A stretch of DNA of 64,000 nucleotides from Wenjunlia tyrosinilytica (GTDB lineage Bacteria > Actinomycetota > Actinomycetes > Streptomycetales > Streptomycetaceae): NCBI RefSeq assembly GCF_014646055.1, contig NZ_BMMS01000031.1, positions 1 to 64,000 of the forward strand, read 5' to 3'. The position numbers were made by a program, and so were the translations under genes. Below, one piece after another: positions 1-64,000 of the stretch. How positions within the stretch are numbered: position 1 is the stretch's first letter; each line of letters opens with the position of its first letter. The notes beneath the pieces were generated by a model. It was not told the origin of the DNA and ran no database searches. It worked only from the letters and a program-made list of their open reading frames with translations.

Positions 1-364
1 CAAGACCCTTTCACCGGTCTCTCCGGGCGCTTCCCTTCTTGTTTCTCCAGCTTATCAGATCTTTTTCTCGATCCGATCCCGGCTGAATTCGGGTTCTTGC
101 CTTTCGGCTTTCCGCCTCCCGGCGCTTTCCGGACTTTAGCGCACTTCCTCTTCCGCACCGAATCGGTGGTTCTGAGTGGAGTCCGCTTCCATCGGCTCGG
201 CCGCTGGCGGAGGTTGAACAGTACATCGCTGTCTGCGGCGAGGCAAATCGGTGCAGGGGCAAGGCAGTTGGAGGCCACCCGTCCGCCTCGGTGACGGTGC
301 GCGGAAGCGGTTCTTCCCATGTTTTACGCTTCTGACCGGTACCGCCCGCACACAGGAGGCCCCC
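1..364. other. Non-coding region upstream of crr
   Basis: No open frame here shows the strong third-position G/C bias expected of a gene in this genome. The stretch presumably carries the promoter of the crr-ptsI operon. I looked for a DasR-type element (TGGTCTAGACCA-like) and found no convincing match. The last bases hold the crr ribosome site AGGAGG at 354-359. Confidence 0.5.
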
Positions 365-814
365 ATGACCGTTGTGTCGTCCCCGCTGGCCGGCCGGGCC
401 ATCGGGCTCAGCTCAGTGCCCGATCCGGTCTTCTCCGGTGCGATGGTGGGCCCCGGAACTGCCATCGACCCCGTGCGAGAACCCTCCGAGGCACTCTCCC
501 CGGTCGACGGCGTCATTGTCTCCATGCATCCCCACGCCTTCGTGGTCCTCGACGGTGAGGGGCATGGCGTGCTCACCCACCTGGGTATCGACACGGTCCA
601 GCTCAACGGTGAGGGATTCGAGCTCCTGGTGAGCAAGGGCGACACCGTCACACGGGGCCAGCCCCTGGTGCGCTGGAACCCGGCCGACGTCGAGGCCGCG
701 GGCAAGTCCCCGATCTGCCCGGTCGTGGCGCTGGAGGCCTCGCCGGGATCACTCGGGCAGGTGGCCGAAGACCTCGAGGTGAAGGCCGGCGACCAGATCT
801 TCCTTTGGCACTGA
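365..814 (+). CDS. crr: PTS glucose-type EIIA phosphocarrier
   Basis: Cytosolic EIIA of the glucose family (149 aa). It accepts phosphate from HPr and passes it to sugar-specific EIIB domains; in Streptomyces the family serves N-acetylglucosamine uptake. The hallmark THLGIDTV carries the phosphorylated His at about residue 72, and the accessory His is in HPHAF at about residue 57. An upstream in-frame ATG at 251 exists, but the start at 365 is preceded by a perfect AGGAGG five bases away and gives the usual family length. It is followed by ptsI after 98 bases, which fits the common crr-ptsI operon. Assignment is firm; sugar specificity is inferred. Confidence 0.95.
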   Translation: MTVVSSPLAGRAIGLSSVPDPVFSGAMVGPGTAIDPVREPSEALSPVDGVIVSMHPHAFVVLDGEGHGVLTHLGIDTVQLNGEGFELLVSKGDTVTRGQPLVRWNPADVEAAGKSPICPVVALEASPGSLGQVAEDLEVKAGDQIFLWH

Positions 815-912
815 CGCCCCTTTCTCGCCCGCGTGTGCGTATGCGCGCGCGAACACCAATCACAGATACAGCCGCGGTGGCGCTGCCGCCGCATCGACCG
901 GAGACGGGTGAG

Positions 913-2583
913 ATGGAGACAACGCTTCGAGGCGTCGGTGTCAGCCACGGTGTGGCGATCGGCCAGGTACGGCACATGGGGACAGCCGTCCTCGAACCGC
1001 CGGCCAAGCAGGTCCCGGTGGACGACACTCCCCGTGAGCAGGGCCGGGCGCACAAGGCCGTCGAGGCGGTGGCCGCCGACCTGGTCGCGCGCGGCAATCT
1101 GGCCGGAGGGGAGGCGCAGGCCGTCCTGGAGGCCCAGGCGCTGATGGCCCAGGACCCGGAGCTGATGGCCGACGTCGAGCGGCGCATCGCCGTGGGCAGC
1201 ACGGCCGAGCGCGCGGTCTACGACGCCTTCGCCTCCTACCGGGCCCTTCTGGCGCAGGCGGGCGACTACCTGGCGGGCAGGGTCGCGGACCTCGACGACG
1301 TGCGCAACCGCATCGTGGCCCGCCTCCTCGGCGTGCCGATGCCGGGCGTCCCCGACAGTGACGAGCCCTATGTACTGATCGCCCGTGACCTCGCTCCCGC
1401 GGACACGGCGCTGCTCGACCCCGCTCTGGTGCTCGGCTTCGTGACCGAGGAGGGCGGCCCGACCAGTCACAGCGCCATCCTGGCTCGCGCCATGGGTGTG
1501 CCGGCCGTGGTGGCCATGCCGGGAGCCACCGATCTGTCCGAGGGCGCGGTGATCGCGGTCGACGGCAGCACCGGCGAGGTCTTCGTCGATCCCACCGAGT
1601 CCCGGCGGGCGCAGCTCGAGGCCGCGGCGGCCGAGCGCAAGGCGGCGCTCGCGGCCTCCTCCGGTCCTGGTGCCACCTCCGACGGTCACCATGTGCCGCT
1701 GCTGGCGAATGTGGGCGGTCCCGCCGATGTGCCCGCGGCGGTCGAGGCGGGTGCGGAGGGCGTGGGCCTGTTCCGCACGGAGTTCCTCTTCCTCGACGAC
1801 TCCAAGCAGGCGCCTTCGGAGGAGAAGCAGGTAGCCGCCTACCGTCAGGTGCTGGAGGCCTTTCCGGAGGGACGGGTGGTGGTGCGGGTGCTGGACGCGG
1901 GCGCCGACAAGCCGCTGGATTTCCTGACGCCCGCCGACGAGCCCAACCCGGCGCTGGGCGTGCGGGGGCTGCGGACCCTGCTGGACCACCCCGAGGTGCT
2001 GCGGACCCAGCTGCGCGCTCTGGCCGCGGCGGCGGAGGGCCTTCCGGTGCACCTCGAGGTGATGGCCCCGATGGTGGCCGACCGCGCGGATGCCAAGGCG
2101 TTCGCCGATGCCTGCCGGGAAGCGGGGCTTCGGGCGAAGTTCGGCGCCATGGTGGAGATCCCCTCGGCGGCGCTGCGGGCCCGCTCCATCTTCCAGGAGG
2201 TGGAGTTCGTCTCGCTGGGCACCAATGACCTGGCGCAGTACACCTTCGCCGCGGACCGGCAGGTGGGGGCGCTCTCTCGGCTGCAGGACCCGTGGCAGCC
2301 GGCGCTGCTGGACCTGGTGGCGGCGGCCGCGGATGCCGCCCGCGCCACGGGCAAGAGCTGCGGTGTGTGCGGTGAGGCGGCGTCGGATCCCCTGCTGGCG
2401 TGCGTGCTCACCGGGCTGGGTGTGACCAGCCTGTCGATGGGCGCGGCGTCGATCCCCTATGTGCGGGCGACGCTTGCCATGCACACGCTGGCACAGTGCG
2501 AGCGCGCGGCCGCGGCTGCCCGTGCGGCGGACAGCGCGCAGGAGGCGCGCGTCGCGGCCCGGGCGGTCCTGTCCGGCGAGTGA
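913..2583 (+). CDS. ptsI: PTS enzyme I (PEP-protein phosphotransferase)
   Basis: Enzyme I (556 aa) takes phosphate from phosphoenolpyruvate and transfers it to HPr, the first step of all PTS sugar uptake. The phosphohistidine motif GGPTSHSAILARAMG places the active His near residue 186. The C-terminal TIM-barrel carries GLFRTEFLF, FVSLGTNDLAQY and the catalytic Cys context GVCGEAASDP. An in-frame ATG at 805 would add 36 residues that do not look like enzyme I. The start at 913 opens METTLRGVGVSHG, which matches the family N-terminus, with GGAG nine bases upstream. It is the second gene of the operon with crr and ends before a strong hairpin terminator. Confidence 0.96.
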   Translation: METTLRGVGVSHGVAIGQVRHMGTAVLEPPAKQVPVDDTPREQGRAHKAVEAVAADLVARGNLAGGEAQAVLEAQALMAQDPELMADVERRIAVGSTAERAVYDAFASYRALLAQAGDYLAGRVADLDDVRNRIVARLLGVPMPGVPDSDEPYVLIARDLAPADTALLDPALVLGFVTEEGGPTSHSAILARAMGVPAVVAMPGATDLSEGAVIAVDGSTGEVFVDPTESRRAQLEAAAAERKAALAASSGPGATSDGHHVPLLANVGGPADVPAAVEAGAEGVGLFRTEFLFLDDSKQAPSEEKQVAAYRQVLEAFPEGRVVVRVLDAGADKPLDFLTPADEPNPALGVRGLRTLLDHPEVLRTQLRALAAAAEGLPVHLEVMAPMVADRADAKAFADACREAGLRAKFGAMVEIPSAALRARSIFQEVEFVSLGTNDLAQYTFAADRQVGALSRLQDPWQPALLDLVAAAADAARATGKSCGVCGEAASDPLLACVLTGLGVTSLSMGAASIPYVRATLAMHTLAQCERAAAAARAADSAQEARVAARAVLSGE

Positions 2584-2653
2584 GCCGGGCTCGCCCGGTC
2601 CTGGCTCGCCCCGCGATGACCGGCCAGGCCCTGGTGGGTCCCACGGTGTGAGG

Positions 2654-2682
2654 GGCGCCCCCGTCCTCGTGACGGGGGCGCC
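2654..2682. terminator. Bidirectional hairpin terminator
   Basis: A perfect 12-bp stem, GGCGCCCCCGTC paired with GACGGGGGCGCC, with a 5-base loop CTCGT. It sits between the stop codon of ptsI and the end of the convergent gene on the minus strand, so it can serve both directions. Confidence 0.85.
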
Positions 2683-2690
2683 TTCCCGCG

Positions 2691-3551
2691 TCATGAGTGG
2701 CCTTCCCGCTCGGTGAGCGGGAAGCCGGACCGGTAGTCGACGCCGTGCTCGGGGGCGATGGGCTCCCCGGTGCGGTGGTCGGTGCAGTAGGCGTTGAACA
2801 CCTCGGCCTCATTCAGCGGTTGGAGTGTGCCGTCGCGCAGGATCCACCCGCGGACCGTGTCACGGCTGCCCGGCCCGGTCCGGGTGCGCAGCACGGCTCC
2901 CCCGCCGCCGTCCGTGGCGGTCCCGGCCGCGAGCACGGCGCAGAACAGCAGGGCGTCCTCCTCGCGCACCTGGACCGGGCCGTCCTCGGACTCGGCGTGG
3001 AGGACGGCGATCAGGGGTACGCCGTGCACGGAGGCGCTGCACACGAGGTGGTGGATGCCGGGGCCCGCTCTCTCGATGAGGGTGGCCACGGCCGCCGTGA
3101 CGCGGTCGAGTGCGGCGGGCCCGCTCTGCGATGTGTCGAGCGCTCGGGTGGCACGCTCCCAGGTGGCGCGGCGCTCCGCGCCGTGGAGCACCGCGCGGAC
3201 GAGTTGGTCGATGGACTCGCCCTGGTAGTGGACGGCGGCTCCCGGACCGGCCGAGTCGGCTGCGTAGCGGGCGCGGCTGATGGGCGCGTCCGGCTCCATG
3301 GCCTCGGCGGCGCAGTAGTCGGCGAATTCGGCCGGATCGAAGACCGCGGCGCGGACGTGCATCCCGCGTGAGCGCAGTGCCCGCAGGAGGTCCTCGATGT
3401 GGGCCAGGTAGTGCTCGTAGTCGGTGAACGCGAAGGTGCGGTACCTGCGCATGGTGGTGAAGTCGTCCTCACCGACCAGGATGGCGACGGTGCACGGTAC
3501 TTCGCGGCGAAGTGCTTCCGTGGCGGTCCTGGTGAGCCTGGTGCGTACCAT
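2691..3551 (-). CDS. Conserved protein of unknown function
   Basis: Soluble-looking 286-aa protein with no signal peptide or membrane segment. I do not recognise a catalytic motif. The N-terminal half reads like an alpha/beta domain (VAILVGEDDFTTMRRYRTF, then a helix ending HYLAHIEDLLRALRSRGMHV). The C-terminal part, with GTLQPLNEAEVFNAYCTDHRTGEP, looks like a small separate module. A GTG at 3587 would add 12 residues, but the ATG at 3551 has GGGGGAG at proper spacing and is preferred. It is convergent with ptsI and divergent from the chitinase region. Strong codon bias supports a real gene. Confidence 0.7.
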   Translation of the reverse strand: MVRTRLTRTATEALRREVPCTVAILVGEDDFTTMRRYRTFAFTDYEHYLAHIEDLLRALRSRGMHVRAAVFDPAEFADYCAAEAMEPDAPISRARYAADSAGPGAAVHYQGESIDQLVRAVLHGAERRATWERATRALDTSQSGPAALDRVTAAVATLIERAGPGIHHLVCSASVHGVPLIAVLHAESEDGPVQVREEDALLFCAVLAAGTATDGGGGAVLRTRTGPGSRDTVRGWILRDGTLQPLNEAEVFNAYCTDHRTGEPIAPEHGVDYRSGFPLTEREGHS

Positions 3552-3904
3552 GTCTCCCCCTGTAACTCGGCATGGGTCAATGCTCACTCACCGTAATCGC
3601 CGGGACTGACATCGGCGGGTCCGGTCCAGGCGGCGGTGGACGGGGCGCTGCTGGAGGAGGGTGGCGGCGGTGAGCGCCGCGCCCGCGAGGCAGGGGCCGC
3701 CGGTGGCGGCGAGGGCCATGCGGGCTCCGCCGAGGGCGCAGGTCCTCCAGGTGACCGTGGCACGGCTGCTGCGCGACGAGGGGGCCGGCTGGCGGCCGAT
3801 CTCGCGGAGGTCCTGGGCGCTTCGCAGTCCACGTACGGGGGTTGAGCCGGGGGCGAGACGAGGTCGGAGCGTTGCGCGACGTCTTGACGTGAAGCCGCGG
3901 TGGC

Positions 3905-3944
3905 GATAGGTACAGACCACAACCTTGATTGGTCTGTACCTATC
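3905..3944. promoter_or_regulatory. 15-bp inverted repeat, likely chitinase operator
   Basis: GATAGGTACAGACCA and its exact reverse complement TGGTCTGTACCTATC are separated by 10 bases. Each arm contains TGGTCTGTACCT, which agrees with the DasR element core TGGTCTAGACCA at nine of twelve positions. It lies about 150 bases upstream of the chitinase start. Streptomyces chitinase promoters are known to carry GGTC-type repeats for chitin induction and glucose repression, so this is probably the regulatory site. The identity of the binding protein is inferred. Confidence 0.65.
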
Positions 3945-3979
3945 ACGGTGCCCGTGTCCCTCCCAGTGTCCGTGCCCGT

Positions 3980-4033
3980 AGCTGTCGCCTCTGCGGCTGT
4001 CGTCTCTGCAGCTGTCGACTCTGCAGCTGTCGC
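3980..4033 (+). repeat. 15-bp tandem repeat in chitinase leader
   Basis: Three near-identical 15-base units of the form (A/G)GCTGTCGNCTCTGC start at 3980, 3995 and 4010. A partial fourth begins at 4025. The array lies between the inverted repeat and the chitinase start codon, so it is probably transcribed as leader RNA. Confidence 0.8.
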
Positions 4034-4096
4034 GGTGCTGCCCGTCCGTTCGCGCCCGACGTTCCGCTCCACTCCTCCTTCCCCGCGGAGACCCCC

Positions 4097-5668
4097 ATGC
4101 GGAGATCGATCGTCCTTGTCCTGGCCCTGCTCGGGTCACTTCTCATGCTCGTCGCCACGCCGGCCTCGGCCGCCACGGCGACGGCCGCCTTCTCCAAGAC
4201 GTCCACCTGGGACACCGGCTACCAGGGCCAGTACAAGGTCACCAACACGGGCAGCTCCACGCTGAGCGGCTGGACCGTGGAGTTCGACCTGCCCTCCGGT
4301 ACGACCGTCGGCTCCTACTGGGACGCGTTGCTGACGACGGGTCCGGGCAACCACTACACGTTCAAGAACCGCGAGTACAACGGCTCGTTGGCGCCCGGCG
4401 CCTCGACCACGTTCGGATGGGTCTCCACCGGCACCGGCACACCGACCGGTTGCAAGCTCAACGGAGGCTCCTGCGAGGGCGGGACCGGCGGCCCCGACAC
4501 CACCCCGCCGTCCGTGCCCGGCTCGGTCACCGTGGGCTCCCCCACGAACTCCACGCTCACGGTGACCTGGTCGGCCTCCACCGACAACTCCGGCTCCGTC
4601 GCGGGCTACGAGGTCTCCCGCGACGGCGGCTCCCCCGTGCCGGTCACCGGCACCTCGTACACCGCCACGGGGCTGCAGGAGGGCACCGCCTACTCGTTCA
4701 AGGTCCGCGCCAAGGACGCGGCGGGCAATACCTCCGCCTACAGCGCCTCGGCGTCCGGCACCACCACGACCGGCACCCCCACCCCGTCTCCGGGCGCCGT
4801 CCGCACCGCTCCCTATGTCGACATGGGTTCATGGCCGACTCCCAGCCTGCCGACCATGGCCTCCGCGAGCGGGCTGAAGAGCTTCACCATGGCGTTCATC
4901 ACCGCCTCCGGCTGCAAGGCGATGTGGTTCAACGCCTATGACCCGCGCGCCGGCTGGGCCAAGGACCAGGTCGACGCCATCCGGGCCGCGGGCGGCGACG
5001 TCAAGGTCTCCTTCGGCGGGGCCAGCGGCATCGAACTCGCCCAGGCCTGCTCCACGGTGGACGCCACCGCCGCCGAGTACAACGCGGTCGTCAAGGCCTA
5101 CGGGCTCAAGTACATCGACCTCGACATCGAGGGCTCGGCCGCGGCCGAACCTGCCTCGATCGCCCGCCGCAGCGCCGCTCTGGCCAAGGTCCAGCAGGCC
5201 AACCCCGGGCTGCGGATCTCCTTCACCCTGCCCGTGCTGCCCGAGGGCCTGACCTCGGACGGGCTCAATGTCGTCAAGTCCGCCCGCGACGCCGGAGTCA
5301 CCGTCGACGTCGTGAACATCATGGCGATGGACTACTACCGCAGCGTGGACTACGGAGACGCCGCCGTGCAGGCCGCCAACAGCACGTTCGGCCAGCTCAA
5401 GGGCCTGTACCCGGGCAAGAGCGACGCCCAGGTGTGGGCGATGGTCGGTGTGACCCCGATGCTCGGCCAGAACGACGACGGCCGGATCTACGACCAGGCC
5501 GACGCCCGCCAGCTGGTCGCCTTCGCCAAGGGCAAGCACGTGGGGCTGCTCGCCTTCTGGGAGGAGACCCGCGACCGCAACGCGTGCAACGGCGCGCTGT
5601 ACATGTGCACCAACATCCCGCAGGCGCCCTACGAGTTCAGCAAGATCTTCGCGGGCTACTCGGGCTGA
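4097..5668 (+). CDS. Secreted chitinase, CBM2-FN3-GH18
   Basis: Secreted endo-acting chitinase (523 aa) hydrolysing beta-1,4-N-acetylglucosamine polymers. A Sec signal peptide (about residues 1-30, ending TPASA) is followed by a family 2 carbohydrate-binding module (about 31-128, WTVEFDLPSG). A fibronectin type III domain follows (about 140-225), with a Thr/Pro linker, then a GH18 barrel (about 240-523). The GH18 motif DLDIE is at about 341-345, with Glu345 as the proton donor. The in-frame ATG at 3929 lies inside the promoter repeat and is rejected. Chitin breakdown would feed N-acetylglucosamine to the PTS encoded nearby. The 3' end overlaps the convergent acetoacetyl-CoA synthetase gene by 13 bases. 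Confidence 0.93.
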   Translation: MRRSIVLVLALLGSLLMLVATPASAATATAAFSKTSTWDTGYQGQYKVTNTGSSTLSGWTVEFDLPSGTTVGSYWDALLTTGPGNHYTFKNREYNGSLAPGASTTFGWVSTGTGTPTGCKLNGGSCEGGTGGPDTTPPSVPGSVTVGSPTNSTLTVTWSASTDNSGSVAGYEVSRDGGSPVPVTGTSYTATGLQEGTAYSFKVRAKDAAGNTSAYSASASGTTTTGTPTPSPGAVRTAPYVDMGSWPTPSLPTMASASGLKSFTMAFITASGCKAMWFNAYDPRAGWAKDQVDAIRAAGGDVKVSFGGASGIELAQACSTVDATAAEYNAVVKAYGLKYIDLDIEGSAAAEPASIARRSAALAKVQQANPGLRISFTLPVLPEGLTSDGLNVVKSARDAGVTVDVVNIMAMDYYRSVDYGDAAVQAANSTFGQLKGLYPGKSDAQVWAMVGVTPMLGQNDDGRIYDQADARQLVAFAKGKHVGLLAFWEETRDRNACNGALYMCTNIPQAPYEFSKIFAGYSG

Positions 5669-7698
5669 TCCCCCGCCCGCTCCCGGGCGAGCCCCTCGAA
5701 GAAGCGCAGCAGGCCGAGGTCGTCGACCGATCCGGGGTTGACGGCCTCGGCCAGCGGGGTGCCCTGGAGGAGCTTCTTGACCGGGACCTCGATGCGCTTG
5801 CCGGTGAGGGTGTGCGGGACACCGGGGACGGCGATGATCTCGTCCGGGACGTGCCGGGGCGAGACCTCGTCACGGATGGTCCGCTTGATCGTCTCGCGCA
5901 GCGCGTCGTCCAGCTCCGCTCCCGGCGCGAGGTGGACGAACAGCGGCATCCAGTAGCCGCCGTCCGCCTGCTCGATCCCGATGACCAGCGACTCATGGAC
6001 CTGCGGCAGCCGCTCGACCGCCTCGTAGATGTCGGCGGAGCCCATGCGCACGCCCTGCCGGTTCAGCGTCGAGTCCGAGCGGCCGTGGACGACCACCGTG
6101 CCGCGCGAGGTGACGGTGATCCAGTCGCCGTGCCGCCACACCCCCGGGAACATCTCGAAGTAGCTTTCCTTGTACCGCTGGTCTCCGGGGTCGTTCCAGA
6201 ACCTGATCGGCATCGAGGGCATGGGGTTGGTGACGACGAGCTCGCCCACCTCGTCGACGACGGGCTTGCCGTTCACATCCCACGCCTGGACGTCGCTGCC
6301 CAGGCAGGGGGCCTGGATCTCACCGATGTGGACCGGCAGGGTGGGCACTCCGCCGACGAAGCAGCTGCACACGTCCGTGCCTCCGCTGACGGAGGCCAGC
6401 CACAGGTCCTCGGCGACCTCGTCGTGGATCCACCGGAAGCCGTCCGGGGGCAGGGGCGAGCCCGTGGTGGCGACGCACCTGACGCGGGAGAGGTCGAGGT
6501 CCCGGCCGGGATGGACGTCGGACTTGCGGCAGGCGACGACATAGGCGGCCGAGGTACCGAAGACGGTGACCCCGGTCCGCTCGGCGACCCTCCACTGGGC
6601 ACCGATGTCCGGGTAGCCGGGGCTGCCGTCGTACAGGACGGCCGTGGTGCCCGCCAGCAGGCCGCCGACCAGGAAGTTCCACATCATCCAGCCGGTGGAG
6701 GTGTACCAGAAGAACCGGTCGGTGGTGCCGAGGTCGAGGTGCAGGCCGGTCTGCTTGAGGTGCTCGAGCAGGATGCCGCCCTGGGACTGGACGATGGCCT
6801 TGGGCAGCCCCGTGGTGCCGGAGGAGTACAGCACCCACAGCGGGTGGTCGAAGGGGACCTGCTCGAAGACCGGCTCGGTGTCGGCGCCGGTGAGGTCGGC
6901 CCACTCCAGCGCGCCCTCGGGGGCGGCGCTGCCCAGCAGCGGGACATGGACCACGGCGCGCAGCGAGGGCAGTTCGGCGCGCAGCTCGGCCACGGTGTCG
7001 GCGCGGTCGTGCTCCTTGCCGCCGTACCGGTAGCCGTCGACGGCGAACAGCACGACCGGCTCGACCTGCTGGAAGCGGTCCAGGACGCTGCGGGCGCCGA
7101 AGTCGGGGGCACAGGAGGTCCATACGGCGCCGACGGCGGCGGTGGCGAGCAGGGCGGTGGCGGCCTGCGGGACGTTGGGCAGGTAGCCGCTGACCCGGTC
7201 GCCGGGGCGCACCCCGAGGCGGCGCAGCTCGGCGGCGAGCGATCCGACCTGGCGGCGCAGCTCGGCCCAGCTCGTCTCGGCGGGTTCATGCCGCTCGTCG
7301 AGGTGGATCAGGGCGGGCTCGTCCGGCCGGGAGCCGGCGTGGCGCAGCGCGTGCTCGGCGTAGTTGAGGGTGGCCCCGGGGAACCAGCGGGCGCCGGGCA
7401 TGGAGGCGTCGGCGAGCACGGCCTCGTAGGGGCTGGTGAAGCGGACGTCGAACCAGTCGACGACGGCCGTCCAGAACCGTTCGGGTTCGCCGACGGACCA
7501 GCCGTGCAGAGCCCGGTAGGAGGCGAGGGCGTCACCGTGGACGACGGCCGGGGCGCCGAACTTGTCCGCGGCCCAGGTCTGGAAGCGCGTGACCTGAGCG
7601 GCCTCGACGCGCTCGGGGCCCGGTCGCCACAGGGGCTCGGGCTGGACGGGCTCGGGCTGGACGGGCTCGTTGCTGCTCGGCTCTGCGGCGCGGCTCAT
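5656..7698 (-). CDS. Acetoacetyl-CoA synthetase
   Basis: ATP-dependent ligase (680 aa) of the acyl-adenylating superfamily that converts acetoacetate to acetoacetyl-CoA. The AMP-binding core LYSSGTTGLPKAIVQSQGG and the region TDRFFWYTSTGWMMWNFLVG are typical of the acetoacetyl-CoA synthetase branch. The C-terminal catalytic Lys lies in the segment LTGKRIEVPVKKLL. An in-frame upstream start at 7827 would add 43 Arg-rich residues; the ATG at 7698 with GGGAG upstream is preferred. It is divergent from the GH31 gene and convergent with the chitinase. It probably recycles acetoacetate into lipid or polyketide precursors. Confidence 0.93.
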   Translation of the reverse strand: MSRAAEPSSNEPVQPEPVQPEPLWRPGPERVEAAQVTRFQTWAADKFGAPAVVHGDALASYRALHGWSVGEPERFWTAVVDWFDVRFTSPYEAVLADASMPGARWFPGATLNYAEHALRHAGSRPDEPALIHLDERHEPAETSWAELRRQVGSLAAELRRLGVRPGDRVSGYLPNVPQAATALLATAAVGAVWTSCAPDFGARSVLDRFQQVEPVVLFAVDGYRYGGKEHDRADTVAELRAELPSLRAVVHVPLLGSAAPEGALEWADLTGADTEPVFEQVPFDHPLWVLYSSGTTGLPKAIVQSQGGILLEHLKQTGLHLDLGTTDRFFWYTSTGWMMWNFLVGGLLAGTTAVLYDGSPGYPDIGAQWRVAERTGVTVFGTSAAYVVACRKSDVHPGRDLDLSRVRCVATTGSPLPPDGFRWIHDEVAEDLWLASVSGGTDVCSCFVGGVPTLPVHIGEIQAPCLGSDVQAWDVNGKPVVDEVGELVVTNPMPSMPIRFWNDPGDQRYKESYFEMFPGVWRHGDWITVTSRGTVVVHGRSDSTLNRQGVRMGSADIYEAVERLPQVHESLVIGIEQADGGYWMPLFVHLAPGAELDDALRETIKRTIRDEVSPRHVPDEIIAVPGVPHTLTGKRIEVPVKKLLQGTPLAEAVNPGSVDDLGLLRFFEGLARERAGDQPE

Positions 7699-7868
7699 TC
7701 CTCGGCTCCCGGCGACGGTGCGGCTCGCGTCGGTTCGCGACGCGTGTTTGCCCTGGCCCGCGCCCCGGCGGCGTGTGCCGGGACTCGGTTGGGCAGGACG
7801 ATGCCACGTGATCGTCCCGGATGCCAATAGTGTCCGAGCACAGCCGCGGGGGTGGCAAGGTGTGGTCC

Positions 7869-10253
7869 ATGGATGTGCGTGGCCTGGTGCGGTCGTTGGG
7901 TGTTGTCGGTTCGGTGAACGGGTGGCGGTCGCTGCGGGATTCGTGCAGACGGTACCGGCTGGACTCCCGGTACCTGCCCTCGCGCGGGGCGGGGCGCGCC
8001 CGGGTCCCGGGGACGGCGCGGGACGCGGAGCCGGTGCCCGGCGGGGGGCTGATCCACTTCACCCGGTCCACGCTGCGGGTGCGTGTGGCCGTGGGAGGCG
8101 CGGTGTTCTGCGGGTGGGACGGGGCGGACCCGGAGCCCTCGTACGGGCTGGGGTCGGGATGTCCCGAGGCCGACACCCGGGCGCTGCTGGAGCCGGACAA
8201 GGAGGGCGGCTGGCGGATCGTCTCGGAGCGGGTGCTGGTCGTCGTCACCACGCACGGGGCGGTGGAGATCCGTACCCCGGGCGGTGTGCTTCTGCGGCGT
8301 GATCTGCCACCGCGGTGGTGGGACGCCGAGGACGCGCCCACCGGGGAGGCGGACCGGGAGGGCACGGCGGAGAGCGTCGGTTCACGCTGGGTGCTGCGCT
8401 CGGAGCTGGCGGCGGACGCGGCGCTGTTCGGGCTGGGCGGCCGGGCGGCCGGGCCCCGGCTGCCGCAGGGGTCGTACCGGCTGTGGAACACCGACCCGGG
8501 CGGCTCCTTCGGGCCGCAGGACGATCCGCTGTACATCACCATGCCGGTCCAGACGGTGGTCTCGGACTCGGGCTGCCATCTGGTCTTCCACGACTGCACC
8601 TGGGACGGGCGGCTGATGCTGCGCGACGGTGTCGTCGGCGCGGGATCGGGGCACGACCACCCGGCGTGGTGCGAGCTGCGCATGGACGGCGGGCCGCTGC
8701 GGTACTGGGTGCTGGTCGGCACTCCCGCGCGCTTGCTCCAGGGGTGGACGGGGCTGACCGGCCAGCCCGCGCTGCCGCCGCGCTGGGCGCTGGGGCACCA
8801 GCACTCGCGGTGGGGGTTCGGGAACGCCGACGAGGTACGGCGCGTGGTGGCCGGGTACCGGGTGCGGGGTCTGCCCCTGTCCGCCCTGCACCTCGACATC
8901 GACCACTACGACGGCCACCGGATCTTCACCGTGGACCGCGAGAACTTCCCCGACCTGCCCGGACTGGCCGCGAGGCTGCGCGAGGACGGGGTGCGGACGG
9001 TCTCCATCGTGGACCCGGCGGCCAAGGCGGAGCCGGGCTGGGAGGTGTACGACAGCGGAACGCGCGTCGGCGCCTTCTGCCGGGACGCCCGCGGGCGCAC
9101 GGCGCGGGGGACGGTGTGGCCGGGCGCGGCGGTCTTCCCCGACTTCACCTCCCCGGACACCCGCAAGTGGTGGAGCGGGCTGTACGCGGAGCGGCTGGCG
9201 CAGGGCTTCGCCGGGGTGTGGCACGACATGAATGAGCCGACTTCCTTCCAGGCGTGGGGCGACCCGTCCCTTCCGCGCTCGACCCGGCACGCGCTGGAGG
9301 GGCGCGGCGGGGACCACCGTGAGGCGCACAACGTGTACGCGCTCCTGATGGCCCGGGCGGGGTACGAAGGGCTGCTGGAACTGCGTCCGGACCAGCGGCC
9401 GTTCCTGTTCTCGCGCTCGGGCTGGGCGGGGATGCAGCGCTACGGCGGCACCTGGTCGGGTGATGTGGCGACCGAGTGGGAGGGGCTGCGCGCCTCGCTG
9501 GCCCTCGTGGTGGGGCTGGGCCTGTGCGGGGTGCCGTACTCGGGCCCGGACGTGGGCGGTTTCAGCGGGCGCCCCTCGCCGGAGCTGTATCTGCGGTGGT
9601 TCCAGCTCGGGGCGTATCTGCCGTTCTTCCGGACGCACTCGGCGATAGGCGCCGGACAGCGGGAGCCGTGGGAGTTCGGGCCCGAGGTGCTGGGCCACGC
9701 CCGTTCCGCGCTGGAGAGCCGGGAACGGCTGATGCCGTACCTTTACACACTGGCGCACGAGGCCAGGCGCACGGGCGCGCCCTATGTGCGGCCGCTGTGG
9801 TGGAACGAGCCCGGGGACCGCGATCTGCGCGGCGTCGGTGACGCCTTCCTGCTCGGGGACGCGCTCCTCGTGGCGCCGGTGCTGGACCCGGGAGTGGTGC
9901 GCCGACCGGTCCGGCTGCCCGCGGGGCGCTGGTACGACCGGGACACCGGTGAGGTGTTCGAGGGCCCCGGCCGGGTGACCGTCGACGCGCCGCTGCGGCG
10001 GATCCCGGTGCTGGCGCGGGCGGGTTCCGTCGTGCCGGTGGCCGGGCCCGAGGACGAGGTGGAGCTGGAGGTGTGGGCCCCCGAGCAGGGCAGGACCGGC
10101 GGCGGGGTGCTCCTCACGGACGCCGGGGACGGGTGGGAGGATCCGGTGGAGGAGCGGTTCACCGTGCGCTGGGAGGGCGACCGGGTGGTGGTGGGACGTG
10201 AGGGCTGCGCCGAGGCCGGGTACGGGGTGCGGGTGCGCGGCGTCGGCGAGTGA
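7869..10253 (+). CDS. Glycoside hydrolase family 31 (alpha-glucosidase type)
   Basis: GH31 enzyme (794 aa) with no signal peptide, so probably a cytosolic exo-acting alpha-glycosidase. The nucleophile motif WHDMNEP places the catalytic Asp near residue 453. Downstream are FSRSGWAGMQRYGGTWSGD and the substrate-binding stretch GVPYSGPDVGGFSG. The N-terminal beta-sandwich and C-terminal all-beta domains have normal family lengths. The ATG at 7869 is chosen over 7821 because AAGG lies at a suitable distance. It is divergent from the acetoacetyl-CoA synthetase gene. Exact substrate (maltose-type, isomaltose or xyloside) cannot be read from sequence. Confidence 0.92.
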   Translation: MDVRGLVRSLGVVGSVNGWRSLRDSCRRYRLDSRYLPSRGAGRARVPGTARDAEPVPGGGLIHFTRSTLRVRVAVGGAVFCGWDGADPEPSYGLGSGCPEADTRALLEPDKEGGWRIVSERVLVVVTTHGAVEIRTPGGVLLRRDLPPRWWDAEDAPTGEADREGTAESVGSRWVLRSELAADAALFGLGGRAAGPRLPQGSYRLWNTDPGGSFGPQDDPLYITMPVQTVVSDSGCHLVFHDCTWDGRLMLRDGVVGAGSGHDHPAWCELRMDGGPLRYWVLVGTPARLLQGWTGLTGQPALPPRWALGHQHSRWGFGNADEVRRVVAGYRVRGLPLSALHLDIDHYDGHRIFTVDRENFPDLPGLAARLREDGVRTVSIVDPAAKAEPGWEVYDSGTRVGAFCRDARGRTARGTVWPGAAVFPDFTSPDTRKWWSGLYAERLAQGFAGVWHDMNEPTSFQAWGDPSLPRSTRHALEGRGGDHREAHNVYALLMARAGYEGLLELRPDQRPFLFSRSGWAGMQRYGGTWSGDVATEWEGLRASLALVVGLGLCGVPYSGPDVGGFSGRPSPELYLRWFQLGAYLPFFRTHSAIGAGQREPWEFGPEVLGHARSALESRERLMPYLYTLAHEARRTGAPYVRPLWWNEPGDRDLRGVGDAFLLGDALLVAPVLDPGVVRRPVRLPAGRWYDRDTGEVFEGPGRVTVDAPLRRIPVLARAGSVVPVAGPEDEVELEVWAPEQGRTGGGVLLTDAGDGWEDPVEERFTVRWEGDRVVVGREGCAEAGYGVRVRGVGE

Positions 10254-10343
10254 GGCGGGCACGGAGTCGCACGCGGGCGCCGACTCGGGCGCCGTCGCCT
10301 CGCGAGCCGAGCGCCTCACCCTCCGGACTCACAAGCCGCCGCC

Positions 10344-11159
10344 TCACACTGCGCCGCTCGGCGCGCCGCCGTTCCAAGTGAAGTGCGGGGCCCGGCGTTC
10401 GATGAAGGCGGCCAGTCCCTCGCGGACGTCGGACGAGGTGCGTGAGGCCTGCTCCCAGGCGCGGACCCGGGCGAGGTCGAGCGAGGGCGCGTCGATGAGG
10501 TCCTTGGCGGCCCGGACGGTCAGCTGCGAGCGGGAGGCGACGGTGCGGGCGAAGTCGTAGGCGCGCTGCGGGGCTTCGTCCCGGTCCCAGAGCTGGTCGA
10601 GCAGGCCGATGCGCAGCGCGTGGGCGGCGTCGATCAGCTCGCCCGAGAACAGCAGGTACTTCGCCGCTGACGCGCCGACCAGGGCCGCTGTGCGGCGGGT
10701 GGAGACGGCGTCGTAGACGATGCCGAGCTTGGCCGGGGTGATGCCCAAGCGGGCGGTCTCGTCGGCGAAGCGAAGGTCGCAGGCGGTGGCGAGCTGGCAG
10801 CCGCCACCGACGCAGGCACCGCTGATCAGGGCGATGGTCGGCTTGGGGAAGGCGGCGAGGGCCTGCTCGGCGGCCGCGCTGAGCGCGTGGTAGGCGTCGG
10901 CCGCCTCCGCCGTGGCGTAGTGGTCGAGCAGTTCATGGATGTCGGCTCCGGCGCTGAAGACGCCGTCGGTGCCGGTGAGGACCAGCACGGAGGTGTCGGG
11001 GTCGTGGGCGAACGTGGCCAGGATGCCGGGGATCGCGGCCCACATCGCCGCGGTCAGGGCTCCGCGTGCCTGCGGCCGGTCGATGCGCAGGGTGGCCACG
11101 CCGTCCTCGGTGTGCGCGCGCAGCCCTTCCGTGCCGGTGTCGATCTGCCGTGCACCCAT
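10344..11159 (-). CDS. Enoyl-CoA hydratase/isomerase family protein
   Basis: Crotonase-fold protein (271 aa) that probably hydrates or isomerises an enoyl-CoA in the cytosol. The oxyanion-hole motifs are FSAGADIHELL and SGACVGGGCQLATACDLRFA. The start has AGGAG at good spacing. A 9-bp tandem repeat fills the gap to the upstream Nudix gene on the same strand. The substrate cannot be assigned, and it is not close to the acyl-CoA block at 53-63 kb. Confidence 0.88.
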   Translation of the reverse strand: MGARQIDTGTEGLRAHTEDGVATLRIDRPQARGALTAAMWAAIPGILATFAHDPDTSVLVLTGTDGVFSAGADIHELLDHYATAEAADAYHALSAAAEQALAAFPKPTIALISGACVGGGCQLATACDLRFADETARLGITPAKLGIVYDAVSTRRTAALVGASAAKYLLFSGELIDAAHALRIGLLDQLWDRDEAPQRAYDFARTVASRSQLTVRAAKDLIDAPSLDLARVRAWEQASRTSSDVREGLAAFIERRAPHFTWNGGAPSGAV

Positions 11160-11282
11160 GCTGCCGCTCCTCGCCCCTACGCCGTGTGACCTGTGGCGCC
11201 ACGATATCCGGGCCGGGTGGGGGCACCGGCTGCGGGCGGGGGTCTGCCGGCCTGCTGGGCCTGATGCGCCTGCTGGGCGCGT

Positions 11283-11400
11283 CGGGTCTGTTTGGCCTGT
11301 CAGGTCTGTCAGGTCTGTCAGGTCTGCGGGTCTGCGGGTCTGCCGGGTCTCTGACGTCTGTCAGGTCTGTCAGGTCTGCCGGGTCTGCCGGCCGACAGGT
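11283..11400. repeat. Degenerate 9-bp tandem repeat
   Basis: Many copies of TCAGGTCTG and variants such as CGGGTCTG fill most of the gap between the enoyl-CoA hydratase gene and the Nudix gene. No open frame with a coding signature runs through it. Confidence 0.75.
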
Positions 11401-11411
11401 GGGCGGAAGGA

Positions 11412-11945
11412 CTAGACGTACAGTCCGTCGAACCAGCAGCGGGCCGCCCTGGTGTGCAGGGGGAAGGCGAGCTCGATCGGAGCGGGCAGGAACTCCCAGC
11501 CCTCGGTCTCGTCGGTGGGCACCGACAGGGGCAGCCGGGTGATGTTGCGCTCCTCGAGCAGGCCGAAGACGAGCAGGTGCCCGGCGCGGGAGCTGAGGGT
11601 GTCGGCGAGCCGGACCTCGTTGACGTCCGCCGGGATGCCGGTCTCCTCGCCGAGCTCGCGTACGAGCGCTTCCTGCCAGGTCTCGCCGTGGTCGATGAAC
11701 CCGCCGGGCAGGGCGAGTTGGCCGCGTCCGGGTTCGATGGTGCGGCGCACGACGGCGAGACCGAGGGGGTCGGTGCCTCTGCGCACGGGCAGGAGCGCCA
11801 CGGCCACGGGGAGCGGGTTCCGGTACGTCGTCCCGCCGCAATGGGCGCAACGCCGCGGCCAGTCGGGCTCGGGGTGGACGAATGCGTTACCGCAATAGGA
11901 ACAGTAGGCGTCCTTGACGCGAACAGTGTCGTCTGTGGCTGGCAC
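11412..11945 (-). CDS. Nudix hydrolase with N-terminal zinc ribbon
   Basis: Cytosolic hydrolase (177 aa) of nucleoside-diphosphate-linked compounds. A zinc ribbon (CSYCGNAF then RRCAHCGG, about residues 12-38) precedes a Nudix domain with the box GGFIDHGETWQEALVRELGE. The zinc ribbon plus Nudix layout recalls the NADH pyrophosphatase branch, but that is only suggestive. An upstream ATG at 12029 would overlap the divergent promoter. The GTG at 11945 gives VPATDD and has TACAGT six bases upstream, fitting a -10 element and a leaderless transcript. It is divergent from the dipeptidase gene, 84 bases away. Confidence 0.87.
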   Translation of the reverse strand: MPATDDTVRVKDAYCSYCGNAFVHPEPDWPRRCAHCGGTTYRNPLPVAVALLPVRRGTDPLGLAVVRRTIEPGRGQLALPGGFIDHGETWQEALVRELGEETGIPADVNEVRLADTLSSRAGHLLVFGLLEERNITRLPLSVPTDETEGWEFLPAPIELAFPLHTRAARCWFDGLYV

Positions 11946-12029
11946 GGTCGGACTGTAGCGGGTGCCGCCGACGCTGGGGAGGCCGAACGCCCCACTGTGC
12001 CGCCATGGATGACCTGCTATGAAGTGCAC

Positions 12030-12863
12030 ATGCCGATGTCACCGTCTCGCGCCGCCGCTGTCGTGATGGCCTGCTTCGCCGCCCTGCTGGTGGGCCCCGC
12101 GCCCGGCGCCCGGGCTCATCCCGCACCAGCCCATGGCCAACTCTCCAAAGCACCAAGGGAGTTCGTCGCCCTGCGCGATGTGGATCCGTCCATCCTCCAG
12201 GACATCCGCTACCGCGGCAGGCACAACTTCGTCGGCCGTCGTGTCGTCGGATACCGGCAGCCGATGTGCATCCTGACCCGTCCCGCAGCCGAGGCGCTCC
12301 GCGGCGCTCAGCGGGTGCTCCTGCGCAAGGGCTACACCCTCAAGGTCTACGACTGTTTCCGGCCGCAGCGGGCCGTGAACGACTTCGTGCGCTGGGCCGA
12401 GGACCTCGGCGACGAACGGATGAAGGCGGAGTTCTATCCGCGCGTGGACAAATCGGCGCTCTTCCGGGACGGCTACATCGCCGAGAAATCCGGACACAGC
12501 CGCGGCAGCACCTTCGACATCACGCTGGTCCGGCTGCCGGTGCGGCCGCAGCCCCCTTACCATCCGGGGAAGCCGCTGAAGAGCTGCTTCGCCCCGGTGG
12601 ACGAGCGCTTCCCCGACAACACGGTGGACATGGGCACGGGGTTCGACTGCTTCGACACGCTCGCCCACACCGCCGATCCAAGGATCACCGGGGCCGCCAG
12701 GGCCAACCGGGACCTGCTGAAGGACACCCTCGACGCGGCCGGGTTCACCAACTACCCGAACGAGTGGTGGCACTACACGCTGAGGAATGAACCCTTCCCC
12801 GACACGTACTTCGACTTCCCCGTCTCCCGGCGCTCCCTCTTGTCCCCGGCCGTCGGGCCGTAG
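12030..12863 (+). CDS. Secreted D-Ala-D-Ala dipeptidase (VanX-type, peptidase M15D)
   Basis: Zinc peptidase (277 aa) predicted to cleave D-alanyl-D-alanine outside the cytoplasm. The signal peptide spans about residues 1-30, ending near PGARAHP. The metal-binding motif SGHSRGSTFD gives His156 and Asp163, and the catalytic EWWH gives Glu245 and His248. Export argues for cell-wall peptide recycling rather than cytosolic vancomycin resistance, since VanX itself is cytosolic. The start at 12030 (MPMSPSR) is followed six bases later by another ATG, and either is possible. Its last 91 bases overlap the convergent PurA-like gene. Confidence 0.9.
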   Translation: MPMSPSRAAAVVMACFAALLVGPAPGARAHPAPAHGQLSKAPREFVALRDVDPSILQDIRYRGRHNFVGRRVVGYRQPMCILTRPAAEALRGAQRVLLRKGYTLKVYDCFRPQRAVNDFVRWAEDLGDERMKAEFYPRVDKSALFRDGYIAEKSGHSRGSTFDITLVRLPVRPQPPYHPGKPLKSCFAPVDERFPDNTVDMGTGFDCFDTLAHTADPRITGAARANRDLLKDTLDAAGFTNYPNEWWHYTLRNEPFPDTYFDFPVSRRSLLSPAVGP

Positions 12864-14092
12864 GACTCGAGGACGACGGGCGCGCGGAGTACGTCGCCGA
12901 CAGCGTCGGACCAGTCGTCGGGGCCGGGGACGCGGTGCTCGGCGGGGGTCGCCCGCATCAGTCGCCGGGTCAGCCGAGCGCGGCTGTCGAGGTCTCCTTC
13001 GGGTCCCGTGGGCAGCCGCCGCACGCGTTCGCCGTCGATGTCGTAGCCGGTGACCAGGCGCAGTCCGGGTGAGCGCCCCGGTGCGTCGAGGTGGGTGAGG
13101 GCCAGGGCGTCCACTCCCCCGCAGACCTCCAGGGCGTAGGCGTGGGCGACGGCGTCGAAGTGCCCGATGCGGAAGGCGCCTTGCCAGGGTCCGTGCCCGT
13201 TGTGCGGCTCGGGCAGCGAGACGGCGAGCTCAGGGTCCTCCGTCGGCAGCGGGCCGGGGCCGTGCCGGGTGGTGTAGGCGCGGACCACACCGAGGCGCAG
13301 CGCGCAGCCGGGCTGCCCGGCTTCGGCGAGCAAGGTCTCGGCAGGGGCGAAGGTGGTCGTGGACCAGGTCGTGTAGGGGTGGAAGCCGTGCCACTCGTCG
13401 AGGAGCACCCCTTGGGCGCCCTCGAAGACGACGGGGCCCCGGCGCAGCAGCCGCGCGAGGTGGCCGTCGTCCACAAGGGCGACGGCGTCGGCGAACGCGA
13501 CGAAGGCCGCGACGCAGTCCTCGACGGCCGGGGCGTCCAGCGGGCCGAGCTCGCCGGTGAGCCGGTCGCGCAGACGGGTGAGTTTGCGGCGCAGTACGGC
13601 GGGTTGCGCGCAGTCGCCGGCGGTGGGGGCGTCCACGGGGTGCTCGAGCGCGTAGGAGGCGGTCTCCCCGATGCCCATGCCGCATGAGCCGTGCCGGGCG
13701 GCTCCCCTGGCGAGCTCCCTCGTCCGGTTGGCGGCCGCGTGGTACGGCGTGGTCAGCAGGGCGCGGCGGTCCACGGTCAGCAGGTCCAGGGCACCGGGGA
13801 CGCCGACGGCGGTGAGGTGGCGGGCTTCGGCGGCGAGCGCGAGCGGGTCCACGAGCATGAACCGGGACAGGTGCGTCGCGGTGCCCGGGGTGAAGCCGCC
13901 GGAGCCGAACTGGGCGAAGGTGTGGTGCCGGCCGTCGGGGGTGACGACGTTGTGGGCGGCCTGGGCACCTCCGTTGAAGCGGACGACCGTGTGGACCGGC
14001 CCGCCCCCACCCCAGGGGTGGGCGCAGAGCCGGTCCACGACGGTGCCCTTCCCGGCATCGCCGTGGCCGAGGTCGACGACGATGGTGTGCAC
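12773..14092 (-). CDS. Divergent adenylosuccinate synthetase homologue
   Basis: PurA-fold ligase (439 aa). The P-loop reads GHGDAGKGT where PurA has WGDEGKGK, so the catalytic Asp is kept but Glu is lost. YTTRHGPGPLPTE matches the PurA core. However, the aspartate-binding loop (TTGRxRRxGW in PurA) reads GPWQGAFRIGHFD, and the guanine-binding TKLD reads THLD. GGHNAGH reads GGAQAAH. I infer a purine-nucleotide-dependent ligase with a changed amine donor and perhaps a changed nucleotide, not housekeeping purine synthesis. GTG start, overlapping the vWA stop codon by one base (TAGTG), so translation is coupled. Last gene of the four-gene operon; it overlaps the dipeptidase gene by 91 bases. Confidence 0.8.
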   Translation of the reverse strand: MHTIVVDLGHGDAGKGTVVDRLCAHPWGGGGPVHTVVRFNGGAQAAHNVVTPDGRHHTFAQFGSGGFTPGTATHLSRFMLVDPLALAAEARHLTAVGVPGALDLLTVDRRALLTTPYHAAANRTRELARGAARHGSCGMGIGETASYALEHPVDAPTAGDCAQPAVLRRKLTRLRDRLTGELGPLDAPAVEDCVAAFVAFADAVALVDDGHLARLLRRGPVVFEGAQGVLLDEWHGFHPYTTWSTTTFAPAETLLAEAGQPGCALRLGVVRAYTTRHGPGPLPTEDPELAVSLPEPHNGHGPWQGAFRIGHFDAVAHAYALEVCGGVDALALTHLDAPGRSPGLRLVTGYDIDGERVRRLPTGPEGDLDSRARLTRRLMRATPAEHRVPGPDDWSDAVGDVLRAPVVLESYGPTAGDKRERRETGKSKYVSGKGSFLSV

Positions 14093-15111
14093 TACAGCCT
14101 CGTGGTGGTGGACGGCCCGTGGTCGGCGCCGTCGTGCGACGAGGGGTCGATCAGCGGGGAGTCGCTGACGGCGATCGTCGCCCGTTCCCGGCCGAGGGTG
14201 GCCAGCGCGCGCCCCACCGAGTCGCCCGCCGTGGAGCCGACGTCGGCGAGGTCCTCGAGGCCGGCCTCGAGGTCGATCGCCTCTTCGCCGAGCCCGATGG
14301 TCAGGGCGATGGTCTCGCAGACGGCGTCGAGGTCGTCGAGTTCGACGACGTTCTGGCCGAGCAGTCCCTGCCAGCGCTGGAGGATGTCGGTGTTGCCGAC
14401 ATGGCTCGCGCCCTGCGGCACGATGAAGTACACGTCGAACTTGCGGCGCAGTTCGGCCAGAATCGCGGTCACGGGGATGTCGGCCTCCAGCGTGTCACCG
14501 AACACCTCCCTCACCTCACGGGCCTTGACCTTGCCGTACGGCATCTCGTCGCCTATGAGGAAGAGGTAGCCGCGGCGTCCGCGCTTCTCGTGGCAGTCCA
14601 GGGCGGTGTGCCTGGCCATGGCGTACAGGGCGAGCTCGTAGGACTCGGTGAGCTGCCCGCCTCCGCCGCCTTCGAGCAGGATGTTGCCGAGGTCGTCGTC
14701 CATGCGGTTGTCGGACTCGAACTGACCGAGTTGGAGCGGCACGCGGTCGCAGGTGGCGTCGCCGACGGCGCCGAAGAGGATCTGCGGGTGCTCGACGTAT
14801 CCCTTGCGCAGGATCAGTCCGAACAGCGAGGGCAGCTTGGTCTGCAGGATGCGCGGCACCGACCGCATGGAGCCGGTGACGTCGAAGATGACCGAGATGG
14901 CCAGTGAGGTCGGGTGCTCGTCGCAGTCGCGGCTCTCCCTGACCTTGCCGCCCTTGAGGGCGGCGGGGTCGAGGGAGGGGTGGGCCTTCCAGTCGCGGCG
15001 GGGCGCGGAGGCGGTGACCCGGTCGCTGTAGTCGAAGGCGCTCGCTCCCGAGGCGGCGCGGTAGTCGGCGGCGGCGGTGTAGACATCGGTGGACCAGCGT
15101 CCACTGCCCAT
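14092..15111 (-). CDS. von Willebrand factor A domain protein
   Basis: Cytosolic vWA protein (339 aa) with no signal peptide. The metal-ion site appears as FDVTGSM (DxTGS form) near residue 78. A Gly-rich turn follows (EGGGGGQLTESYELALYAMA), then the strand YLFLIGDEMPYG. An acidic C-terminal tail follows. vWA proteins usually bind partners through the metal site, so it may bridge the pseudokinase and the PurA-like enzyme in the same operon. GGGGGAG lies upstream of the ATG. A 112-base gap with five degenerate 18-bp repeats separates it from the pseudokinase gene. Confidence 0.82.
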   Translation of the reverse strand: MGSGRWSTDVYTAAADYRAASGASAFDYSDRVTASAPRRDWKAHPSLDPAALKGGKVRESRDCDEHPTSLAISVIFDVTGSMRSVPRILQTKLPSLFGLILRKGYVEHPQILFGAVGDATCDRVPLQLGQFESDNRMDDDLGNILLEGGGGGQLTESYELALYAMARHTALDCHEKRGRRGYLFLIGDEMPYGKVKAREVREVFGDTLEADIPVTAILAELRRKFDVYFIVPQGASHVGNTDILQRWQGLLGQNVVELDDLDAVCETIALTIGLGEEAIDLEAGLEDLADVGSTAGDSVGRALATLGRERATIAVSDSPLIDPSSHDGADHGPSTTTRL

Positions 15112-15135
15112 GGTGTTCTCCCCCTGAGTGATGCG

Positions 15136-15235
15136 GTTCGGTTGGCGCGTGCGTTCGGTTACCGCTTGGTGTTCGGTTACCGCTTGGCGTCCGCGTGGTG
15201 TTCGGTTGGCGAGTGATGTTCGGTCAGCGCGTGGT
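15136..15235. repeat. Degenerate 18-bp repeats between pseudokinase and vWA genes
   Basis: Five copies beginning GTTCGGT(T/C) start at 15136, 15153, 15171, 15200 and 15218. Two of them share GTTCGGTTACCGCTTGG. Spacings are 17, 18, 29 and 18 bases. The last copy runs into the 3' end of the pseudokinase gene. Confidence 0.8.
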
Positions 15236-16219
15236 GAAGGGCCGGAAGGTGCGCGGCCCGTAGAGGCGTTCGAGCAGGTCGTCCAGTTCGGCCAGGAGCT
15301 TCCAGGCGTCCTGCGGACGGCGCGCCTGGGCGGGAAGGGTGCAGCCGCGCAGGAACGAGCGCAGCGGCCGCGGGGCCAACGGACCCATCAGGTGCTCCAG
15401 GCACTTGGACGCCAGATGGATGTCGGTGGCGGCGGTGGCGGGGCGGCGTCCGGTGACCTCGTGCGGGTACCAGTCGCGGTACCGCTCCACGAGAGCCGGA
15501 ATTGTCTGCTCTCCCCCGGCCTCCACCGAGTAGCACCAGTCGACGAGTGCCAGCCCGTGGTGGTGCGGATGGACGAGGACGTGGTCCGGCAGGACGGCAC
15601 CGTGCACCACGCCCGCGCGGTGCGCCCAGCCGAGGGCGACCAGGAGGCGGCGCCACATCCAGGCGGCGTCGCGCGGATCGAGCCCCTCGGGGTGCGCGGA
15701 ACGGACTTCGGTGAGGGTGCGGAACCCCCTCAGTCGCTCCAGGGCGTTGACCCTGCGCTCGGCCCCCGCCCCCGACTCCCGGTGCCGGAATGCCTCGAGG
15801 AGCCTGGGCGCGTAGGCACGGTGCCGCGGATCGCCCCGGCGGTCGAGCCGGGTGAGGGCACGGGCCTCACGCTCCATCAGGTCGTTGTCCCGGGACTGGC
15901 GGGGAATCTTCAGCAGGATGCCGTCACCGGCCTCCCTGAGCACGGCGAGGTCGCCGCCCACGTGGACGGGGCCGAGGGTGTAGGTGCGGGTGGAGGTCGT
16001 GAGGGTCGGCGCCTTGCGGCGCTCCCACAGCGTGGTGAGGGCGCGGAAGGCGGCCTGTGCCTCGTCCTTGCGGTGGTCGGGTACGGCGTCGGGGTGGAGC
16101 AGCCGGGCGAGCCGGTGGTAGCGGCGGGCGGCGGTGGCCCCGCCGCCGGGGAAGAGGTCACCGGGCGTGGCGGCCGCTTCAAGGAGAGCCAGCGCGTCGT
16201 CCAGGGTCACCGGGTTCAT
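15224..16219 (-). CDS. J-domain / pseudokinase fusion
   Basis: Protein of 331 aa. The N-terminal 75 residues resemble a DnaJ domain: YHRLARLLHPDAVPDHRKDE holds the HPD triad, followed by AFRALTTLWERR. The rest is a protein-kinase-like fold with a beta-3 lysine (GILLKIPR) and helix-C Glu (MEREARALTRL). The catalytic loop reads VVHGAVLPDHVL where kinases have HRDLKPANVL, so the catalytic Asp and the metal-binding Asn are both missing; the DFG position reads VDW. I infer a nucleotide-sensing or scaffold pseudokinase that may recruit an Hsp70 through the J domain. It overlaps the Nudix gene by ATGA. Confidence 0.8.
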   Translation of the reverse strand: MNPVTLDDALALLEAAATPGDLFPGGGATAARRYHRLARLLHPDAVPDHRKDEAQAAFRALTTLWERRKAPTLTTSTRTYTLGPVHVGGDLAVLREAGDGILLKIPRQSRDNDLMEREARALTRLDRRGDPRHRAYAPRLLEAFRHRESGAGAERRVNALERLRGFRTLTEVRSAHPEGLDPRDAAWMWRRLLVALGWAHRAGVVHGAVLPDHVLVHPHHHGLALVDWCYSVEAGGEQTIPALVERYRDWYPHEVTGRRPATAATDIHLASKCLEHLMGPLAPRPLRSFLRGCTLPAQARRPQDAWKLLAELDDLLERLYGPRTFRPFTTR

Positions 16220-17220
16220 CGAACGTCGTCCTCCCGGTCGGGCCGCAGCAGTGCGGGGTGCAGGAGCCGGGCGTCGCCCGCCCGGTAGAGGCGGGCTCGG
16301 GGTCCGCCCCGGCTGCCGCCCCGCTCCGCGGTCGCTCCGGTGCTCTCGACGAAGCCGGGCACGGAGAGCACCTTGCGGTGGAAGTTCCCCGCGTGGAGCT
16401 TGCCGCCCCACACCGCCTCGTAGACGGCGCGCAGTTCGGAGACGGTGAACTCCTCGGCCAGGAACGCCGTCGCCAGCGGGGTGTACTCGATCTTGGACCG
16501 GGCCCGGTCCAGCGCGTCGGCGACGATCCGGGCGTGGTCGAAGGCGAGCCGGATACCGCTCGGTGGGGCGGTCGGCGCCGGGACGCCGGTGGGCACCGGG
16601 ACGTCGGCGGGCGTCGGTGAATCCGCGGGCGTCGGTGAATCCGCGGACCGGCGGGCAGGGCCACCCCCGTGGGTCCCGCCTCGCCGGTCCCGCTCGGTGG
16701 GACGTCCGACGCCCCCCGAGGGTTGTGGTGCCTCGCCGGGGTCCGCTGGGTCCACCGCGGTCCCGCCGAGGTCGAGTTCGTCCACCGGGATCCACGCGGC
16801 CGCGACGGCGTCGGTGCCCGCGCGCGGGTCCGGGAGGTCCGGTGCGAAGGCGAGGTATGCCACGGAGACCACGTGCATCCGCGGGTCGCGGTCGGGGGTG
16901 CCGTAGCTGCCCAGTTGTTCGAGGTGGACGCGGTCGAGGGCGGTGTCGGTGCCGAGCCCGGTCTCCTCGGCGAGTTCACGGGCAGCCGCCCGGTCCAGGC
17001 TCTCCTGCCCGGCGCGGACGAAACCGCCCGGCAGCGCCCAGTCCCCGGCGAACGGCGGTCCGCCGCGGCGGACGAGGAGGACGTGCAGCCTGCTCTCACG
17101 CAGTGTCAGAGCGACGACGTCACAGGTCACGGCGACCCGCTCGAAGGCGCGCGGGTCGTAGGAGGCCAGCCATTCGGCCTCGTCCGGCCTGCCGGACCCG
17201 CGGCGCTCAGTGCCCTCCAT
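16216..17220 (-). CDS. NrtR-like Nudix transcriptional regulator
   Basis: Protein of 334 aa with an N-terminal Nudix domain (about 25-150) and a C-terminal winged helix (about 235-330). The winged helix has the NrtR-type stretch AEEFTVSELRAVYEAVWGGK and HAGNFHRKVLSVPGFV. The Nudix box GGFVRAGQESLDRAAAREL has one residue more than the canonical spacing before the first Glu, so it may sense rather than hydrolyse. NrtR proteins bind NAD-related metabolites such as ADP-ribose. A Pro/Thr/Ala linker with an 18-bp internal repeat joins the domains. First gene of the four-gene operon; nested inverted repeats lie in its promoter. Confidence 0.85.
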   Translation of the reverse strand: MEGTERRGSGRPDEAEWLASYDPRAFERVAVTCDVVALTLRESRLHVLLVRRGGPPFAGDWALPGGFVRAGQESLDRAAARELAEETGLGTDTALDRVHLEQLGSYGTPDRDPRMHVVSVAYLAFAPDLPDPRAGTDAVAAAWIPVDELDLGGTAVDPADPGEAPQPSGGVGRPTERDRRGGTHGGGPARRSADSPTPADSPTPADVPVPTGVPAPTAPPSGIRLAFDHARIVADALDRARSKIEYTPLATAFLAEEFTVSELRAVYEAVWGGKLHAGNFHRKVLSVPGFVESTGATAERGGSRGGPRARLYRAGDARLLHPALLRPDREDDVR

Positions 17221-17247
17221 GGCGGCCCCGCTCCCCTCGTCACCAAC

Positions 17248-17286
17248 GTTGTTCTCATAGTGAGTATTTCTCGAACTGAGAAGAAC
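17248..17286. promoter_or_regulatory. Nested inverted repeats in NrtR-like promoter
   Basis: TTGTTCTCA (17249-17257) and TGAGAAGAA (17277-17285) form an inverted repeat with one mismatch. Inside it are two smaller ones, CTCA-TAG-TGAG (17254-17264) and TTCTC-GAACT-GAGAA (17268-17282). The stretch is clearly richer in A/T than its surroundings and lies 30-65 bases upstream of the NrtR-like start. It is probably the operator of the operon and may also act on the divergent DUF962 gene. Confidence 0.6.
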
Positions 17287-17409
17287 TTAGCATCCGCCAC
17301 CGACAGAAGGCCAGCGCTTTTCCGGCAGCCGACCGCTCCGGAGTGCTTCAGCCCACTTCCGGCCGCCCGGGGCGCTGACGGCGGGCACCGCGCCAACTAC
17401 CGTGAGGGC

Positions 17410-17769
17410 ATGGCGAAGCAGCAGCGGGAGTTCGAGTCGTTCGAGGAGTTCTGGCCCTACTACGTGGCGATGCACTCCAAGGCGGCGACCAGGTGGGTTC
17501 ATCTGACGGGGACCCTGACCGGGCTCACGGTCAGCGCCTACGGGCTGGTCAAGCGGCGGCGCCGGCTCATGCTCGGCCTACCGGTCATCGGCTACGGCAC
17601 GGCCTGGCCCGCCCACTTCTGGATCGAGGGCAACAACCCCGCGACCTTCGGCCATCCCCTGTGGTCGCTGCGCGGAGACGCCAAGATGATCACCACGATG
17701 CTCGCGGGACGCGATCACGAGCTGGCCGAGACCGCCGCCAAGTGGCTCGCGGAGCACGGGGACGATTGA
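17410..17769 (+). CDS. DUF962 / Mpo1-like protein
   Basis: Small membrane-associated protein (119 aa). The motif FWPYYVAMHSKAATRWVHLTGT is typical of the DUF962/Mpo1 family, and two hydrophobic stretches follow (about 40-75). Yeast Mpo1 is a dioxygenase in odd-chain fatty-acid alpha-oxidation; the bacterial role is unknown. A much longer frame runs upstream from 16669, but only the part from 17410 is family-like. The ribosome site is weak (GTGAGGG close to the ATG). It shares its promoter region with the NrtR-like operon. Confidence 0.85.
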   Translation: MAKQQREFESFEEFWPYYVAMHSKAATRWVHLTGTLTGLTVSAYGLVKRRRRLMLGLPVIGYGTAWPAHFWIEGNNPATFGHPLWSLRGDAKMITTMLAGRDHELAETAAKWLAEHGDD

Positions 17770-17871
17770 GGGGCCGGTCAAGCGGGGCTCGCCCGAGCCG
17801 CCAGGCACGCTCGAGCACCTGGAAACCTGACTACCGAAGGCCTACGGGCACGAGTAGTTGCGGTACAGAAG

Positions 17872-18110
17872 ATGAACTCCGCGAGAGCCGCGAAAACGTG
17901 GAAGACGAGCCGTCCGCCGGGGGTGGTGGTGTCCAGGTTCTCGTGCAGCGAGGTGAAGCCGATGCCTCGCTCGCGTAGTTCGGCGACCATGTTGATGAGG
18001 TCCTGGAGGCTGCGGCCGTAGCGGTCGAGCGAGGGGACCACGAGGGCGTCGCCCGCGTCGAGGAAAGCGTGACACGCCTTCAGCTCCGGACGGAGGAAGG
18101 GGTTTTCGAA
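17872..18110 (-). pseudogene. Serine recombinase (resolvase) remnant
   Basis: The minus strand encodes RPELKACHAFLDAGD, then PSLDRYGRSLQDLINMVAEL and GGRLVFHVFAALAEFI. This is the middle of the catalytic domain of Tn3-type resolvases and invertases. The N-terminus with the catalytic Ser is absent, and the frame loses similarity right after AEFI, with no DNA-binding domain. No start codon or ribosome site fits. It is a decayed fragment, probably from the same element as the transposase remnant at 19.5-20.2 kb. Confidence 0.85.
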
Positions 18111-18336
18111 GGCTCTGCGGCGTCCGGGCGGCCCCGCAGCGTGATCTTCAGAAAACGAACGAAGGTCTTTGACGACCCGGCAGCCGGTGGCACACCGCGC
18201 TCACCACCGGCAGGAGTCAGCGCTCCTCCGGAGGCTGCTTGCTCGCCAAGAGGTCGAGGAGCTGCTTCGCGGCTGCTCCGATCTGACCGTCGAAGGGATC
18301 CATGGCCATCCGCTCCAAGACCTCGATGAAGGGGTG

Positions 18337-18642
18337 TTACGGAACCAGCGATGGACGCCGTGCGACAGGCAGGGCCGACTGATCCTCGACGGTTCGCTCC
18401 GCCCGGTTGATCTCGGCCCAGACGGCGTCGAGAGACAGGCCGAGGGTGTCGGCGATCGCTGCGATGGTCGGGAAGGCGGGCGTGGCCACACGGCCGGATT
18501 CGATCTTCCGCAAGGTTTCCGGCGAGATGCGCGAAGCGAGCGCCACGTCCAGCATCGAGCGGCAGCCCCGGGCTCGGCGGAGCAGGGCGCCAAGGCGCTG
18601 TCCGCGTTCTACCTCGGCGGGGGTGAGCGGCAACCTGACCAT
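18337..18642 (-). CDS. XRE-family transcriptional regulator
   Basis: Helix-turn-helix protein (101 aa). The DNA-binding domain spans about residues 12-75 and contains LGALLRRARG, LDVALASRISPETLRKIESG and FPTIAAIADTLGLSLDAVW. TAGAAT lies six bases upstream of the ATG, so the message may be leaderless. The TAA stop is followed in the same frame by 39 further sense codons (to TGA at 18217-18219) with a helical sequence, so the protein may have been shortened by a nonsense change. It is divergent from a methionine aminopeptidase gene 63 bases away and is probably its regulator. Confidence 0.87.
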   Translation of the reverse strand: MVRLPLTPAEVERGQRLGALLRRARGCRSMLDVALASRISPETLRKIESGRVATPAFPTIAAIADTLGLSLDAVWAEINRAERTVEDQSALPVARRPSLVP

Positions 18643-18705
18643 GACCCCATTCTAATACCAGTACAGTTATACCGGGATAGTTATTGGACACATGAGAGGT
18701 CCCCC

Positions 18706-19488
18706 ATGATTGAGATCCTGAACTCCGCGCGGCTTGAGCGGGCGAGGGACACCGGCGCTCTGGTCGGAAACATCCTGCACACACTGAAGCAGCGCAGCAC
18801 GGTCGGGACGAACCTGCTGGACATCGACCAGTGGGCCAAAGAGATGATCACCGAGGCGGGAGCGCAGTCCTGCTACGTCGACTACGCACCCTCCTTCGGG
18901 CGCGGCCCGTTCGGGCACTACATCTGCACGGCCGTCAACGACGGAGTGCTCCACGGGCGGCCCCACAACTACACGCTGGCGGACGGGGATCTGCTGACTC
19001 TCGACCTCGCCGTAGCCAGGGGCGGAGTGGCCGCGGACGCCGCGATCAGCTTTCTGGTGGGCAAAGCCAGGCCGGCGGAGAGCGTCGCGATGATCGAGAC
19101 GACCGAACGTGCGCTCGCCGCCGGCATCGCCGCCGCCAAGCCTGGGGCGCGCATCGGTGATCTCTCCCATGCCATCGGCACGGTCCTCAGTGAGGCGGGC
19201 TACCCGATCAGCACCGAGTTCGGAGGCCACGGCATCGGCTCGACCATGCACCAGGACCCCCACATCGCGAACACCGGACGGCCAGGCCGCGGATACAAGC
19301 TGCGCCCCGGACTGCTGCTCGCCCTGGAGCCCTGGGTCATGGGCGACACTGCCACACTCGTCACCGACGCCGACGGTTGGACGCTGCGCAGCGCGACAGG
19401 CTGCCGGACCGCGCACAGCGAGCACACCATCGCCATCACCGGCAACGGAGCCGAAATTCTCACCCTGCCCACGCAGGCACGAGCATGA
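18706..19488 (+). CDS. Type I methionine aminopeptidase (accessory copy)
   Basis: Cytosolic M24 metallopeptidase (260 aa) that removes N-terminal Met. Metal ligands are visible in context: GDLLTLDLAVARGGVAADAA (two Asp), GGHGIGSTMHQDP (His), ALEPW (Glu) and SEHTIAIT (Glu region). A strong house-keeping type would have GIGREFHEEP where this has GIGSTMHQDP, so it looks like an accessory paralogue. AGAGG lies upstream of the ATG. It is paired divergently with the XRE regulator. Both sit between Tn3-type remnants and so may have been carried in. Confidence 0.88.
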   Translation: MIEILNSARLERARDTGALVGNILHTLKQRSTVGTNLLDIDQWAKEMITEAGAQSCYVDYAPSFGRGPFGHYICTAVNDGVLHGRPHNYTLADGDLLTLDLAVARGGVAADAAISFLVGKARPAESVAMIETTERALAAGIAAAKPGARIGDLSHAIGTVLSEAGYPISTEFGGHGIGSTMHQDPHIANTGRPGRGYKLRPGLLLALEPWVMGDTATLVTDADGWTLRSATGCRTAHSEHTIAITGNGAEILTLPTQARA

Positions 19489-19532
19489 GAGGGCGCTGTA
19501 ACGAGAGGCCCAGCGGGCCGGGTGCGCCGCCG

Positions 19533-20223
19533 TCAATCCTCGTCGTCCCCGACAGCCTCCGGGTCCCGGAAGGGGCGCAGTCCCTGACCGGGTCCGCCGG
19601 CCTTGATGTTGAACAGATAGCGGCCCAGGAAGGTGATGTGCCGGTCCTTGAGAGGGGAGAGGCGGGCCACGTCCTCGTCCTTGATGTCGTGGCCCTCGGC
19701 GCGGAGCTGGGCGACGGCGGCATCCAGGTAGCGGGTGTTCCACAGGACGACAGCGTTGAGGACCAGGCAAGCGGCGGTAGGTGTCGTCGACCGGGTCGAC
19801 CAGGGCGAGCAGGTGCATGGCTTTGTCGATCCGGCCGTACTCGGCGAACGCGGCGCCGAGCGGGGTCGGGTGGCCCTCACGGCCGAACATCCGCAGCAGG
19901 TCGTAGGCACGGACCTGGTTCGTGATGAGCGACCCGCGACGCGAAGCATGTCCGGCCAGTGCGTGGCGATCCGCTTGAGGTTCACCTTGTTGCAGGCGAC
20001 AGCCTCCAGCGGTCCGTACCCGGCGGCCGGCACCTTCCCGTCGGGCAGGTCGGCCCGCCAGAGCCTCTGGTCCTGGAGGTCGCGGAAGCGCTGGGCGAAG
20101 CGGAAGCCGTGCAGATGTGCACCGCCATGCCCAACCGGTGCGCGTCCGTACGACGCAGCGCGATCAGGTCACGGTCGTCATCGTCGAGGAAGGAGAACCG
20201 CTCCAGCTCCGGGCGCGTGGCCC
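19533..20223 (-). pseudogene. Tn3-family transposase remnant
   Basis: Pieces of TnpA occur in order on the minus strand but in different frames. Near 20223 is an N-terminal piece (TRPELERFSFLDDDDRDLI, HRLGMAVH). A middle piece follows (FRDLQDQRLWRADLPDGKVP, GYGPLEAVACNKVNLKRI). Then come MFGREGHPTPLGAAFAEYG in another frame and the C-terminus (NAVVLWNTRYLDAAVAQL, RHITFLGRYLFN). A full TnpA is about 1000 aa, so most of the catalytic centre is deleted and at least two frameshifts are present. It begins directly after the DUF4239 stop codon. Confidence 0.85.
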
Positions 20224-20226
20224 GGC

Positions 20227-20985
20227 CTAGAGCCCGGGGAAGAGGTCGATGAAGGGCGTGGAGGCCGCGTTGATGCCGCGCTCGAAGGGGGCGTCGAAGT
20301 CCCAGATCAGGAAGAGCAGGAACGCGATCAGCGCACTGAACAGCCCCGCCAGCAACAGCTCCCTCGGGGAGCGGCGGATCTGCAGGGTGAAGATCAGCCC
20401 CACGGTCACGAGCGCCCCGGCGATGAGGCCGAACCAGACCACACCCGGCATGGTGGCCCCCACGCTCTGCCCGCGAGCGTTGCGGGCGTCGTCGGCCACC
20501 GCGACCTGGTCGACGATCGGCTGGTAGGACTGCGACTCATGGTCGTCGGCGGGTTTGTAGGCGATGACGTCGCGCCGCACCCGGCCCAGCAGTTCGGCCC
20601 CCCGGTCGGAGAGCCGGTCCTCGGCCGCCATGATCGGCCACTCCTTGTGGACGACGTACCCCACATAGGCGTCGACGTCCCGGCGGATGCGGTCGCGCAC
20701 CTGGGGCGGGTACGCCTGGGCCCGCGCACTCACCTCATACAGCGCCTGCGCCTCACGGCGGACGCCGTCCTGGGCGGCGCCGCGCGCCTCCCACACCCCG
20801 GCGATGGCGAGGCCGAGCACGATGGCGTACACCACGCCGATCATCATCGTCATGTACTCGATGACGTCGGGAGTCTGCGAGGGGTCGTCGTCATCTCCGA
20901 TCCGCCGCTGTTTGAGCACCGTGATAACGAGCACGACGGCGCAGGCGGCGACCATCGCCAGGGTCAGGACCAGCCATTCGGACAT
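20227..20985 (-). CDS. DUF4239 membrane protein
   Basis: Integral membrane protein (252 aa) with two transmembrane segments near the N-terminus (about 3-22 and 44-66) and two near the C-terminus (about 186-206 and 212-232). A soluble helical domain lies between them. This matches the DUF4239 family, of unknown function, sometimes compared with bestrophin-like channels. GGAGG six bases upstream fixes the start at 20985 rather than 21036. It lies 31 bases downstream of the Pro/Gly-rich protein on the same strand. The transposase remnant abuts its stop codon. Confidence 0.82.
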   Translation of the reverse strand: MSEWLVLTLAMVAACAVVLVITVLKQRRIGDDDDPSQTPDVIEYMTMMIGVVYAIVLGLAIAGVWEARGAAQDGVRREAQALYEVSARAQAYPPQVRDRIRRDVDAYVGYVVHKEWPIMAAEDRLSDRGAELLGRVRRDVIAYKPADDHESQSYQPIVDQVAVADDARNARGQSVGATMPGVVWFGLIAGALVTVGLIFTLQIRRSPRELLLAGLFSALIAFLLFLIWDFDAPFERGINAASTPFIDLFPGL

Positions 20986-21016
20986 GGGCACCTCCGAGGA
21001 TCGAACGGGACACGGG

Positions 21017-22003
21017 TCACGACCTGGCGGATCCACGAGCTCCCGCGCCGCCGCGCGAGCGGGGACGGAACGCGGCGGCCGCGAGCACGGCGGGCGCTAC
21101 GAGGAGCAGGGTCATGGTGACGAGCGATGTGCCGCGGGTCGGCTTCCTGCCCGGCGGGGGCACATAGGCCCGTCGCAAGTGGTGGTGCGGAGCCGGGGGC
21201 TCGACCGCGACGATCGGGGCCGGTCGATGGCTGGGCTTGGGCGGCGGAGGAAGGGAGGGCGGTGGCGCCACGACGGCCGCGGGGGCCCGCGGCTTCGGTG
21301 GAGCGGGCTTCGCCGGATTCGGCTTCGGTGCCGGTTTCGCGGGACTCGGCGCAGGGGGCCGCCCGCACGGCCTGCCCCAGGAGAGCTCGACATGGGCTCC
21401 CTGACTGCTCGTCACATTCAATGAGGCATGCGGGCAGCGCCCGCCCACGACGTCCGCGACGACGCTGTCGCCGCCATTGCGCACCTCGAGGCGGTGGTGG
21501 CGCCCCGCGCAGCCGTCCGGCGACACACACAGACGCCCGGGCCCGCCGTCCGGCACCACCACCCCGGCCACACCTTTGCGGGACACCCCGGCGACACCGC
21601 TGGGCAGCGGCTTGGGCACGCGCACGGAGACCTTCACCCGCCCGTCACGAGTGACCGTCCCCGTGACCCTTCCGGGCACCGGTGGCGCTGCGGTGCGACG
21701 GGGCTGGGGAGCGACCGCATGGCCCGTCGTTCGAGCGGGCCTTCCGCGGAACGGGCGCGCAGGCGTTCCGGGGGAGATTCGCGAAGGCGGTCCCCCACCC
21801 ACGCCAACTGCGCTTCTCCCGCCCACACCTACTGCGCTTCCCCCGCCCGATCCCACTGCGCTTCCCCCTCCCCATCCCACTGCGCTTCCCCCGCCCCATC
21901 CCACCCCGTCCCCGGGCGCGGCCGTGGCCGCCGCCGGAGCCCCGAGCACAACGACGGCGGCCGCGATGGCCGCAACGGACAGCCGCCGCAGAGGCGGTCC
22001 CAC
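21017..22003 (-). CDS. Secreted Gly/Pro-rich protein with C-terminal membrane anchor
   Basis: Probable surface protein (about 328 aa). A signal peptide (LSVAAIAAAVVVLGAPAAATA) is followed by an 8-residue repeat (GWGGGSAV and variants, five copies, 24-bp units near 21810-21910). A middle domain has four Cys (LCVSPDGCAG, GGRCPHA, SWGRPCG) in a beta-rich context. A long Pro/Lys/Ala stretch follows and a hydrophobic segment with an Arg-rich tail ends it (VTMTLLLVAPAVLAAAAF). That layout suggests a wall-spanning protein. The start is uncertain: the frame is open to a GTG at 22090, and I prefer the GTG near 22003 because it puts the signal peptide at the N-terminus. Confidence 0.65.
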   Translation of the reverse strand: MGPPLRRLSVAAIAAAVVVLGAPAAATAAPGDGVGWGGGSAVGWGGGSAVGSGGGSAVGVGGRSAVGVGGGPPSRISPGTPARPFRGRPARTTGHAVAPQPRRTAAPPVPGRVTGTVTRDGRVKVSVRVPKPLPSGVAGVSRKGVAGVVVPDGGPGRLCVSPDGCAGRHHRLEVRNGGDSVVADVVGGRCPHASLNVTSSQGAHVELSWGRPCGRPPAPSPAKPAPKPNPAKPAPPKPRAPAAVVAPPPSLPPPPKPSHRPAPIVAVEPPAPHHHLRRAYVPPPGRKPTRGTSLVTMTLLLVAPAVLAAAAFRPRSRGGAGARGSARS

Positions 22004-22202
22004 CCCATCCCATGCGTTCACGACCACGATGGTCGGCCGCCGGAGCGGTCGGGGAATGAGTTCCGCCGGCCATTCCCCCGAAAGGATCACTCGAGGTTTG
22101 AATCCCGATGTCCGCTGACTTCCGAAGCGGGCCGGGCGGGAGCGAGGACCGGGGTGAGTGCGCGGGCCCGGTTCCGCCGCACGGCTTCGCGTGCCACACT
22201 TT

Positions 22203-22217
22203 CTGACGGATCGTCAG
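22203..22217. promoter_or_regulatory. CTGAC-N5-GTCAG palindrome upstream of DUF35-thiolase operon
   Basis: CTGACG-GAT-CGTCAG is a perfect 6-bp inverted repeat. It ends 20 bases upstream of the GTG start of the DUF35 gene and just before its GGGAGG ribosome site. The same motif type occurs at 58123 and 63438, each time next to acyl-CoA genes, so it is probably a repressor site of a shared regulon. Confidence 0.7.
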
Positions 22218-22237
22218 GCAGCTGACCGGGAGGCACT

Positions 22238-22693
22238 GTGGGACGCGCGCGCACACCGGTGGTCGCCGGGTGGTTCACCGAGGAGCCCGAACGCCCAGAG
22301 GACTTCCGGCTGCTGGGCACCCGGTGCGCCGACTGCTCGGCGGTGTTCTTCCCCCGCGAGGACGACTTCTGCCGCAACCCCGCCTGCTGCGGTACCCGCC
22401 TGCTGGAGGTGCCGCTCTCACCCCGCGGCCGGGTGTGGTCGTTCACCGACGGGCGGTACCGGCCGCCCGCCCCGTACGTCTCGGATCCGGCGCGGGAGTG
22501 GGAGCCGTACACGCTCGTCGCCGTCGAGCTGGCGGCCGAGCGGATGGTCGTGCTCGGCCAGGCGGTCCCGGGGATCACCGTGGCGGACCTGGCCGTCGGA
22601 ATGGAGGTCGAGGTGGTTCCGGGGGTGCTGAACGAGGACGACGAGCGGGTGTGGACCACCTGGCACTGGCGTCCGGTGGGAGCGCGGCCGTGA
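22238..22693 (+). CDS. DUF35 zinc-ribbon/OB-fold protein
   Basis: Small protein (151 aa) with an N-terminal zinc ribbon (TRCADCSAVFFP then CRNPACCGTRL) and a C-terminal OB-fold (GRVWSFTD to EVEVVPGV). DUF35 proteins pair with thiolase-fold partners and with MaoC-like hydratases in acyl-CoA and steroid side-chain breakdown. GTG start with GGGAGG upstream. Its TGA overlaps the GTG of the next gene (GTGA), so the two are translationally coupled and probably form a complex. Confidence 0.88.
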   Translation: MGRARTPVVAGWFTEEPERPEDFRLLGTRCADCSAVFFPREDDFCRNPACCGTRLLEVPLSPRGRVWSFTDGRYRPPAPYVSDPAREWEPYTLVAVELAAERMVVLGQAVPGITVADLAVGMEVEVVPGVLNEDDERVWTTWHWRPVGARP

Positions 22694-23976
22694 CCGGCGA
22701 TGTGGCGGTGCTCGGAGCGGGGATGCATCCGTGGGGGAAGTGGGGGCGCGGCTTCACCGAGTACGGGGTGGCCGCGGCGCGGGAAGCGCTGGCCGACGCG
22801 GGTCTGGACTGGACACGGGTGACGCTGGTGTGCGGCGCGCAGACCGTGCGGGGCGGCTACCCCGGCCACGTCGCGGGTGCCGCCTTCGCCCGGGCCCTGG
22901 GGTGGCAGGGGGCGAGGGTGTCCAGCTCCTACGCCGCCTGCGCGTCGGGGGCCCAAGCCGTGAACACCGCACGGGCGCACATCCTCGCCGGGATGGCGGA
23001 TGTCGCCCTGGTGGTGGGCGCGGACGCCGCGCCCAAGGGGTTCTTCGCACCCGCCGGGGGCGAGCGGGCGGACGACCCCGACTGGCTGCGCTTCCGCATC
23101 CTCGGCGCCACCAACCCCGCCTATTTCGCCCTCTACGCACGGCGCCGCATGGCGGTCCACGGCGACACGGCCGAGGACTTCGCGCTGGTGAAGGTGAAGA
23201 ACGCGGCGGCTGGAGCGGCCAACCCCTGCGCCCGTTACCGCAGGGCCGTCACCGCCGACGAGGTGGCCGCCTCCCCGGTGGTCGCCGACCCGCTGCGGCT
23301 GCTCGACATCTGCGCGACCTCCGACGGGGCGGCGGCCCTGGTGCTGTCGAGCATGGAGTTCGCGCGGCGGCACACGGCCCACCCGGTGTGGATCACGGCG
23401 GTCTCCACCGTCACCCCGCGCTTCCCCCAGACCGTGCTGGAACTGCCGGACTTCGCCACCGACTCCGCCGCGGGCACCGACCCGGCGGCCGGTACGGGAA
23501 AGGATGGCGCAGGCACAGTCCGCACGGGAGCGGTCCAGGCGGGAAGGGACCACGCGGGAACGGTCCATGCGGGAACGGAGCCCGATCGGGCAGGGTTCCG
23601 GGCGTCGATCGCGGCCGCCGCCTACGAGGAGGCGGGGGCGGGGCCCGAGGACCTGGACCTGGCGGAGGTCTACGACCTGTCGACCGCGCTGGAGCTCCAG
23701 TGGTACGAGGACATCGGGCTCTGCCCGCCCGGGGACGCGGCGAGGCTTCTGCGGGAGGGCGCGACGGGCCTCGGCGGGCGGATTCCGGTCAACCCCAGCG
23801 GAGGTCTGGCCTCGTTCGGCGAGGCGGTGCCCGCTCAGGCAATCGCTCAGGTGTGTGAGGCGGTGCGCCAGCTTCGGGGGCAGGCCGGGGACCGGCAGAT
23901 CGAGGGCGCCCGGGTCGCCCTCACCGCGAACCAGGGGCTGTTCGGTCACGGTTCGTCCGTGGTTGTCGTGCGCTGA
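22690..23976 (+). CDS. Thiolase-family lipid-transfer protein (SCP-x type)
   Basis: Thiolase-fold protein (428 aa). The nucleophilic Cys is present in SSYAACASG (about Cys84), and the C-terminal NPSGG motif is intact, so it may be a true thiolase or acyl transferase. An extra stretch at about residues 265-300 (TDPAAGTGKDG to GTEPDRAG) is encoded by repeated GCGGGAACGG-like DNA and looks like an inserted low-complexity loop. GTG start coupled to the DUF35 gene. It differs from the two related proteins at 53.7-56.1 kb, which lack this Cys. Confidence 0.86.
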   Translation: MTGDVAVLGAGMHPWGKWGRGFTEYGVAAAREALADAGLDWTRVTLVCGAQTVRGGYPGHVAGAAFARALGWQGARVSSSYAACASGAQAVNTARAHILAGMADVALVVGADAAPKGFFAPAGGERADDPDWLRFRILGATNPAYFALYARRRMAVHGDTAEDFALVKVKNAAAGAANPCARYRRAVTADEVAASPVVADPLRLLDICATSDGAAALVLSSMEFARRHTAHPVWITAVSTVTPRFPQTVLELPDFATDSAAGTDPAAGTGKDGAGTVRTGAVQAGRDHAGTVHAGTEPDRAGFRASIAAAAYEEAGAGPEDLDLAEVYDLSTALELQWYEDIGLCPPGDAARLLREGATGLGGRIPVNPSGGLASFGEAVPAQAIAQVCEAVRQLRGQAGDRQIEGARVALTANQGLFGHGSSVVVVR

Positions 23977-23995
23977 CGTTGCGGTGTTCGTGTCC

Positions 23996-24024
23996 TTGAC
24001 GGCATATCTGGGCGGGGGAACACT
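23996..24024 (+). promoter_or_regulatory. Possible promoter of glpF
   Basis: TTGACG at 23996-24001 and AACACT at 24019-24024 are 17 bases apart, about 130 bases upstream of glpF. The -35 match is good and the -10 match weak. No operator could be recognised. Confidence 0.35.
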
Positions 24025-24153
24025 CTTGCGGAGTCAGTCGGCGTCAGCGCACTCCGGCGCAGGGCGCCAGGCTGTCCGCGCCCTGGTGCTCCCGCGCTGC
24101 CGTCCGCCCACACGGCCCCCGGGCGGGGGCGGGCCAGGACACAAGGAGCCGCC

Positions 24154-24867
24154 ATGCACTCCAACGCAGACGTGTTCATCGGGGAGACCATCGGCACGGC
24201 CATCCTGATCCTCTTCGGTGCCGGCGTGTGCGCCGCCGTCACCCTCAAACACTCCAAGGCACGTGCCTCCGGGTGGATCGTCATCGCCTTCGGCTGGGGC
24301 TTCGGCGTGCTGTCGGGGGCCTACATCGCGGCTCCCCTGTCGGGTGCCCATCTGAACCCCGCCGTGACGCTGGGCATCGCCATCGACACCGGGGACTGGG
24401 ACCAGGTCGTCTACTACCTGCTCGGGCAGTTCCTCGGCGCCATGATCGGCGCGGCCCTGGCCTGGCTGGTGTACTACGGGCAGTTCGCCGCCAACGAGGA
24501 GGACGACACGCTCGGCATCTTCTCCACCATCCCGGAGATCCGGAACACCTGGCAGAACCTGGTCAGCGAAATCATCGCCACCTTCGCCCTGGTCCTCGGC
24601 GTCCTGGCGTTCGGCCTGACCAAGGGGCTCGGCGAGAGCGGCACCAGTGTGCTCATCGTCTCGTTCCTCGTCGTCGGGATAGGCCTGTCCCTCGGCGGGC
24701 CGACGGGCTACGCCATCAACCCTGCCCGCGACCTAGGGCCGCGTGTCGTACACGCCCTGCTCCCGCACAGCAGGGGCACCTCCGACTGGGGCTACTCCTG
24801 GATTCCGGTCGCCGGGCCACTCATCGGGGCGGCGGCTGCGGCTGGGCTGTTCAACGCGGCATTCTGA
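24154..24867 (+). CDS. glpF: Glycerol uptake facilitator (MIP/aquaporin)
   Basis: Six-helix channel (237 aa) of the major intrinsic protein family in the cytoplasmic membrane, passing glycerol by facilitated diffusion. Both pore motifs are present: HLNPAVTLG and AINPARDLG, the latter with the Asp that marks glycerol facilitators. AAGGAG lies at good spacing before the ATG. glpK follows on the same strand after an unusually long 286-base spacer filled with repeats. It is unclear whether the two are co-transcribed. Confidence 0.95.
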
Positions 24868-24890
24868 GATCCCGTCCGTTCCGAATCCCG

Positions 24891-25062
24891 TCTCCGAGCC
24901 CACGGCTCCAAGCCAAGCCCCCGTCTCCAAGGCCCCGGCTCCAAGCCCCCATCTCCAAGGCCCGGCTCCAAGGCCCCGGCTCCAGGCCCGTCCCGAAGTT
25001 CCCGCTCCGACGTCCCCGACTCGACCTCCCCGACTCGACCGCCTCGACTCGACCGCCTCGAC
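24891..25062. repeat. Degenerate repeats between glpF and glpK
   Basis: About eight copies of CTCCAAG(C/G)CCC-like units are followed by several copies of CTCGACTCGACCGC-like units. No start codon-led frame with coding bias other than the open upstream extension of glpK runs through it. Confidence 0.7.
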
Positions 25063-25153
25063 CAGCCGTCCTCTTACTCGACGTCCTCTTCCCGACCTCG
25101 TAGGGCCGGCTCTCGCACGATCCGACCGGCTCGACCAAGCCAGTGAGGCTGAC

Positions 25154-26665
25154 ATGACCGATTCGTTCGTCGCCGCCATCGATCAGGGAACGACCTCCAG
25201 CCGCTGCATCATCTTCGCCGCCGACAGCCGCACCGTGGCCGTCGACCAGCGCGAGCACCGCCAGCTCTTCCCCAAGCCCGGCTGGGTGGAGCACGACGCC
25301 ACCGAGATCTGGTCCAAGACGCAGGCCGTGGTGGCGGGGGCCCTCGCCAAGGCCGGCATCCGGGCGGACCAGCTCAAGGCACTCGGCATCACCAACCAGC
25401 GCGAGACCACCGTGCTGTGGGACCGCGCCACCGGCAAGCCGGTGCACAACGCGATCGTCTGGCAGGACACCCGTACCGCCTCGCTGTGCACCCAGCTCGG
25501 CGGGGACGCCGGGCAGGACCGCTTCCGCGACGCCACGGGACTGCCCCTCGCCAGCTATTTCTCCGGTCCGAAGGCCGCCTGGCTCCTGGACAACGTGCCC
25601 GGGCTGCGGCGCCGCGCGGAGAACGGCGAGATCGCGTTCGGCACCATCGACTCCTGGCTGATCTGGAACCTCACCGGCGGCACCGACGGCGGTGTCCACG
25701 TCACCGACGTCACCAACGCCGGGCGCACCATGCTGATGAACCTGGAGACCCTCCAGTGGGACCCGGCCATCCTCGAGGCGATGAACGTGCCCGAGGCGAT
25801 CCTCCCCGAGATCCGCTCCTCCTCGGAGGTGTACGGCACGGGCACCGGGCAGCTCGCCGGTGTGCCCGTCGCCTCCGCGCTCGGCGACCAGCAGGCGGCG
25901 ATCTTCGGGCAGACCTGCTACGACGTGGGCGAGGCGAAGAACACCTATGGAACGGGCAGCTTCCTGCTGCTCAACACCGGCAACCGGCCGGTGCCGTCCA
26001 AGAGCGGCCTGCTGACCACCATGGGCTACCGCATCGGCAACGAGGCCCCGGTGTACTGCCTGGAAGGGGCCATCGCGATCACCGGCGCACTGGTGCAGTG
26101 GTTCCGCGACCAGTTGGGGATCATCAGCACCGCGGCCGAGATCGAGACGCTGGCGAGCAGCGTGGAGGACAACGGCGGGGCCTACATCGTGCCCGCGTTC
26201 TCCGGTCTGTTCGCGCCCTACTGGCGCGGTGACGCCCGGGGTGTGGTCACCGGGCTGACCCGGTACGTCACCAAGGCCCATCTGGCACGGGCCGTGCTGG
26301 AGGCCACGTCGTGGCAGACCCGCGAGGTGGTGGACGCGATGTACCAGGACTCGGGGGTGCAGCTGACCTCACTGAAGGTCGACGGCGGTATGACGTCGAA
26401 CAATCTGCTGATGCAGCACCAGGCGGATGTGCTGGACGTGCCGGTGATCCGGCCGATAATCGCGGAGACGACGTGCCTGGGCGCGGCCTACGCGGCCGGT
26501 CTCGCGGTCGGATTCTGGCCGGACCTGGACGCGCTGAGGGCGAACTGGAAGCGCGCGGCGGAGTGGACGCCGCGCATGGACGCGTCGGTGCGCGAGCGGG
26601 AGTACCGCAACTGGCGCAAGGCCGTGGAGCGCAGCTTCGGCTGGCTCGACGACGACGAACAGTAG
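25154..26665 (+). CDS. glpK: Glycerol kinase
   Basis: Cytosolic FGGY-family kinase (503 aa) making glycerol-3-phosphate from glycerol and ATP. It has IDQGTTSSR at the N-terminus, the family motif [13 protein letters not shown], and ALGDQQAA and [10 protein letters not shown] in the ATP-binding half. The frame is open upstream to 24743, but the ATG at 25154 gives the normal length and N-terminus. No glpD lies next to it, as it often does; a terminator and the convergent conservon follow. Confidence 0.97.
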
Positions 26666-26703
26666 GGCCGGTCCGGGCCCACGGCCCGGGAACTCGCGAC
26701 GGT

Positions 26704-26746
26704 CGCGCCCGCCGCCCGCACGTTCCGCGTGCGGGTGGCGGGCGCG
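26704..26746. terminator. Strong bidirectional terminator
   Basis: Two 19-base arms, 26704-26722 and 26728-26746, pair perfectly except for one G-T position, around a 5-base loop TTCCG. The hairpin lies between the convergent glpK and cvnD genes. Confidence 0.88.
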
Positions 26747-26934
26747 CCGCATGGCATGCCCGGTGAGGCGATGGACGCCCAGTGCTTCCAGTACGTGGCG
26801 TCCCCGGCCTCGACGCGTTGGCGAACGTGCCGTGCCGGTGCCCGCGTTGAGCCGGAGACGGTTGGGGTGTCGCCGGAGACGAGGTCCGTTCTGCCGTTGC
26901 CGTCGGTGCCGCTGTGGGCGTAGGAGATGGCCGC

Positions 26935-27555
26935 CTACGGGGCGGGAACCGGCTCGGAGGCGCGTGCCTCGGCCGAGCGCCGCAGGGCGTGCTCGACCAC
27001 GGCGATGAGCACTTCCTTGGCGGACTCCCGCTCGCGGGCGTCGCACGCGACCACGGGCACGTGCTCGTCCAGGTCGAGGGCGTCCCGTACGGCCTCCGCC
27101 GGGAAGCTGCGGGCTCCCTCGAAGCAGTTGACCGCGACGGCGAACGGGATCCCCCGCCGCTCGAAGTAGTCCACCGCGGCGAAGCAGTCCTCGAGCCTGC
27201 GGGTGTCGGCCAGGACCACGGCGCCCAGCGCCCCCTGCGCCAACTCGTCCCACAGGAACCAGAAACGGTCCTGGCCCGGGGTGCCGAACAGGTAGAGGAC
27301 GAGCCCCTCGCGGACGGTGATGCGCCCGAAGTCCATGGCCACCGTGGTGGTGGTCTTCTGCTCGACCCCCGCGGTGTCGTCGACCGGCTCACCGGCGGCG
27401 CTGAGCGCCTCCTCGGTGCGCAGCGGCTTGATCTCGCTGACCGCTCCGACGAGGGTGGTCTTGCCCACGCCGAAGCCGCCCGCGACCAGGATCTTGAGCG
27501 CCACGGGCGCCTGCTCCGGTTCTTGCCGGCGTCGGTCAGAGCGCCCGAAGACCAT
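26935..27555 (-). CDS. cvnD: Conservon GTPase-like protein CvnD
   Basis: Cytosolic Ras-like NTPase (206 aa) of the Cvn system. P-loop GGFGVGKTTLVGA, switch region TTTTVAMDFGR and LFGTPGQDRF (Walker B region) are clear. Cvn systems resemble eukaryotic G-protein-coupled signalling and influence development and antibiotic production. It is the fourth gene of the operon and its start overlaps the end of cvnC by 20 bases, which indicates coupled translation. No cytochrome P450 gene (cvnE) follows. Confidence 0.93.
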   Translation of the reverse strand: MVFGRSDRRRQEPEQAPVALKILVAGGFGVGKTTLVGAVSEIKPLRTEEALSAAGEPVDDTAGVEQKTTTTVAMDFGRITVREGLVLYLFGTPGQDRFWFLWDELAQGALGAVVLADTRRLEDCFAAVDYFERRGIPFAVAVNCFEGARSFPAEAVRDALDLDEHVPVVACDARERESAKEVLIAVVEHALRRSAEARASEPVPAP

Positions 27556-27934
27556 TGATCACCTCGCGCAGGATCCTCTCGTCGGGAAGCTGGGCCGGGG
27601 GGACGGGGCGGCTGACACGGACCAGTTCCGCGTGCATCAGGTCGCCGACGAGCACCCGGACCACACCCACGGGCAGGTCGGTCTCCGCCGCGAGTTCCGC
27701 GACGGACATCGCCTCGGCCGTGCACACCTCGATGATGTCGAGGTGCTCAGGGGTGAGCGTCAGGTCGGGCAGGTCCTCGATGTCGCCGGTCCCACCGGCC
27801 TCGGCGAGGACCAGGGCGATCAGGTCGAGCTTCTCCTCGGCCGCGCTTCTGGTGCGGCCACGGGTCATCGCGTAAGGCCGTACCACCGCTCCGGCCTCGT
27901 CGTCGTACCATCGTGTGTCCGCGTCTGATGCCAT
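27536..27934 (-). CDS. cvnC: DUF742 protein CvnC
   Basis: DUF742 protein (132 aa), predicted winged helix. It has VRPYAMTRGRTR and EHLDIIEVC near the N-terminal half and SVAELAAETDLPVGVVRVLVGDL as the helix-turn-helix-like part, ending LREVINGLRAL. It is always found between the roadblock protein and the GTPase in Cvn operons. Nine bases separate it from cvnB. Confidence 0.92.
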   Translation of the reverse strand: MASDADTRWYDDEAGAVVRPYAMTRGRTRSAAEEKLDLIALVLAEAGGTGDIEDLPDLTLTPEHLDIIEVCTAEAMSVAELAAETDLPVGVVRVLVGDLMHAELVRVSRPVPPAQLPDERILREVINGLRAL

Positions 27935-27943
27935 GAGCCGGTG

Positions 27944-28360
27944 TCACCCCCCTGTCGGTATGCCGTCTCGCGGGGCGGTGGCCAGATGGGCCCCGACCCG
28001 CTTGACGAGAAGTGTCATCTCGTAGGCGATCTGGCCGACGTCCGCTTCGGCGTCGGCGAGTACGGCGAGGCAGCTTCCGTCGCCCGCGGCGGTGACGAAG
28101 AGGAAGGCGTCGTCGAGTTCGACCATGGTCTGACGGACCGAGCCCGCCTTGAAGTGCCGCCCGACCCCCTTGGCCAGGCTGTGGAATCCGGAGGCGACGG
28201 CCGCCAGGTGTTCGGCGTCCTCACGTGACAGACCCTGTGATCCGCCGGTGGCCAGCCCGTCGCTGGAGAGCACTAGGGCCTTGCGGATGTTTCTGACGCG
28301 CGAAACGAGGTCGTCGAGAAGCCAGTTCAGCTCCCCCGTCGGATTCGCCGATGCGGTCAT
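27944..28360 (-). CDS. cvnB: Roadblock/LC7 protein CvnB
   Basis: Roadblock/LC7 protein (138 aa) that probably acts on the CvnD GTPase. The core runs from LNWLLDDLVSRVRNIRKALV through SSDGLATGGSQGLSREDAEH to CLAVLADAEADVGQIAYEM. The frame is open far upstream, but the ATG at 28360 with AAAGGGAC upstream gives the family length. Its ATG overlaps the stop of cvnA (ATGA). Confidence 0.93.
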   Translation of the reverse strand: MTASANPTGELNWLLDDLVSRVRNIRKALVLSSDGLATGGSQGLSREDAEHLAAVASGFHSLAKGVGRHFKAGSVRQTMVELDDAFLFVTAAGDGSCLAVLADAEADVGQIAYEMTLLVKRVGAHLATAPRDGIPTGG

Positions 28361-30990
28361 CGACCGTCCCTTTCTGTACTGGATCGTGGTGACGTCACGC
28401 CCGGGCCGTCCGTGGAGTCGGCCCGGTCCCCGTGTGGGCCGCCTTCTGCGTCCTCGGTGTCTTCGGTGGCGTTGCGTCCGCGCTGCCACCCACGCTGGAA
28501 CGACGCCATCCGGGACCGTACTTCGTCGGCCGAACGCTCCCGAGCGGGCGGGGCCTCCTGGGCCGCTGCCGCCGCTTCGGCCTGGGCCGCGCGCAGCTGC
28601 GGTGCGAGGTTCGCCTGGCGCACTCGCCGGGGCAGCCCGTACTCGTTGCTGCCCGCGCCCGGCCGGGCGCTGGGCAGTGCGGGGTCGGCGGACGCGGAGG
28701 CCTGGCCGTGGTCGGGAGCGGGCTCGGTCCGGGCGTGCCGAGACTCGGAGCGGGCGGGGGGCGCGCCCTCGACGGTACGGCCGCGGTCCGCGACGAGGAC
28801 CGGGGAGCGGCGGCGGCGCGGCAGCCCTCCCGGTGTGCGGTCGGCCGTGCGCTCCCCGGGGCCGTCCTCGCGGGCCTGCGCGGAGACGGGCTGCACCTCC
28901 CGCTGCTCCTGGCGGGCCGTGGGGACGGGCGCGGCCTCGGCGGGGGCGTCGACCGGGCCGAGCCCCCATTCGCGGAAGGCCGCCCGGGTCCGCATGGCGG
29001 GAGCCTCGTCGAAGCCCTCGTCCTCGTCGTAGTCCGCCTCGCCGGCCGCGCCGGGAGCCCTGCGCTCGGCGGTGGTCGAGGACGACGGGCTCTCGGTCAG
29101 CAGGGAGTTGGGGATGAGGACGACGGCGGTGGTGCCGCCGTAGGGGGACTGGCGCAGGGAGACCCGCACGCCATGGCGCTGTGCGAGGCGGCTGACCACG
29201 AACAGGCCGAGCCGGTCGGTGTCGGAGAGCTCGAACTCCGGTGTCTCCGCGAGGCGCTGGTTCGCCTCGAGGAGCGTGGTGGCGGGCATCCCGAGGCCGC
29301 GGTCGTCGACCTCGAGGACGAAGCCGTTGGCCACCTGCTCGCCGTGGACCTGGACATGTGTGTGGGGCGGGGAGAACACCGTGGCGTTCTCGACCAGTTC
29401 GGCGACGAGGTGGGTGATGTCGGCGACCGCGCCGCCCGTAAGGGCCACACGGGGCATGCGGCGGACCTCGACGCGCTCGTAGTCCTCGACCTCGGCGACG
29501 GCGGCGCGGACCACGTTGATGAGCATGACGGGGTTGCGCCAGGCGCGGGCCGGGGCGACGCCGGAGAGGATGACCAGGCCCTCGGCGTGCCGCCGCATAC
29601 GGGTGGTCATGTGGTCGAGGCGGAACAGGTCGGCGAGTTCCTCGGCGTCCTCGGTGCGGCGCTCCATGGTGTCGAGGAGCGTGAGCTGGCGGTGGAGGAG
29701 TACCTGGCTGCGGCGGGCGAGGTTGACGAAGACCTCGGAGACCCCGCGGCGCATCTCGGCCTGTTTGACGGCCGCTTCGACGGCGGCCCGCTGGACGTCG
29801 TTGAACGCCTGGCCGACCTGGCTGACCTCGTCGTGGCCCTCGCGGAACGCGATGGGCGGGATCTCCGCCTCGACGTCCAGCTCCTCACCGGAGGCGAGGC
29901 GGCGCATGACGCGCGGCAGGCGGTTGCCCGACAGCTCCAGGGCGGCCTTGCGCAGCCGGGTGAGGTCGCGCACGAGGTTGCGGCCGATACGGAAGGAGAT
30001 GACGAGAGACGCGAGGACGGCGATCAGACCGAGGACGATGACGGCGGCGGCGTAGATGTTGGTGCGGTCCTCGTACGCCTGGGAGCGGTCGGTGAAGCGG
30101 CCCACGCTCGCCATCTTGATCCGGGTGAGGTCCTTGCCGGCGGCGGCCAGCGTGGAGGTCCAGCGCTCGGCGTCGACCGCGCGGGGCGCGCCGCCCGCGC
30201 CCGCGCTGATCAGGGACTCCTCCATGTCGTGCAGCGCCCTGCCGTTGGCACTCGCGGTGAAGTCCCTGTACGCCTTGCGGTCGGCGGGCAGCGGGAGTTC
30301 GGGGACATGGATGCGCAGCAGCACGCGCTGTTCGGCCACCGCGTCGGACAGGTACCGGAATTCGGGTCCCGACATGCGGCCGGAGGCCAGTGCCGCGGAG
30401 GCGAGGGCGTCCTCGCGGGTCACGGCGTCCTGGGCCCGGCTGACGCTGACGATGGTGCGTATGTGCTTGGCGAGCTTGTCGTTGATGCCGGCGTTGAGGT
30501 CGGCGAAGAGGAGGAAGCCTCCGTCGATGATCCGCGAGTAGCCGTCGAACGCCTTGGCACGGGTCATCTCGCGCGAGCTGACCTGCTGGCGCAGCCCGTC
30601 GAGCCCGTTGAGCTCGGTCTTGAGGGAGTCCAGGCGCCTTCGCTGGCCGGAGTTGAGCATCGAGCGGTCGTCGGGGTTCCTCGCGGCGGCGAGCAGCACC
30701 TCCCGGCTCCGGTCGGTGCTGTCCTGGGCCCGGCGCAGGTCGTCGAGGGCTCCGCGGTGCCGGGGGTCGGCGAGGTAGAGCAGCGCGTCGCGCCGTTCGG
30801 ACTGCATGGTCGCCATCAGGCCGTCGAGCGGGCGGCCGAACGTCTTGTTCATGGCCTTGACGTCCGTGATGCCCATGACCTCTTCGGCCGCGTCGACCGC
30901 CGCGACGGCCCACACGGCCACGAGGGACACCAGGGGCACCGACAGCAGTGCCACGATCTTCCGGCGGATCGATCTCCCGCGAGAGCGCAT
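28357..30990 (-). CDS. cvnA: Conservon sensor histidine-kinase-like protein CvnA
   Basis: Membrane sensor (877 aa). A first transmembrane helix (about 9-29) is followed by an extracellular nitrate/nitrite-sensor-like domain (about 30-310), a second helix (IYAAAVIVLGLIAVLASLVI), a HAMP region and a HATPase domain. The HATPase domain shows LVENATVFSPP (N box) and VDDRGLGMP (G box). A long Pro/Ala/Arg-rich disordered tail of about 220 residues follows. The frame opens at 31065, but the ATG at 30990 (MRSRGRSIRR) places the first helix properly. First gene of cvnABCD. Confidence 0.92.
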   Translation of the reverse strand: MRSRGRSIRRKIVALLSVPLVSLVAVWAVAAVDAAEEVMGITDVKAMNKTFGRPLDGLMATMQSERRDALLYLADPRHRGALDDLRRAQDSTDRSREVLLAAARNPDDRSMLNSGQRRRLDSLKTELNGLDGLRQQVSSREMTRAKAFDGYSRIIDGGFLLFADLNAGINDKLAKHIRTIVSVSRAQDAVTREDALASAALASGRMSGPEFRYLSDAVAEQRVLLRIHVPELPLPADRKAYRDFTASANGRALHDMEESLISAGAGGAPRAVDAERWTSTLAAAGKDLTRIKMASVGRFTDRSQAYEDRTNIYAAAVIVLGLIAVLASLVISFRIGRNLVRDLTRLRKAALELSGNRLPRVMRRLASGEELDVEAEIPPIAFREGHDEVSQVGQAFNDVQRAAVEAAVKQAEMRRGVSEVFVNLARRSQVLLHRQLTLLDTMERRTEDAEELADLFRLDHMTTRMRRHAEGLVILSGVAPARAWRNPVMLINVVRAAVAEVEDYERVEVRRMPRVALTGGAVADITHLVAELVENATVFSPPHTHVQVHGEQVANGFVLEVDDRGLGMPATTLLEANQRLAETPEFELSDTDRLGLFVVSRLAQRHGVRVSLRQSPYGGTTAVVLIPNSLLTESPSSSTTAERRAPGAAGEADYDEDEGFDEAPAMRTRAAFREWGLGPVDAPAEAAPVPTARQEQREVQPVSAQAREDGPGERTADRTPGGLPRRRRSPVLVADRGRTVEGAPPARSESRHARTEPAPDHGQASASADPALPSARPGAGSNEYGLPRRVRQANLAPQLRAAQAEAAAAAQEAPPARERSADEVRSRMASFQRGWQRGRNATEDTEDAEGGPHGDRADSTDGPGVTSPRSSTERDGR

Positions 30991-31955
30991 CGTCTGCGTA
31001 CAACCTTCATGCCGGGACAGGGGGTTATCAAACGGCGCGAGCTTACTACTGACCGATGAACGCATCGAAGCCTGTTCCGGCGCTATTTGAGCACGTCAAG
31101 TGGTACGCAACATGGCCAATTGTCCTGTGATCTCCGGACATCCCCGCCCCGATCCACCGTGTTTTGATTGACCGTTGAATGGGTACGGACGCAACTCTGA
31201 CTGTAATTATTCGGTACACGGTTCGTGATGGCGCCGGGTCACACCGCGCTGAAACGTGTCCGCACGGGTGCGCGGGCACGCAAAAGCCGCGTCCGTGCCG
31301 TTGTGCGGCCATGGCCGGAGGACCGCTTCAGGCCATGGCCGCTGCGCCTTCGCGCACGGCTGGCCTGTACAGGAGCGCGGCCGGGAGCCCGCCCTGGTGG
31401 GACCGGGGTGCGGGCCCCCGGACACCGCATCCGCCACAGCCGGACAAGCCGGCACACGACGACAGCTCCCCCCCGCGCGCGGACGCCGATTCACGCCTGC
31501 CGGATACGGGAGCACCGCGCCGAGGGGCGATATCCGGACACCGCGCCGTGACCACGGACCGACTCACTGCCCGAAGTGTCCGCATTGCCGTCCGCATTGC
31601 CGTCCGCGCGGCCGTCCGCGCGGCCCGGGCCCGGAGCGCGGGCAGGGGCACGGCGGGGCGGACGGCGGCGGACAGCGGCCCATCGGCGCGGGCCGGATGA
31701 GCGCTTTTGCGCGCCGCCGCGGGAACCCTCGGGGCGATTCACCCGTCGGATCAAGTGAGGGCCGTACCCATCGACCTCGCTGTTCGAGGCCGGATGAGAC
31801 GTCCGCGCGAGCCATACGGGGGATCTTCGGTTCAGGGGTGGGGAGACCCGGCGAGGGGATCGCGGCACTTCCGGAATGGAGTCCTGGGTTCCGGGCAGGG
31901 TGTACCGAGTCGGGACGACCTGTCCGTGTCGATTGCGAATCATGGGGGTTGAGTC
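30991..31955. other. 965-base region without a convincing gene
   Basis: The part next to cvnA (31066-31220) is clearly richer in A/T and probably holds the cvnA promoter. From 31225 to 31750 all frames are open but none shows a steady third-position bias or a recognisable protein. A 12-bp tandem repeat (TCCGCATTGCCG twice, then two TCCGCGCGGCC(G/C) copies) lies at 31579-31626. No RNA gene was recognised. Confidence 0.5.
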
Positions 31956-32387
31956 ATGAGTGTGGTGCAGGAAGGCGAGGCACTGGATCGTGCCTTCGTC
32001 AATCAGGGACAGGGCCGGGGGACCCTGTGGGAGGAGGAGCGCGTCGGCAGGCAGCGCATGGCGGATCCCGTACGCCGGTCCGCTGTCCGCGCGTTCCTGA
32101 TCGGGGCGGTCACGCTGATCGAGGTCAATGTCGCGGTGCTGGGCACGCTCGGCGGGTCCTGGATCGCCGCTCCGGCGACGCTCGCCGCCGTGGTGAGCAC
32201 GATAGTGGCCACCTGGGCGGTGCTCGATGTGTGGGTGACCCGGCAGGTGCACGTCCAACGCCACGGGGTGGTGTCCACTCCCAGCAGCGCCGCCCGTCCC
32301 GCGCGCGGACACCTCGGCCTCGCCCGCCGCTCGCACGAGGGCCGCGCCACGGGCTCCCCGCAGCACCTGTCGTCCCGGGCCGCCTGA
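31956..32387 (+). CDS. Small membrane protein of unknown function
   Basis: Protein of 143 aa with two hydrophobic segments (FLIGAVTLIEVNVAVLGTL and APATLAAVVSTIVATWAVL, about residues 47-95). Its charged N-terminus and Arg/Ser-rich tail suggest both ends are cytosolic. GGGTTGAG precedes the ATG. It is convergent with the SMC-like operon and ends 22 bases from it. It occupies the place where a fourth subunit of that operon might have been expected. No family recognised. Confidence 0.65.
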   Translation: MSVVQEGEALDRAFVNQGQGRGTLWEEERVGRQRMADPVRRSAVRAFLIGAVTLIEVNVAVLGTLGGSWIAAPATLAAVVSTIVATWAVLDVWVTRQVHVQRHGVVSTPSSAARPARGHLGLARRSHEGRATGSPQHLSSRAA

Positions 32388-32409
32388 CCCGCCGCGACAG
32401 CCGCCCGCT

Positions 32410-35400
32410 TCATCGTTCGGGAGGCCTGCGGAACATCCGGGTCGCGGTGATCTCGCCGTGCACCACTTCCTCCCCGGGTTCCTGGACCGGCAGTCCGGGC
32501 CGCAGGTGCTCCTCGACGCTGATGTACTTCAGCCCCGCGCGCAGGTCCGCGTCGTTGCGCAGGCGCACGACGAGCGGGAACTCCGCCAGCGCGGTGGTGT
32601 CGAACAGCCCCGTCGTGTAGATCAGCTGCACTCCCAGCGCGTCCGCGAAGGAGCGCTGGAGCTCCAGCAGGTAGGCGGCGTTGGCCCGGCCGATGGGGTT
32701 GTCCAGGAAGAGCGTGCCCGCGTGGCGGTGCCGGTCCCGCCCGCGGTCGTTGCTGCGCAGCGCGGCCATCGTGCAGTACAGGGCGATCGCCGCGGTGAGC
32801 AACTGCCCTCCGGAGAACACGTCGCCCATCTGGCCCACCGGCACCCGCTCGGCACGAAGCACGGCGTCCGGTTTGAGGATCTCCACCGCCACGCCCCTGG
32901 GAGCGAGCGCGGCATGCACTCCGCGCAGGAGCAAGGACATGCCGTCACGGCGTCCCCAGTCCGCCTTCTGGCCCGGGCCGCTCTTCTTGACCGCCGCGCG
33001 GGTGGCCTCGTCGATGACCTCGCCGAGGCGCTCGGTGAGCGTGGCCCGGTCCGGGTCCTCGAAGCGGATCCGCAGGAACTCCTGCCCCGACCACTCCCCC
33101 AGCCCCTCCGGCAGACGGGACAGCCGCTGCGCCGAGCGCAGGGTGTCCAGGGACGCCTCCACCAGGCCGCGCAGCCGGTCGACGATGCTGTCGCGGTTGC
33201 GCATGAGCTGTTCCAGCTCGTCGGTCAGCACTCTCAGGCGCGGCGCGAACGCGGCGGCCCACGCGGCGGCGTGATCGGGCAGCGAGGCGGCCGGCAGTTC
33301 CCTGATCTGCTGGCGCGCGGGGGTGCGCACCTGCTCGTAGCGGGCGGCGTTGGCATGCCTGATGAGGATGTCGCAGGCTTCCCTGACGGCCGATTCGGCG
33401 GCCGACAGGTCCGCGGCGCAGCCACGCAGGGAGCGGCGGGCCTCGGCCGCGGCGGCCCGCGCGGCCGCCAGGTCGCCCGGATAGGGCCCGGCCTCCGGGA
33501 CCCCGTCCTCCCCCTGTGCCCAGGAGTGCGGGCCGTCGCGCAGCAGATCGCGCAGGAGCGCCGCCACCTCGTCGAACCCCGAAGCGCGGTCCTCGGCGGC
33601 GTGGCCGGCCCGCACCAGCTCGGTGTGCTCGGCACATGCGGCCTCGTGGGCGTCGGTGCACTCGGCGAGCCTGCCGGTGGCGGCGCGCAGGAGCGTCTGG
33701 GCGTGCTCGGTGTCGCTCGGGAGCAGGTCTTCGGGAAGCTCGGTGTGGGCGTCGCCGTGGGCGGGCGCGTGGCGTTCGGCCTCGGCCCGCAGACGGCCCA
33801 GTTGCTCACTCGCCGCCGACGCGCGGCTCTCAATGGTCTGCATCAGGGTCTCGACACGGGCGGCGGCGGCCTGGCGTGACGGGCCGTCGGCCCCGTCGGG
33901 ACCCTCGAGCAGGCCGGCGGCGCGGGTGCGGACCTTGTTGGTCAGCCGGTCCAGCTCGGCGCGCGCGGCGCTCTCCGCGCTCTCGGCGCGGGCCTGTTCG
34001 GCGCGCAGGTCGGCGCCCACGCCGACCTTCTCGTAGAGCTGGGAGGCCGCCCGGTACGCCTCGCGCAGGGCGGGCAGCGAGGCACGGGGCGGCTCGTCGG
34101 TGCCGGTGCGGTCAGCGCTGTCGGCGGCGCCGGCGATCTCGGCCCGTTCGGCGCGCAGGGTACGGGCGGTGCGGCGGGCGTCGTCGGCCGCGCGCTGCGC
34201 CGCGCGCCGGTCCTCGTCGGCCGCGCGGGCGCGGGCGAGGCAGGCGGCCGCGCGGGCCTCGGCCTCGGCGCTGTCCTGGCTGAGTTCACGGGTGCGGCGG
34301 GTCCAGTTGGCGCGCTCACGCAGCCGGTGGGCGAGCCCCGCGAGGGCGTCGGCGCGGCGGCGGGCCCGCTGGGCTGCCTCCTGGCGCTGTTCACGCACCA
34401 CCAGCGCGTCGGCCGCGGCCTGTTCCGCGTCGGCTGCGTCGGCGCGTGCGGCGGCCAGCTGCTCATGCGCGTCGGCGGCGGCCGTGCGGGCCTGTTCGAC
34501 GGCCAGCGCGGACTCGGCGAGGCGGCCGGGCGGGCAGGCGGCGCGCCACGAGGCCAGGCGCCCGGCCAGGGCCCGGTCGGCGGAGAGCCGGGCGGCGAGC
34601 GCGCGGATCTCCTCCTCGCGTCCGGTGGCCCGGGTGCGCAGGGCCTGGCGCTCGTCGTCGGCGGCGAGTTCGTCGTGCATCGCCGGGTTCGGCGGGACGA
34701 GGAACACCTCCGGTTCGCCGCTGCCGACCGACGGCGGAGGCGGTGCGAGCAGGGCGGCGCTGGTACCGACGGCGACCGCGCTGCGGGGCAGCAACGCGGC
34801 GGTCGACAGGACCTCACGGGCCCGGCGGTAGGTGGAGGGATCGGTGACGACGACGCCGTCGACGAGCTCGGGGCGGGCGGCGAGCACGGCGGCGTGGTCG
34901 ACGGGATCGACGGCCTGGGCGAGATAGCGCCATCCGGGCAGGGCGGGGATGCCGTGCTCGCCCAGATACTCCACGGTGGCCAGCACATCGGGTCCGGGCG
35001 GCAGCAGTCCGCCGTCGCCGAGCGCGGCGAGGATGCGGGAGTCCTCCGCGGCGCCGGTACGCAGGTCGAACAGCTGCCGCTCGGCGCGGGCGACCACGTC
35101 GTCCAGCAGCTCCCGCAGGTCCTCGGCGGCGGAGTCGAGGAGCTCGGGGGTGAGCGCCGTGTCGTCGCCATGGGTCCGGGGGGAGGCCCCGGACGCAGTG
35201 GCCTCTGTATCGGCCTGCCCGCCCGTACTGGCCTCCCCGTCGCCCGGGGCCGGCGCGGCCGGGGGGCCGCCCGGCTCCGGGCTGGTCCTGGCCGCCGGGA
35301 TGCCCACGCCGGGGGCCGGCCGCCGTGCCGCCAGGCCGAGGAGTTCGGTGAGGCGTTCGTCGTCGGTGAGGGCGCGGGTGGCGCGCAGCTCAGCGGCGCG

Positions 35401-37176
35401 GGCGGCCCTGGCCGCGGCGAGGGCGTCGGCGGCGCGGGCCGAGGCCAGGTCCGCGCGTGCCTGCGCACCCGCTGCCTCGCGGCTGCGGGCTCCCGCCTCG
35501 TCGGCGGCGGCCCTGGCCTGCTCCCAAGCGGCTTCCGCGGCCCGGCTGTTCTCCGCGGCCTCCAGCGCCGCGCGAGCGGGGTCCGCGTCGGGCGCGGTGT
35601 CGTCGAGCCAGCCCGCGCGCACGGCCTCCGCGGTCTCCTGTCCGACCTCGGCCAGGCGCTGGCGCAGATGCTCGGCCTCGCTGCGGGCCTTCTGCGCTGC
35701 CGTGGCCGCGGCGGTGGCGTCTCGGTGGGAGGTCTCGGAGCCGGTCTGCAGGGCGGACGCGCGCTCCTCCTCGGCGTCGGCCGCCTCCTCGGCCGCCTCG
35801 GCGGCGCAGTCCAGGGCACGCACCAGCTCGGCCGCCGCCTTGGCACGCGCGGCGAGGGCGGGGGCCGCGTCCCGCTCGGCCTCCTGGATCGCGGCGGCCA
35901 CCCGGGCCGAGCGGTCGGCGGCGGCGCGGTGGCGCAGGACGGACTCGGCGGCCTGCCAGGCGGAATGGGCGGTGCGGGCGTCGGCCAGTTCCCGGCGCAG
36001 CGCGGCGGCGTCCTTCTCGGCGGAGCCGAGAGCGAGCGAGGCGTGGCGGTGGGCGAGTTCGGCGGCGATGAGCGCCGCGTGGGCGCGTCGGGAGTCGGCC
36101 TCGGCGACGGCTTCGGCGGCGGTGGCGACCTGTTCCTCCAGGTGCGCGGCCCTGGCCCGTTCCTCACCGGCCCGTGCGGTGAGCCTGCGGGCGAGCTGGC
36201 GGGCGCGGCGCTCGGAGAGGGTGTGGATCTCGCGGGAGCCGTCGCGGGCGGCGGTGGCCTCGACGATACGGCTGAGCAGTTCCAGCGAGCCCGCGGTGAA
36301 GTCCCGTTCGGCGGTGAGCTCGGCGCGGCGGCCCAGCTTGTTGGCGAAGCCGTGGACGAGGTCGGCGAGCCCGTCGGTGTCACGGGTGTCGGTGACGGCC
36401 CGCAGGAGAAGGTCGGTGAAGTCGGAGTCGTTCTTCACCGCGAACAGGCCGGCGGCCTCGCCCTCGTCGGCGTTCATCTCCCGCTGGTAGCGGAAGAGTT
36501 CGGGGTCCAGGCCCAGGGCGCCCAGGTGCTCGTTCCAGCGCTCGTGGATCTCTTCCCAGACGATGTCCAGATGGGGGTACGCCCGTCCGGCCTCCGTGAG
36601 GGCGTCACGGAAGCCCTTCATCGTGCGGCGGCGGCCTCGCGCGGTGGTGGGGCTGCCGTCCGGTGAGGGCACGGCGATGCCCGCGGCCTCGGCGACCGGC
36701 AGCGAGTCCAGGGTCAGGCCGGGGCCCGGCCGGAAGGAGTACCAGCTCTCGGCGAACTTGCGGGGGTCGGAGGAGACCTGGCGGCCGCGCCACTCGCTGA
36801 CCTTGCCGACGACGACGAGTTCGCCGGTGAGGGTGTGCTGCCACTCCAGGGCGACATGGCCGCAGTCGTCCGCGAGCAGGAACTTGCGCAGCACTCCGGA
36901 GCTGGCGCCGCCGAGGGTGTTGCGGTGGCCGGGCAGCATCACGGAGAAGATCAGCTTGAGCAGGACGGACTTGCCGCCGCCGTTCTCCAGGAAGAGCACA
37001 CCCGCGGGGGCGGGCCGCCGCCGGGGGCCGGAGGGCTCCTCACCGAACAGGTCGACCTGGAGCGGCGCCGGCTCCGCCACGGGTTCGCCGACTCCGCGCA
37101 GGTCCAGGACCGTGTCGGCGTAGCGTGCGCCGGCTGGTCCGATGGAGTACAGGCGTACCCGGGACAGCTCGTACAT
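32410..37176 (-). CDS. SMC/MukB/JetC-like coiled-coil ATPase
   Basis: Very long ATPase (1588 aa) of the SMC/RecN/SbcC class. The Walker A FLENGGGKSVLLK is at about 63-75. Over 1200 Ala/Arg/Glu-rich coiled-coil residues follow, with a globular interruption near the middle (about 620-820) that may be a hinge. The signature FSGGQLLTAA (about 1454) and Walker B TLFLDNPIG (about 1492) end it. The residue after the Walker B Asp is Asn rather than the catalytic Glu. The third gene of the operon, it probably forms a DNA-extruding or clamping complex with the two proteins encoded upstream. Close to MksB/JetC by architecture; exact family unproven. Confidence 0.8.
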   Translation of the reverse strand: MYELSRVRLYSIGPAGARYADTVLDLRGVGEPVAEPAPLQVDLFGEEPSGPRRRPAPAGVLFLENGGGKSVLLKLIFSVMLPGHRNTLGGASSGVLRKFLLADDCGHVALEWQHTLTGELVVVGKVSEWRGRQVSSDPRKFAESWYSFRPGPGLTLDSLPVAEAAGIAVPSPDGSPTTARGRRRTMKGFRDALTEAGRAYPHLDIVWEEIHERWNEHLGALGLDPELFRYQREMNADEGEAAGLFAVKNDSDFTDLLLRAVTDTRDTDGLADLVHGFANKLGRRAELTAERDFTAGSLELLSRIVEATAARDGSREIHTLSERRARQLARRLTARAGEERARAAHLEEQVATAAEAVAEADSRRAHAALIAAELAHRHASLALGSAEKDAAALRRELADARTAHSAWQAAESVLRHRAAADRSARVAAAIQEAERDAAPALAARAKAAAELVRALDCAAEAAEEAADAEEERASALQTGSETSHRDATAAATAAQKARSEAEHLRQRLAEVGQETAEAVRAGWLDDTAPDADPARAALEAAENSRAAEAAWEQARAAADEAGARSREAAGAQARADLASARAADALAAARAARAAELRATRALTDDERLTELLGLAARRPAPGVGIPAARTSPEPGGPPAAPAPGDGEASTGGQADTEATASGASPRTHGDDTALTPELLDSAAEDLRELLDDVVARAERQLFDLRTGAAEDSRILAALGDGGLLPPGPDVLATVEYLGEHGIPALPGWRYLAQAVDPVDHAAVLAARPELVDGVVVTDPSTYRRAREVLSTAALLPRSAVAVGTSAALLAPPPPSVGSGEPEVFLVPPNPAMHDELAADDERQALRTRATGREEEIRALAARLSADRALAGRLASWRAACPPGRLAESALAVEQARTAAADAHEQLAAARADAADAEQAAADALVVREQRQEAAQRARRRADALAGLAHRLRERANWTRRTRELSQDSAEAEARAAACLARARAADEDRRAAQRAADDARRTARTLRAERAEIAGAADSADRTGTDEPPRASLPALREAYRAASQLYEKVGVGADLRAEQARAESAESAARAELDRLTNKVRTRAAGLLEGPDGADGPSRQAAAARVETLMQTIESRASAASEQLGRLRAEAERHAPAHGDAHTELPEDLLPSDTEHAQTLLRAATGRLAECTDAHEAACAEHTELVRAGHAAEDRASGFDEVAALLRDLLRDGPHSWAQGEDGVPEAGPYPGDLAAARAAAAEARRSLRGCAADLSAAESAVREACDILIRHANAARYEQVRTPARQQIRELPAASLPDHAAAWAAAFAPRLRVLTDELEQLMRNRDSIVDRLRGLVEASLDTLRSAQRLSRLPEGLGEWSGQEFLRIRFEDPDRATLTERLGEVIDEATRAAVKKSGPGQKADWGRRDGMSLLLRGVHAALAPRGVAVEILKPDAVLRAERVPVGQMGDVFSGGQLLTAAIALYCTMAALRSNDRGRDRHRHAGTLFLDNPIGRANAAYLLELQRSFADALGVQLIYTTGLFDTTALAEFPLVVRLRNDADLRAGLKYISVEEHLRPGLPVQEPGEEVVHGEITATRMFRRPPER

Positions 37177-37227
37177 GTGTGTCTTCTCGCCAGTCGGAGT
37201 GGGCTGGTTGGTGGGTCGGCGGTGGGG

Positions 37228-38145
37228 CTAGTGGGAGTGGAAGGGCAGGCCGGCGTCGGCGACCAGCTCGTCGCTGTCGTCCGCGGGTGCCAGAGCGGCG
37301 GTGCCGTCACTGACCGGGACGACGCCGAGTTCGAGCAGTTCGGCCATGGCGGCGCTGCTCGCGAGGTCGCGGACCTGCAACTGGTAGCGGGCGGTGGTGC
37401 GGTAGGTGCCGCCGGCGTCGTCGGCGGTCTTCTGCAGGAAGCCCGAATCCACGAGGAAGGCGACCGCCTTGCCGATGATTCCTATGGTGGAGCCGGACAG
37501 GCGCCGGGCGTCCTTGGTGGCGCCGGTGGCGCTGCGCCGGGTGTAGACCCGCCAGGCGGCTTCGAGGCCGGGGGCGTCGGAGGCCGGGTCGGTGTTCTCC
37601 CCCGCCTCCTCGGCACGCTCCTCCAGGCGGCGGCAGGCCTGGCGGACGAACGAGTCCACGCCGTTGACCGTGATCCGTCCGATGTAGCCGTCGTCGGCGA
37701 GGTCCTCGGGGCGCGGGAACGCCATCGCCGCCACCGCGAGATGCGCCAGGCCGTGCAGGAAGCGGTCGGTGGAGTCCGAGGCGGCGCGGCGAGAGTAGTC
37801 GCCCATGCGCACGGAGAAGACGGAGTCCTCGGCTGCGGCCAGCGCCATTCCCGCGCGTGCCGAGACCTCGAGGACGACGAGGCCGAGACCGGTGGCCACG
37901 GCGTCGGCGAGGCGGGCGAAGGCGGGGTCGTCGCGGTGGCGGCGGATGAGCTCGGCGTACTCGAGGTCGCGGGCGGGCAGCAGCTTGGGCTGGAGTCCGA
38001 ACGAGACCAGCCGGGAGGCGTCCGCGGCGTCGGCCGGGGTGACGGCCCCGGCCCCGGGGGGCCGCGCGCCGGTGTCGTGCTCGTCGTGCCGGTCCGCGTA
38101 CCTGTCCTGCTCGGCAGCGGTGTGCGGATCTGCGGTGTCGTTCAC
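37228..38145 (-). CDS. Kite/JetB-like small subunit (putative)
   Basis: Soluble protein of 305 aa. After a charged, disordered N-terminus (about 50 residues) comes a helical domain with repeated winged-helix-like patterns (GTIGIIGKAVAFLVDSGFLQK-like helix, then TYRTTARYQLQVRDLASSAA). Winged-helix KITE proteins (MukE, MksE, JetB) bind kleisins in SMC complexes. I assign it on position, size and fold pattern only. The GTG start has GGAGG seven bases upstream. It lies 51 bases before the ATPase gene. Confidence 0.6.
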   Translation of the reverse strand: MNDTADPHTAAEQDRYADRHDEHDTGARPPGAGAVTPADAADASRLVSFGLQPKLLPARDLEYAELIRRHRDDPAFARLADAVATGLGLVVLEVSARAGMALAAAEDSVFSVRMGDYSRRAASDSTDRFLHGLAHLAVAAMAFPRPEDLADDGYIGRITVNGVDSFVRQACRRLEERAEEAGENTDPASDAPGLEAAWRVYTRRSATGATKDARRLSGSTIGIIGKAVAFLVDSGFLQKTADDAGGTYRTTARYQLQVRDLASSAAMAELLELGVVPVSDGTAALAPADDSDELVADAGLPFHSH

Positions 38146-38163
38146 GGTCGTGCCTCCCTCCCT

Positions 38164-38242
38164 GCGGTGTGCTGATCTGCGGTCTGTGCCTCCGCGGTGT
38201 ATGCCCCCGCGGTGTGCTGATCTGCGGTCTGTGCCTCCGCGG
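38164..38242. repeat. 34-bp direct repeat between first two SMC-operon genes
   Basis: A 34-base sequence starting GCGGTGTGCTGATCTGCGGT occurs exactly twice, at 38164-38197 and 38209-38242, 45 bases apart start to start. It fills much of the 193-base gap between the kleisin-like and kite-like genes. Confidence 0.85.
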
Positions 38243-38338
38243 CGTGTGCGCGAGTGCCGGGCCCGAGCGTGCCCGCAGTGCCGTGGATGCCCGCCGTGCG
38301 GTGCGTGCGGTGCGGTCCCTGACTGTCCTGCCGGAGCG

Positions 38339-39862
38339 TCATGAGGCCCGCTCCGCCGCCATCGCGGCCGCGTCGAGCGTCGCGGTGCCGACGATGAGGT
38401 CGGCGCCGCCGAACTCCGGGTCGTCCAGCGGCGTCCCGTCGTCCACCGCGAACAGCAGCCGCTCCTCCCCCTGCCGGTAGGCGACACCGACGGGCGGGCT
38501 GGCGGCGTGCACGGCGAGGAGGGCGAGCAGATACGGGAGTTCCGGATCGGACCGCCGGGCCTCGGCCAGCAGACCGGACAGCCGTCTGGGCGCGTCCGGG
38601 GGCAGGTCGAGCAGATGCAGCGCGGTGTCCATCTGCTCGTCCGAGAACCGGCTGTCGTCGGGCGTGGCCACCAGGTCCGGCTCCGGCATCAGCGCACCGA
38701 GGTGCTCGCGCTCCAGCGGCGGGGTCAGCAGGCCGTCCACGAGGTCGCAGACCCGGGCCGCGGCGGGGGTGCGCAGACCTGTGCCGGAGGCGAAGAAGGC
38801 GTCGGTGACCTTGGACGCGCGCTCGACCGGCAGCGGCAGAAGGGGCCCGAGCAGCTGCCCGTAGAGGTCGGTCCCGGCCCGTGCGGGCGGCGCCGCGAAC
38901 GCCTGGCGGTCCTGCTCGGCACGGAAGAGCGGCCCGGCCTCGAGCAGCCGGGACTGCAACTGGGTGTGGCGCCGGATGCAGTCCTTGACTATGTCCACGA
39001 GCTCGGCGGCGCGCCGCTTGTGCTCGCCGGTGCGGTGGTCGACGGCCTCGGCCTCGTCGCGCACGCGGCGGATGTTGGTGAGGATCGCGTTCTCGTGCCG
39101 GTAGCGGTCGGCGACGTGGTCGAGTGCCTCGGCGATGAGGTCGGGGACCGCGCGCAGCCAGTCGACGGCCCGGACATTGCGCCGGGTGGCCTCCAGCGCC
39201 CGGCGCAGCGATTCGGCGTACTGGACGGTGCGGTAGCGGGCCTGTTCGGCGGCGAGCTGGGCGTCGGCGAGCCGGCCCCGCTCGATGAGCACCTCGAGCT
39301 TGACCTCGGCGGCGATCTGGGCGCTGGCGACGTCGGTGTCGAGCGCCCCCACCAGTACGTTGACGGCTTCGTCGGTGGTGCGCAGATAGACCCCGCCGTC
39401 GGGGCCCGGCACCTCTTCGACGAGCTTGAAGTCGTAGTCGCGGCGCACATAGGCGCCGTCGGGGCCGAAGGTGCCGTAAACGGCGCGGAAGCCGCGGTCG
39501 ACACTGCCCACGTTGATCAGGTTCTCCAGGACCCAGCGGGCGACGCGCTCGTGCTCGGCGGCGGGGCGCCGCGGGGCCTGCGCGGCGACCCTCGGCAGGA
39601 GCCGGGCGACGACCTGCTCGTGATCGGCGCCGGTGTCGAAGTCCATGTTGAGCGTGACCAGGTCGATGGAGGCGAGCGCCACCTCGGCCATGGAGTAGAC
39701 GGTGTACTCCCCCGCCAGATTCGCCTTGCGCACGTCCAGGTCGTGCAGCGGCGCGGTGCAGGCCAGCGCCTTGAGGCGGCGGGCGAGGCCCTCGTCGGCC
39801 GCTGGGCCCGGCGCGGGGCGCGGGGCGCCCGGGGGCGTCTGGTGGTGGACGGTTGCGGTCAC
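38339..39862 (-). CDS. Kleisin/JetA-like subunit (putative)
   Basis: Soluble mostly helical protein (507 aa). An N-terminal part (about 20-170) with short helices precedes a long coiled-coil stretch (about 190-300, with IERGRLADAQLAAEQARY). A C-terminal domain rich in Leu/Pro helices follows (DEQMDTALHLLDLPPDAPRR). First gene of the three-gene operon. Size and position fit the kleisin (MksF/JetA) of SMC-like complexes, but no diagnostic motif was seen. The GTG at 39862 has TAATCT seven bases upstream, so the message may be leaderless; an upstream start at 39970 is less likely. Confidence 0.6.
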   Translation of the reverse strand: MTATVHHQTPPGAPRPAPGPAADEGLARRLKALACTAPLHDLDVRKANLAGEYTVYSMAEVALASIDLVTLNMDFDTGADHEQVVARLLPRVAAQAPRRPAAEHERVARWVLENLINVGSVDRGFRAVYGTFGPDGAYVRRDYDFKLVEEVPGPDGGVYLRTTDEAVNVLVGALDTDVASAQIAAEVKLEVLIERGRLADAQLAAEQARYRTVQYAESLRRALEATRRNVRAVDWLRAVPDLIAEALDHVADRYRHENAILTNIRRVRDEAEAVDHRTGEHKRRAAELVDIVKDCIRRHTQLQSRLLEAGPLFRAEQDRQAFAAPPARAGTDLYGQLLGPLLPLPVERASKVTDAFFASGTGLRTPAAARVCDLVDGLLTPPLEREHLGALMPEPDLVATPDDSRFSDEQMDTALHLLDLPPDAPRRLSGLLAEARRSDPELPYLLALLAVHAASPPVGVAYRQGEERLLFAVDDGTPLDDPEFGGADLIVGTATLDAAAMAAERAS

Positions 39863-40026
39863 GACGCACAGATTAGGCGGTCGCACCGACAACGATCGAT
39901 TCGGCACGGTTGCGGTGGATGGGCGGCAATGCGGGACCCTGCAACATGCGTTCGGCACCGTTGACGCCAAGTCGCCCCGTCCCTACGGTTACCGGAGGGT
40001 AACCTCTGAGGAAGGCGGACGCCGGC

Positions 40027-40965
40027 ATGGCGCGGTCCACGCATGTGCGCACATCCGACGGCACCAGGCTCCATGCCGTCGTCGAAGGTCCAGACGACGC
40101 CCCGCTCACCGTGGTCCTCGCCCACGGCTGGACGCTCACCCATGCCTCATGGGCGGCGCAGGTGGCGGCGCTGACCGCCACCGGGGCCGAGCACCCGGTG
40201 CGCACCGTCACCTACGACCAGCGCGGCCATGGGCGTTCGGAGCGCGGAGCCGCCGTGCTCTCGATCGACCTGCTCGGCGACGACCTCGCCAGGGTGCTGG
40301 CGCAGACCGCGCCGGAAGGGCCCGTGGTGCTGGTGGGGCACTCCATGGGCGGAATGACCGTCATGGCGCTGGCCGCGTCACGGCCCGAACTGTTCGGCGG
40401 GAGGGTCGTCGGCGTCCTGCTCACCGGGACATCCGCGGGCGGGCTCTCCGTGCCCCCGCCCGGACGAGTGCCGGGACTGGCGAGGGCGGTGCGCCGCGGC
40501 CAGGGCGCGTTTCTCGCCCATGCCGCCCGCCACCCGGCCCGCTTCGAACGGCTGCGGCGCCTGGCTCCCCCGACCGCGGCGCTGCACCGGCGCCAGGTGC
40601 GGGGCTTCCTCTTCGGAGTGCGCCCGCCCCGCCAGGCCGTCCTGGAGTGCGCCCGGATGATCCACGACACGCCGATCGAGGTGATCGCGGCCTTCTTCCC
40701 CGCGATCATGACGCACGACAAGAGCCGTGCGCTGTCCGCGCTGTCGGGCGTGCCGGTGAGCATCCTGTGCGGTTCGCTGGACAAGCTCACACCCGTGTCC
40801 CACACCCGCGCGCTGGCCGCCGCCCTGCCGCACGCCCGCGTCCACATCGAGGCGGGCTGCGGGCACATGCTCCAGACCGAGCGCCCGGACGTGGTGAGCG
40901 GCCGTCTTCGCGAGCTCGTGGCCGACGTCCACCCGGCGGTGCCCAGGACCGAGGTCGGCCCCTGA
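40027..40965 (+). CDS. Alpha/beta-hydrolase
   Basis: Cytosolic alpha/beta-hydrolase (312 aa). The oxyanion strand VVLAHGWTLTHASW, the nucleophile elbow VGHSMGG (Ser near 108), the acidic residue region CGSLDKLTPV and the catalytic His in GCGHMLQTERP are all present. Substrate unknown. It is divergent from the SMC-like operon. The gap after it is filled by a 21/22-base tandem repeat before pxpA. Confidence 0.9.
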   Translation: MARSTHVRTSDGTRLHAVVEGPDDAPLTVVLAHGWTLTHASWAAQVAALTATGAEHPVRTVTYDQRGHGRSERGAAVLSIDLLGDDLARVLAQTAPEGPVVLVGHSMGGMTVMALAASRPELFGGRVVGVLLTGTSAGGLSVPPPGRVPGLARAVRRGQGAFLAHAARHPARFERLRRLAPPTAALHRRQVRGFLFGVRPPRQAVLECARMIHDTPIEVIAAFFPAIMTHDKSRALSALSGVPVSILCGSLDKLTPVSHTRALAAALPHARVHIEAGCGHMLQTERPDVVSGRLRELVADVHPAVPRTEVGP

Positions 40966-40983
40966 TTCCGCCGCGTCCTCCCT

Positions 40984-41086
40984 GATCCGCACGGCGTCCC
41001 CTCCGATCCGCACGGCGTCCCCACCCGATCCGCACGGCGTCCTCCCTGATCCGCACGGCGTCCCCGCCCGATCCGCACGGCGTCGG
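40984..41086. repeat. Tandem repeat with 21/22-base period
   Basis: GATCCGCACGGCGTCC starts at 40984, 41005, 41027, 41048 and 41070, giving spacings of 21, 22, 21 and 22 bases. The last copy is truncated after GTC. It lies between the alpha/beta-hydrolase gene and the pxpABC operon. Confidence 0.9.
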
Positions 41087-41169
41087 CTGCCGCGTCCCGT
41101 GAAAGCCCCGTTGGCGGCGCGGCTGACCCTACGATCGGATCAAGGGGAACGACCAACGATGGGGATGCC

Positions 41170-41934
41170 ATGTCCGACCCGGTGATCGACCTGAACGCGG
41201 ACCTGGGAGAGGGGTTCGGGCGCTGGCGCCTGACCGACGACGAGGCCCTGCTGGAGGTCGTGACCAGCGCGAACGTCGCCTGCGGTTTCCACGCCGGTGA
41301 CCCGTCCACCATGCGGCGGGTGTGCGAGCTGGCCGCCGAGCGGGGCGTGCGGATCGGCGCGCAGGTCTCCTACCGCGATCTGGCCGGGTTCGGGCGGCGG
41401 GCGATGGATGTGCCGTCCGACGAGCTCGCGGACGAGATCGCCTACCAGATCGGCGCGTTGCAGGTGTTCGCCAGGTCGGCCGGCTCATGGGTCTGCTACG
41501 TCAAACCGCACGGCGCGCTGTACAACCGGGCCGTGGGCGACGAGGAACAGGCCGCCGCCGTGGTGGCGGGCGTGGTGCGGGCGGGCGGAGCGCTGCCGGT
41601 GCTGGGCCTGGGGGGCTCCGCCCTGCACCGGGCCGCCGAGAAGGCGGGACTGCCCGTGGTCGCCGAGGCGTTCGCCGACCGTGCCTACACCGCGTCCGGC
41701 ACGCTGGTACCGAGAAGCGAGCACGGCGCGGTCGTCACCTCGCCCGAGACCGTAGTCGAGCGCAGTCTCGACATCGCCCGCGACGGGGTCGTGACCGCGC
41801 TGAGCGGCGAGCGGATCGCTGTCGCGGCGCGCTCGCTGTGCCTGCACGGTGACACGCCCGGGGCGGCGCGCCTGGCCGTACGTGTGCGCGGCAGCCTCCA
41901 GGCCGCCGGGGTGCGGCTGGAGCCGTTCGCATGA
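41170..41934 (+). CDS. pxpA: 5-oxoprolinase subunit A (LamB/YcsF family)
   Basis: Cytosolic subunit (254 aa) of the prokaryotic 5-oxoprolinase, which opens 5-oxo-L-proline to glutamate using ATP. Motifs IDLNADLGEGFG, SANVACGFHAGDPSTM and YVKPHGALYNR are typical. The C-terminal part has GVRIGAQVSYRD-like and AEAFADRAYT segments. The product detoxifies 5-oxoproline formed spontaneously from glutamine. Its last codon overlaps the ATG of pxpB (ATGA), so the three subunits are coupled. Confidence 0.95.
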   Translation: MSDPVIDLNADLGEGFGRWRLTDDEALLEVVTSANVACGFHAGDPSTMRRVCELAAERGVRIGAQVSYRDLAGFGRRAMDVPSDELADEIAYQIGALQVFARSAGSWVCYVKPHGALYNRAVGDEEQAAAVVAGVVRAGGALPVLGLGGSALHRAAEKAGLPVVAEAFADRAYTASGTLVPRSEHGAVVTSPETVVERSLDIARDGVVTALSGERIAVAARSLCLHGDTPGAARLAVRVRGSLQAAGVRLEPFA

Positions 41935-42590
41935 ACGGTCCGGGCCGCGCGCACGCCCTTCACCCGGGCTCCGCGACGGTGCGGGCGGCGGGCTCGCACG
42001 CCCTGCTGGTCGAGCTCGAATCCGGTGAGCACGCCGAGGCGTTCCACGCGGAGGTGCTGCGGCGCCGGGACGCCGGGGAACTGCCGGGAGTGCGCGAGAT
42101 CGTTCCCGGCGCCCGCACCGTCCTGCTCGACGGGCTCGACGACCCGGCCGCCCTGGCCGGGGAGCTGCCCTCGTGGGAGGTGCCGAGGCTGGAGGCGGGC
42201 AGCGGTCCGCTGGTGGAGGTGCCCGTGCGCTACGACGGCGCGGACCTCGCCGAGGTCGCCGCGCTGTGGGGCGTGGCGGAGGAGGAGGTGGGACGCGTCC
42301 ACAGCGGTGTCGAGCACCATGTGGCGTTCTGCGGATTCGCCCCCGGTTTCGCCTATCTGACCGGGCTCCGGGCGCAGTACCACATGCCCCGGCGCTCCAC
42401 CCCGCGCACCGCCGTGCCCGCCGGCTCCGTCGCCCTCGCCGGCCCCTACACCGGTGTCTACCCGCGCTCCTCCCCCGGCGGCTGGCAGCTCATCGGCACC
42501 ACCCGCTCGACGCTGTGGGACCCGGACCGCGAACCGGCGGCGCTGCTCTCGCCGGGCACGAGGGTGCGCTTCGTCATGGAGGACGGGTGA
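41931..42590 (+). CDS. pxpB: 5-oxoprolinase subunit B (KipI family)
   Basis: Subunit B (219 aa), cytosolic. The conserved stretch GVEHHVAFCGFAPGFAYLTG and the segment PRRSTPRTAVPAGSVALAG identify the KipI/PxpB family. It forms a heterodimer with PxpC that handles the ATP-dependent phosphorylation step. Overlaps pxpA (ATGA) and pxpC (GTGA). Confidence 0.95.
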   Translation: MNGPGRAHALHPGSATVRAAGSHALLVELESGEHAEAFHAEVLRRRDAGELPGVREIVPGARTVLLDGLDDPAALAGELPSWEVPRLEAGSGPLVEVPVRYDGADLAEVAALWGVAEEEVGRVHSGVEHHVAFCGFAPGFAYLTGLRAQYHMPRRSTPRTAVPAGSVALAGPYTGVYPRSSPGGWQLIGTTRSTLWDPDREPAALLSPGTRVRFVMEDG

Positions 42591-43474
42591 ACGGGATCGA
42601 GGTCGTCCGGGCGGGCGTGCTGACCACCGTTCAGGACCTGGGCAGAACGGGCTACGCGCATCTGGGCGTGCCGCGGGGAGGAGCGCTGGACGCGCCGGCG
42701 CACCGGCTCGCCAACCGCCTGGCCGGCAACCCCGCCGAGGCCGCCACGCTGGAGACCACCGTCACCGGGGTGGCGGTACGCCCCCGCGAACCGGTGACCG
42801 CCGCCGTGACGGGAGCGTCCGCGCCGGTCACGGTGGACGGCCGCCCGGTTGCCTGGGGAGCGCCCGTGCGCGTCCCGGCGGGCTCGGTGCTGGAGGTGGG
42901 GCCCGCCGTCCACGGCCTGCGCAGCTATCTGGCGTTCGCCGGGGGCGTCGCCGTGGAGCCGGTCCTGGGCAGCCGCTGCACCGATGTGCTGTCGGGCCTG
43001 GGCCCCGCGCCGCTCAAGGACGCGGATGTGGTGCCGCTGGGCGACCGTCATGGCCCGGCGGCGCACCTGGACGGCCCCCCGGGCGGGGCACCGGGAGGGG
43101 AACTGGTGCTGCGCGTGGTGCTGGGACCGCGCGACGACTGGTTCACGGCCGGGTCGCTGCGCACGCTGGGGACGGGCGCGTACCGCGTGTCGGCGGCCGG
43201 CAACCGCATCGGCCTGCGCCTGGAGGGCCCACCGCTGGAGCGCGCGGTGAAGGGCGAACTGCCCAGCGAGGGAATGGTCCTGGGCGCCGTCCAGGTCCCC
43301 CCGGACGGCCACCCCGTGGTCTTCCTCGCCGACCACCCCACGACGGGCGGCTACCCGGTGATCGCCGTGGTCCCCGAGCCGGACCTCGCCCCGGCAGCGC
43401 AGGCCGCCCCGGGCACCGCCGTGCGCTTCGTCCCGGTCAGGAGCGCGGCGCGGGACCGCGCACGGCTCGGCTGA
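42587..43474 (+). CDS. pxpC: 5-oxoprolinase subunit C (KipA family)
   Basis: Subunit C (295 aa), cytosolic partner of PxpB. Diagnostic stretches are LTTVQDLGRTGYAHLGVPRGG, LAFAGGVAVEPVLGSRCTD and SEGMVLGAVQVPPDG. GTG start overlapping the pxpB stop. The frame is open upstream inside pxpB, but the family N-terminus begins at this GTG. Last gene of the operon; two glycosyltransferase genes converge on it. Confidence 0.95.
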   Translation: MNGIEVVRAGVLTTVQDLGRTGYAHLGVPRGGALDAPAHRLANRLAGNPAEAATLETTVTGVAVRPREPVTAAVTGASAPVTVDGRPVAWGAPVRVPAGSVLEVGPAVHGLRSYLAFAGGVAVEPVLGSRCTDVLSGLGPAPLKDADVVPLGDRHGPAAHLDGPPGGAPGGELVLRVVLGPRDDWFTAGSLRTLGTGAYRVSAAGNRIGLRLEGPPLERAVKGELPSEGMVLGAVQVPPDGHPVVFLADHPTTGGYPVIAVVPEPDLAPAAQAAPGTAVRFVPVRSAARDRARLG

Positions 43475-43543
43475 GCCGCCGGGGGCGGGAAGAGCGCCGA
43501 GGCGCAGGCGCGCCGACGGCCGCCGGGCGTGCGCCGGGGTGGC

Positions 43544-44728
43544 TCATCGCGCTGTCAGACGCGGCCGCGTCGACGGGGCGGGTGCTGCTCCCCGGCTCTC
43601 TCGGCTGCCCCGCGTGTGCACGTTCAAGAAGGCCTCGACCGCTGCGGGCCAGCCGAATTGTTCGGCGCGGGCACGGGCGGCGGTGCGGCGGGATGCTTCC
43701 GGGCGGGCGAGGATGCGCAGGACGGCGTCGGCGAAGGACTCGCCGTCGTCCGCGGCCGCCGCTCCCGCGTCGCCCACGATGGAGGGCAGCGCCGACGAGG
43801 CGCTGACGACCGCCGGGGTGCCGCAGGCCATCGCCTCCAGGGCCGCCAGACCGAACGTCTCCACCGGGCCCGGGGCCAGGCAGACGTCCGCCGAGGCCTG
43901 GACAGCGGCGAGTTCGCGCGGGTCGGCGACGTGGCCGAGGAAGGTCACCGGCAGGTTCTCCTCCAGCGCCCGCCGCGTCAGCCGCGCGCGCAGCGGTCCC
44001 TCCCCCGCCACCACGAGCGCCGCCCGCACCCCGCGTCCGCGCAGGGCCGCGAGGGCGTCCAGCGCCCTGCCGGGCCGTTTCTCCATCGACAGACGGGAGC
44101 ACATCGCCAGCAGGACGTCCTCGCCCCGTCCGTGCCACTGGCGCAGGGCGTCGCTGTGCAGCGACGGACGGCAGTGCGCGAGGTCGACACCCAGCGGCGC
44201 GTGCACGAGGTTGCGCACCCCGATCCTGGTGAACTCCGCCGCCGCCCACCGCGTGGTGCACACCACCGTCGAGTGGGTCCTGGCGGAGCGCAGGTTGAGG
44301 GCGTCGGCCGTGCGCCGAACCGCCGGGCGGGGAACGCCCCACGTACGCAGCAGGCCGTCGAGGCTCTCGTGGGAGACCATCGCGGCCCGGATGCGGTGGT
44401 GGCGCGCCCAGGCCCCGGTCCAGCGCAGGGTGGTGCGGTCGCACACCTCCAGCCGGTCCGGCCGCAGGTCGTCCAGGAGCCGGGCGACGGGTCCCCTCGC
44501 CGCCAGGACGCGGTAGCCGCCGGTCCCGGGCAGGGCGGGTCCGGGCAGGGTCACCACCCGGCCCTGCGCGGTCTGCTCGTCGTGAAAACGGGGACCGGGG
44601 ACGATGAGCACGGGCTCGTGGCCCGCGGCCAGGTAACCGGCGCCCAGGTGGTGCAGCGCGGTGCGCAGGCCGCCGGAGACCGGGGTGACGAAGTTCGCGA
44701 GCCGGACGATGCGCAGTCCCCCGCTCAT
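43544..44728 (-). CDS. GT4-family glycosyltransferase
   Basis: Cytosolic or membrane-associated retaining glycosyltransferase (394 aa, GT-B fold). It has the N-terminal Gly-rich loop TPVSGGLRTALHHL and the donor-binding motif PVETFGLAALEAMACGTPAV (E-x7-E). It overlaps the upstream gene by ATGA, so the two enzymes are probably made together and act in one pathway, perhaps on a mannosylated lipid. Acceptor unknown. Without a membrane helix it would bind the membrane surface. Confidence 0.88.
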   Translation of the reverse strand: MSGGLRIVRLANFVTPVSGGLRTALHHLGAGYLAAGHEPVLIVPGPRFHDEQTAQGRVVTLPGPALPGTGGYRVLAARGPVARLLDDLRPDRLEVCDRTTLRWTGAWARHHRIRAAMVSHESLDGLLRTWGVPRPAVRRTADALNLRSARTHSTVVCTTRWAAAEFTRIGVRNLVHAPLGVDLAHCRPSLHSDALRQWHGRGEDVLLAMCSRLSMEKRPGRALDALAALRGRGVRAALVVAGEGPLRARLTRRALEENLPVTFLGHVADPRELAAVQASADVCLAPGPVETFGLAALEAMACGTPAVVSASSALPSIVGDAGAAAADDGESFADAVLRILARPEASRRTAARARAEQFGWPAAVEAFLNVHTRGSRESRGAAPAPSTRPRLTAR

Positions 44729-45930
44729 GCGACGCTGCCTTCGCGGGAGACGAGTGCGCGCTCGCGCTGCCGGATCCGCCCGTACGGCCGTGCCGCCGTG
44801 ACGGCGCCGGGGACGCGCGCGGGACGGCGCTGCTCGAGCACTTCGGCGTAGTGGCCGAGGAGCTGGTCGCCGACGGCGGCCCAGGTCCTCGCGGCGACCG
44901 CGGCGCGCCCCGCCCGGCCGAACGCCCTTCGGGAGGCGGGAGCCGCCGCCAGCCCGGCCACGGCCTCGCGCAGCGCGGCGCCGTCGCGCGGGGGCACCAG
45001 CAGACCGGTGGTGCCGTGGTGCACCAGGTCGAGCGGGCCTCCGGCGGCGGGTGCGACGACGGGGACGCCACTGGCCATGGCCTCCTGGACCGTCTGGCAG
45101 AAGGTCTCCAGCGGCCCCGTGTGCACGAACAGGTCCAGCGACGCGTAGAGCCCGGCCAGTTCGTCGCCGGTGCGGCGGCCCGGGAACACCGCTCCCGGCA
45201 GTGCCTCGCGCAGACTCTGCTCGCTGGGCCCGTCACCGATGACGACGACCTTCACCCCCGGCAGAGAGCACACCCCGGCGAGCAGGTCCACGCGCTTCTC
45301 CGGCGCCAGCCGCCCGACGTAGCCGACGAGCAGTTCGCCGCCGGGGGCGAGCCCGGCGCGGAGCACGGGGTCGCGGTGGCGGGGGTGGAACCGCTCGGAG
45401 TCGACACCGCGCGGCCACAGGTGCACCCGGGGAACGCCGTGCTCGACCAGATCGCTCATCGCGGCCGTGGAGGGGGCCAGGGTGCGGTCCGCCGCGCTGT
45501 GGAGGGCCCGCATGCGCCGCCAGGCGGCGCCGCCGCCGACCCCGAGGTAGGTGCGGGCGTATCCGGCGAGGTCGGTCTGGTAGACGGCGACCGCGGGCAG
45601 CCCCAGCCGCTCGGCGGCGGCCATACCGCGGGCACCGAGGACGAAGGGACTGGCCAGGTGGACGATGTCGGCGCGGTGCTCGGCCAGCGCGGCGGCCACC
45701 CGGCGGGTGGGCAGGGCGACGCGGACCTGGCGGTATCCGGGCCACGGCACGGACGGCACATGCACCAGGCGGTACGGGCCGTCGGCGGGTGCCGCCCGCT
45801 CCGCGACCGAGGGTGCGACCACCAGGGTGTCGTGGCCGCGGGCGGCGAGGTGCTCGGCCGTGCGCACTGCGCAGTGGGCGACCCCGTTGACGTCGGGGGG
45901 GAAGGATTCGGTGACGATGGCGACACGCAT
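44725..45930 (-). CDS. GT4 glycosyltransferase, MgtA-like mannosyltransferase
   Basis: GT-B glycosyltransferase (401 aa). The N-terminus RVAIVTESFPPDVNGV and the acceptor-side stretch VYQTDLAGYARTYLG resemble GDP-mannose-dependent alpha-mannosyltransferases of actinomycetes (MgtA type). The donor motif is GPLETFCQTVQEAMASGVPV. Tentatively a lipid mannosyltransferase; the sugar is inferred. It is the first gene of the pair. Confidence 0.88.
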   Translation of the reverse strand: MRVAIVTESFPPDVNGVAHCAVRTAEHLAARGHDTLVVAPSVAERAAPADGPYRLVHVPSVPWPGYRQVRVALPTRRVAAALAEHRADIVHLASPFVLGARGMAAAERLGLPAVAVYQTDLAGYARTYLGVGGGAAWRRMRALHSAADRTLAPSTAAMSDLVEHGVPRVHLWPRGVDSERFHPRHRDPVLRAGLAPGGELLVGYVGRLAPEKRVDLLAGVCSLPGVKVVVIGDGPSEQSLREALPGAVFPGRRTGDELAGLYASLDLFVHTGPLETFCQTVQEAMASGVPVVAPAAGGPLDLVHHGTTGLLVPPRDGAALREAVAGLAAAPASRRAFGRAGRAAVAARTWAAVGDQLLGHYAEVLEQRRPARVPGAVTAARPYGRIRQRERALVSREGSVA

Positions 45931-46081
45931 ACCGCCGTTGTCTCGGTGCCAGGCGTTGGCCAGGGCACGTCGATCTTTCCCACCGGAGAACGTCGCGTGA
46001 GCGTTGGACGCGCCACGCGGCGAAGGCCCGGGTGCGGCCCCGGCGAAGTCGCCGGGTGGCGGCTCCCGCGCAGGCCCGGGC

Positions 46082-46120
46082 GGGCGGCTCCCGCGAAGCC
46101 CGAGCCCGCGGGAGCCGCCC
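46082..46120 (-). terminator. Hairpin terminator after HEAT-repeat gene
   Basis: A perfect 14-bp stem (GGGCGGCTCCCGCG with CGCGGGAGCCGCCC) around an 11-base loop. It starts four bases beyond the stop codon of the minus-strand HEAT-repeat gene. Confidence 0.85.
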
Positions 46121-46124
46121 CCCT

Positions 46125-47534
46125 TCAGTGCGCGGGTCCCCCCGAGCTGAGGCGGCCGCGAACGGCGGTCTGGACCTCGGCCTCCTCGGCGGGGTCGGCG
46201 GCGAGGCTGCGCAGGCGGGCCAGGACGCGGACGTCACCGATGGTGGCGTGGCGGGCGGCCAGTTCCCGGGTGGTCTCCTCGCAGTCCCACAGGCATTCGA
46301 CGGCGAATCCCGCCGCGAACGCCGGGTCGGCCGCCGACAGGGCCTGCGCCGCCTGCCCGCGCAGGTGGGAGGAGGCGGTCTCGCGGTAGATGTGCCGCAG
46401 CAGGGGTGAGGCGCAGACCATCGCATGTCTGCCGACCCCTTCGACCAGGACCGCCAGGCCCTCGGCGTCGGGGCCCTCGCGCTGGACCTGGCGGCGCAGC
46501 GCCGTCAGCACGGCGGGCGCGTCGTCGGGGCCGCCGGCGCAGGCGAGGACGCGGGCGGCGGCGGTGCCGAGGGCGTCGTCGCGCCCCGCCCATCGGCGGG
46601 CGCGGTCCAGGGCCGCCGGGAAGCGCATGCGTTCGAATACTTCGAGCGCCACGTGGGCCACCCTCGGCAGCGGGTCGTCGGCGGCGGCCTCGATCAGGTC
46701 GAGGATCTCGCGGTCGCGGCGGTCGGCGAGGTGGCGCAGAGCGGCGGCACGGGACCCCTCCGGGCCCCGGCGGGCGGCTTCGAGGAGCTCGTCGCGGTCC
46801 TCGGGTGCGGCGACGGCGGCCAGGCAGCGGGCGGCGGGGGCGTCCCGGTGCTCGGTGGGGTGGCCGTCGAGTCCGGCCTGCGCCCAGTCGAGCACGTCCC
46901 GCACGCTCCAGCCGGGGGTGGGGCCGCTGGGGCGCAACTGGCGCTGCCAGCGATTGAAACAGGCCTGTTCCTGGGCTGTGCGTACCCGCTCGTGGTCGGC
47001 GGCCCACAGCCGCCAGGGGCGGGGCTCGTACGCCTCCTGCACGGCACGGCCGAGCGCGGCGTCGCCCTCGGGGGTGCGCGGGAAGCGGGCCAGGACGGCG
47101 GGGCCGAGCGCGCGCAGGCCCTCGTCGTCGTCACGCAGGGCCAGTTCGTCGAGGGCCCAGCCCCAATTGCTGCCGCGGGCCGCGTAGCCGCGCAGCAGGT
47201 CGCGGGCGTCCCGCCTGCCGTACCCGGCGAGGTGGCCCAGGACGGACAGGGCCAGGCCCGTGCGCTGCTCGTCGGTGTCGAGGAGGTCGTCGGGGTGGAA
47301 GAGGTGATGCTCGATCCCGTCCAGGGCGCCTTCGAGCTCGCTGTAGAGGCGGGCGTAGTAAAGGGAGCGCGACTCGAGCCGCCAGTCGCGGCGGGGGTCG
47401 CGCAGGACGCAGCTCTCCAGCGCGGCGAGCGCTTCCGGCTGCCGCGCCGCGAGTGCGTGCAGGGTCCCGTCGCCGCGGCCTCGCTGGAGGAGACCGAGAA
47501 GGGACCCGCTGGGCGCTATGTCTGGGTCGAACAT
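46125..47534 (-). CDS. HEAT-repeat protein
   Basis: Soluble helical protein (469 aa) built of HEAT-like repeats, for example SRAAALRHLADRRDREILDL, LPRVAHVALEVFERMRFPAAL and LGTAAARVLACAGGPDDAPAVL. No catalytic motif. Such proteins act as scaffolds. The frame opens at 47570, but the ATG at 47534 (MFDPDIAPSG) is preferred. Divergent from the PP2C phosphatase gene; whether they work together is unknown. Confidence 0.75.
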   Translation of the reverse strand: MFDPDIAPSGSLLGLLQRGRGDGTLHALAARQPEALAALESCVLRDPRRDWRLESRSLYYARLYSELEGALDGIEHHLFHPDDLLDTDEQRTGLALSVLGHLAGYGRRDARDLLRGYAARGSNWGWALDELALRDDDEGLRALGPAVLARFPRTPEGDAALGRAVQEAYEPRPWRLWAADHERVRTAQEQACFNRWQRQLRPSGPTPGWSVRDVLDWAQAGLDGHPTEHRDAPAARCLAAVAAPEDRDELLEAARRGPEGSRAAALRHLADRRDREILDLIEAAADDPLPRVAHVALEVFERMRFPAALDRARRWAGRDDALGTAAARVLACAGGPDDAPAVLTALRRQVQREGPDAEGLAVLVEGVGRHAMVCASPLLRHIYRETASSHLRGQAAQALSAADPAFAAGFAVECLWDCEETTRELAARHATIGDVRVLARLRSLAADPAEEAEVQTAVRGRLSSGGPAH

Positions 47535-47853
47535 GAAGTCAGCATCCGGTGTGGGGATATGCACTGGCAACGGGATTTCCGCTGCCTGTGCCCGGCATCC
47601 TTACCTGTCACGACGGGTTCCATGCACGGAGCCCGTCCGCCGTGGGGGGTCAGGCGGGGCTTGCGCAGCGTACCGGGAATGGCGCCGGGCAGCGTTTTGT
47701 GCCCGACAAATCCCCCACAGTGCTTGGCATATGCCAGGGGAACCACCGATACGGGTTGCCCCGAAACCCTTACGCGTGCTCGCGCACTGTGCAACAGTCG
47801 TCACTGTCCCAACCATGCCGACCTGTGGCGTTCCCGCTGATTTCGGAGAGCCC
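47535..47853. other. Divergent intergenic region with a 12-bp palindrome
   Basis: A 319-base gap between the HEAT-repeat gene and the PP2C gene. It contains the perfect palindrome TGGCATATGCCA at 47725-47736 and a loose inverted repeat ACGGGTT...AGCCCGT near 47611-47634. Both promoters should be here. The upstream frame of the phosphatase gene is open through it but shows no coding bias. Confidence 0.5.
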
Positions 47854-49281
47854 ATGCAGCCCCCACAGCATGCGGACCAGCCGGCCGACGTCGGCGCCGT
47901 GGACGCGCTCATCTCCGAGGCGCTGGAGCTGCGGGGACGGGTCGACGAGGTCCGCCGCGTGGCCGTTGCCGACGACGGCGACGACCCCCTCGGCCGCTGG
48001 CGGCGGGCCCTGTGCGATCTCGCCGCCCACCACCTGCGCGACCTCGGTGAGCACCTCGGCCAGCTCCGCGCGGAGCTGGCGTCACCGCCGCGCCGCGGCG
48101 GCCGCCCGCACGAGCGCGCCGCCTCCGGCCGGAGCGGCCGACCCGCGACCGCCCCCGCGGGCAGGGCCGGAAGCGCCGAGTGGAACCTGGTCACCGACGA
48201 GGTCGTCTGGTCACCGGAGATGTTCCGGATCTTCGGCAGGAACCCCGCCGACGGCCCCCTTCCCCTCGACGAGCTCCACGCCTGGCTGTTCGCGGAGGAC
48301 CAGACGGCCGTCGCCGCGATGGTCACCGCCTGCCTGGTCGACAGCAAGCCCATCGACGGCGAGTTCCGCATCGTGCGCCCCGACGGCAGTGTGCGCACCG
48401 TGCACTTGGTGGGGGAGCCCGTCCTCGACCACGACGGCAGCACCCTGTCGATGTGGGCCGTCGTCCGTGACGTCAGCGACCTGCGCCGCAGCCAGCGGGC
48501 GGTGCGCGAGACCCGCGACAGCCTCCACCGCTCCCGGCAGAGCGCGCAGACCGAGCACCGCATGGCGGTGGAACTCCAGGAAGCCGTACTGCCACCCTGG
48601 CGCGGGCCCCTGCGCTTCCCCGAGAACGGCCCGCAGACGATCGACCTCGCCGCCCGCTACCTCCCCTCCGGCACCAGCGCCCTCGTCGGCGGCGACTGGT
48701 ACGACGCGCTGGAACTGCCCGACGGCTCCACCCTGCTGACCGTGGGCGACCTGACCGGCCACGGCGTCACCGCCACCTCCGGCATGGCGATGCTCCTCGG
48801 CGCCCTGCGCGGCATGGCCGTCGCCGGTGTCGAACCCGGCCCCATGATGCGCTGGCTCAACCAGCTCCTCGACCGGTCCGCGCAGGCAGCCCTCAGCAGC
48901 GCCCTGTGCTGCCGCTTCGACCCGCACGAGCGCTCACTGACCTGGTCACAGGCCGGACACCCCGCTCCGCTGCTCTACCGCGGCGGGGCGGGCCGGCAGC
49001 TGGAACCCCCCGAGGGGGTACTGCTCGGAGCCGTCGCCGACGCCCGCTACGCCCAGCGCACCGACCGGCTCGCCCCAGGAGACGTGGTGCTCCTGCACAC
49101 CGACGGACTCGTGCCGCACCGCAGGGCCGACTCCTCGTCCGTGGTCGAGCAGTTGCTGGAACTCTCGCCGCGGATCACGGCGGCCCACAGCGCGCAGGAG
49201 TGCGTGCGCGCGGTCGTTGAGCGATTCGGCGCGGTGGACCGCGACGACGACGCCTGCGTCCTGGTCGCCCGCGTCTGCTGA
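47854..49281 (+). CDS. PAS-PP2C (SpoIIE-type) phosphatase
   Basis: Cytosolic Ser/Thr phosphatase (475 aa). An N-terminal helical region (about 10-70) precedes a PAS domain (about 105-225, WNLVTDEVVWSPEMFRIFG to WAVVRDVSDLRRSQ). A short coiled coil follows, then a PP2C/SpoIIE domain with VGGDWYDALELPDG, TVGDLTGHGVTATSGMAMLL and a C-terminal DDDACVLVARV. Metal-binding Asp residues are kept. Such proteins usually regulate anti-sigma factor antagonists. The ATG at 47854 has GGAGAG just upstream; an ATG at 47814 is also possible. Confidence 0.9.
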   Translation: MQPPQHADQPADVGAVDALISEALELRGRVDEVRRVAVADDGDDPLGRWRRALCDLAAHHLRDLGEHLGQLRAELASPPRRGGRPHERAASGRSGRPATAPAGRAGSAEWNLVTDEVVWSPEMFRIFGRNPADGPLPLDELHAWLFAEDQTAVAAMVTACLVDSKPIDGEFRIVRPDGSVRTVHLVGEPVLDHDGSTLSMWAVVRDVSDLRRSQRAVRETRDSLHRSRQSAQTEHRMAVELQEAVLPPWRGPLRFPENGPQTIDLAARYLPSGTSALVGGDWYDALELPDGSTLLTVGDLTGHGVTATSGMAMLLGALRGMAVAGVEPGPMMRWLNQLLDRSAQAALSSALCCRFDPHERSLTWSQAGHPAPLLYRGGAGRQLEPPEGVLLGAVADARYAQRTDRLAPGDVVLLHTDGLVPHRRADSSSVVEQLLELSPRITAAHSAQECVRAVVERFGAVDRDDDACVLVARVC

Positions 49282-49332
49282 ACAGCGGCGTTCGGGAGGG
49301 AAGTCCGCGGGCGGTTGCGCACGTGGACAGGG

Positions 49333-49421
49333 CTCCGGCGCGGAGACCGGAGTTGACGAAGCCCCGGCGCGCGGAGAACGGAGTTGACGAAGATCCGGCA
49401 TGGAGACCGGAGTCGACGGAG
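49333..49421. repeat. Degenerate ~29-bp tandem repeat
   Basis: Three units resembling TCCGGCGCGGAGACCGGAGT followed by TGACGAAG begin at about 49333, 49362 and 49393. They lie in the 250-base gap between the phosphatase gene and the convergent NsdA-like gene. Confidence 0.75.
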
Positions 49422-49531
49422 ATCGGAATCTGGGACTTGGACTCCGGCTCGGGGTTTCGGGCTTTCGGGCTTCGGACCATCGGGCTTCGGACCTGCGGGT
49501 CGACCGGGGCGGGCCCGGACGGCACGCGGAC

Positions 49532-51001
49532 TCAGACGGAGAGGTTCTTCGCCTGGCTCGGGAGGGACTTCTTGATCTGGTCGCGCAGGTCCTTGATGCC
49601 GGAGTGGTCGCTGTACCGCGCGGTGAGCCGGTACATCTCGCGCAACCGGTCCCAGGTGCGCTTGGAGGAGGTCTCCCCCATCGAGACCAGGGCCAGCCGC
49701 GCGTACCGCTCGGCCTGCTCGGGGTCGTTGGCGATGAAGCACGCCGACGCCAGCGAGATGTAGTCGAAGATCGTGGAGCGCTGCCGCCCCTTCGCCCGCA
49801 GCTCCAGCGCCTTCTTCGCGTGGTACTGCGCATGCCCGGACATCGAGGGGTCGTGGTCGGCGAGTGTGCGGTACGCCAGCGCCTGCATCCCGTGCAGATC
49901 GGCCTCGTCGAACATCTGCATCCAGCTCGGCGGCTCCACGTCCCCGCGGTCGGAGACGAACAGGTCCTCCGCCTCACCGAGGGTGCGCCGCATCGCCTGG
50001 CCCCGCCCCATGGACGCCTGCGCCCACGCCTCGATGGTCTGGAGCATGGCCCGGGTGCGCGGCAGCGCCTCGTGCCCCGCCCCCGACTTGGCGAGCTTCA
50101 TCAGGTCCAGGGCGTCGTCGGGCCGGCCGAGGTGCACCATCTGGCGGGCCGCCCGGGACAGTGCCTCCCCCGCCCTCGGCCGGTCACCGCCCTCGCGGGC
50201 CGCGTGCACGGCGATCACGAAGTACTTCTGGGCCGTCGACTCCAGTCCCACGTCGTGGGACATCCAGCCCGCCAGCCCGGCCAGATTCGCCGCGACACCC
50301 CACAGTCTTCGGTGCAGATGCTCGGGATGGCGGTAGGCGAGCATGCCGCCCACCTCGTTGAGCTGGCCGACCACGGCCTTGCGCTGCAGTCCGCCGCCGC
50401 GCGAGGCGTCCCAGGCGCGGAACACCTCGACGGAGTGCTCCAGGGCCTCGACCTCGTCGGAGCCGACGGGCGCCGCCTCGTAGCGGTCGAGTGAAGCCTG
50501 GCTGACGGTACCGAAGCCGTCGAAATCGGTGTGGGGAGCGTCGGCGGCAAGCACCGGGTCGGTGTGCAGCCAGTCCCGCATGGCGCCAGTCAAAGCTGAG
50601 CCGGCGGCGAGCGCGGCGCCCGCGCCCACCAAGCCACGTCGGTTGAGCATGAGGTCCATTCCCGTGAATTCGGTGAGGACCGCGGCAGTTCGCTCCGGTG
50701 GCCACGGCAGGCCGTCCGCGGCCTGCTTCCTACCCGTACGCCGATGCCGGTCGAACCCGAGATCCTCGATGGTCACGACACGGCCGAGACGCTCGGTGAA
50801 CAGGGCTGCCAGCACCTTCGGCACCGGATCGCGCGGGGCCTCGCCCGTCTCGATCCAACGCCGTACCCGCGAAGTGTCGGTCGCCAGCTGCGGATGGCCC
50901 ATGACCGCCGCCTGCCGGTTCACGAGTCGGGCGAGTTCGCCCTTGGACCATCCGGTCAGTCCGAACAAGTCCGCGAGTCTGGTGTTGGGTTCCTTGCTCA
51001 C
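49532..51001 (-). CDS. NsdA/NsdB-like regulator
   Basis: Regulatory protein (489 aa). An N-terminal helix-turn-helix-like part (FGLTGWSKGELARLVNRQA, SRVRRWIETGEAPRDPVPKV) precedes helical tetratricopeptide-like repeats (about 170-480). The layout matches NsdA, a negative regulator of Streptomyces development and antibiotic production. Whether it is the NsdA orthologue, NsdB or another paralogue cannot be decided here. An alpha-helical hydrophobic patch (VGAGAALAAGSALTGAM) links the two parts. Confidence 0.78.
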   Translation of the reverse strand: MSKEPNTRLADLFGLTGWSKGELARLVNRQAAVMGHPQLATDTSRVRRWIETGEAPRDPVPKVLAALFTERLGRVVTIEDLGFDRHRRTGRKQAADGLPWPPERTAAVLTEFTGMDLMLNRRGLVGAGAALAAGSALTGAMRDWLHTDPVLAADAPHTDFDGFGTVSQASLDRYEAAPVGSDEVEALEHSVEVFRAWDASRGGGLQRKAVVGQLNEVGGMLAYRHPEHLHRRLWGVAANLAGLAGWMSHDVGLESTAQKYFVIAVHAAREGGDRPRAGEALSRAARQMVHLGRPDDALDLMKLAKSGAGHEALPRTRAMLQTIEAWAQASMGRGQAMRRTLGEAEDLFVSDRGDVEPPSWMQMFDEADLHGMQALAYRTLADHDPSMSGHAQYHAKKALELRAKGRQRSTIFDYISLASACFIANDPEQAERYARLALVSMGETSSKRTWDRLREMYRLTARYSDHSGIKDLRDQIKKSLPSQAKNLSV

Positions 51002-51394
51002 ATCAAGCCCCCAGGTTTCTCGGCACAGTTGAGGCTAGTGACCGGTTCGGGTGCCCGCGACCATTCGCCAGGGTTCGCCAGGGTCCGCCAGATGGTCTGC
51101 CACCCGCGAACGGGTGTGGTGTAGGAACGCGCCACCCCGGCCCGGTACCACGGCACTCGGTCATCCCGGCAAAGTAGTCCCGGCAAAGGGGCGTGGAGTG
51201 CACGGACGGCTTCCCGACCGGGATTTCCCGGGCACCGCATTCCCCAGGATGCGGGGCACGAGAAGCACCGGAAGGGCCGCCGTCCGCGCACCGATTCCAC
51301 GCCACCCCACGCCACCCGGCCGCTGGGACGAGGTGGCGATTCACCGGCCCCACCGGTGAACTCGCAGGCACAGGAAGGGATCTGTCTCCCGCTC
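51002..51394. other. Intergenic region upstream of NsdA-like gene and kinase gene
   Basis: About 390 bases. It contains a short repeat (CGCCAGGGT, three close copies at about 51064-51089) and presumably both divergent promoters. No frame shows convincing coding bias. Confidence 0.45.
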
Positions 51395-52534
51395 ATGTAT
51401 TCAGCATCGTCCTCCGTGTCCGCCCCGCCCCGGCCGCCACGCGCGAGCCGGAACGACAGCGCTCCGACGCCCGGCCGTCCCTCGATGACGGCCACCCGAC
51501 CCGATCCCCGACTGTCCCCGACCCAGACCGCCGCGGGCCTGCGACCACCGGGCCGGCCAGGTGCTCCCGGCGGCCCGGGAATCGCCGCACGGCTCGATCT
51601 GACCGGCCCGCAGGGAGCACGGCTGCGGGCAGCCCTCGTCCCCGTCCAGCGGATATGTCCGGATTTCCTGCCGATCCAGGTGCTCCGGCAGAGCGGACGC
51701 TCCCTCCTCGTCGCCGGAACGGCGGGGCGGATGCCCGTCGTCGCCAAGTGCCTGCTGGACCATTCCCCCGAGTGGGTGAAACGGTTCCGCCACGAGGTGG
51801 CGGCCTACCGGGCGTTCGTCCGCCACCGCCCGCCCGCCCGGGTGCCCCGGCTCGTCGCCGCCGACCCGGAGAGCGGCTGCCTGGTCCTCGAACGGATGCC
51901 CGGGCGGGTGGCGGCGCTCCAGCGGCACCCCGTGGAGGGACCAACGCGGGCGGACCTGCGGGCGGCGCTCGGTGCCTTCTGCCGCATCAACCTGTGGCGG
52001 CCGCCCCCGGGAATCTTCGACGCCCCCATCGACTACACGGCGGCGGTCTCCCACTACCACCGGCTCGGACTCCTCACCGACCGCGACCGCGGCGACCTGC
52101 AGAAGCTCCTGCACGGCATCGCCTGCGCTCCGTGGCAGTTCTGCCACGGGGACGCACTCCTGCAGAACGTCCTGCTCTCCCCCTCGGGACCGGTGCTGAT
52201 CGACTGGGAGCACGCCGGGTGGTACCTGCCCGGCTACGACCTCGCGGTGCTCTGGTCCGTCCTCGGCGACGAGCCCGTGGCCCGCCGCCAGATCAGCCAG
52301 CTCGCGCAGACTTCCGGACCGGCCTCGCGCGACGCCTTCCTCGTCAACCTCATGCTGGTGCTCACCAGGGAGATCCGCTCCTACGAGACCGCCGTGCAGC
52401 GCACCATGAACGGCGCCTCGGCAGCCCCGGGAGGAGGCGAGGCCGGCGAGGAGCAGCGGCTGCTCCTGCGCCGCCTCCACGACGACTGCGGCGTGGCCCG
52501 CCGCGCCGTCCGCGCGGCGGTCGGCACCCGCTGA
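51395..52534 (+). CDS. Aminoglycoside-phosphotransferase-fold kinase
   Basis: Small-molecule kinase fold (about 379 aa), cytosolic. The catalytic loop [13 protein letters not shown] keeps Asp and Asn, and the metal motif reads LIDWEHAG, so it should be active. ATP-binding Lys is in [11 protein letters not shown]. The substrate is unknown; the fold includes antibiotic, choline and sugar kinases. The N-terminus is uncertain: the frame is open from 51356, with ATG codons at 51395 and 51485 and no clear ribosome site at either. It ends before a perfect 40-bp palindrome. Confidence 0.8.
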
Positions 52535-52536
52535 GC

Positions 52537-52576
52537 GGCCGGTGGTGCCCGCTGACGTCAGCGGGCACCACCGGCC
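52537..52576. terminator. Perfect 40-bp palindrome, likely terminator
   Basis: Twenty bases starting GGCCGGTGGTGCCCGCTGAC are followed at once by their exact reverse complement, with no spacer. It starts three bases after the kinase stop codon, between convergent transcripts. The RNA would fold into a near-perfect hairpin, so a bidirectional terminator is likely. Confidence 0.8.
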
Positions 52577-52592
52577 CGAGGCCCGTCGACGA

Positions 52593-52775
52593 TCACGCCT
52601 GCGGCGAGGCGGACGAAAATCGTGCGCCGTACTCGGCGTTGAGCCAGGCGATGTCCGCCCCGCTCAGATCCACTGCGCTCAGATCCACCGGGCTCAGATC
52701 CGCGCCGCCCAGATCCGCGCCTTCCAAGCAGCCGCCGGCCCGCGGGAGCGGAAGGCCACCGTGCGGCACACACAC
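52593..52775 (-). CDS. Pentapeptide-repeat fragment
   Basis: Short frame (60 aa) with five clear pentapeptide-type units (LEGADLGGADLSPVDLSAVDLSGADI), which would form one to two coils of a beta helix. GTG start, no convincing ribosome site. It lies 33 bases after the stop codon of the upstream unknown gene on the same strand. Either a very small pentapeptide protein or the remnant of a larger one. Confidence 0.4.
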   Translation of the reverse strand: MCVPHGGLPLPRAGGCLEGADLGGADLSPVDLSAVDLSGADIAWLNAEYGARFSSASPQA

Positions 52776-52808
52776 GAGCCGACTCTGCGCACCGCCCCCG
52801 CGTACGGG

Positions 52809-53309
52809 TCAGCTCTGCTGGAACATCTCCGCAGGCAGCGGCTTGAGCAGCTGGTAGAGGTCGTCGGTGATGGGGCGGTCCCAGGTGGCGATGGTGACCC
52901 GCACGCCGTCGCTGCGGTCGAACTGCGCACACGCGACACGGCCCTCGGACACCTTGATCCGCTGCACGATCAACAGGTTGTCCCCGTGCATCACGGGAGT
53001 GTCCTCACGCTCCACCTCGTGCACCGGCTCGTCGTTCTCCAGGGCGGCGAGGAGCTGAGTGACCTCGAACGGCACATCGCCCTCCTCGACCTCCCGGGCC
53101 GCAGAGCCCTCCGGGAGGTTGCCGATGAGCATGGCCGGACCGCGGCCGCCGAACAGGTCGTAGCGCAGGAAGATCCCCTGGCAGCTCCCGTCGGGACCCG
53201 CTAGCAGAGCCGCGCCCAGGCTGCCCGGCCAGTCACCCGGGTCCATGGCGAGTACATCGAAGTCCGGCCCTGTGGGCGTGCTCGAGGAGCGGCGGCGGAG
53301 GAACGACAT
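52809..53309 (-). CDS. Conserved protein of unknown function
   Basis: Soluble 166-aa protein with an alternating strand-helix pattern (DGSCQGIFLRYDLFGGRGPAM, DNLLIVQRIKVSEGRVACAQ). No motif recognised. The frame opens at 53390, but the ATG at 53309 (MSFLRRRSS) removes a Gly/Pro-rich stretch and is preferred. It lies downstream of a DUF397 gene on the same strand. Confidence 0.6.
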   Translation of the reverse strand: MSFLRRRSSSTPTGPDFDVLAMDPGDWPGSLGAALLAGPDGSCQGIFLRYDLFGGRGPAMLIGNLPEGSAAREVEEGDVPFEVTQLLAALENDEPVHEVEREDTPVMHGDNLLIVQRIKVSEGRVACAQFDRSDGVRVTIATWDRPITDDLYQLLKPLPAEMFQQS

Positions 53310-53405
53310 GCGGCCATCGTACGTGTCCGGAGGGGGTCCTCCTCGACCGACATACCCGGTGGCCGCGGCCGCCGCGGGCCACCCGGCCACCGGGTCCGAT
53401 CCGGT

Positions 53406-53654
53406 TCAGGTGAGGTCGAACTCGCCGTCGCGCGCACCGAGTACGAAAGCACGCCATTCGCCGGGCGTGAAGATCAGCGCGGGACCGTCCGGGTTGCGCC
53501 CGTCACGCATGGCGATGTAGCCCTCGACGAACGCGATCTGCACATCGCCGACACCCTGAGTGCTCGACAGCCATTCCGCGTCGGTCAGGTCGAGTTGGGG
53601 CTTCTTGGCCGCCTTGCCGTCGGCCACGAGCCGCTCGGTGGTGCTGTCCGCCAC
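53406..53654 (-). CDS. DUF397 protein
   Basis: Small protein (82 aa) of the DUF397 family. The signature WLSSTQGVGDVQIAFVEGYIAMRD and the C-terminal FTPGEWRAFVLGARDGEFDL are typical. Members usually sit next to an XRE regulator and form BldB- or WhiJ-like pairs with it; none is adjacent here. Starts at 53672, 53660 and 53654 are possible; GGAGGAG lies six bases before the GTG at 53654. Confidence 0.88.
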   Translation of the reverse strand: MADSTTERLVADGKAAKKPQLDLTDAEWLSSTQGVGDVQIAFVEGYIAMRDGRNPDGPALIFTPGEWRAFVLGARDGEFDLT

Positions 53655-53764
53655 GTACATCTCCTCCTGCATTGAGGTGAGGCTCCAGCCTAGCGATCAG
53701 GGACGTGGCCCGACAGGCACTGTTCCAAGCCGTTCTCCGCCTCCCGCACTCCCGCTCGAGCCAT

Positions 53765-54931
53765 TCATCCCACGGGCCGCTCACTCCCCACCAGCCACAT
53801 GGAGAAGAACTGCGCGCCTCCCCCGTACGCATGGCCGAGAGCCCTGCGCGCACCGTCCACCTGATGCTCGCCGGCCCGCCCCCGCACCTGGAGCGCCGCC
53901 TCCGCGAACCGGATCATCCCCGACGCGCCGATGGGATTCGCCGACAGCACCCCTCCCGAGGGATTGACCGGAAGATCCCCGTCCAGTTCGGTCACCCCCG
54001 ACTCCGTCAGCTTCCACCCCTCCCCCTCCGCGGCGAAGCCCAGGTTCTCCAGCCACATCGGCTCGTACCAGGAGAACGGCACATACATCTCCACCGCGTC
54101 GATCTCCCGCCGCGGATCGGTGACACCCGCCTGCCGGTACACATCCGCCGCGCAGTCCCGCCCGGCCCGGGGACTGACATAGTCCTTGCCCGCGAACATC
54201 GTCGGCTCGCTGCGCATCGCCCCGCCGTGCACCCACGCCGGCGGATGCGGTGAACGGGCCGCCCCGGCCTCACCGGTGAGCACCATCGCGCAGGCTCCGT
54301 CGGAGGAGGGGCAGGTCTCCGAGTAGCGGATCGGATCCCACAGCATGGGCGAGGACTGCACCTTCTCCAAGGTGATGTCCTTCTCGTGCAGATGGGCACA
54401 AGGGTTCTTCAGCGCGTTGCGCCGGTCCTTGTAGGCGACGAGCGAGCCGATCGTGTCGGGCGCCCCCGTACGCCGCATATAGGCGCGGATGTGCGGGGCG
54501 AAGAAGCCGCCCGCGCCCGCGAGCAGGGGCTGCTGGAACGGGATCGGCAGCGACAGGCCCCACATCGCGTTGGACTCCGACTGCTTCTCGAACGCCAGGG
54601 TGAGAACGATGCCATGGACCCGCGCCGCGACCAGATTGGCCGCCACCAGCGCCGTGGAGCCGCCGACCGAGCCCGCGGTGTGCACCCGCAGGAGGGGCTT
54701 GCCGACCGCGCCGAGCGCGTCGGCGAGATACAGCTCCGGCATCATCACCCCTTCGAAGAAGTCGGGGGCCTTGCCGATGACCACGGCGTCGATGTCCGCC
54801 CAGTCCAGCTCGGCGTCGTCCAGGGCACGCCGGGCGGCCTCGCGCACGAGCCCCGCGATGGACACGTCGTGGCGGGCGGAGACGTGCTTGGTCTGGCCTA
54901 TGCCGACAACGGCGACCGGTTCACCCCTCAT
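53765..54931 (-). CDS. Thiolase-fold protein lacking the nucleophilic Cys (Ltp-like, 1)
   Basis: Thiolase-family lipid-transfer protein (388 aa). The N-terminus VAVVGIGQTKHVSARHD and the NPSGGVLSANPIGASG motif are kept. The position of the catalytic Cys reads HTAGSVGG (Ser near 88). Without that Cys it cannot be an ordinary thiolase; related Ltp2-type proteins act as retro-aldolases with a DUF35 partner. A DUF35 gene and a second thiolase-fold gene lie upstream on the same strand, so a three-protein complex is plausible. Last gene of the block. Confidence 0.82.
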   Translation of the reverse strand: MRGEPVAVVGIGQTKHVSARHDVSIAGLVREAARRALDDAELDWADIDAVVIGKAPDFFEGVMMPELYLADALGAVGKPLLRVHTAGSVGGSTALVAANLVAARVHGIVLTLAFEKQSESNAMWGLSLPIPFQQPLLAGAGGFFAPHIRAYMRRTGAPDTIGSLVAYKDRRNALKNPCAHLHEKDITLEKVQSSPMLWDPIRYSETCPSSDGACAMVLTGEAGAARSPHPPAWVHGGAMRSEPTMFAGKDYVSPRAGRDCAADVYRQAGVTDPRREIDAVEMYVPFSWYEPMWLENLGFAAEGEGWKLTESGVTELDGDLPVNPSGGVLSANPIGASGMIRFAEAALQVRGRAGEHQVDGARRALGHAYGGGAQFFSMWLVGSERPVG

Positions 54932-54950
54932 GGCGCTGCCCTCCTCCTCG

Positions 54951-55025
54951 TTCGCTCAACGGGCTGCTCGCTCCAACGGGCTGCTCGCTCCAACGGGTTC
55001 GCTCCAACGGGTTCGCTCCAACGGC
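54951..55025. repeat. Tandem repeat between two thiolase-fold genes
   Basis: Five copies of (C/T)TCGCTCCAACGGG, 14-17 bases each, fill most of the 108-base gap between the two thiolase-fold genes. If the genes are co-transcribed, the array is in the message. Confidence 0.8.
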
Positions 55026-55039
55026 TCGCGGTGCGGCGC

Positions 55040-56101
55040 TCACCGGGCCTCCAGGACGGCGACCAGGTTCTGCTGGAGGCAGGGACCGGAGGTGGCATGG
55101 GCGACGGCCCGCTGCGACTCACCGCGGTGGACGGCGGCGGCGGCCTCACCGAGCCGGATCAGGCCCGCGGCCATCACGGGATTGGCGGCGAGTGCCCCGC
55201 CGGAGGGGTTGACGGCCACCTCCTCGTCCAGGCCCAGCGCCCTGCGCAGCACCACTTCCTGCGAGGTGAACGGGGCATGGAGCTCGGCGGTGTCCACGGG
55301 CGCCTCGAACAGCCCCGCGTGCTCGGCCGCCAGCCGGGTCGAGGGCGAGTCGGTGAGGTCGCGCACGCCGAGGCTGTGGGCCTCCACGCGGTGGTCGATC
55401 CCATGGATCCACGCCGGACGCGGGCACAGGTCCAGGGCGGTGTCCCCGGCGGCCAGCACCACGGCGGCGGCGCCGTCGCCCACGGGGGGGCAGTCGTGGC
55501 GGCGCAGCGGCTGGACCACGTACTCCTCGGCCAGGAGCACGTCGGGGGGCGCGGAGCCGACGAGTTGGGCACTGGGGTTGGCCTCTGCGGCGGTGCGGCT
55601 GCGGGCTGCGATGCCCGCGAGCTCCCGTTCGTCGGTGTGCCCGGCGTCGATGAGGGCCTGCGCCTGGAGGGCGGCGAGCGAGACGGAGTCGGGCCACAAC
55701 GGGGCGACGTAGTACGGGTCGAGCTGGCGGGTCAGGACGTCGCGGACGCTGCCCGGCGAGGACTTGCCGTAGGCGTAGACGAGCGCGGTGTCGGCCTGCC
55801 CCGTCAGGAGCGCGACCCATGCCTCGTACAGCGCCCAGGCGCCGTCCATCTCCACATGGGACTCCGAGATCGGCGGCCATGCCCCCACCCCGTCCAGCGC
55901 CATCGTGAAGGAGAAGGCGCGCCCGGCCAGGTAGTCGCTGGAGCCCGAGCAGGTGAAGCCGATCTCCCCGGCCCTGAGCCCGACTTGGCCGAGCACGTCG
56001 TGCAGGACGGGCATCAGCAGCTCCACTTCGGAGAGCTGGTCGCTGCGGCGCACGGTCGGCGCCTGCGCGAAGGCGACGATCGCGACCTCGCGCGGCATCA
56101 T
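55040..56101 (-). CDS. Thiolase-fold protein lacking the nucleophilic Cys (Ltp-like, 2)
   Basis: Thiolase-family protein (353 aa). REVAIVAFAQAPTVRRSDQ starts the fold, and VNPSGGALAANPVMAAGLIR is conserved. The Cys position reads EMDGAWALYEA (no Cys). AAGGAG lies six bases before the ATG at 56101. It lies 16 bases after the duplicated DUF35 gene, so they are co-transcribed. I infer a partner of the DUF35 protein in a retro-aldol or acyl-transfer step. Less than family-normal length at the C-terminus is not evident. Confidence 0.8.
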   Translation of the reverse strand: MMPREVAIVAFAQAPTVRRSDQLSEVELLMPVLHDVLGQVGLRAGEIGFTCSGSSDYLAGRAFSFTMALDGVGAWPPISESHVEMDGAWALYEAWVALLTGQADTALVYAYGKSSPGSVRDVLTRQLDPYYVAPLWPDSVSLAALQAQALIDAGHTDERELAGIAARSRTAAEANPSAQLVGSAPPDVLLAEEYVVQPLRRHDCPPVGDGAAAVVLAAGDTALDLCPRPAWIHGIDHRVEAHSLGVRDLTDSPSTRLAAEHAGLFEAPVDTAELHAPFTSQEVVLRRALGLDEEVAVNPSGGALAANPVMAAGLIRLGEAAAAVHRGESQRAVAHATSGPCLQQNLVAVLEAR

Positions 56102-56117
56102 GGCAGCTCCTTGGCCA

Positions 56118-57149
56118 TCACAGCAGCTCCTTGTAGGTGTCGTAGTCCGCGTCCGGCTCGCCGGTGGGCCGGAAGTGGTCGACGGAGGCGAGAGTGGGGG
56201 CGAGCCGGTCGTCGTCGACCCAGACCGCTTCGACGCGCAGGCCCATGCGCACCTGGTCGTAGGGGATGCCGCCGATGCGGGCGTGCAGTCCGAGGTCGGC
56301 CCCGTCGAGGGCGATGTGGGCGTAGACGTAGGGCACCTCGATGTCGAGGTTGCGGGCCTTGACGTTGACGACGCAGTAGGTGGTGACGGTGCCTCTGGGG
56401 CCGACCTCGACCTGCTCGTCGGTGGCGACACCGCAGGTGGGGCAGGCGCCGCGCGGCGGAACGTAGGTCTTGCGGCAGTCGGGGCAGCGTTCGCCGATGA
56501 TCCGCCTGCCGGTGAGCGCGGTCAGGAAGCGCGACTGCGCGCGGCCGGAGGTGTAGGTGTAGTCGAGGCGCGCCGCCGTGACGATTCCGGTGACGGGGTC
56601 GCCGTCGAAGCGGCCGGTGTGCGGGGTGGTGGCTCGAGGGCGCTCGGGCCTGTTATCTGATTGTCTGCTTTTCTTGCCCTGGCTGTCCGCGTGCCCGTCC
56701 GGTCGCCCGCCCTCGTCCAGTCGCTCGAAACAGACGATGTCGGTGATGGCGCCGCGGCGTTCCGCCGCCCACCGCACCCGGACCCGCGTCCCCGAGCTCA
56801 CCTCCTCGGGGCCGCGTGCGTCGAGGGCGTGCAGAAGGGCGGTGTCGGCGCCGTCGAGGCGTACCAGCACCCAGGCGAACGGTGCGGTGAGCGGCTGGCC
56901 CGGCCGCGGATGGGGGTTCCAGGCCCAGGTGGTGACGGTGCCGGTGCCGGCCACCTCGACCAGATCACGCAGTTCCTCGGCGGTGACGGGGTCGTACTCG
57001 ACGGGCGGCATGAGGATCCGCCCGTCGGACGCCCGTACCCCCAGGAGAGTACGTTCACGCAGCCCGGTGAGGAAGGCGCTCTGCACCGGCCCGAGCGACC
57101 GGGTGAACGGGAACTCGACGACCAGCGGCGCACTCAGGACCTCGGGCAT
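56118..57149 (-). CDS. Duplicated DUF35 OB-fold protein
   Basis: Protein of 343 aa with two tandem DUF35 domains. The second (about 190-340) has the zinc ribbon (ERCPDCRKTYVPP then GACPTCG) and the OB-fold. The first (about 10-140) has the same start pattern (LVVEFPFTRSLGPVQSAFLTG against YTSGRAQSRFLTALTG) and OB-fold strands, but no zinc-binding Cys (RASDGRILMPP). A low-complexity linker of about 45 residues joins them. Probably binds the two Cys-less thiolase-fold proteins. GAGGAG precedes the ATG. Confidence 0.85.
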   Translation of the reverse strand: MPEVLSAPLVVEFPFTRSLGPVQSAFLTGLRERTLLGVRASDGRILMPPVEYDPVTAEELRDLVEVAGTGTVTTWAWNPHPRPGQPLTAPFAWVLVRLDGADTALLHALDARGPEEVSSGTRVRVRWAAERRGAITDIVCFERLDEGGRPDGHADSQGKKSRQSDNRPERPRATTPHTGRFDGDPVTGIVTAARLDYTYTSGRAQSRFLTALTGRRIIGERCPDCRKTYVPPRGACPTCGVATDEQVEVGPRGTVTTYCVVNVKARNLDIEVPYVYAHIALDGADLGLHARIGGIPYDQVRMGLRVEAVWVDDDRLAPTLASVDHFRPTGEPDADYDTYKELL

Positions 57150-57234
57150 GCGCACTCCTCTCGACGTATCCCTGGACGGGGGCGGTCCCGACCCGCGGGT
57201 CTCGGCAGGTGCGGGCCTGGAAGGGGGCGGCGTG

Positions 57235-58041
57235 CTACTGCCGCCGGTAGACGGCCGGGCGCTTCTCGGCGAAGGCCTTCGCGCCCTCCTTGGCGTCGGC
57301 GGTCGCGAACACCGGCCAGCCGCGTTCGAGTTCGAGTCTGAGCCCGTCCTCCTCGCCGAGCGCCGCGCTGTCGTGGACCGACGCCTTGACCGCCTCGACG
57401 GCCAACGGACCGTTGGCATTGACCAGTTCGGCCAGCTCCAGCGCCCTCTCCAGCGCGGCGCCGTCCGGGACGGTGCTCCCGATCAGCCCGATGGCCAGGG
57501 CTTCGCGCGCGCTGTAGGGGCGGCCGGTCAGGAGCATCTCCAGGGCATGCGTCTTCGGGATCTGCCGGGGCAGCCGCACCGTCGAACCGCCGATGGGGAA
57601 CAGCCCCCGCCGCACCTCGAACAGGCCGAAGGTCGCGCCCTCGCCCGCGACCCGGATGTCGGTGCCCTGGAGGATCTCGGTGCCGCCCGCCACGCAAGCG
57701 CCCTCGACGGCGGCGATCACCGGCTTACGGGGCCGGTGGTGGCGCAGCATGGCCTTCCAGTGCAGGTCGGGGTCGGCATTGAGCCGGTCGCGGTACCGCT
57801 GTCCGGCCATGCCGCCGTCGCCCGCCGCGAGCGCCTTGAGGTCCATACCGGCACAGAACGAGCCCCCGGCGCCGGTGAGCACGATGGAGCGGACGGCGTC
57901 GTCCGCGTCGGCTTCGAGCCAGCCGTCGTGGAGGCCGACGAGCATCGGCAGGGACAGCGCGTTCTTCGCCTCCGGCCGGTTGAGGGTCAGGACGAGGGTG
58001 GCCCCTCGGCGCTCCACGGTGAGATGTTCCGTCCCGCCCAT
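57235..58041 (-). CDS. Enoyl-CoA hydratase (crotonase family)
   Basis: Crotonase-fold protein (268 aa), cytosolic. Oxyanion-hole motifs GSFCAGMDLKALAAG and EGACVAGGTEILQGTDIRV are present, and the Glu near the second (GGTEI) fits hydratase activity. First gene of the minus-strand acyl-CoA block, 85 bases before the duplicated DUF35 gene. A CTGAC-N5-GTCAG palindrome lies in its promoter region, shared with the divergent acyl-CoA synthetase gene. Confidence 0.88.
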   Translation of the reverse strand: MGGTEHLTVERRGATLVLTLNRPEAKNALSLPMLVGLHDGWLEADADDAVRSIVLTGAGGSFCAGMDLKALAAGDGGMAGQRYRDRLNADPDLHWKAMLRHHRPRKPVIAAVEGACVAGGTEILQGTDIRVAGEGATFGLFEVRRGLFPIGGSTVRLPRQIPKTHALEMLLTGRPYSAREALAIGLIGSTVPDGAALERALELAELVNANGPLAVEAVKASVHDSAALGEEDGLRLELERGWPVFATADAKEGAKAFAEKRPAVYRRQ

Positions 58042-58122
58042 CGTCCGGCCTCCCGGTCGCGTTGGCGCTGCGTTGGACTAGAACAGGTTGCAGTAGCGGT
58101 GGGCCGAACTTCAATACCTCTT

Positions 58123-58137
58123 CTGACACTCAGTCAG
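58123..58137. promoter_or_regulatory. CTGAC-N5-GTCAG palindrome in divergent acyl-CoA promoter
   Basis: TCTGAC-ACTCA-GTCAGA is a perfect 6-bp inverted repeat (58122-58138) in the 183-base gap between the divergent enoyl-CoA hydratase and acyl-CoA synthetase genes. It shares CTGAC-N5-GTCAG and the 15-base length with sites at 22203 and 63438. Confidence 0.75.
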
Positions 58138-58224
58138 ATTTCTGTGCGGCCCGTCTTCCCACCACACCCCTTCGGCGCTCTAATGAGCGCCTGCCCGCGA
58201 GCGCCGTGTCCGACTGGAGGAGCC

Positions 58225-59895
58225 GTGGAGTACAACCTTGCCGACCTGTTCGAGTCCATCGCCGACACCGTGCCGGACCGCGAGGCACTGGTGCACATCG
58301 ACCACCCGGGCACCGGCGAACGGCGCGCCCTCACCTACGCGCAGCTCGACGCGGCGGCCAACCGGCTCGCCCATCATCTGATCGAGCGCGGCATCGGCAC
58401 GGGCGAGCACGTGGGGCTGCACCTGTACAACGGCGTCGAGTACCTCCAGACCGTGCTCGCCTGCCTCAAGATCCGCGCGGTTCCGGTCAACGTCAACTAC
58501 CGCTACGTGGAGGACGAACTGGTCCACCTCTACCGGGACGCGGACCTCGCCGGCCTGGTCTTCGACGCACGGTTCGACGAACGGGTGGCCGCGGCGCTGC
58601 CCAGGACGCGGCGGCTTCGCCTGCTGGTGCGGGTGGGCGCTCCTTCGACGGATTCCGGCGCACTCTCCTCGACCACCGAACCGTTCACCGCCGAACCGGC
58701 GTTGACCGCCGTACCGTTCGAGCAGGCAGTGGAGACCGGCTCACCCGAGCGCGGCTTCGCACCGCGCAGCGCCGACGACCTGTTCATCATCTACACCGGC
58801 GGCACCACCGGGCTGCCCAAGGGAGTGATGTGGCGTCAGGAAGACCTGTTCTTCGCCGGAATGGGCGGCGGGGCGCCGACCGGCGAGCCGGTGACGTCAC
58901 CCGGGGAACTGGCCCAGCGGGTCGCCGAGGGCGGTGAGGGACTGGTCTTCTTCCCGACGGCGCCGCTGATGCACGGCACCTCCACACTCACCGCGTTCAT
59001 CGGCTTCTTCTACGGCCAGAAGGTCGTCCTGCACACCAAGTTCGTGCCCGAGGAGGTACTGAGGACCGTGGCGGAGGAGAAGGTCACCAGCATCTCACTC
59101 GTCGGGGACGCGATGCTGCGCCCGCTCGGGGACGCGCTGGCCGGTCCGCTGAAGGGCACCGACTGCTCGTCGCTGTTCAGCCTCAGCAGCAGTGGCGCGA
59201 TCATGTCCGAGACGGTGCGCCGGCGGTTCCAGGAACTCGTGCCGAATTGCGTGATCCTCAACAACTTCGGCTCCTCCGAGTCCGGATTCAACGGCACGGC
59301 CACCGAGGACTCCGGACCCGCCCGGGGCTTCCGGCTGCGGATGAACGCGCGCACCACGGTCGTCGATCCGGCGACGCTGGAGCCGAGCGCGCCGGGCGTT
59401 CCCGGCCGGATAGCGCAGCGCGGGCACTGCCCCGTCGGCTACTACAACGACACGGACAAGAGCGCCTCGACCTTCTTCCAACGCGACGGCGAACGCTGGG
59501 TGCTGCTCGGCGACATGGGAACGGTGGACGCGGACGGTGTGGTGACCGTGCTCGGCCGGGGCTCGCAGTGCATCAACACCGGCGGTGAGAAGGTCTATCC
59601 GGAGGAGGTCGAGGAGACGCTGAAAGCTCACCCCGACGTGTACGACGCGCTGGTGGCCGGGGTGCCCGACGAGAAGTGGGGCAGCACGGTGGCGGCCGTG
59701 GTGCAGCCGCGCGAGGGTGCACGGCCGCCGACGCTGGACGCCATCCAGGACCACTGCCGTGCCCGCCTCGCGGGATACAAGATTCCCCGCCTCCTCGTCA
59801 TCACCGCCGGCATCCAGCGCTCGCCCAGCGGCAAGGCGGACTACCGGTGGGCGAGCGCGGTGGCGTCGGAGGCCGCGCGCTCGGCGGCCACGTGA
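58225..59895 (+). CDS. Acyl-CoA synthetase
   Basis: ATP-dependent acyl-CoA ligase (556 aa). The AMP-binding motif IYTGGTTGLPKGVMWRQEDL, the region NNFGSSESGFNG, the motif LGDMGTVDADGVVTVLGRGS and the C-terminal Lys in SPSGKADYRW are present. The GTG at 58225 has GGAGG four bases upstream; the frame is open far upstream. It probably activates the acid broken down by the divergently encoded hydratase, DUF35 and thiolase-fold proteins. Chain type of the substrate unknown. Confidence 0.9.
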   Translation: MEYNLADLFESIADTVPDREALVHIDHPGTGERRALTYAQLDAAANRLAHHLIERGIGTGEHVGLHLYNGVEYLQTVLACLKIRAVPVNVNYRYVEDELVHLYRDADLAGLVFDARFDERVAAALPRTRRLRLLVRVGAPSTDSGALSSTTEPFTAEPALTAVPFEQAVETGSPERGFAPRSADDLFIIYTGGTTGLPKGVMWRQEDLFFAGMGGGAPTGEPVTSPGELAQRVAEGGEGLVFFPTAPLMHGTSTLTAFIGFFYGQKVVLHTKFVPEEVLRTVAEEKVTSISLVGDAMLRPLGDALAGPLKGTDCSSLFSLSSSGAIMSETVRRRFQELVPNCVILNNFGSSESGFNGTATEDSGPARGFRLRMNARTTVVDPATLEPSAPGVPGRIAQRGHCPVGYYNDTDKSASTFFQRDGERWVLLGDMGTVDADGVVTVLGRGSQCINTGGEKVYPEEVEETLKAHPDVYDALVAGVPDEKWGSTVAAVVQPREGARPPTLDAIQDHCRARLAGYKIPRLLVITAGIQRSPSGKADYRWASAVASEAARSAAT

Positions 59896-59916
59896 CCGGC
59901 GGCCCCCGCCGCAACG

Positions 59917-60021
59917 CCCTGCCTTCCCCGCCCTCCCAGCCCTGCCTTCCCCCGCCCTCCCAGCCCTGCCTTCCCCCGCCCTCCCAGCCCTGCCTTCCCC
60001 CGCCCTCCCGGCCCTGCCTTC
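59917..60021. repeat. 24-bp tandem repeat between convergent genes
   Basis: Four copies of CCCTGCCTTCCCCCGCCCTC plus CCAG, starting at 59917 (23 bases), 59940, 59964 and 59988, with a partial fifth. The array is C-rich on this strand and lies between the acyl-CoA synthetase gene and the convergent DinB gene. It could impede or stop transcription. Confidence 0.9.
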
Positions 60022-60544
60022 ACTCCTGCGCGGTCGCCGCGATGAGCTGGTAGGACGTGGCGCCGTCGATCGACTCACGGACGATGTCGGCGTGCCCGGC
60101 GTGGCGGGCGGCCTCCTCGACGAGGTGCAGCAGGATCCAGCGCGCGGAGCGCCTCGAGCCCGGCGGGAACCACGGGGCCTCGGGGAGGGCGACCGTCGCC
60201 TCCAGATCGGGCAGGTCGGCGACCGCCTTCTCCGTGTACAGGGCCACGGCCTCGTACTCGCGCAGCCAGTGGGCCAGCGTCTCGCCCTCGACCATGCTGA
60301 ACTCGGTCTCCCAGTTCCTGGACTCCTCCTGCGCCCGTCCGGTCATCAGATCGGTCCAGCCGCGCTCGACGAGGGCGGCGTGCTTGATCAGCCCGGAGAG
60401 CGACAGGGCGCTCGCGCTGGGCCGGGACGCCGCCTGCTCCTCGGTCAGGCCGTGGACCGCGCGGCGCAGGCTCTCGCGCTGGGCGGACAGGAACTGCAGC
60501 AGTGCGTCGCGCTCGTCGGCCTCGGCGCCCACCAGAGTCGGCAT
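60020..60544 (-). CDS. DinB/DUF664 family protein
   Basis: Four-helix protein (174 aa) of the DinB superfamily (DUF664), which includes mycothiol- and bacillithiol-dependent transferases. Metal-binding His are likely in SGLIKHAALVERGW and in the C-terminal VEEAARHAGHADIVRE. Soluble. A 9-bp inverted repeat lies 47 bases upstream of the start. Exact reaction unknown. Confidence 0.88.
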   Translation of the reverse strand: MPTLVGAEADERDALLQFLSAQRESLRRAVHGLTEEQAASRPSASALSLSGLIKHAALVERGWTDLMTGRAQEESRNWETEFSMVEGETLAHWLREYEAVALYTEKAVADLPDLEATVALPEAPWFPPGSRRSARWILLHLVEEAARHAGHADIVRESIDGATSYQLIAATAQE

Positions 60545-60590
60545 AACGGTTCACCTCTCGTTCGGTTCGATACAGCACACGCTATGCCCT

Positions 60591-60615
60591 ATTGCGGACA
60601 GTTCCGGTCCGCAAT
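60591..60615. promoter_or_regulatory. 9-bp inverted repeat upstream of DinB gene
   Basis: ATTGCGGAC and its exact reverse complement GTCCGCAAT are separated by 7 bases. It lies between the start of the DinB gene and the 3' end of the acyl-CoA synthetase gene on the same strand. It reads as an operator for a dimeric repressor; there is no U-rich tail to suggest a terminator. Confidence 0.6.
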
Positions 60616-60669
60616 GACCCACACGGCACCACCGAATCGAAGAGGCCTTTCCGACCGCCCCCCGCGGCC

Positions 60670-62265
60670 TCAGACCTGCCGTTCGCGCCCCTCCCAGTAC
60701 GGTTCGCGCAGACGGCGCTTGTAGAGCTTGCCGTTGGGGTCGCGGGGCATGTGCTCGACGAAGTCCACCGACTTGGGGCGCTTGTAGCGCGCGAGCCGCC
60801 GCTCGCAGTGGGCCAGTATCTCGGCCGCCAGTTCCTGCCCCGGCCGGTGCCCCGGCGCGGCTTCGACGACGGCCTTGACCTCCTCGCCCCAGTCGCTGTT
60901 GGGGATGCCGAAGACGGCGGCGTCGGCGACGGCCGGGTGTCCGAGCAGGGCGGACTCGATCTCGGCGGGGTAGATGTTCACCCCTCCCGAGATGATCATG
61001 TCGATCTTGCGGTCGCGCAGGAAGAGGTAGCCGTCCTGGTCCAGATAGCCCAGGTCACCGACGGTGAAGAAGTCCCCGATGCGGTTCCTGCGGGTCTTGG
61101 CCTCGTCCTTGTGGTAGCTGAACCCGGCGACGTCCATCCGCATGTAGACGGTGCCCGTCTCTCCGGCCGGCAGCCGGTTGCCGTCGTCGTCGAAGATCGC
61201 CAGCTCGCTGATCGGCCATGCCCTGCCGACCGTTCCCGGCCGCTCCAGCCACTGCGCCGCCGTCGCGAACGTCCCTCCGCCCTCGCTGGCCGCGTAGTAC
61301 TCCTCGACGCAGGTGCCCCACCAGTCGATCATCGCCCGTTTGACATGGTCCGGGCAGGGCGCCGCCCCGTGCAGGGCGTGGCGCATGGACGAGACGTCGT
61401 AGCGGTCCCTGACCTCCTCGGGCAGGGCGAGGAGGCGGTGGAACTGGGTCGGCACCATGTGCGTGTGGGTGCAGCCGTGGGCCTCGATGAGCCGCAGCAT
61501 CTCCTCCGGGGTCCACTTGTCCATCAGCACCACGGGGTGGCCGATGTGCAGGGCCGCGGCCGCGAACTGGAGCACCGCCGTGTGGTAGAGCGGCGAGCAC
61601 ACCAGGTGGACGTTCCCCTCGAACGGCTGGATGCCGAAGATGGCGAGGAAGCCGCCGAGGTGGGTCTGCTCGGGCGGCACACCCGGCAGCGGGCGGCGGA
61701 TGCCCCGGGGGCGGCCGGTGGTGCCGGAGGTGTAGTTCATGACCCAGCCCGCGGTCCGGTCCTCGGGCGGGCTCTCGGGCTGCCCGTCGAGCAGTTCGGA
61801 GAACGGCCGCAGACCGGCTCCGCCTCCCGCGTCCGGCCGGTCCCCCGAGTCGGCCACCGCGAAGCGCCTCTCCTTCGGCAGTCCGGCCTCGTCGGCCGCG
61901 GCGACCGCATGCTCGGCGAAGCGCTCGTGGGCGATGAGGACCTTCGCTCCCGAGTCGGAGACGATCCAGGCGATCTCGGGACCGACCAGGTGGTGGTTGA
62001 CCGGCACCATGTACAGGCCCGCCTGGGCCGCGGCGAGGTAGGCGATGAAGAACTCGACCCCGTTGGGCAGGACGACGGCGAACACGTCGCCGGTCCGAAG
62101 TCCCTGCTCCCGCAGGCCGTGCACGAGCTGGTTGCAGGCGGCGTGCAGCCGGGCGGCCGACCACTCCTGCCCGTCGGGGGCGATGAGCGCGGTGCGGTCG
62201 GCCCCCCCGTCGGGTCCGGCCTGCGCCGCCTGCGCCCAGAAGCCGTTGGGCACGGTGTTCGTCAT
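60670..62265 (-). CDS. Acyl-CoA synthetase (FadD-type)
   Basis: ATP-dependent acyl-CoA ligase (531 aa). The AMP-binding motif NYTSGTTGRPRGIRR, YAASEGGGTF, VGDLGYLDQDGYLFLRDRKI and the C-terminal catalytic Lys in DPNGKLYKRRL are present. It starts 24 bases after the nitronate monooxygenase stop codon, so the two are co-transcribed. Probably loads a fatty or steroid-derived acid. Confidence 0.92.
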   Translation of the reverse strand: MTNTVPNGFWAQAAQAGPDGGADRTALIAPDGQEWSAARLHAACNQLVHGLREQGLRTGDVFAVVLPNGVEFFIAYLAAAQAGLYMVPVNHHLVGPEIAWIVSDSGAKVLIAHERFAEHAVAAADEAGLPKERRFAVADSGDRPDAGGGAGLRPFSELLDGQPESPPEDRTAGWVMNYTSGTTGRPRGIRRPLPGVPPEQTHLGGFLAIFGIQPFEGNVHLVCSPLYHTAVLQFAAAALHIGHPVVLMDKWTPEEMLRLIEAHGCTHTHMVPTQFHRLLALPEEVRDRYDVSSMRHALHGAAPCPDHVKRAMIDWWGTCVEEYYAASEGGGTFATAAQWLERPGTVGRAWPISELAIFDDDGNRLPAGETGTVYMRMDVAGFSYHKDEAKTRRNRIGDFFTVGDLGYLDQDGYLFLRDRKIDMIISGGVNIYPAEIESALLGHPAVADAAVFGIPNSDWGEEVKAVVEAAPGHRPGQELAAEILAHCERRLARYKRPKSVDFVEHMPRDPNGKLYKRRLREPYWEGRERQV

Positions 62266-62289
62266 GGAGGGCCCTCCTCGGCCTCGGGC

Positions 62290-63405
62290 TCACTCGCGTC
62301 CGGCGATCCGGTTCAGACGCGTGATCGCCCGCTCGAATCCACGGGTCAGGTCGTCGAGGACGTCGGCCACGGACCGCTCCTCGTCCATCCGCCCGACGAT
62401 CTGCCCGACCGGGGAGCCGAGCAGCTCGGGCGTCTCGTACTTCTGGATGCGTGAGACGGCGTCGGCGACCAGAAGCCCCTGCAACGGCATGGGCAGCGGC
62501 CCGGGTCCGGCCGGGTCCTCCCAGGCGTCGGTCCACTCGGTGCGCAGCTGCCGGGCGGGTTTGCCGGTCAGCGCCCGCGAGCGGACCGTGTCCCCCGACC
62601 CCGCCGCCAGCAGCTTCTCGGTGAGCGCGCGTGAGGGCAGCTCCGCCTCGGTGGTGGTCAGCCAGACCGAGCCGAGCCAGATGCCCTGGGCACCGAGCGC
62701 CAGCCCGGCGGCGACCTGCTCGCCGGAGCCTATGCCCCCCGCCGCGAGGACCGGGAGCGGGTCCACGGCGCGCACGATCTCCGGGGTGAGGACCATGGTG
62801 GCGATCTCTCCCGTGTGGCCGCCGGCCTCGTACCCCTGGGCGACGACGATGTCGATGCCCGCCTCTTGGTGGTGGCGGGCGTGGCGGGCGCTTCCGGCGA
62901 GGGCGGCGACGAGGATGCCGCGCGCGTGGGCGCGTTCGACGACGTCGGCGGGCGGGGAGCCGAGGGCGTTGGCGAGCAGCCGGATCGGGTACTGGAGGGC
63001 GACGTCGACCTGCGAGCGGGCGACCTCCTCCATCCAGCCGGTGATCCGCCAGCCGGCCCTGTCGCCCTCGGCGAGCTCGGGAACGCCGTACTTGGCGAGC
63101 AGGTCCTCCACCCAGGTCCGGTGGCCGTCGGGGATCATCGCCTCGACATCGGCCTCGCTCACACCGCCGACCTTCTTCGCGGGCATCACCACGTCGAGCC
63201 CGTAGGGTCGTCCGCCGGTATGGGCCTCCATCCAGTCCAGACCGCGGGCGAGTTCGTCCCCGGCCCCGTATCGGACCGCGCCGAGCACCCCGAAGCCGCC
63301 CGCCCTGCTGATGGCCGCGGCCACGGCCGGGAAGGGGGTGAAACCGAAGATGGCGTGCTCGACTCCGAGGCGTCTGCTCAGCTCCGTCTCCATGCCGGGC
63401 AGCAT
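62290..63405 (-). CDS. Nitronate monooxygenase family flavoprotein
   Basis: FMN-dependent TIM-barrel protein (371 aa). It has VLAAGGIGSGEQVAAGLALGAQGIWLGS near the C-terminal half, and VVAQGYEAGGHTG with the family His. The nitronate monooxygenase family includes enzymes that act on nitroalkanes and propionate-3-nitronate, and many of unknown role in acyl-CoA operons. The start is taken at 63405 (MLPGMETEL); 63393 is possible. A CTGAC-N5-GTCAG palindrome lies 33 bases upstream. Confidence 0.88.
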   Translation of the reverse strand: MLPGMETELSRRLGVEHAIFGFTPFPAVAAAISRAGGFGVLGAVRYGAGDELARGLDWMEAHTGGRPYGLDVVMPAKKVGGVSEADVEAMIPDGHRTWVEDLLAKYGVPELAEGDRAGWRITGWMEEVARSQVDVALQYPIRLLANALGSPPADVVERAHARGILVAALAGSARHARHHQEAGIDIVVAQGYEAGGHTGEIATMVLTPEIVRAVDPLPVLAAGGIGSGEQVAAGLALGAQGIWLGSVWLTTTEAELPSRALTEKLLAAGSGDTVRSRALTGKPARQLRTEWTDAWEDPAGPGPLPMPLQGLLVADAVSRIQKYETPELLGSPVGQIVGRMDEERSVADVLDDLTRGFERAITRLNRIAGRE

Positions 63406-63437
63406 GCCCCAGGGCCGCGGGCGATGGAAGAGGTTTA

Positions 63438-63452
63438 CTGACGGGGCGTCAG
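63438..63452. promoter_or_regulatory. CTGAC-N5-GTCAG palindrome upstream of nitronate monooxygenase
   Basis: CTGACG-GGG-CGTCAG, a perfect 6-bp inverted repeat with the same arms as the site at 22203. It is 33 bases before the nitronate monooxygenase start and 53 bases before the divergent vWA gene, so it could act on either. The surrounding bases are A/T-rich. Confidence 0.75.
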
Positions 63453-63504
63453 ATTTTGCAAGTGGTAGAACTTCGGGCAGAACGACCGGGAGGGGAGGCC
63501 CATC

Positions 63505-64000
63505 ATGGCCATCGACTACACCAAGCGCACCACTTCGCACACGGCCCCGAGCACTGGCTCGCGCATCGACTACACCAAGGGCACGGCCTCGGGCAGCGAC
63601 CGCGGCAAGCGGCCGCCCGCCGTCGGCCTGGAGAAGCTGCGGACCACCGCTCCGGGCCTGGTGAGCCTGTACAAGCAGGCCGCGGTGAGCCTGGAGCGGT
63701 ACGAACTGACGGGTGAACGGGCAGCGGTCTACCTCGTGCTGGACCGCTCGGGCAGCATGCGCCGCTACTACCGCGACGGCAGCGTGCAGCGCCTCGCGGA
63801 GCAGGCGCTGGGCCTCGCGGCGCACTTCGACGACGACGGCAGCGTCCCCGTGGTCTTCTTCTCCACCGAGGTCGACGGCCTGGCGGAGGTCTCGCTCGAC
63901 GCCTACCAGGGCCGGGTCAACGCGGTCCACGAAGCGCTCGGCCACATGGGCAGGACCAACTACGCCGCCGCCATGGAGGCGGTGATCGCGCACTACCAGC
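63505..64000 (+). CDS. TerF-like vWA protein (5' part)
   Basis: Start of a vWA protein, cut by the window end after 165 residues. After a polar N-terminus in which IDYTK occurs twice (residues 3-7 and 21-25) come LVSLYKQAAVSLERYELTGE and YLVLDRSGSMRRYYRDGSVQ, which holds the metal-ion site DxSxS, and PVVFFSTEVDG. This pattern matches vWA proteins of tellurium-resistance-type (TerF/TerY) loci. GGGGAGG lies seven bases before the ATG. Genes beyond the window are needed to judge the context. Confidence 0.85.
   Translation, partial: MAIDYTKRTTSHTAPSTGSRIDYTKGTASGSDRGKRPPAVGLEKLRTTAPGLVSLYKQAAVSLERYELTGERAAVYLVLDRSGSMRRYYRDGSVQRLAEQALGLAAHFDDDGSVPVVFFSTEVDGLAEVSLDAYQGRVNAVHEALGHMGRTNYAAAMEAVIAHYQ

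Follow-up and report, generated by a model that had tools for sequence, protein, structure and literature searches.

A vWA and PurA-like gene pair in an operon of Wenjunlia tyrosinilytica, with relatives in bacteria and phages, points to an undescribed pathway

TerY-type systems are built from a vWA protein, a kinase and a phosphatase. ARG-centred systems regulated by NUDIX or WYL proteins and responding to ADP-ribosylation were predicted by Iyer et al. (2022; PMC9503650), and PurA was found neither in the section of that paper dealing with them nor by a term search of the paper. PurA-like genes of cluster C mycobacteriophages were annotated gene by gene in the relevant part of another study (PMC9476963). 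Here, a window of 64,000 nucleotides (the whole stretch of DNA analysed, from contig NZ_BMMS01000031.1 of the actinomycete Wenjunlia tyrosinilytica) was found to contain four genes encoding a NUDIX-winged-helix regulator, a J-domain pseudokinase, a vWA protein and a PurA-like ligase homologue. As a first-pass annotation of this DNA had proposed, no described system of such composition was found in the literature searched, which covers the relevant field incompletely. A TerY-type system was considered; the module showed no phosphatase gene, and neither an ADP-ribosylglycohydrolase nor a phosphatase was detected among the four operon genes or the ten flanking frames scanned. The linkage of these genes in bacteria and phages points to an undescribed pathway common to phages and their hosts. 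Our preferred reading, to which we give a probability of about 0.4, is that vWA and PurA-like proteins form an accessory system that phages and bacteria exchange, in which a regulated ligase with chaperone-type helpers would act in a conflict around NAD and ADP-ribose.

Composition of the operon and its regulator

The four genes occupy one strand at the positions first reported (Table 1), and both the ATGA and the TAGTG overlap were confirmed in the sequence. The tight coupling claimed by the first-pass annotation holds at two of the three junctions, since the J-domain kinase and vWA genes are separated by a 112-nt gap with a degenerate repeat (scripts placed each ORF start at the first start codon following a stop, which biases computed gaps negative). 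The four protein identities were upheld, those of the PurA, NUDIX and NrtR_WHD domains by matches above Pfam cut-offs. The DnaJ and protein kinase matches of the J-domain protein fell below cut-off and the Pfam scan of the vWA protein returned no match; the identities of these two were settled by their predicted protein-kinase and MIDAS/I-domain folds, respectively.

Table 1. Features of the operon, with positions numbered from the first nucleotide of the window
Feature	Position	Strand	Evidence
Predicted operator TTCTC-N5-GAGAW-N-WWCTC-N4-TGAGA	17253..17282	-	32 nt 5' of the regulator start codon; 0 mismatches
NUDIX + NrtR-type winged-helix regulator (334 aa)	16216..17220	-	Pfam NUDIX 75 bits; NrtR_WHD 44 bits (cut-off 27)
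J domain + pseudokinase (331 aa)	15224..16219	-	ATGA overlap with regulator; HPD motif; predicted kinase fold
vWA/MIDAS protein (339 aa)	14092..15111	-	phrog_2971 family, E 1.6e-75
PurA-like GTP-dependent ligase homologue (439 aa)	12773..14092	-	PF00709 200 bits (cut-off 27); phrog_1211 5e-72; TAGTG overlap with vWA

In the model of the J-domain kinase (pLDDT 95), the HPD motif lies at residues 42-44, flanked by helices 27-41 and 48-69, and among 75 actinobacterial copies H42 is kept in 68 and D44 in 69. The kinase had been described as dead, and the residues agree: the HRD aspartate, replaced by Ala in the window's protein, is missing from all 75 actinobacterial copies, all 7 others and 43 of 47 IMG/VR copies (82/82 when bacterial and named-phage copies are taken together), and the four viral copies that have it contain neither the VAIK lysine nor the DFG aspartate. 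The vWA model (pLDDT 90) displays a MIDAS fold like that of the integrin/CD11b I-domain; the motif D-x-T/S-G-S, searched as a strict pattern, occurs in 153 of 160 copies, and the family profile gave no match when compared by sequence with solved structures. PADLOC analysis produced no match to the PurA-like or vWA protein and only partial, low-scoring matches to the kinase and NUDIX proteins, and Pfam recognized only GH31, ECH and M15 among the ten flanking frames, several of which may not be genes.

The regulator has a NUDIX domain followed by an NrtR winged helix, an architecture also found in the Agrobacterium and Rhodovulum copies, and it scores 108 bits against the NCBIfam model of ADPR-responsive repressors (cut-off 400). 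Its operator has a single site in the whole genome at up to 3 mismatches, located at the regulator's own promoter (the plus-strand row of the search is the same palindromic site as the minus-strand one). Upstream of the relatives' regulators, this pattern, which was derived partly from the sequences then counted, occurs with at most 2 mismatches in 64 and at most 4 in all 67 of the usable loci (67 of 78; 11 were dropped for having no start motif or too little upstream sequence), the minimum in 181 background windows being 6 mismatches. The NUDIX-winged-helix protein is thus, on sequence grounds, a probable autoregulator. It had been proposed to be of the NAD-metabolite type: the NUDIX/NrtR_WHD architecture stands, but sensing of an NAD metabolite finds no support in the repressor-model score, in an operator that differs from the mycobacterial NrtR palindrome or in the single genomic site. 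The last of these also led us to reject an NrtR commanding an NAD regulon, weaker sites at other targets being possible. Hydrolase activity is possible, since 76 of 78 actinobacterial regulators retain an intact NUDIX core, RELxEETG; judged by eye, the NUDIX box is degenerate in the Rhodococcus, Tsukamurella and Agrobacterium copies, as it likewise is in the ligand-sensing NrtR of M. smegmatis.

Distribution and genomic neighbours

Database searches gave 415 confirmed matches, and of the 80 best, all actinobacterial loci, 73 hold the full quartet; whichever of the genes are present share one strand, and chance is thereby excluded. The co-occurrence for which the first-pass annotation had proposed a search is therefore real, and the possibility that the genes are not kept together is ruled out. 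The vWA gene adjoins the PurA-like gene in 80/80 of these loci, the J-domain pseudokinase is present in 75 and the regulator in 78, the kinase match of the other two starting about 100 nt from the contig end. Carriers amount to 61 of 394 genomes of the family and 2 of 396 in the phylum sample, the window's own genome being counted in both; the first pass over the phylum sample scored 5 candidates per genome and may undercount. The vWA-PurA-like pair also occurs in alpha- and betaproteobacteria. A quartet with a divergent regulator was identified in Rhizobium leguminosarum, Agrobacterium vitis and Acetobacter, and one with a downstream regulator in Rhodococcus and Tsukamurella (Pfam cut-offs were not reached by the NUDIX and winged-helix matches in Rhodococcus or by the winged-helix match in Tsukamurella), so that the same partners are found in differing gene orders.

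Relatives in viral contigs number in the hundreds. In a first IMG/VR sample, the vWA gene was beside the PurA-like gene in 77 of 80 loci, the remaining 3 being near contig ends, and in a second, searched from the PurA-like protein, the two adjoined in 78 of 80; of the other two, L262 has a vWA ORF 0.6 kb away on the opposite strand and L290 is at a contig edge. The first sample holds the top 80 of 223 and the second the top 80 of at least 521; they have at least 8 contigs in common and include some near-copies and many fragments. Distances among vWA and among PurA-like sequences were correlated (Mantel rho 0.66 for 77 viral and 0.51 for 80 bacterial loci, with permutation maxima below 0.1), a result that common descent alone would also yield. 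The core of the module is thus the vWA and PurA-like pair, the kinase and regulator being dispensable, and the module is widespread in phages.

In bacteria, the module is flanked by the same GH31 gene in 23 of 80 relatives and by the M15 gene in 10; the former makes the site look like a fixed position in the chromosome, and the reading of it as a mobile defence island was dropped. Together with the presence of the module in Streptomycetaceae and Micromonospora, this setting would suit a product that the cell makes for its own use, either a small nucleoside signal or a metabolite resembling an antibiotic, with no part in phage conflict; a PurA-type ligase and a self-regulating sensor would be fitting equipment for it. 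We nevertheless consider such a metabolite rather unlikely: clustering of large ORFs (at least 200 aa, within 6 kb) at 27 of the 80 bacterial loci found no additional partner in more than 10 of the 27, antisense frames apart, and hundreds of relatives in viral contigs would not be expected.

Several neighbours in phages hint at NAD and ADP-ribose conflict biology, namely NADAR, NAD salvage and R2K ATP-grasp genes. In 6 of the 13 first-sample viral contigs bearing NADAR, this gene lies within 8 kb of the module (1.94 expected, P 0.004), in a test made post hoc, after the pattern had been seen, with distances worked out by hand. P values at 2.5, 4 and 8 kb were 0.018, 0.001 and 0.004, or 0.08, 0.004 and 0.007 without L128, a relative of L127. 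Overall, NADAR is near the module in 6/80 loci of the first viral sample, 1/80 of the second and 2/80 bacterial loci. It accompanies the module in two Vibrio phages, overlaps the PurA-like gene in L288 and sits divergently beside the regulator in the bacterial locus L066 and, incomplete, in L023; the window's operon has none, the NADAR of this genome being on contig C16. NAMPT occurs close to the module in 4 of 80 phage loci and, in L143, inside it along with a NadM-like gene; a published 33% of jumbo phages carry NadV, so NAMPT proves little by itself.

Of 160 phage loci, 27 bear an R2K ATP-grasp gene, which in 26 of them lies no more than 610 nt 3' of the PurA-like gene. With HAD_SAK_2 (21 loci), named for RNA-repair proteins, TROVE/Ro (13) and an ATP-dependent ligase (27), it might be taken to indicate an accessory for RNA repair or modification, whose PurA-like protein would have as its target a 6-oxopurine, either within damaged RNA or at the terminus of an RNA. 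We find this unlikely, as these neighbours, for each of which one representative was checked against Pfam, occur in only those fractions of the phage loci, were seen in none of five annotated bacterial loci viewed, and could stem from how genes are arranged locally in a single group of phages.

Active site of the PurA-like protein

Contig C6 of the genome encodes a canonical PurA that shares 36% identity with the PurA-like protein, so the latter is an extra copy. It scores 152 bits against the NCBIfam PurA equivalog (cut-off 402) and 20 bits against the PurZ model NF038379 (cut-off 300), and the PurA-like sequences form a clade apart from canonical PurA in a tree obtained by a quick search, with long branches and an unsure placement of PurZ on a very long one. 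Searched against solved structures, the family profile reached 230 bits with PurA and 37-54 bits with PurZ-type chains (the 6fko group, which we take to be PurZ).

Asp13, the P-loop Lys16 and His41 are invariant in 166/166 module sequences (160 of them distinct), Gln224 is kept in 164 and the guanine-specificity Asp333 in 163. In E. coli PurA, aspartate is bound by Thr301, Arg303 and Arg305. All three are kept in 29/29 canonical rows (2 named enzymes plus 27 taken from 30 fetched loci; among the latter, L212 is once more this genome's own enzyme), as is the phosphate-site Arg143; in the 166 module rows, Thr301 is mostly W, F or Y, Arg303 remains in one sequence, Arg305 in none and Arg143 in six. 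Val273 is replaced by His in 164/166. Asn38 is changed to Gln in 164/166 of these first sequences and by strict motif in just 45/80 of the more distant phage sample, so it was not used as a defining change; Arg131, an Arg in just 20 of 29 canonical rows, was dropped as a clean marker. With the catalytic and guanine-specificity residues of PurA kept and the aspartate-binding ones lost, the family resembles neither ordinary PurA nor PurZ, and identity with either was rejected on residues, scores and tree. The earlier description of a ligase homologue is thereby sharpened into one with an altered nucleophile pocket, and the active-site changes argue against its complementing a purA mutant.

PurZ offers a precedent for a PurA paralogue in a modified-base pathway, and a PurZ-like enzyme whose altered purine deoxynucleotide would go into phage DNA, and which bacteria later adopted, would account for the many viral relatives. 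Several phage records even name the gene 2-aminooxy adenylosuccinate synthetase, as phiVC8 PurZ is named; the residues disagree with these names, which risk a wrong prediction of 2-aminoadenine DNA. Such a pathway seems improbable given the PurZ-model and structure-profile scores, an Asp13 retained where phiVC8 PurZ has Ser and a branch apart from PurZ (itself on a very long branch), and a phage DNA pathway does not explain why a chromosomal operon should regulate itself and include a J-domain pseudokinase. A GTP-driven switch devoid of ligase chemistry, in which the PurA-like protein would be a GTPase-like sensor and the vWA and J-domain proteins would hold it, would fit the kept GTP site, the lost amine site and the chaperone-type partners, but a mere switch would not need the invariant general base Asp13 and acid His41, and we regard it as very improbable. 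An ordinary second adenylosuccinate synthetase, despite PF00709 membership and an intact P-loop, Asp13, Lys16 and His41, is scarcely credible beside the equivalog score, the near-constant loss of Thr301, Arg303, Arg305 and Arg143, and a canonical purA elsewhere in the genome.

Proposed working and comparison with known systems

The exchanged vWA and PurA-like accessory system is supported by computed gene linkage, folds, conservation and loss of residues, operator conservation and abundance in viral contigs; we infer from these its repression, ligand, GTP use, substrate, product, chaperone role and place in conflict. The vWA and PurA-like proteins would be a nearly obligate pair, to which most bacterial copies seen add the J-domain pseudokinase and the NUDIX-winged-helix autoregulator. 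The latter would hold its own promoter through the conserved operator and let go on binding a ligand of the nucleotide-diphosphate type, for instance ADP-ribose or a metabolite of the pathway itself. As in PurA, GTP would phosphorylate the 6-oxo group of a purine nucleotide, and an amine other than aspartate would replace the phosphate; the outcome would be an unusual N6-conjugated purine or the removal of a harmful one. The vWA protein, by metal-dependent binding, and the J-domain pseudokinase, by recruiting DnaK/Hsp70, may present or assemble the enzyme or its target, in a phage-host conflict around NAD and ADP-ribose. The regulated ligase with an unusual product imagined by the first-pass annotation fits this scheme, its substrate, product and role being likewise conditional, as is the stress or defence role that was suggested for the operon.

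More tentatively, the PurA-like proteins may represent a third functional branch of adenylosuccinate synthetases, which would use GTP to join a 6-oxopurine nucleotide to a non-aspartate amine (or undo an ADP-ribose-type purine adduct) in an obligate complex with vWA, aided by the J-domain pseudokinase, under a metabolite-sensing NUDIX repressor, and serving both sides of a phage-host conflict over NAD and nucleic acids. A family of enzymes credited with one or two reactions contains a big branch of its own, in which the catalytic core is intact and the amine site replaced, and whose tie to a vWA partner is close to fixed in bacteria and phages alike. The operator, a regulator that seems to have a single target and a tractable host in M. 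smegmatis, with its cluster C phages, open the pathway to direct testing.

Among known systems, the NrtR and AraR regulators have the same NUDIX and NrtR_WHD architecture and a palindromic operator at their own promoter; the module regulator differs in its operator, its single genomic site and the absence of an NAD biosynthetic gene from its operon. The cluster C mycobacteriophages combine kinase, vWA and PurA-like homologues in one cluster, as in the module, and the part of PMC9476963 describing these genes neither calls them a system nor links them to bacterial operons; the order in Breeniome is kinase, vWA, small ORF, PurA-like. The ARG-centred systems, as presented in their section of PMC9503650, share with the module a NUDIX-HTH regulator, a vWA or other chaperone and an occasional NADAR; their enzyme is an ADP-ribosylglycohydrolase, whereas the module has a PurA-like protein, no phosphatase seen and many phage copies. 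PurZ of the 2-aminoadenine phages is, like the PurA-like protein, a phage-borne PurA paralogue, PurZ having a changed specificity; the PurA-like family is nearer to PurA, has both Asp13 and Asp333, which are absent from phiVC8 PurZ, and is nearly always accompanied by vWA, a gene that the phiVC8 annotation does not list. With PurA itself, the PurA-like protein shares the fold, P-loop, Asp13, Lys16, His41, Gln224 and guanine-specificity Asp333, and it departs from PurA in the aspartate loop, Arg143, Val273, often Asn38, and a score below the equivalog cut-off.

Anatomy and linkage of the module

The window operon comprises genes for a NUDIX-winged-helix regulator, a J-domain pseudokinase, a vWA protein and a PurA-like ligase homologue (see table). 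The tight coupling of four same-strand genes described in the first-pass annotation was confirmed, with its coordinates, at the regulator/kinase and vWA/PurA-like junctions, which are ATGA and TAGTG overlaps, but not between the kinase and vWA genes, where a 112-nt gap contains a degenerate repeat. Four copies of a degenerate 29-nt direct repeat cover the kinase stop codon and this gap. Pfam matches above cut-offs to NUDIX and the NrtR winged helix, and to PurA, bear out the NrtR-type architecture and the nucleotide ligase homologue named in that annotation; DnaJ and kinase matches of the kinase protein were below cut-offs, and the vWA protein had no Pfam match. A second PurA copy, the canonical enzyme, is found elsewhere in the same genome.

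Coordinates of the module and associated features
Feature	Coordinates	Strand	Context
Four-gene operon (regulator, kinase, vWA, PurA-like)	window 17220-12773	-	
Operator-like site	window 17253-17282		single site in genome at three mismatches or fewer
Direct repeats	window 15144-15237		
NADAR gene	L066:6577-7209		actinobacterial metagenome-assembled genome; divergent from and adjoining the NUDIX regulator
NADAR gene	L023:1547-1936		actinobacterial metagenome-assembled genome; divergent from and adjoining the regulator; frame covers the domain end only
R2K ATP-grasp gene	L280:7183-7944		phage locus
Small coiled-coil-like ORF	L294:4144-4530		phage locus, upstream of vWA
Regulator, kinase and vWA genes	L318:6101-9029		Rhodovulum plasmid

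In a collection of 84,980 species, with one genome each, 415 PurA-like relatives were confirmed and the best 80 retained. Among these best 80 of 415, the PurA-like gene adjoins vWA in all 80 loci; 78 loci carry the regulator (a contig end cuts off the other two), 75 the kinase and 73 the complete quartet, always on the same strand wherever the genes are present, so that the co-occurrence of the four families in related genomes is well established. Five actinobacterial loci (L015, L016, L022, L039 and L054) have the regulator, vWA and PurA-like genes with no detectable kinase. In the 27 actinobacterial loci of the 80 that were examined for other genes, no additional family occurred in more than 10. 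The vWA marker was detected in 61 of 394 Streptomycetaceae genomes, including that of the window, and the fetched loci of this family, with short flanks, carried PurA-like (29/29), kinase (27/29) and regulator genes (28/29).

Plasmid records extend this distribution beyond the clade, with the NUDIX gene of the quartet lying downstream in Rhodococcus and Tsukamurella and divergent in Agrobacterium vitis, Acetobacter and Rhizobium leguminosarum. Both the NUDIX and winged-helix domains of the Rhodococcus copy, and the winged helix of the Tsukamurella copy, fall below Pfam cut-offs. Variovorax has kinase, vWA and PurA-like genes, with no regulator found by profile. On a Rhodovulum plasmid no PurA-like gene was found near the other three, possibly indicating a decaying copy; its vWA gene is annotated as a TonB receptor. 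That the same partners recur in differing arrangements speaks more for a functional unit than for the mere shared ancestry of one locus.

Phage copies and evolutionary spread

The earliest sign that the module also occurs in phages came from strong PHROGs matches of three window proteins (phrog_1211, 5e-72; phrog_2971, 2e-75; phrog_3043, 4e-51). Among 50,697 phage records, relatives of vWA were found in 208, of the kinase in 190 and of PurA in 226, the last count including some canonical or PurZ genes. Most came from Mycobacterium phages; Rhizobium and Vibrio phages too have relatives of vWA and PurA. Kinase, vWA, a 90-residue ORF and PurA-like genes are consecutive in Breeniome, and vWA adjoins PurA-like in Rhizobium phage Y65 and Vibrio phage Va1. 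The available part of one study describes the kinase and PurA-like genes as conserved in all C1 phages, treating them gene by gene (PMC9476963).

A vWA-profile scan of IMG/VR gave 223 relatives; in the best 80 (first sample), a same-strand PurA-like gene lay no more than 3 kb away in 77, the other three being near contig ends, and the kinase also within 3 kb in 46. The reverse scan, with distant PurA-like proteins as queries, gave at least 521 relatives; in the best 80 (second sample), vWA was near PurA-like in 78 and the kinase in 32. At least 8 contigs are common to both samples, and contig sizes range from about 4 to more than 400 kb. A small coiled-coil-like ORF with no Pfam match precedes vWA in 41/80 second-sample and 9/80 first-sample phage loci.

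Distances of vWA and of PurA-like proteins correlate. A quickly built tree of 80 rows separated module PurA-like proteins from 16 canonical enzymes by a branch with support 99. The greater diversity of viral module sequences, and the nesting of bacterial ones within the viral set at two or more points, suggest that phages may be the reservoir of the module, with a rooting that is not firm. Overall, the module is a real, ancient and widely exchanged system. Its anatomy is strongly supported.

Properties of the four proteins

Upstream of the NUDIX gene, the pattern TTCTC-N5-GAGAW-N-WWCTC-N4-TGAGA occurs with at most two mismatches in 64 of the 67 relatives examined, out of 78 with a regulator, and with at most four in every one of the 67. 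Some of these sequences served to derive it; the minimum in 181 background windows was six. It is unlike the mycobacterial NrtR operator, as far as the latter is described in the available part of PMC6800001. In Rhodococcus and Tsukamurella another palindrome was seen by eye directly before the kinase start; those at this position in L086 and L090, TTTTAGTC-N5-GACTAAAA and TTTCTAGTC-N5-GACTAGAAA, are candidates for a different type of operator. Of 78 actinobacterial regulators, 76 retain an intact NUDIX core and 25 the full canonical box. The degenerate box of the Rhodococcus, Tsukamurella and Agrobacterium copies favours sensing over hydrolysis as the common function.

In the predicted kinase model (pLDDT 95), a helix-HPD-helix unit at the N-terminus precedes a protein kinase fold. 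Loss of the HRD aspartate from 75/75 actinobacterial, 7/7 other and 43/47 IMG/VR copies upholds the dead kinase of the first-pass annotation; the four exceptions lack the VAIK lysine and DFG aspartate, so that nearly all copies, perhaps all, are pseudokinases. Most have a J domain, and they are probably adaptors to DnaK. The vWA model (pLDDT 90) resembles the I domains of integrin and CD11b, and 153/160 copies match the strict D-x-T/S-G-S pattern.

Comparison of 166 module PurA-like rows with 29 canonical PurA rows (E. coli numbering) revealed that Asp13, Lys16 and His41 are present in all 166, Gln224 in 164, and Thr239 and the guanine-specificity residue Asp333 in 163 each. A mostly W/F/Y-Q-G motif stands in place of the aspartate loop; Arg303 remains in one row and Arg305 in none (two gaps at each position), the cross-dimer Arg143 is kept in six rows and is otherwise mostly His or absent, and position Val273 is His in 164/166. 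The cross-dimer arginine and the Asp-binding loop of PurA are described in the available part of PMC11276676. The more distant second phage sample has TRHG in 74/80 and TRVG in 0/80, the strict Q-G loop motif in 63/80 and the Gln38 motif in just 45/80. The window protein scored below both the PurA equivalog (152 against 402 bits) and PurZ cut-offs (20 against 300), and solved PurA structures matched the family profile with as much as 230 bits, PurZ-type chains with 37-54. The simplest reading of these sequences is that GTP-dependent 6-oxopurine activation would be kept, acting with a different amine and possibly a different nucleotide; the central protein of the module appears to be a neofunctionalised PurA. 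In several phages, namely NC_054716 (Cane17), L083 (Breeniome) and L316 (pv27), the PurA-like gene carries the product name "2-aminooxy adenylosuccinate synthetase" that phiVC8 PurZ also has; PurZ identity was rejected, module sequences being without PurZ features.

Gene neighbourhood and resemblance to described systems

Of 13 NADAR-bearing first-sample contigs, 6 had the gene no more than 8 kb from the module (expected 1.94, P 0.004; P 0.007 minus one of two related contigs), and at 2.5 kb P was 0.018 (0.08 minus that contig), in a post hoc test made once the pattern had been noticed. NADAR genes overlap PurA-like or kinase genes in three viral loci (L194, L170 and L128) and PurA-like in L288, and lie about 1.1 kb before vWA in two Vibrio phages. 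Locus L143 aligns NUDIX-winged-helix, vWA, NadM-like (NUDIX part by Pfam, remainder by eye), NAMPT, PurA-like and kinase genes, with NADAR about 2 kb beyond. NADAR adjoins the regulator in 2/80 actinobacterial loci (L066 and L023). Its occurrence within 6 kb in just 1/80 second-sample viral loci and its absence from the window's operon count against an NAD/ADP-ribose context.

R2K ATP-grasp genes occur in 27/160 phage loci. In 26 of the 27 the gene starts no more than 610 nt after PurA-like, at a distance of 130 nt or less in 16, and in some the two genes overlap. HAD_SAK_2 (21), ATP-dependent ligase (27) and TROVE (13) genes are also near the module in these 160 loci, and all four neighbours may be a property of one phage group. 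For the R2K.2 and R2K.3 families, a link to ARG genes has been reported (PMC4431377, in its available part). The neighbourhood as a whole points weakly to NAD/ADP-ribose and nucleic-acid damage.

No description of this four-gene combination was found in the literature searched, whose coverage is incomplete, in agreement with the first-pass annotation; a term search for adenylosuccinate or PurA found no mention in PMC9503650, PMC7824862 or PMC7159879. In the available part of PMC9503650, Iyer et al. predicted an ARG-centred set that combines a repressor of NUDIX or WYL type with a chaperone, for example vWA, and occasionally with NADAR. Membership in this set was rejected, neither an ARG nor a phosphatase gene being seen in the module. 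It is nevertheless the nearest described design, and by analogy the module could work in a similar manner.
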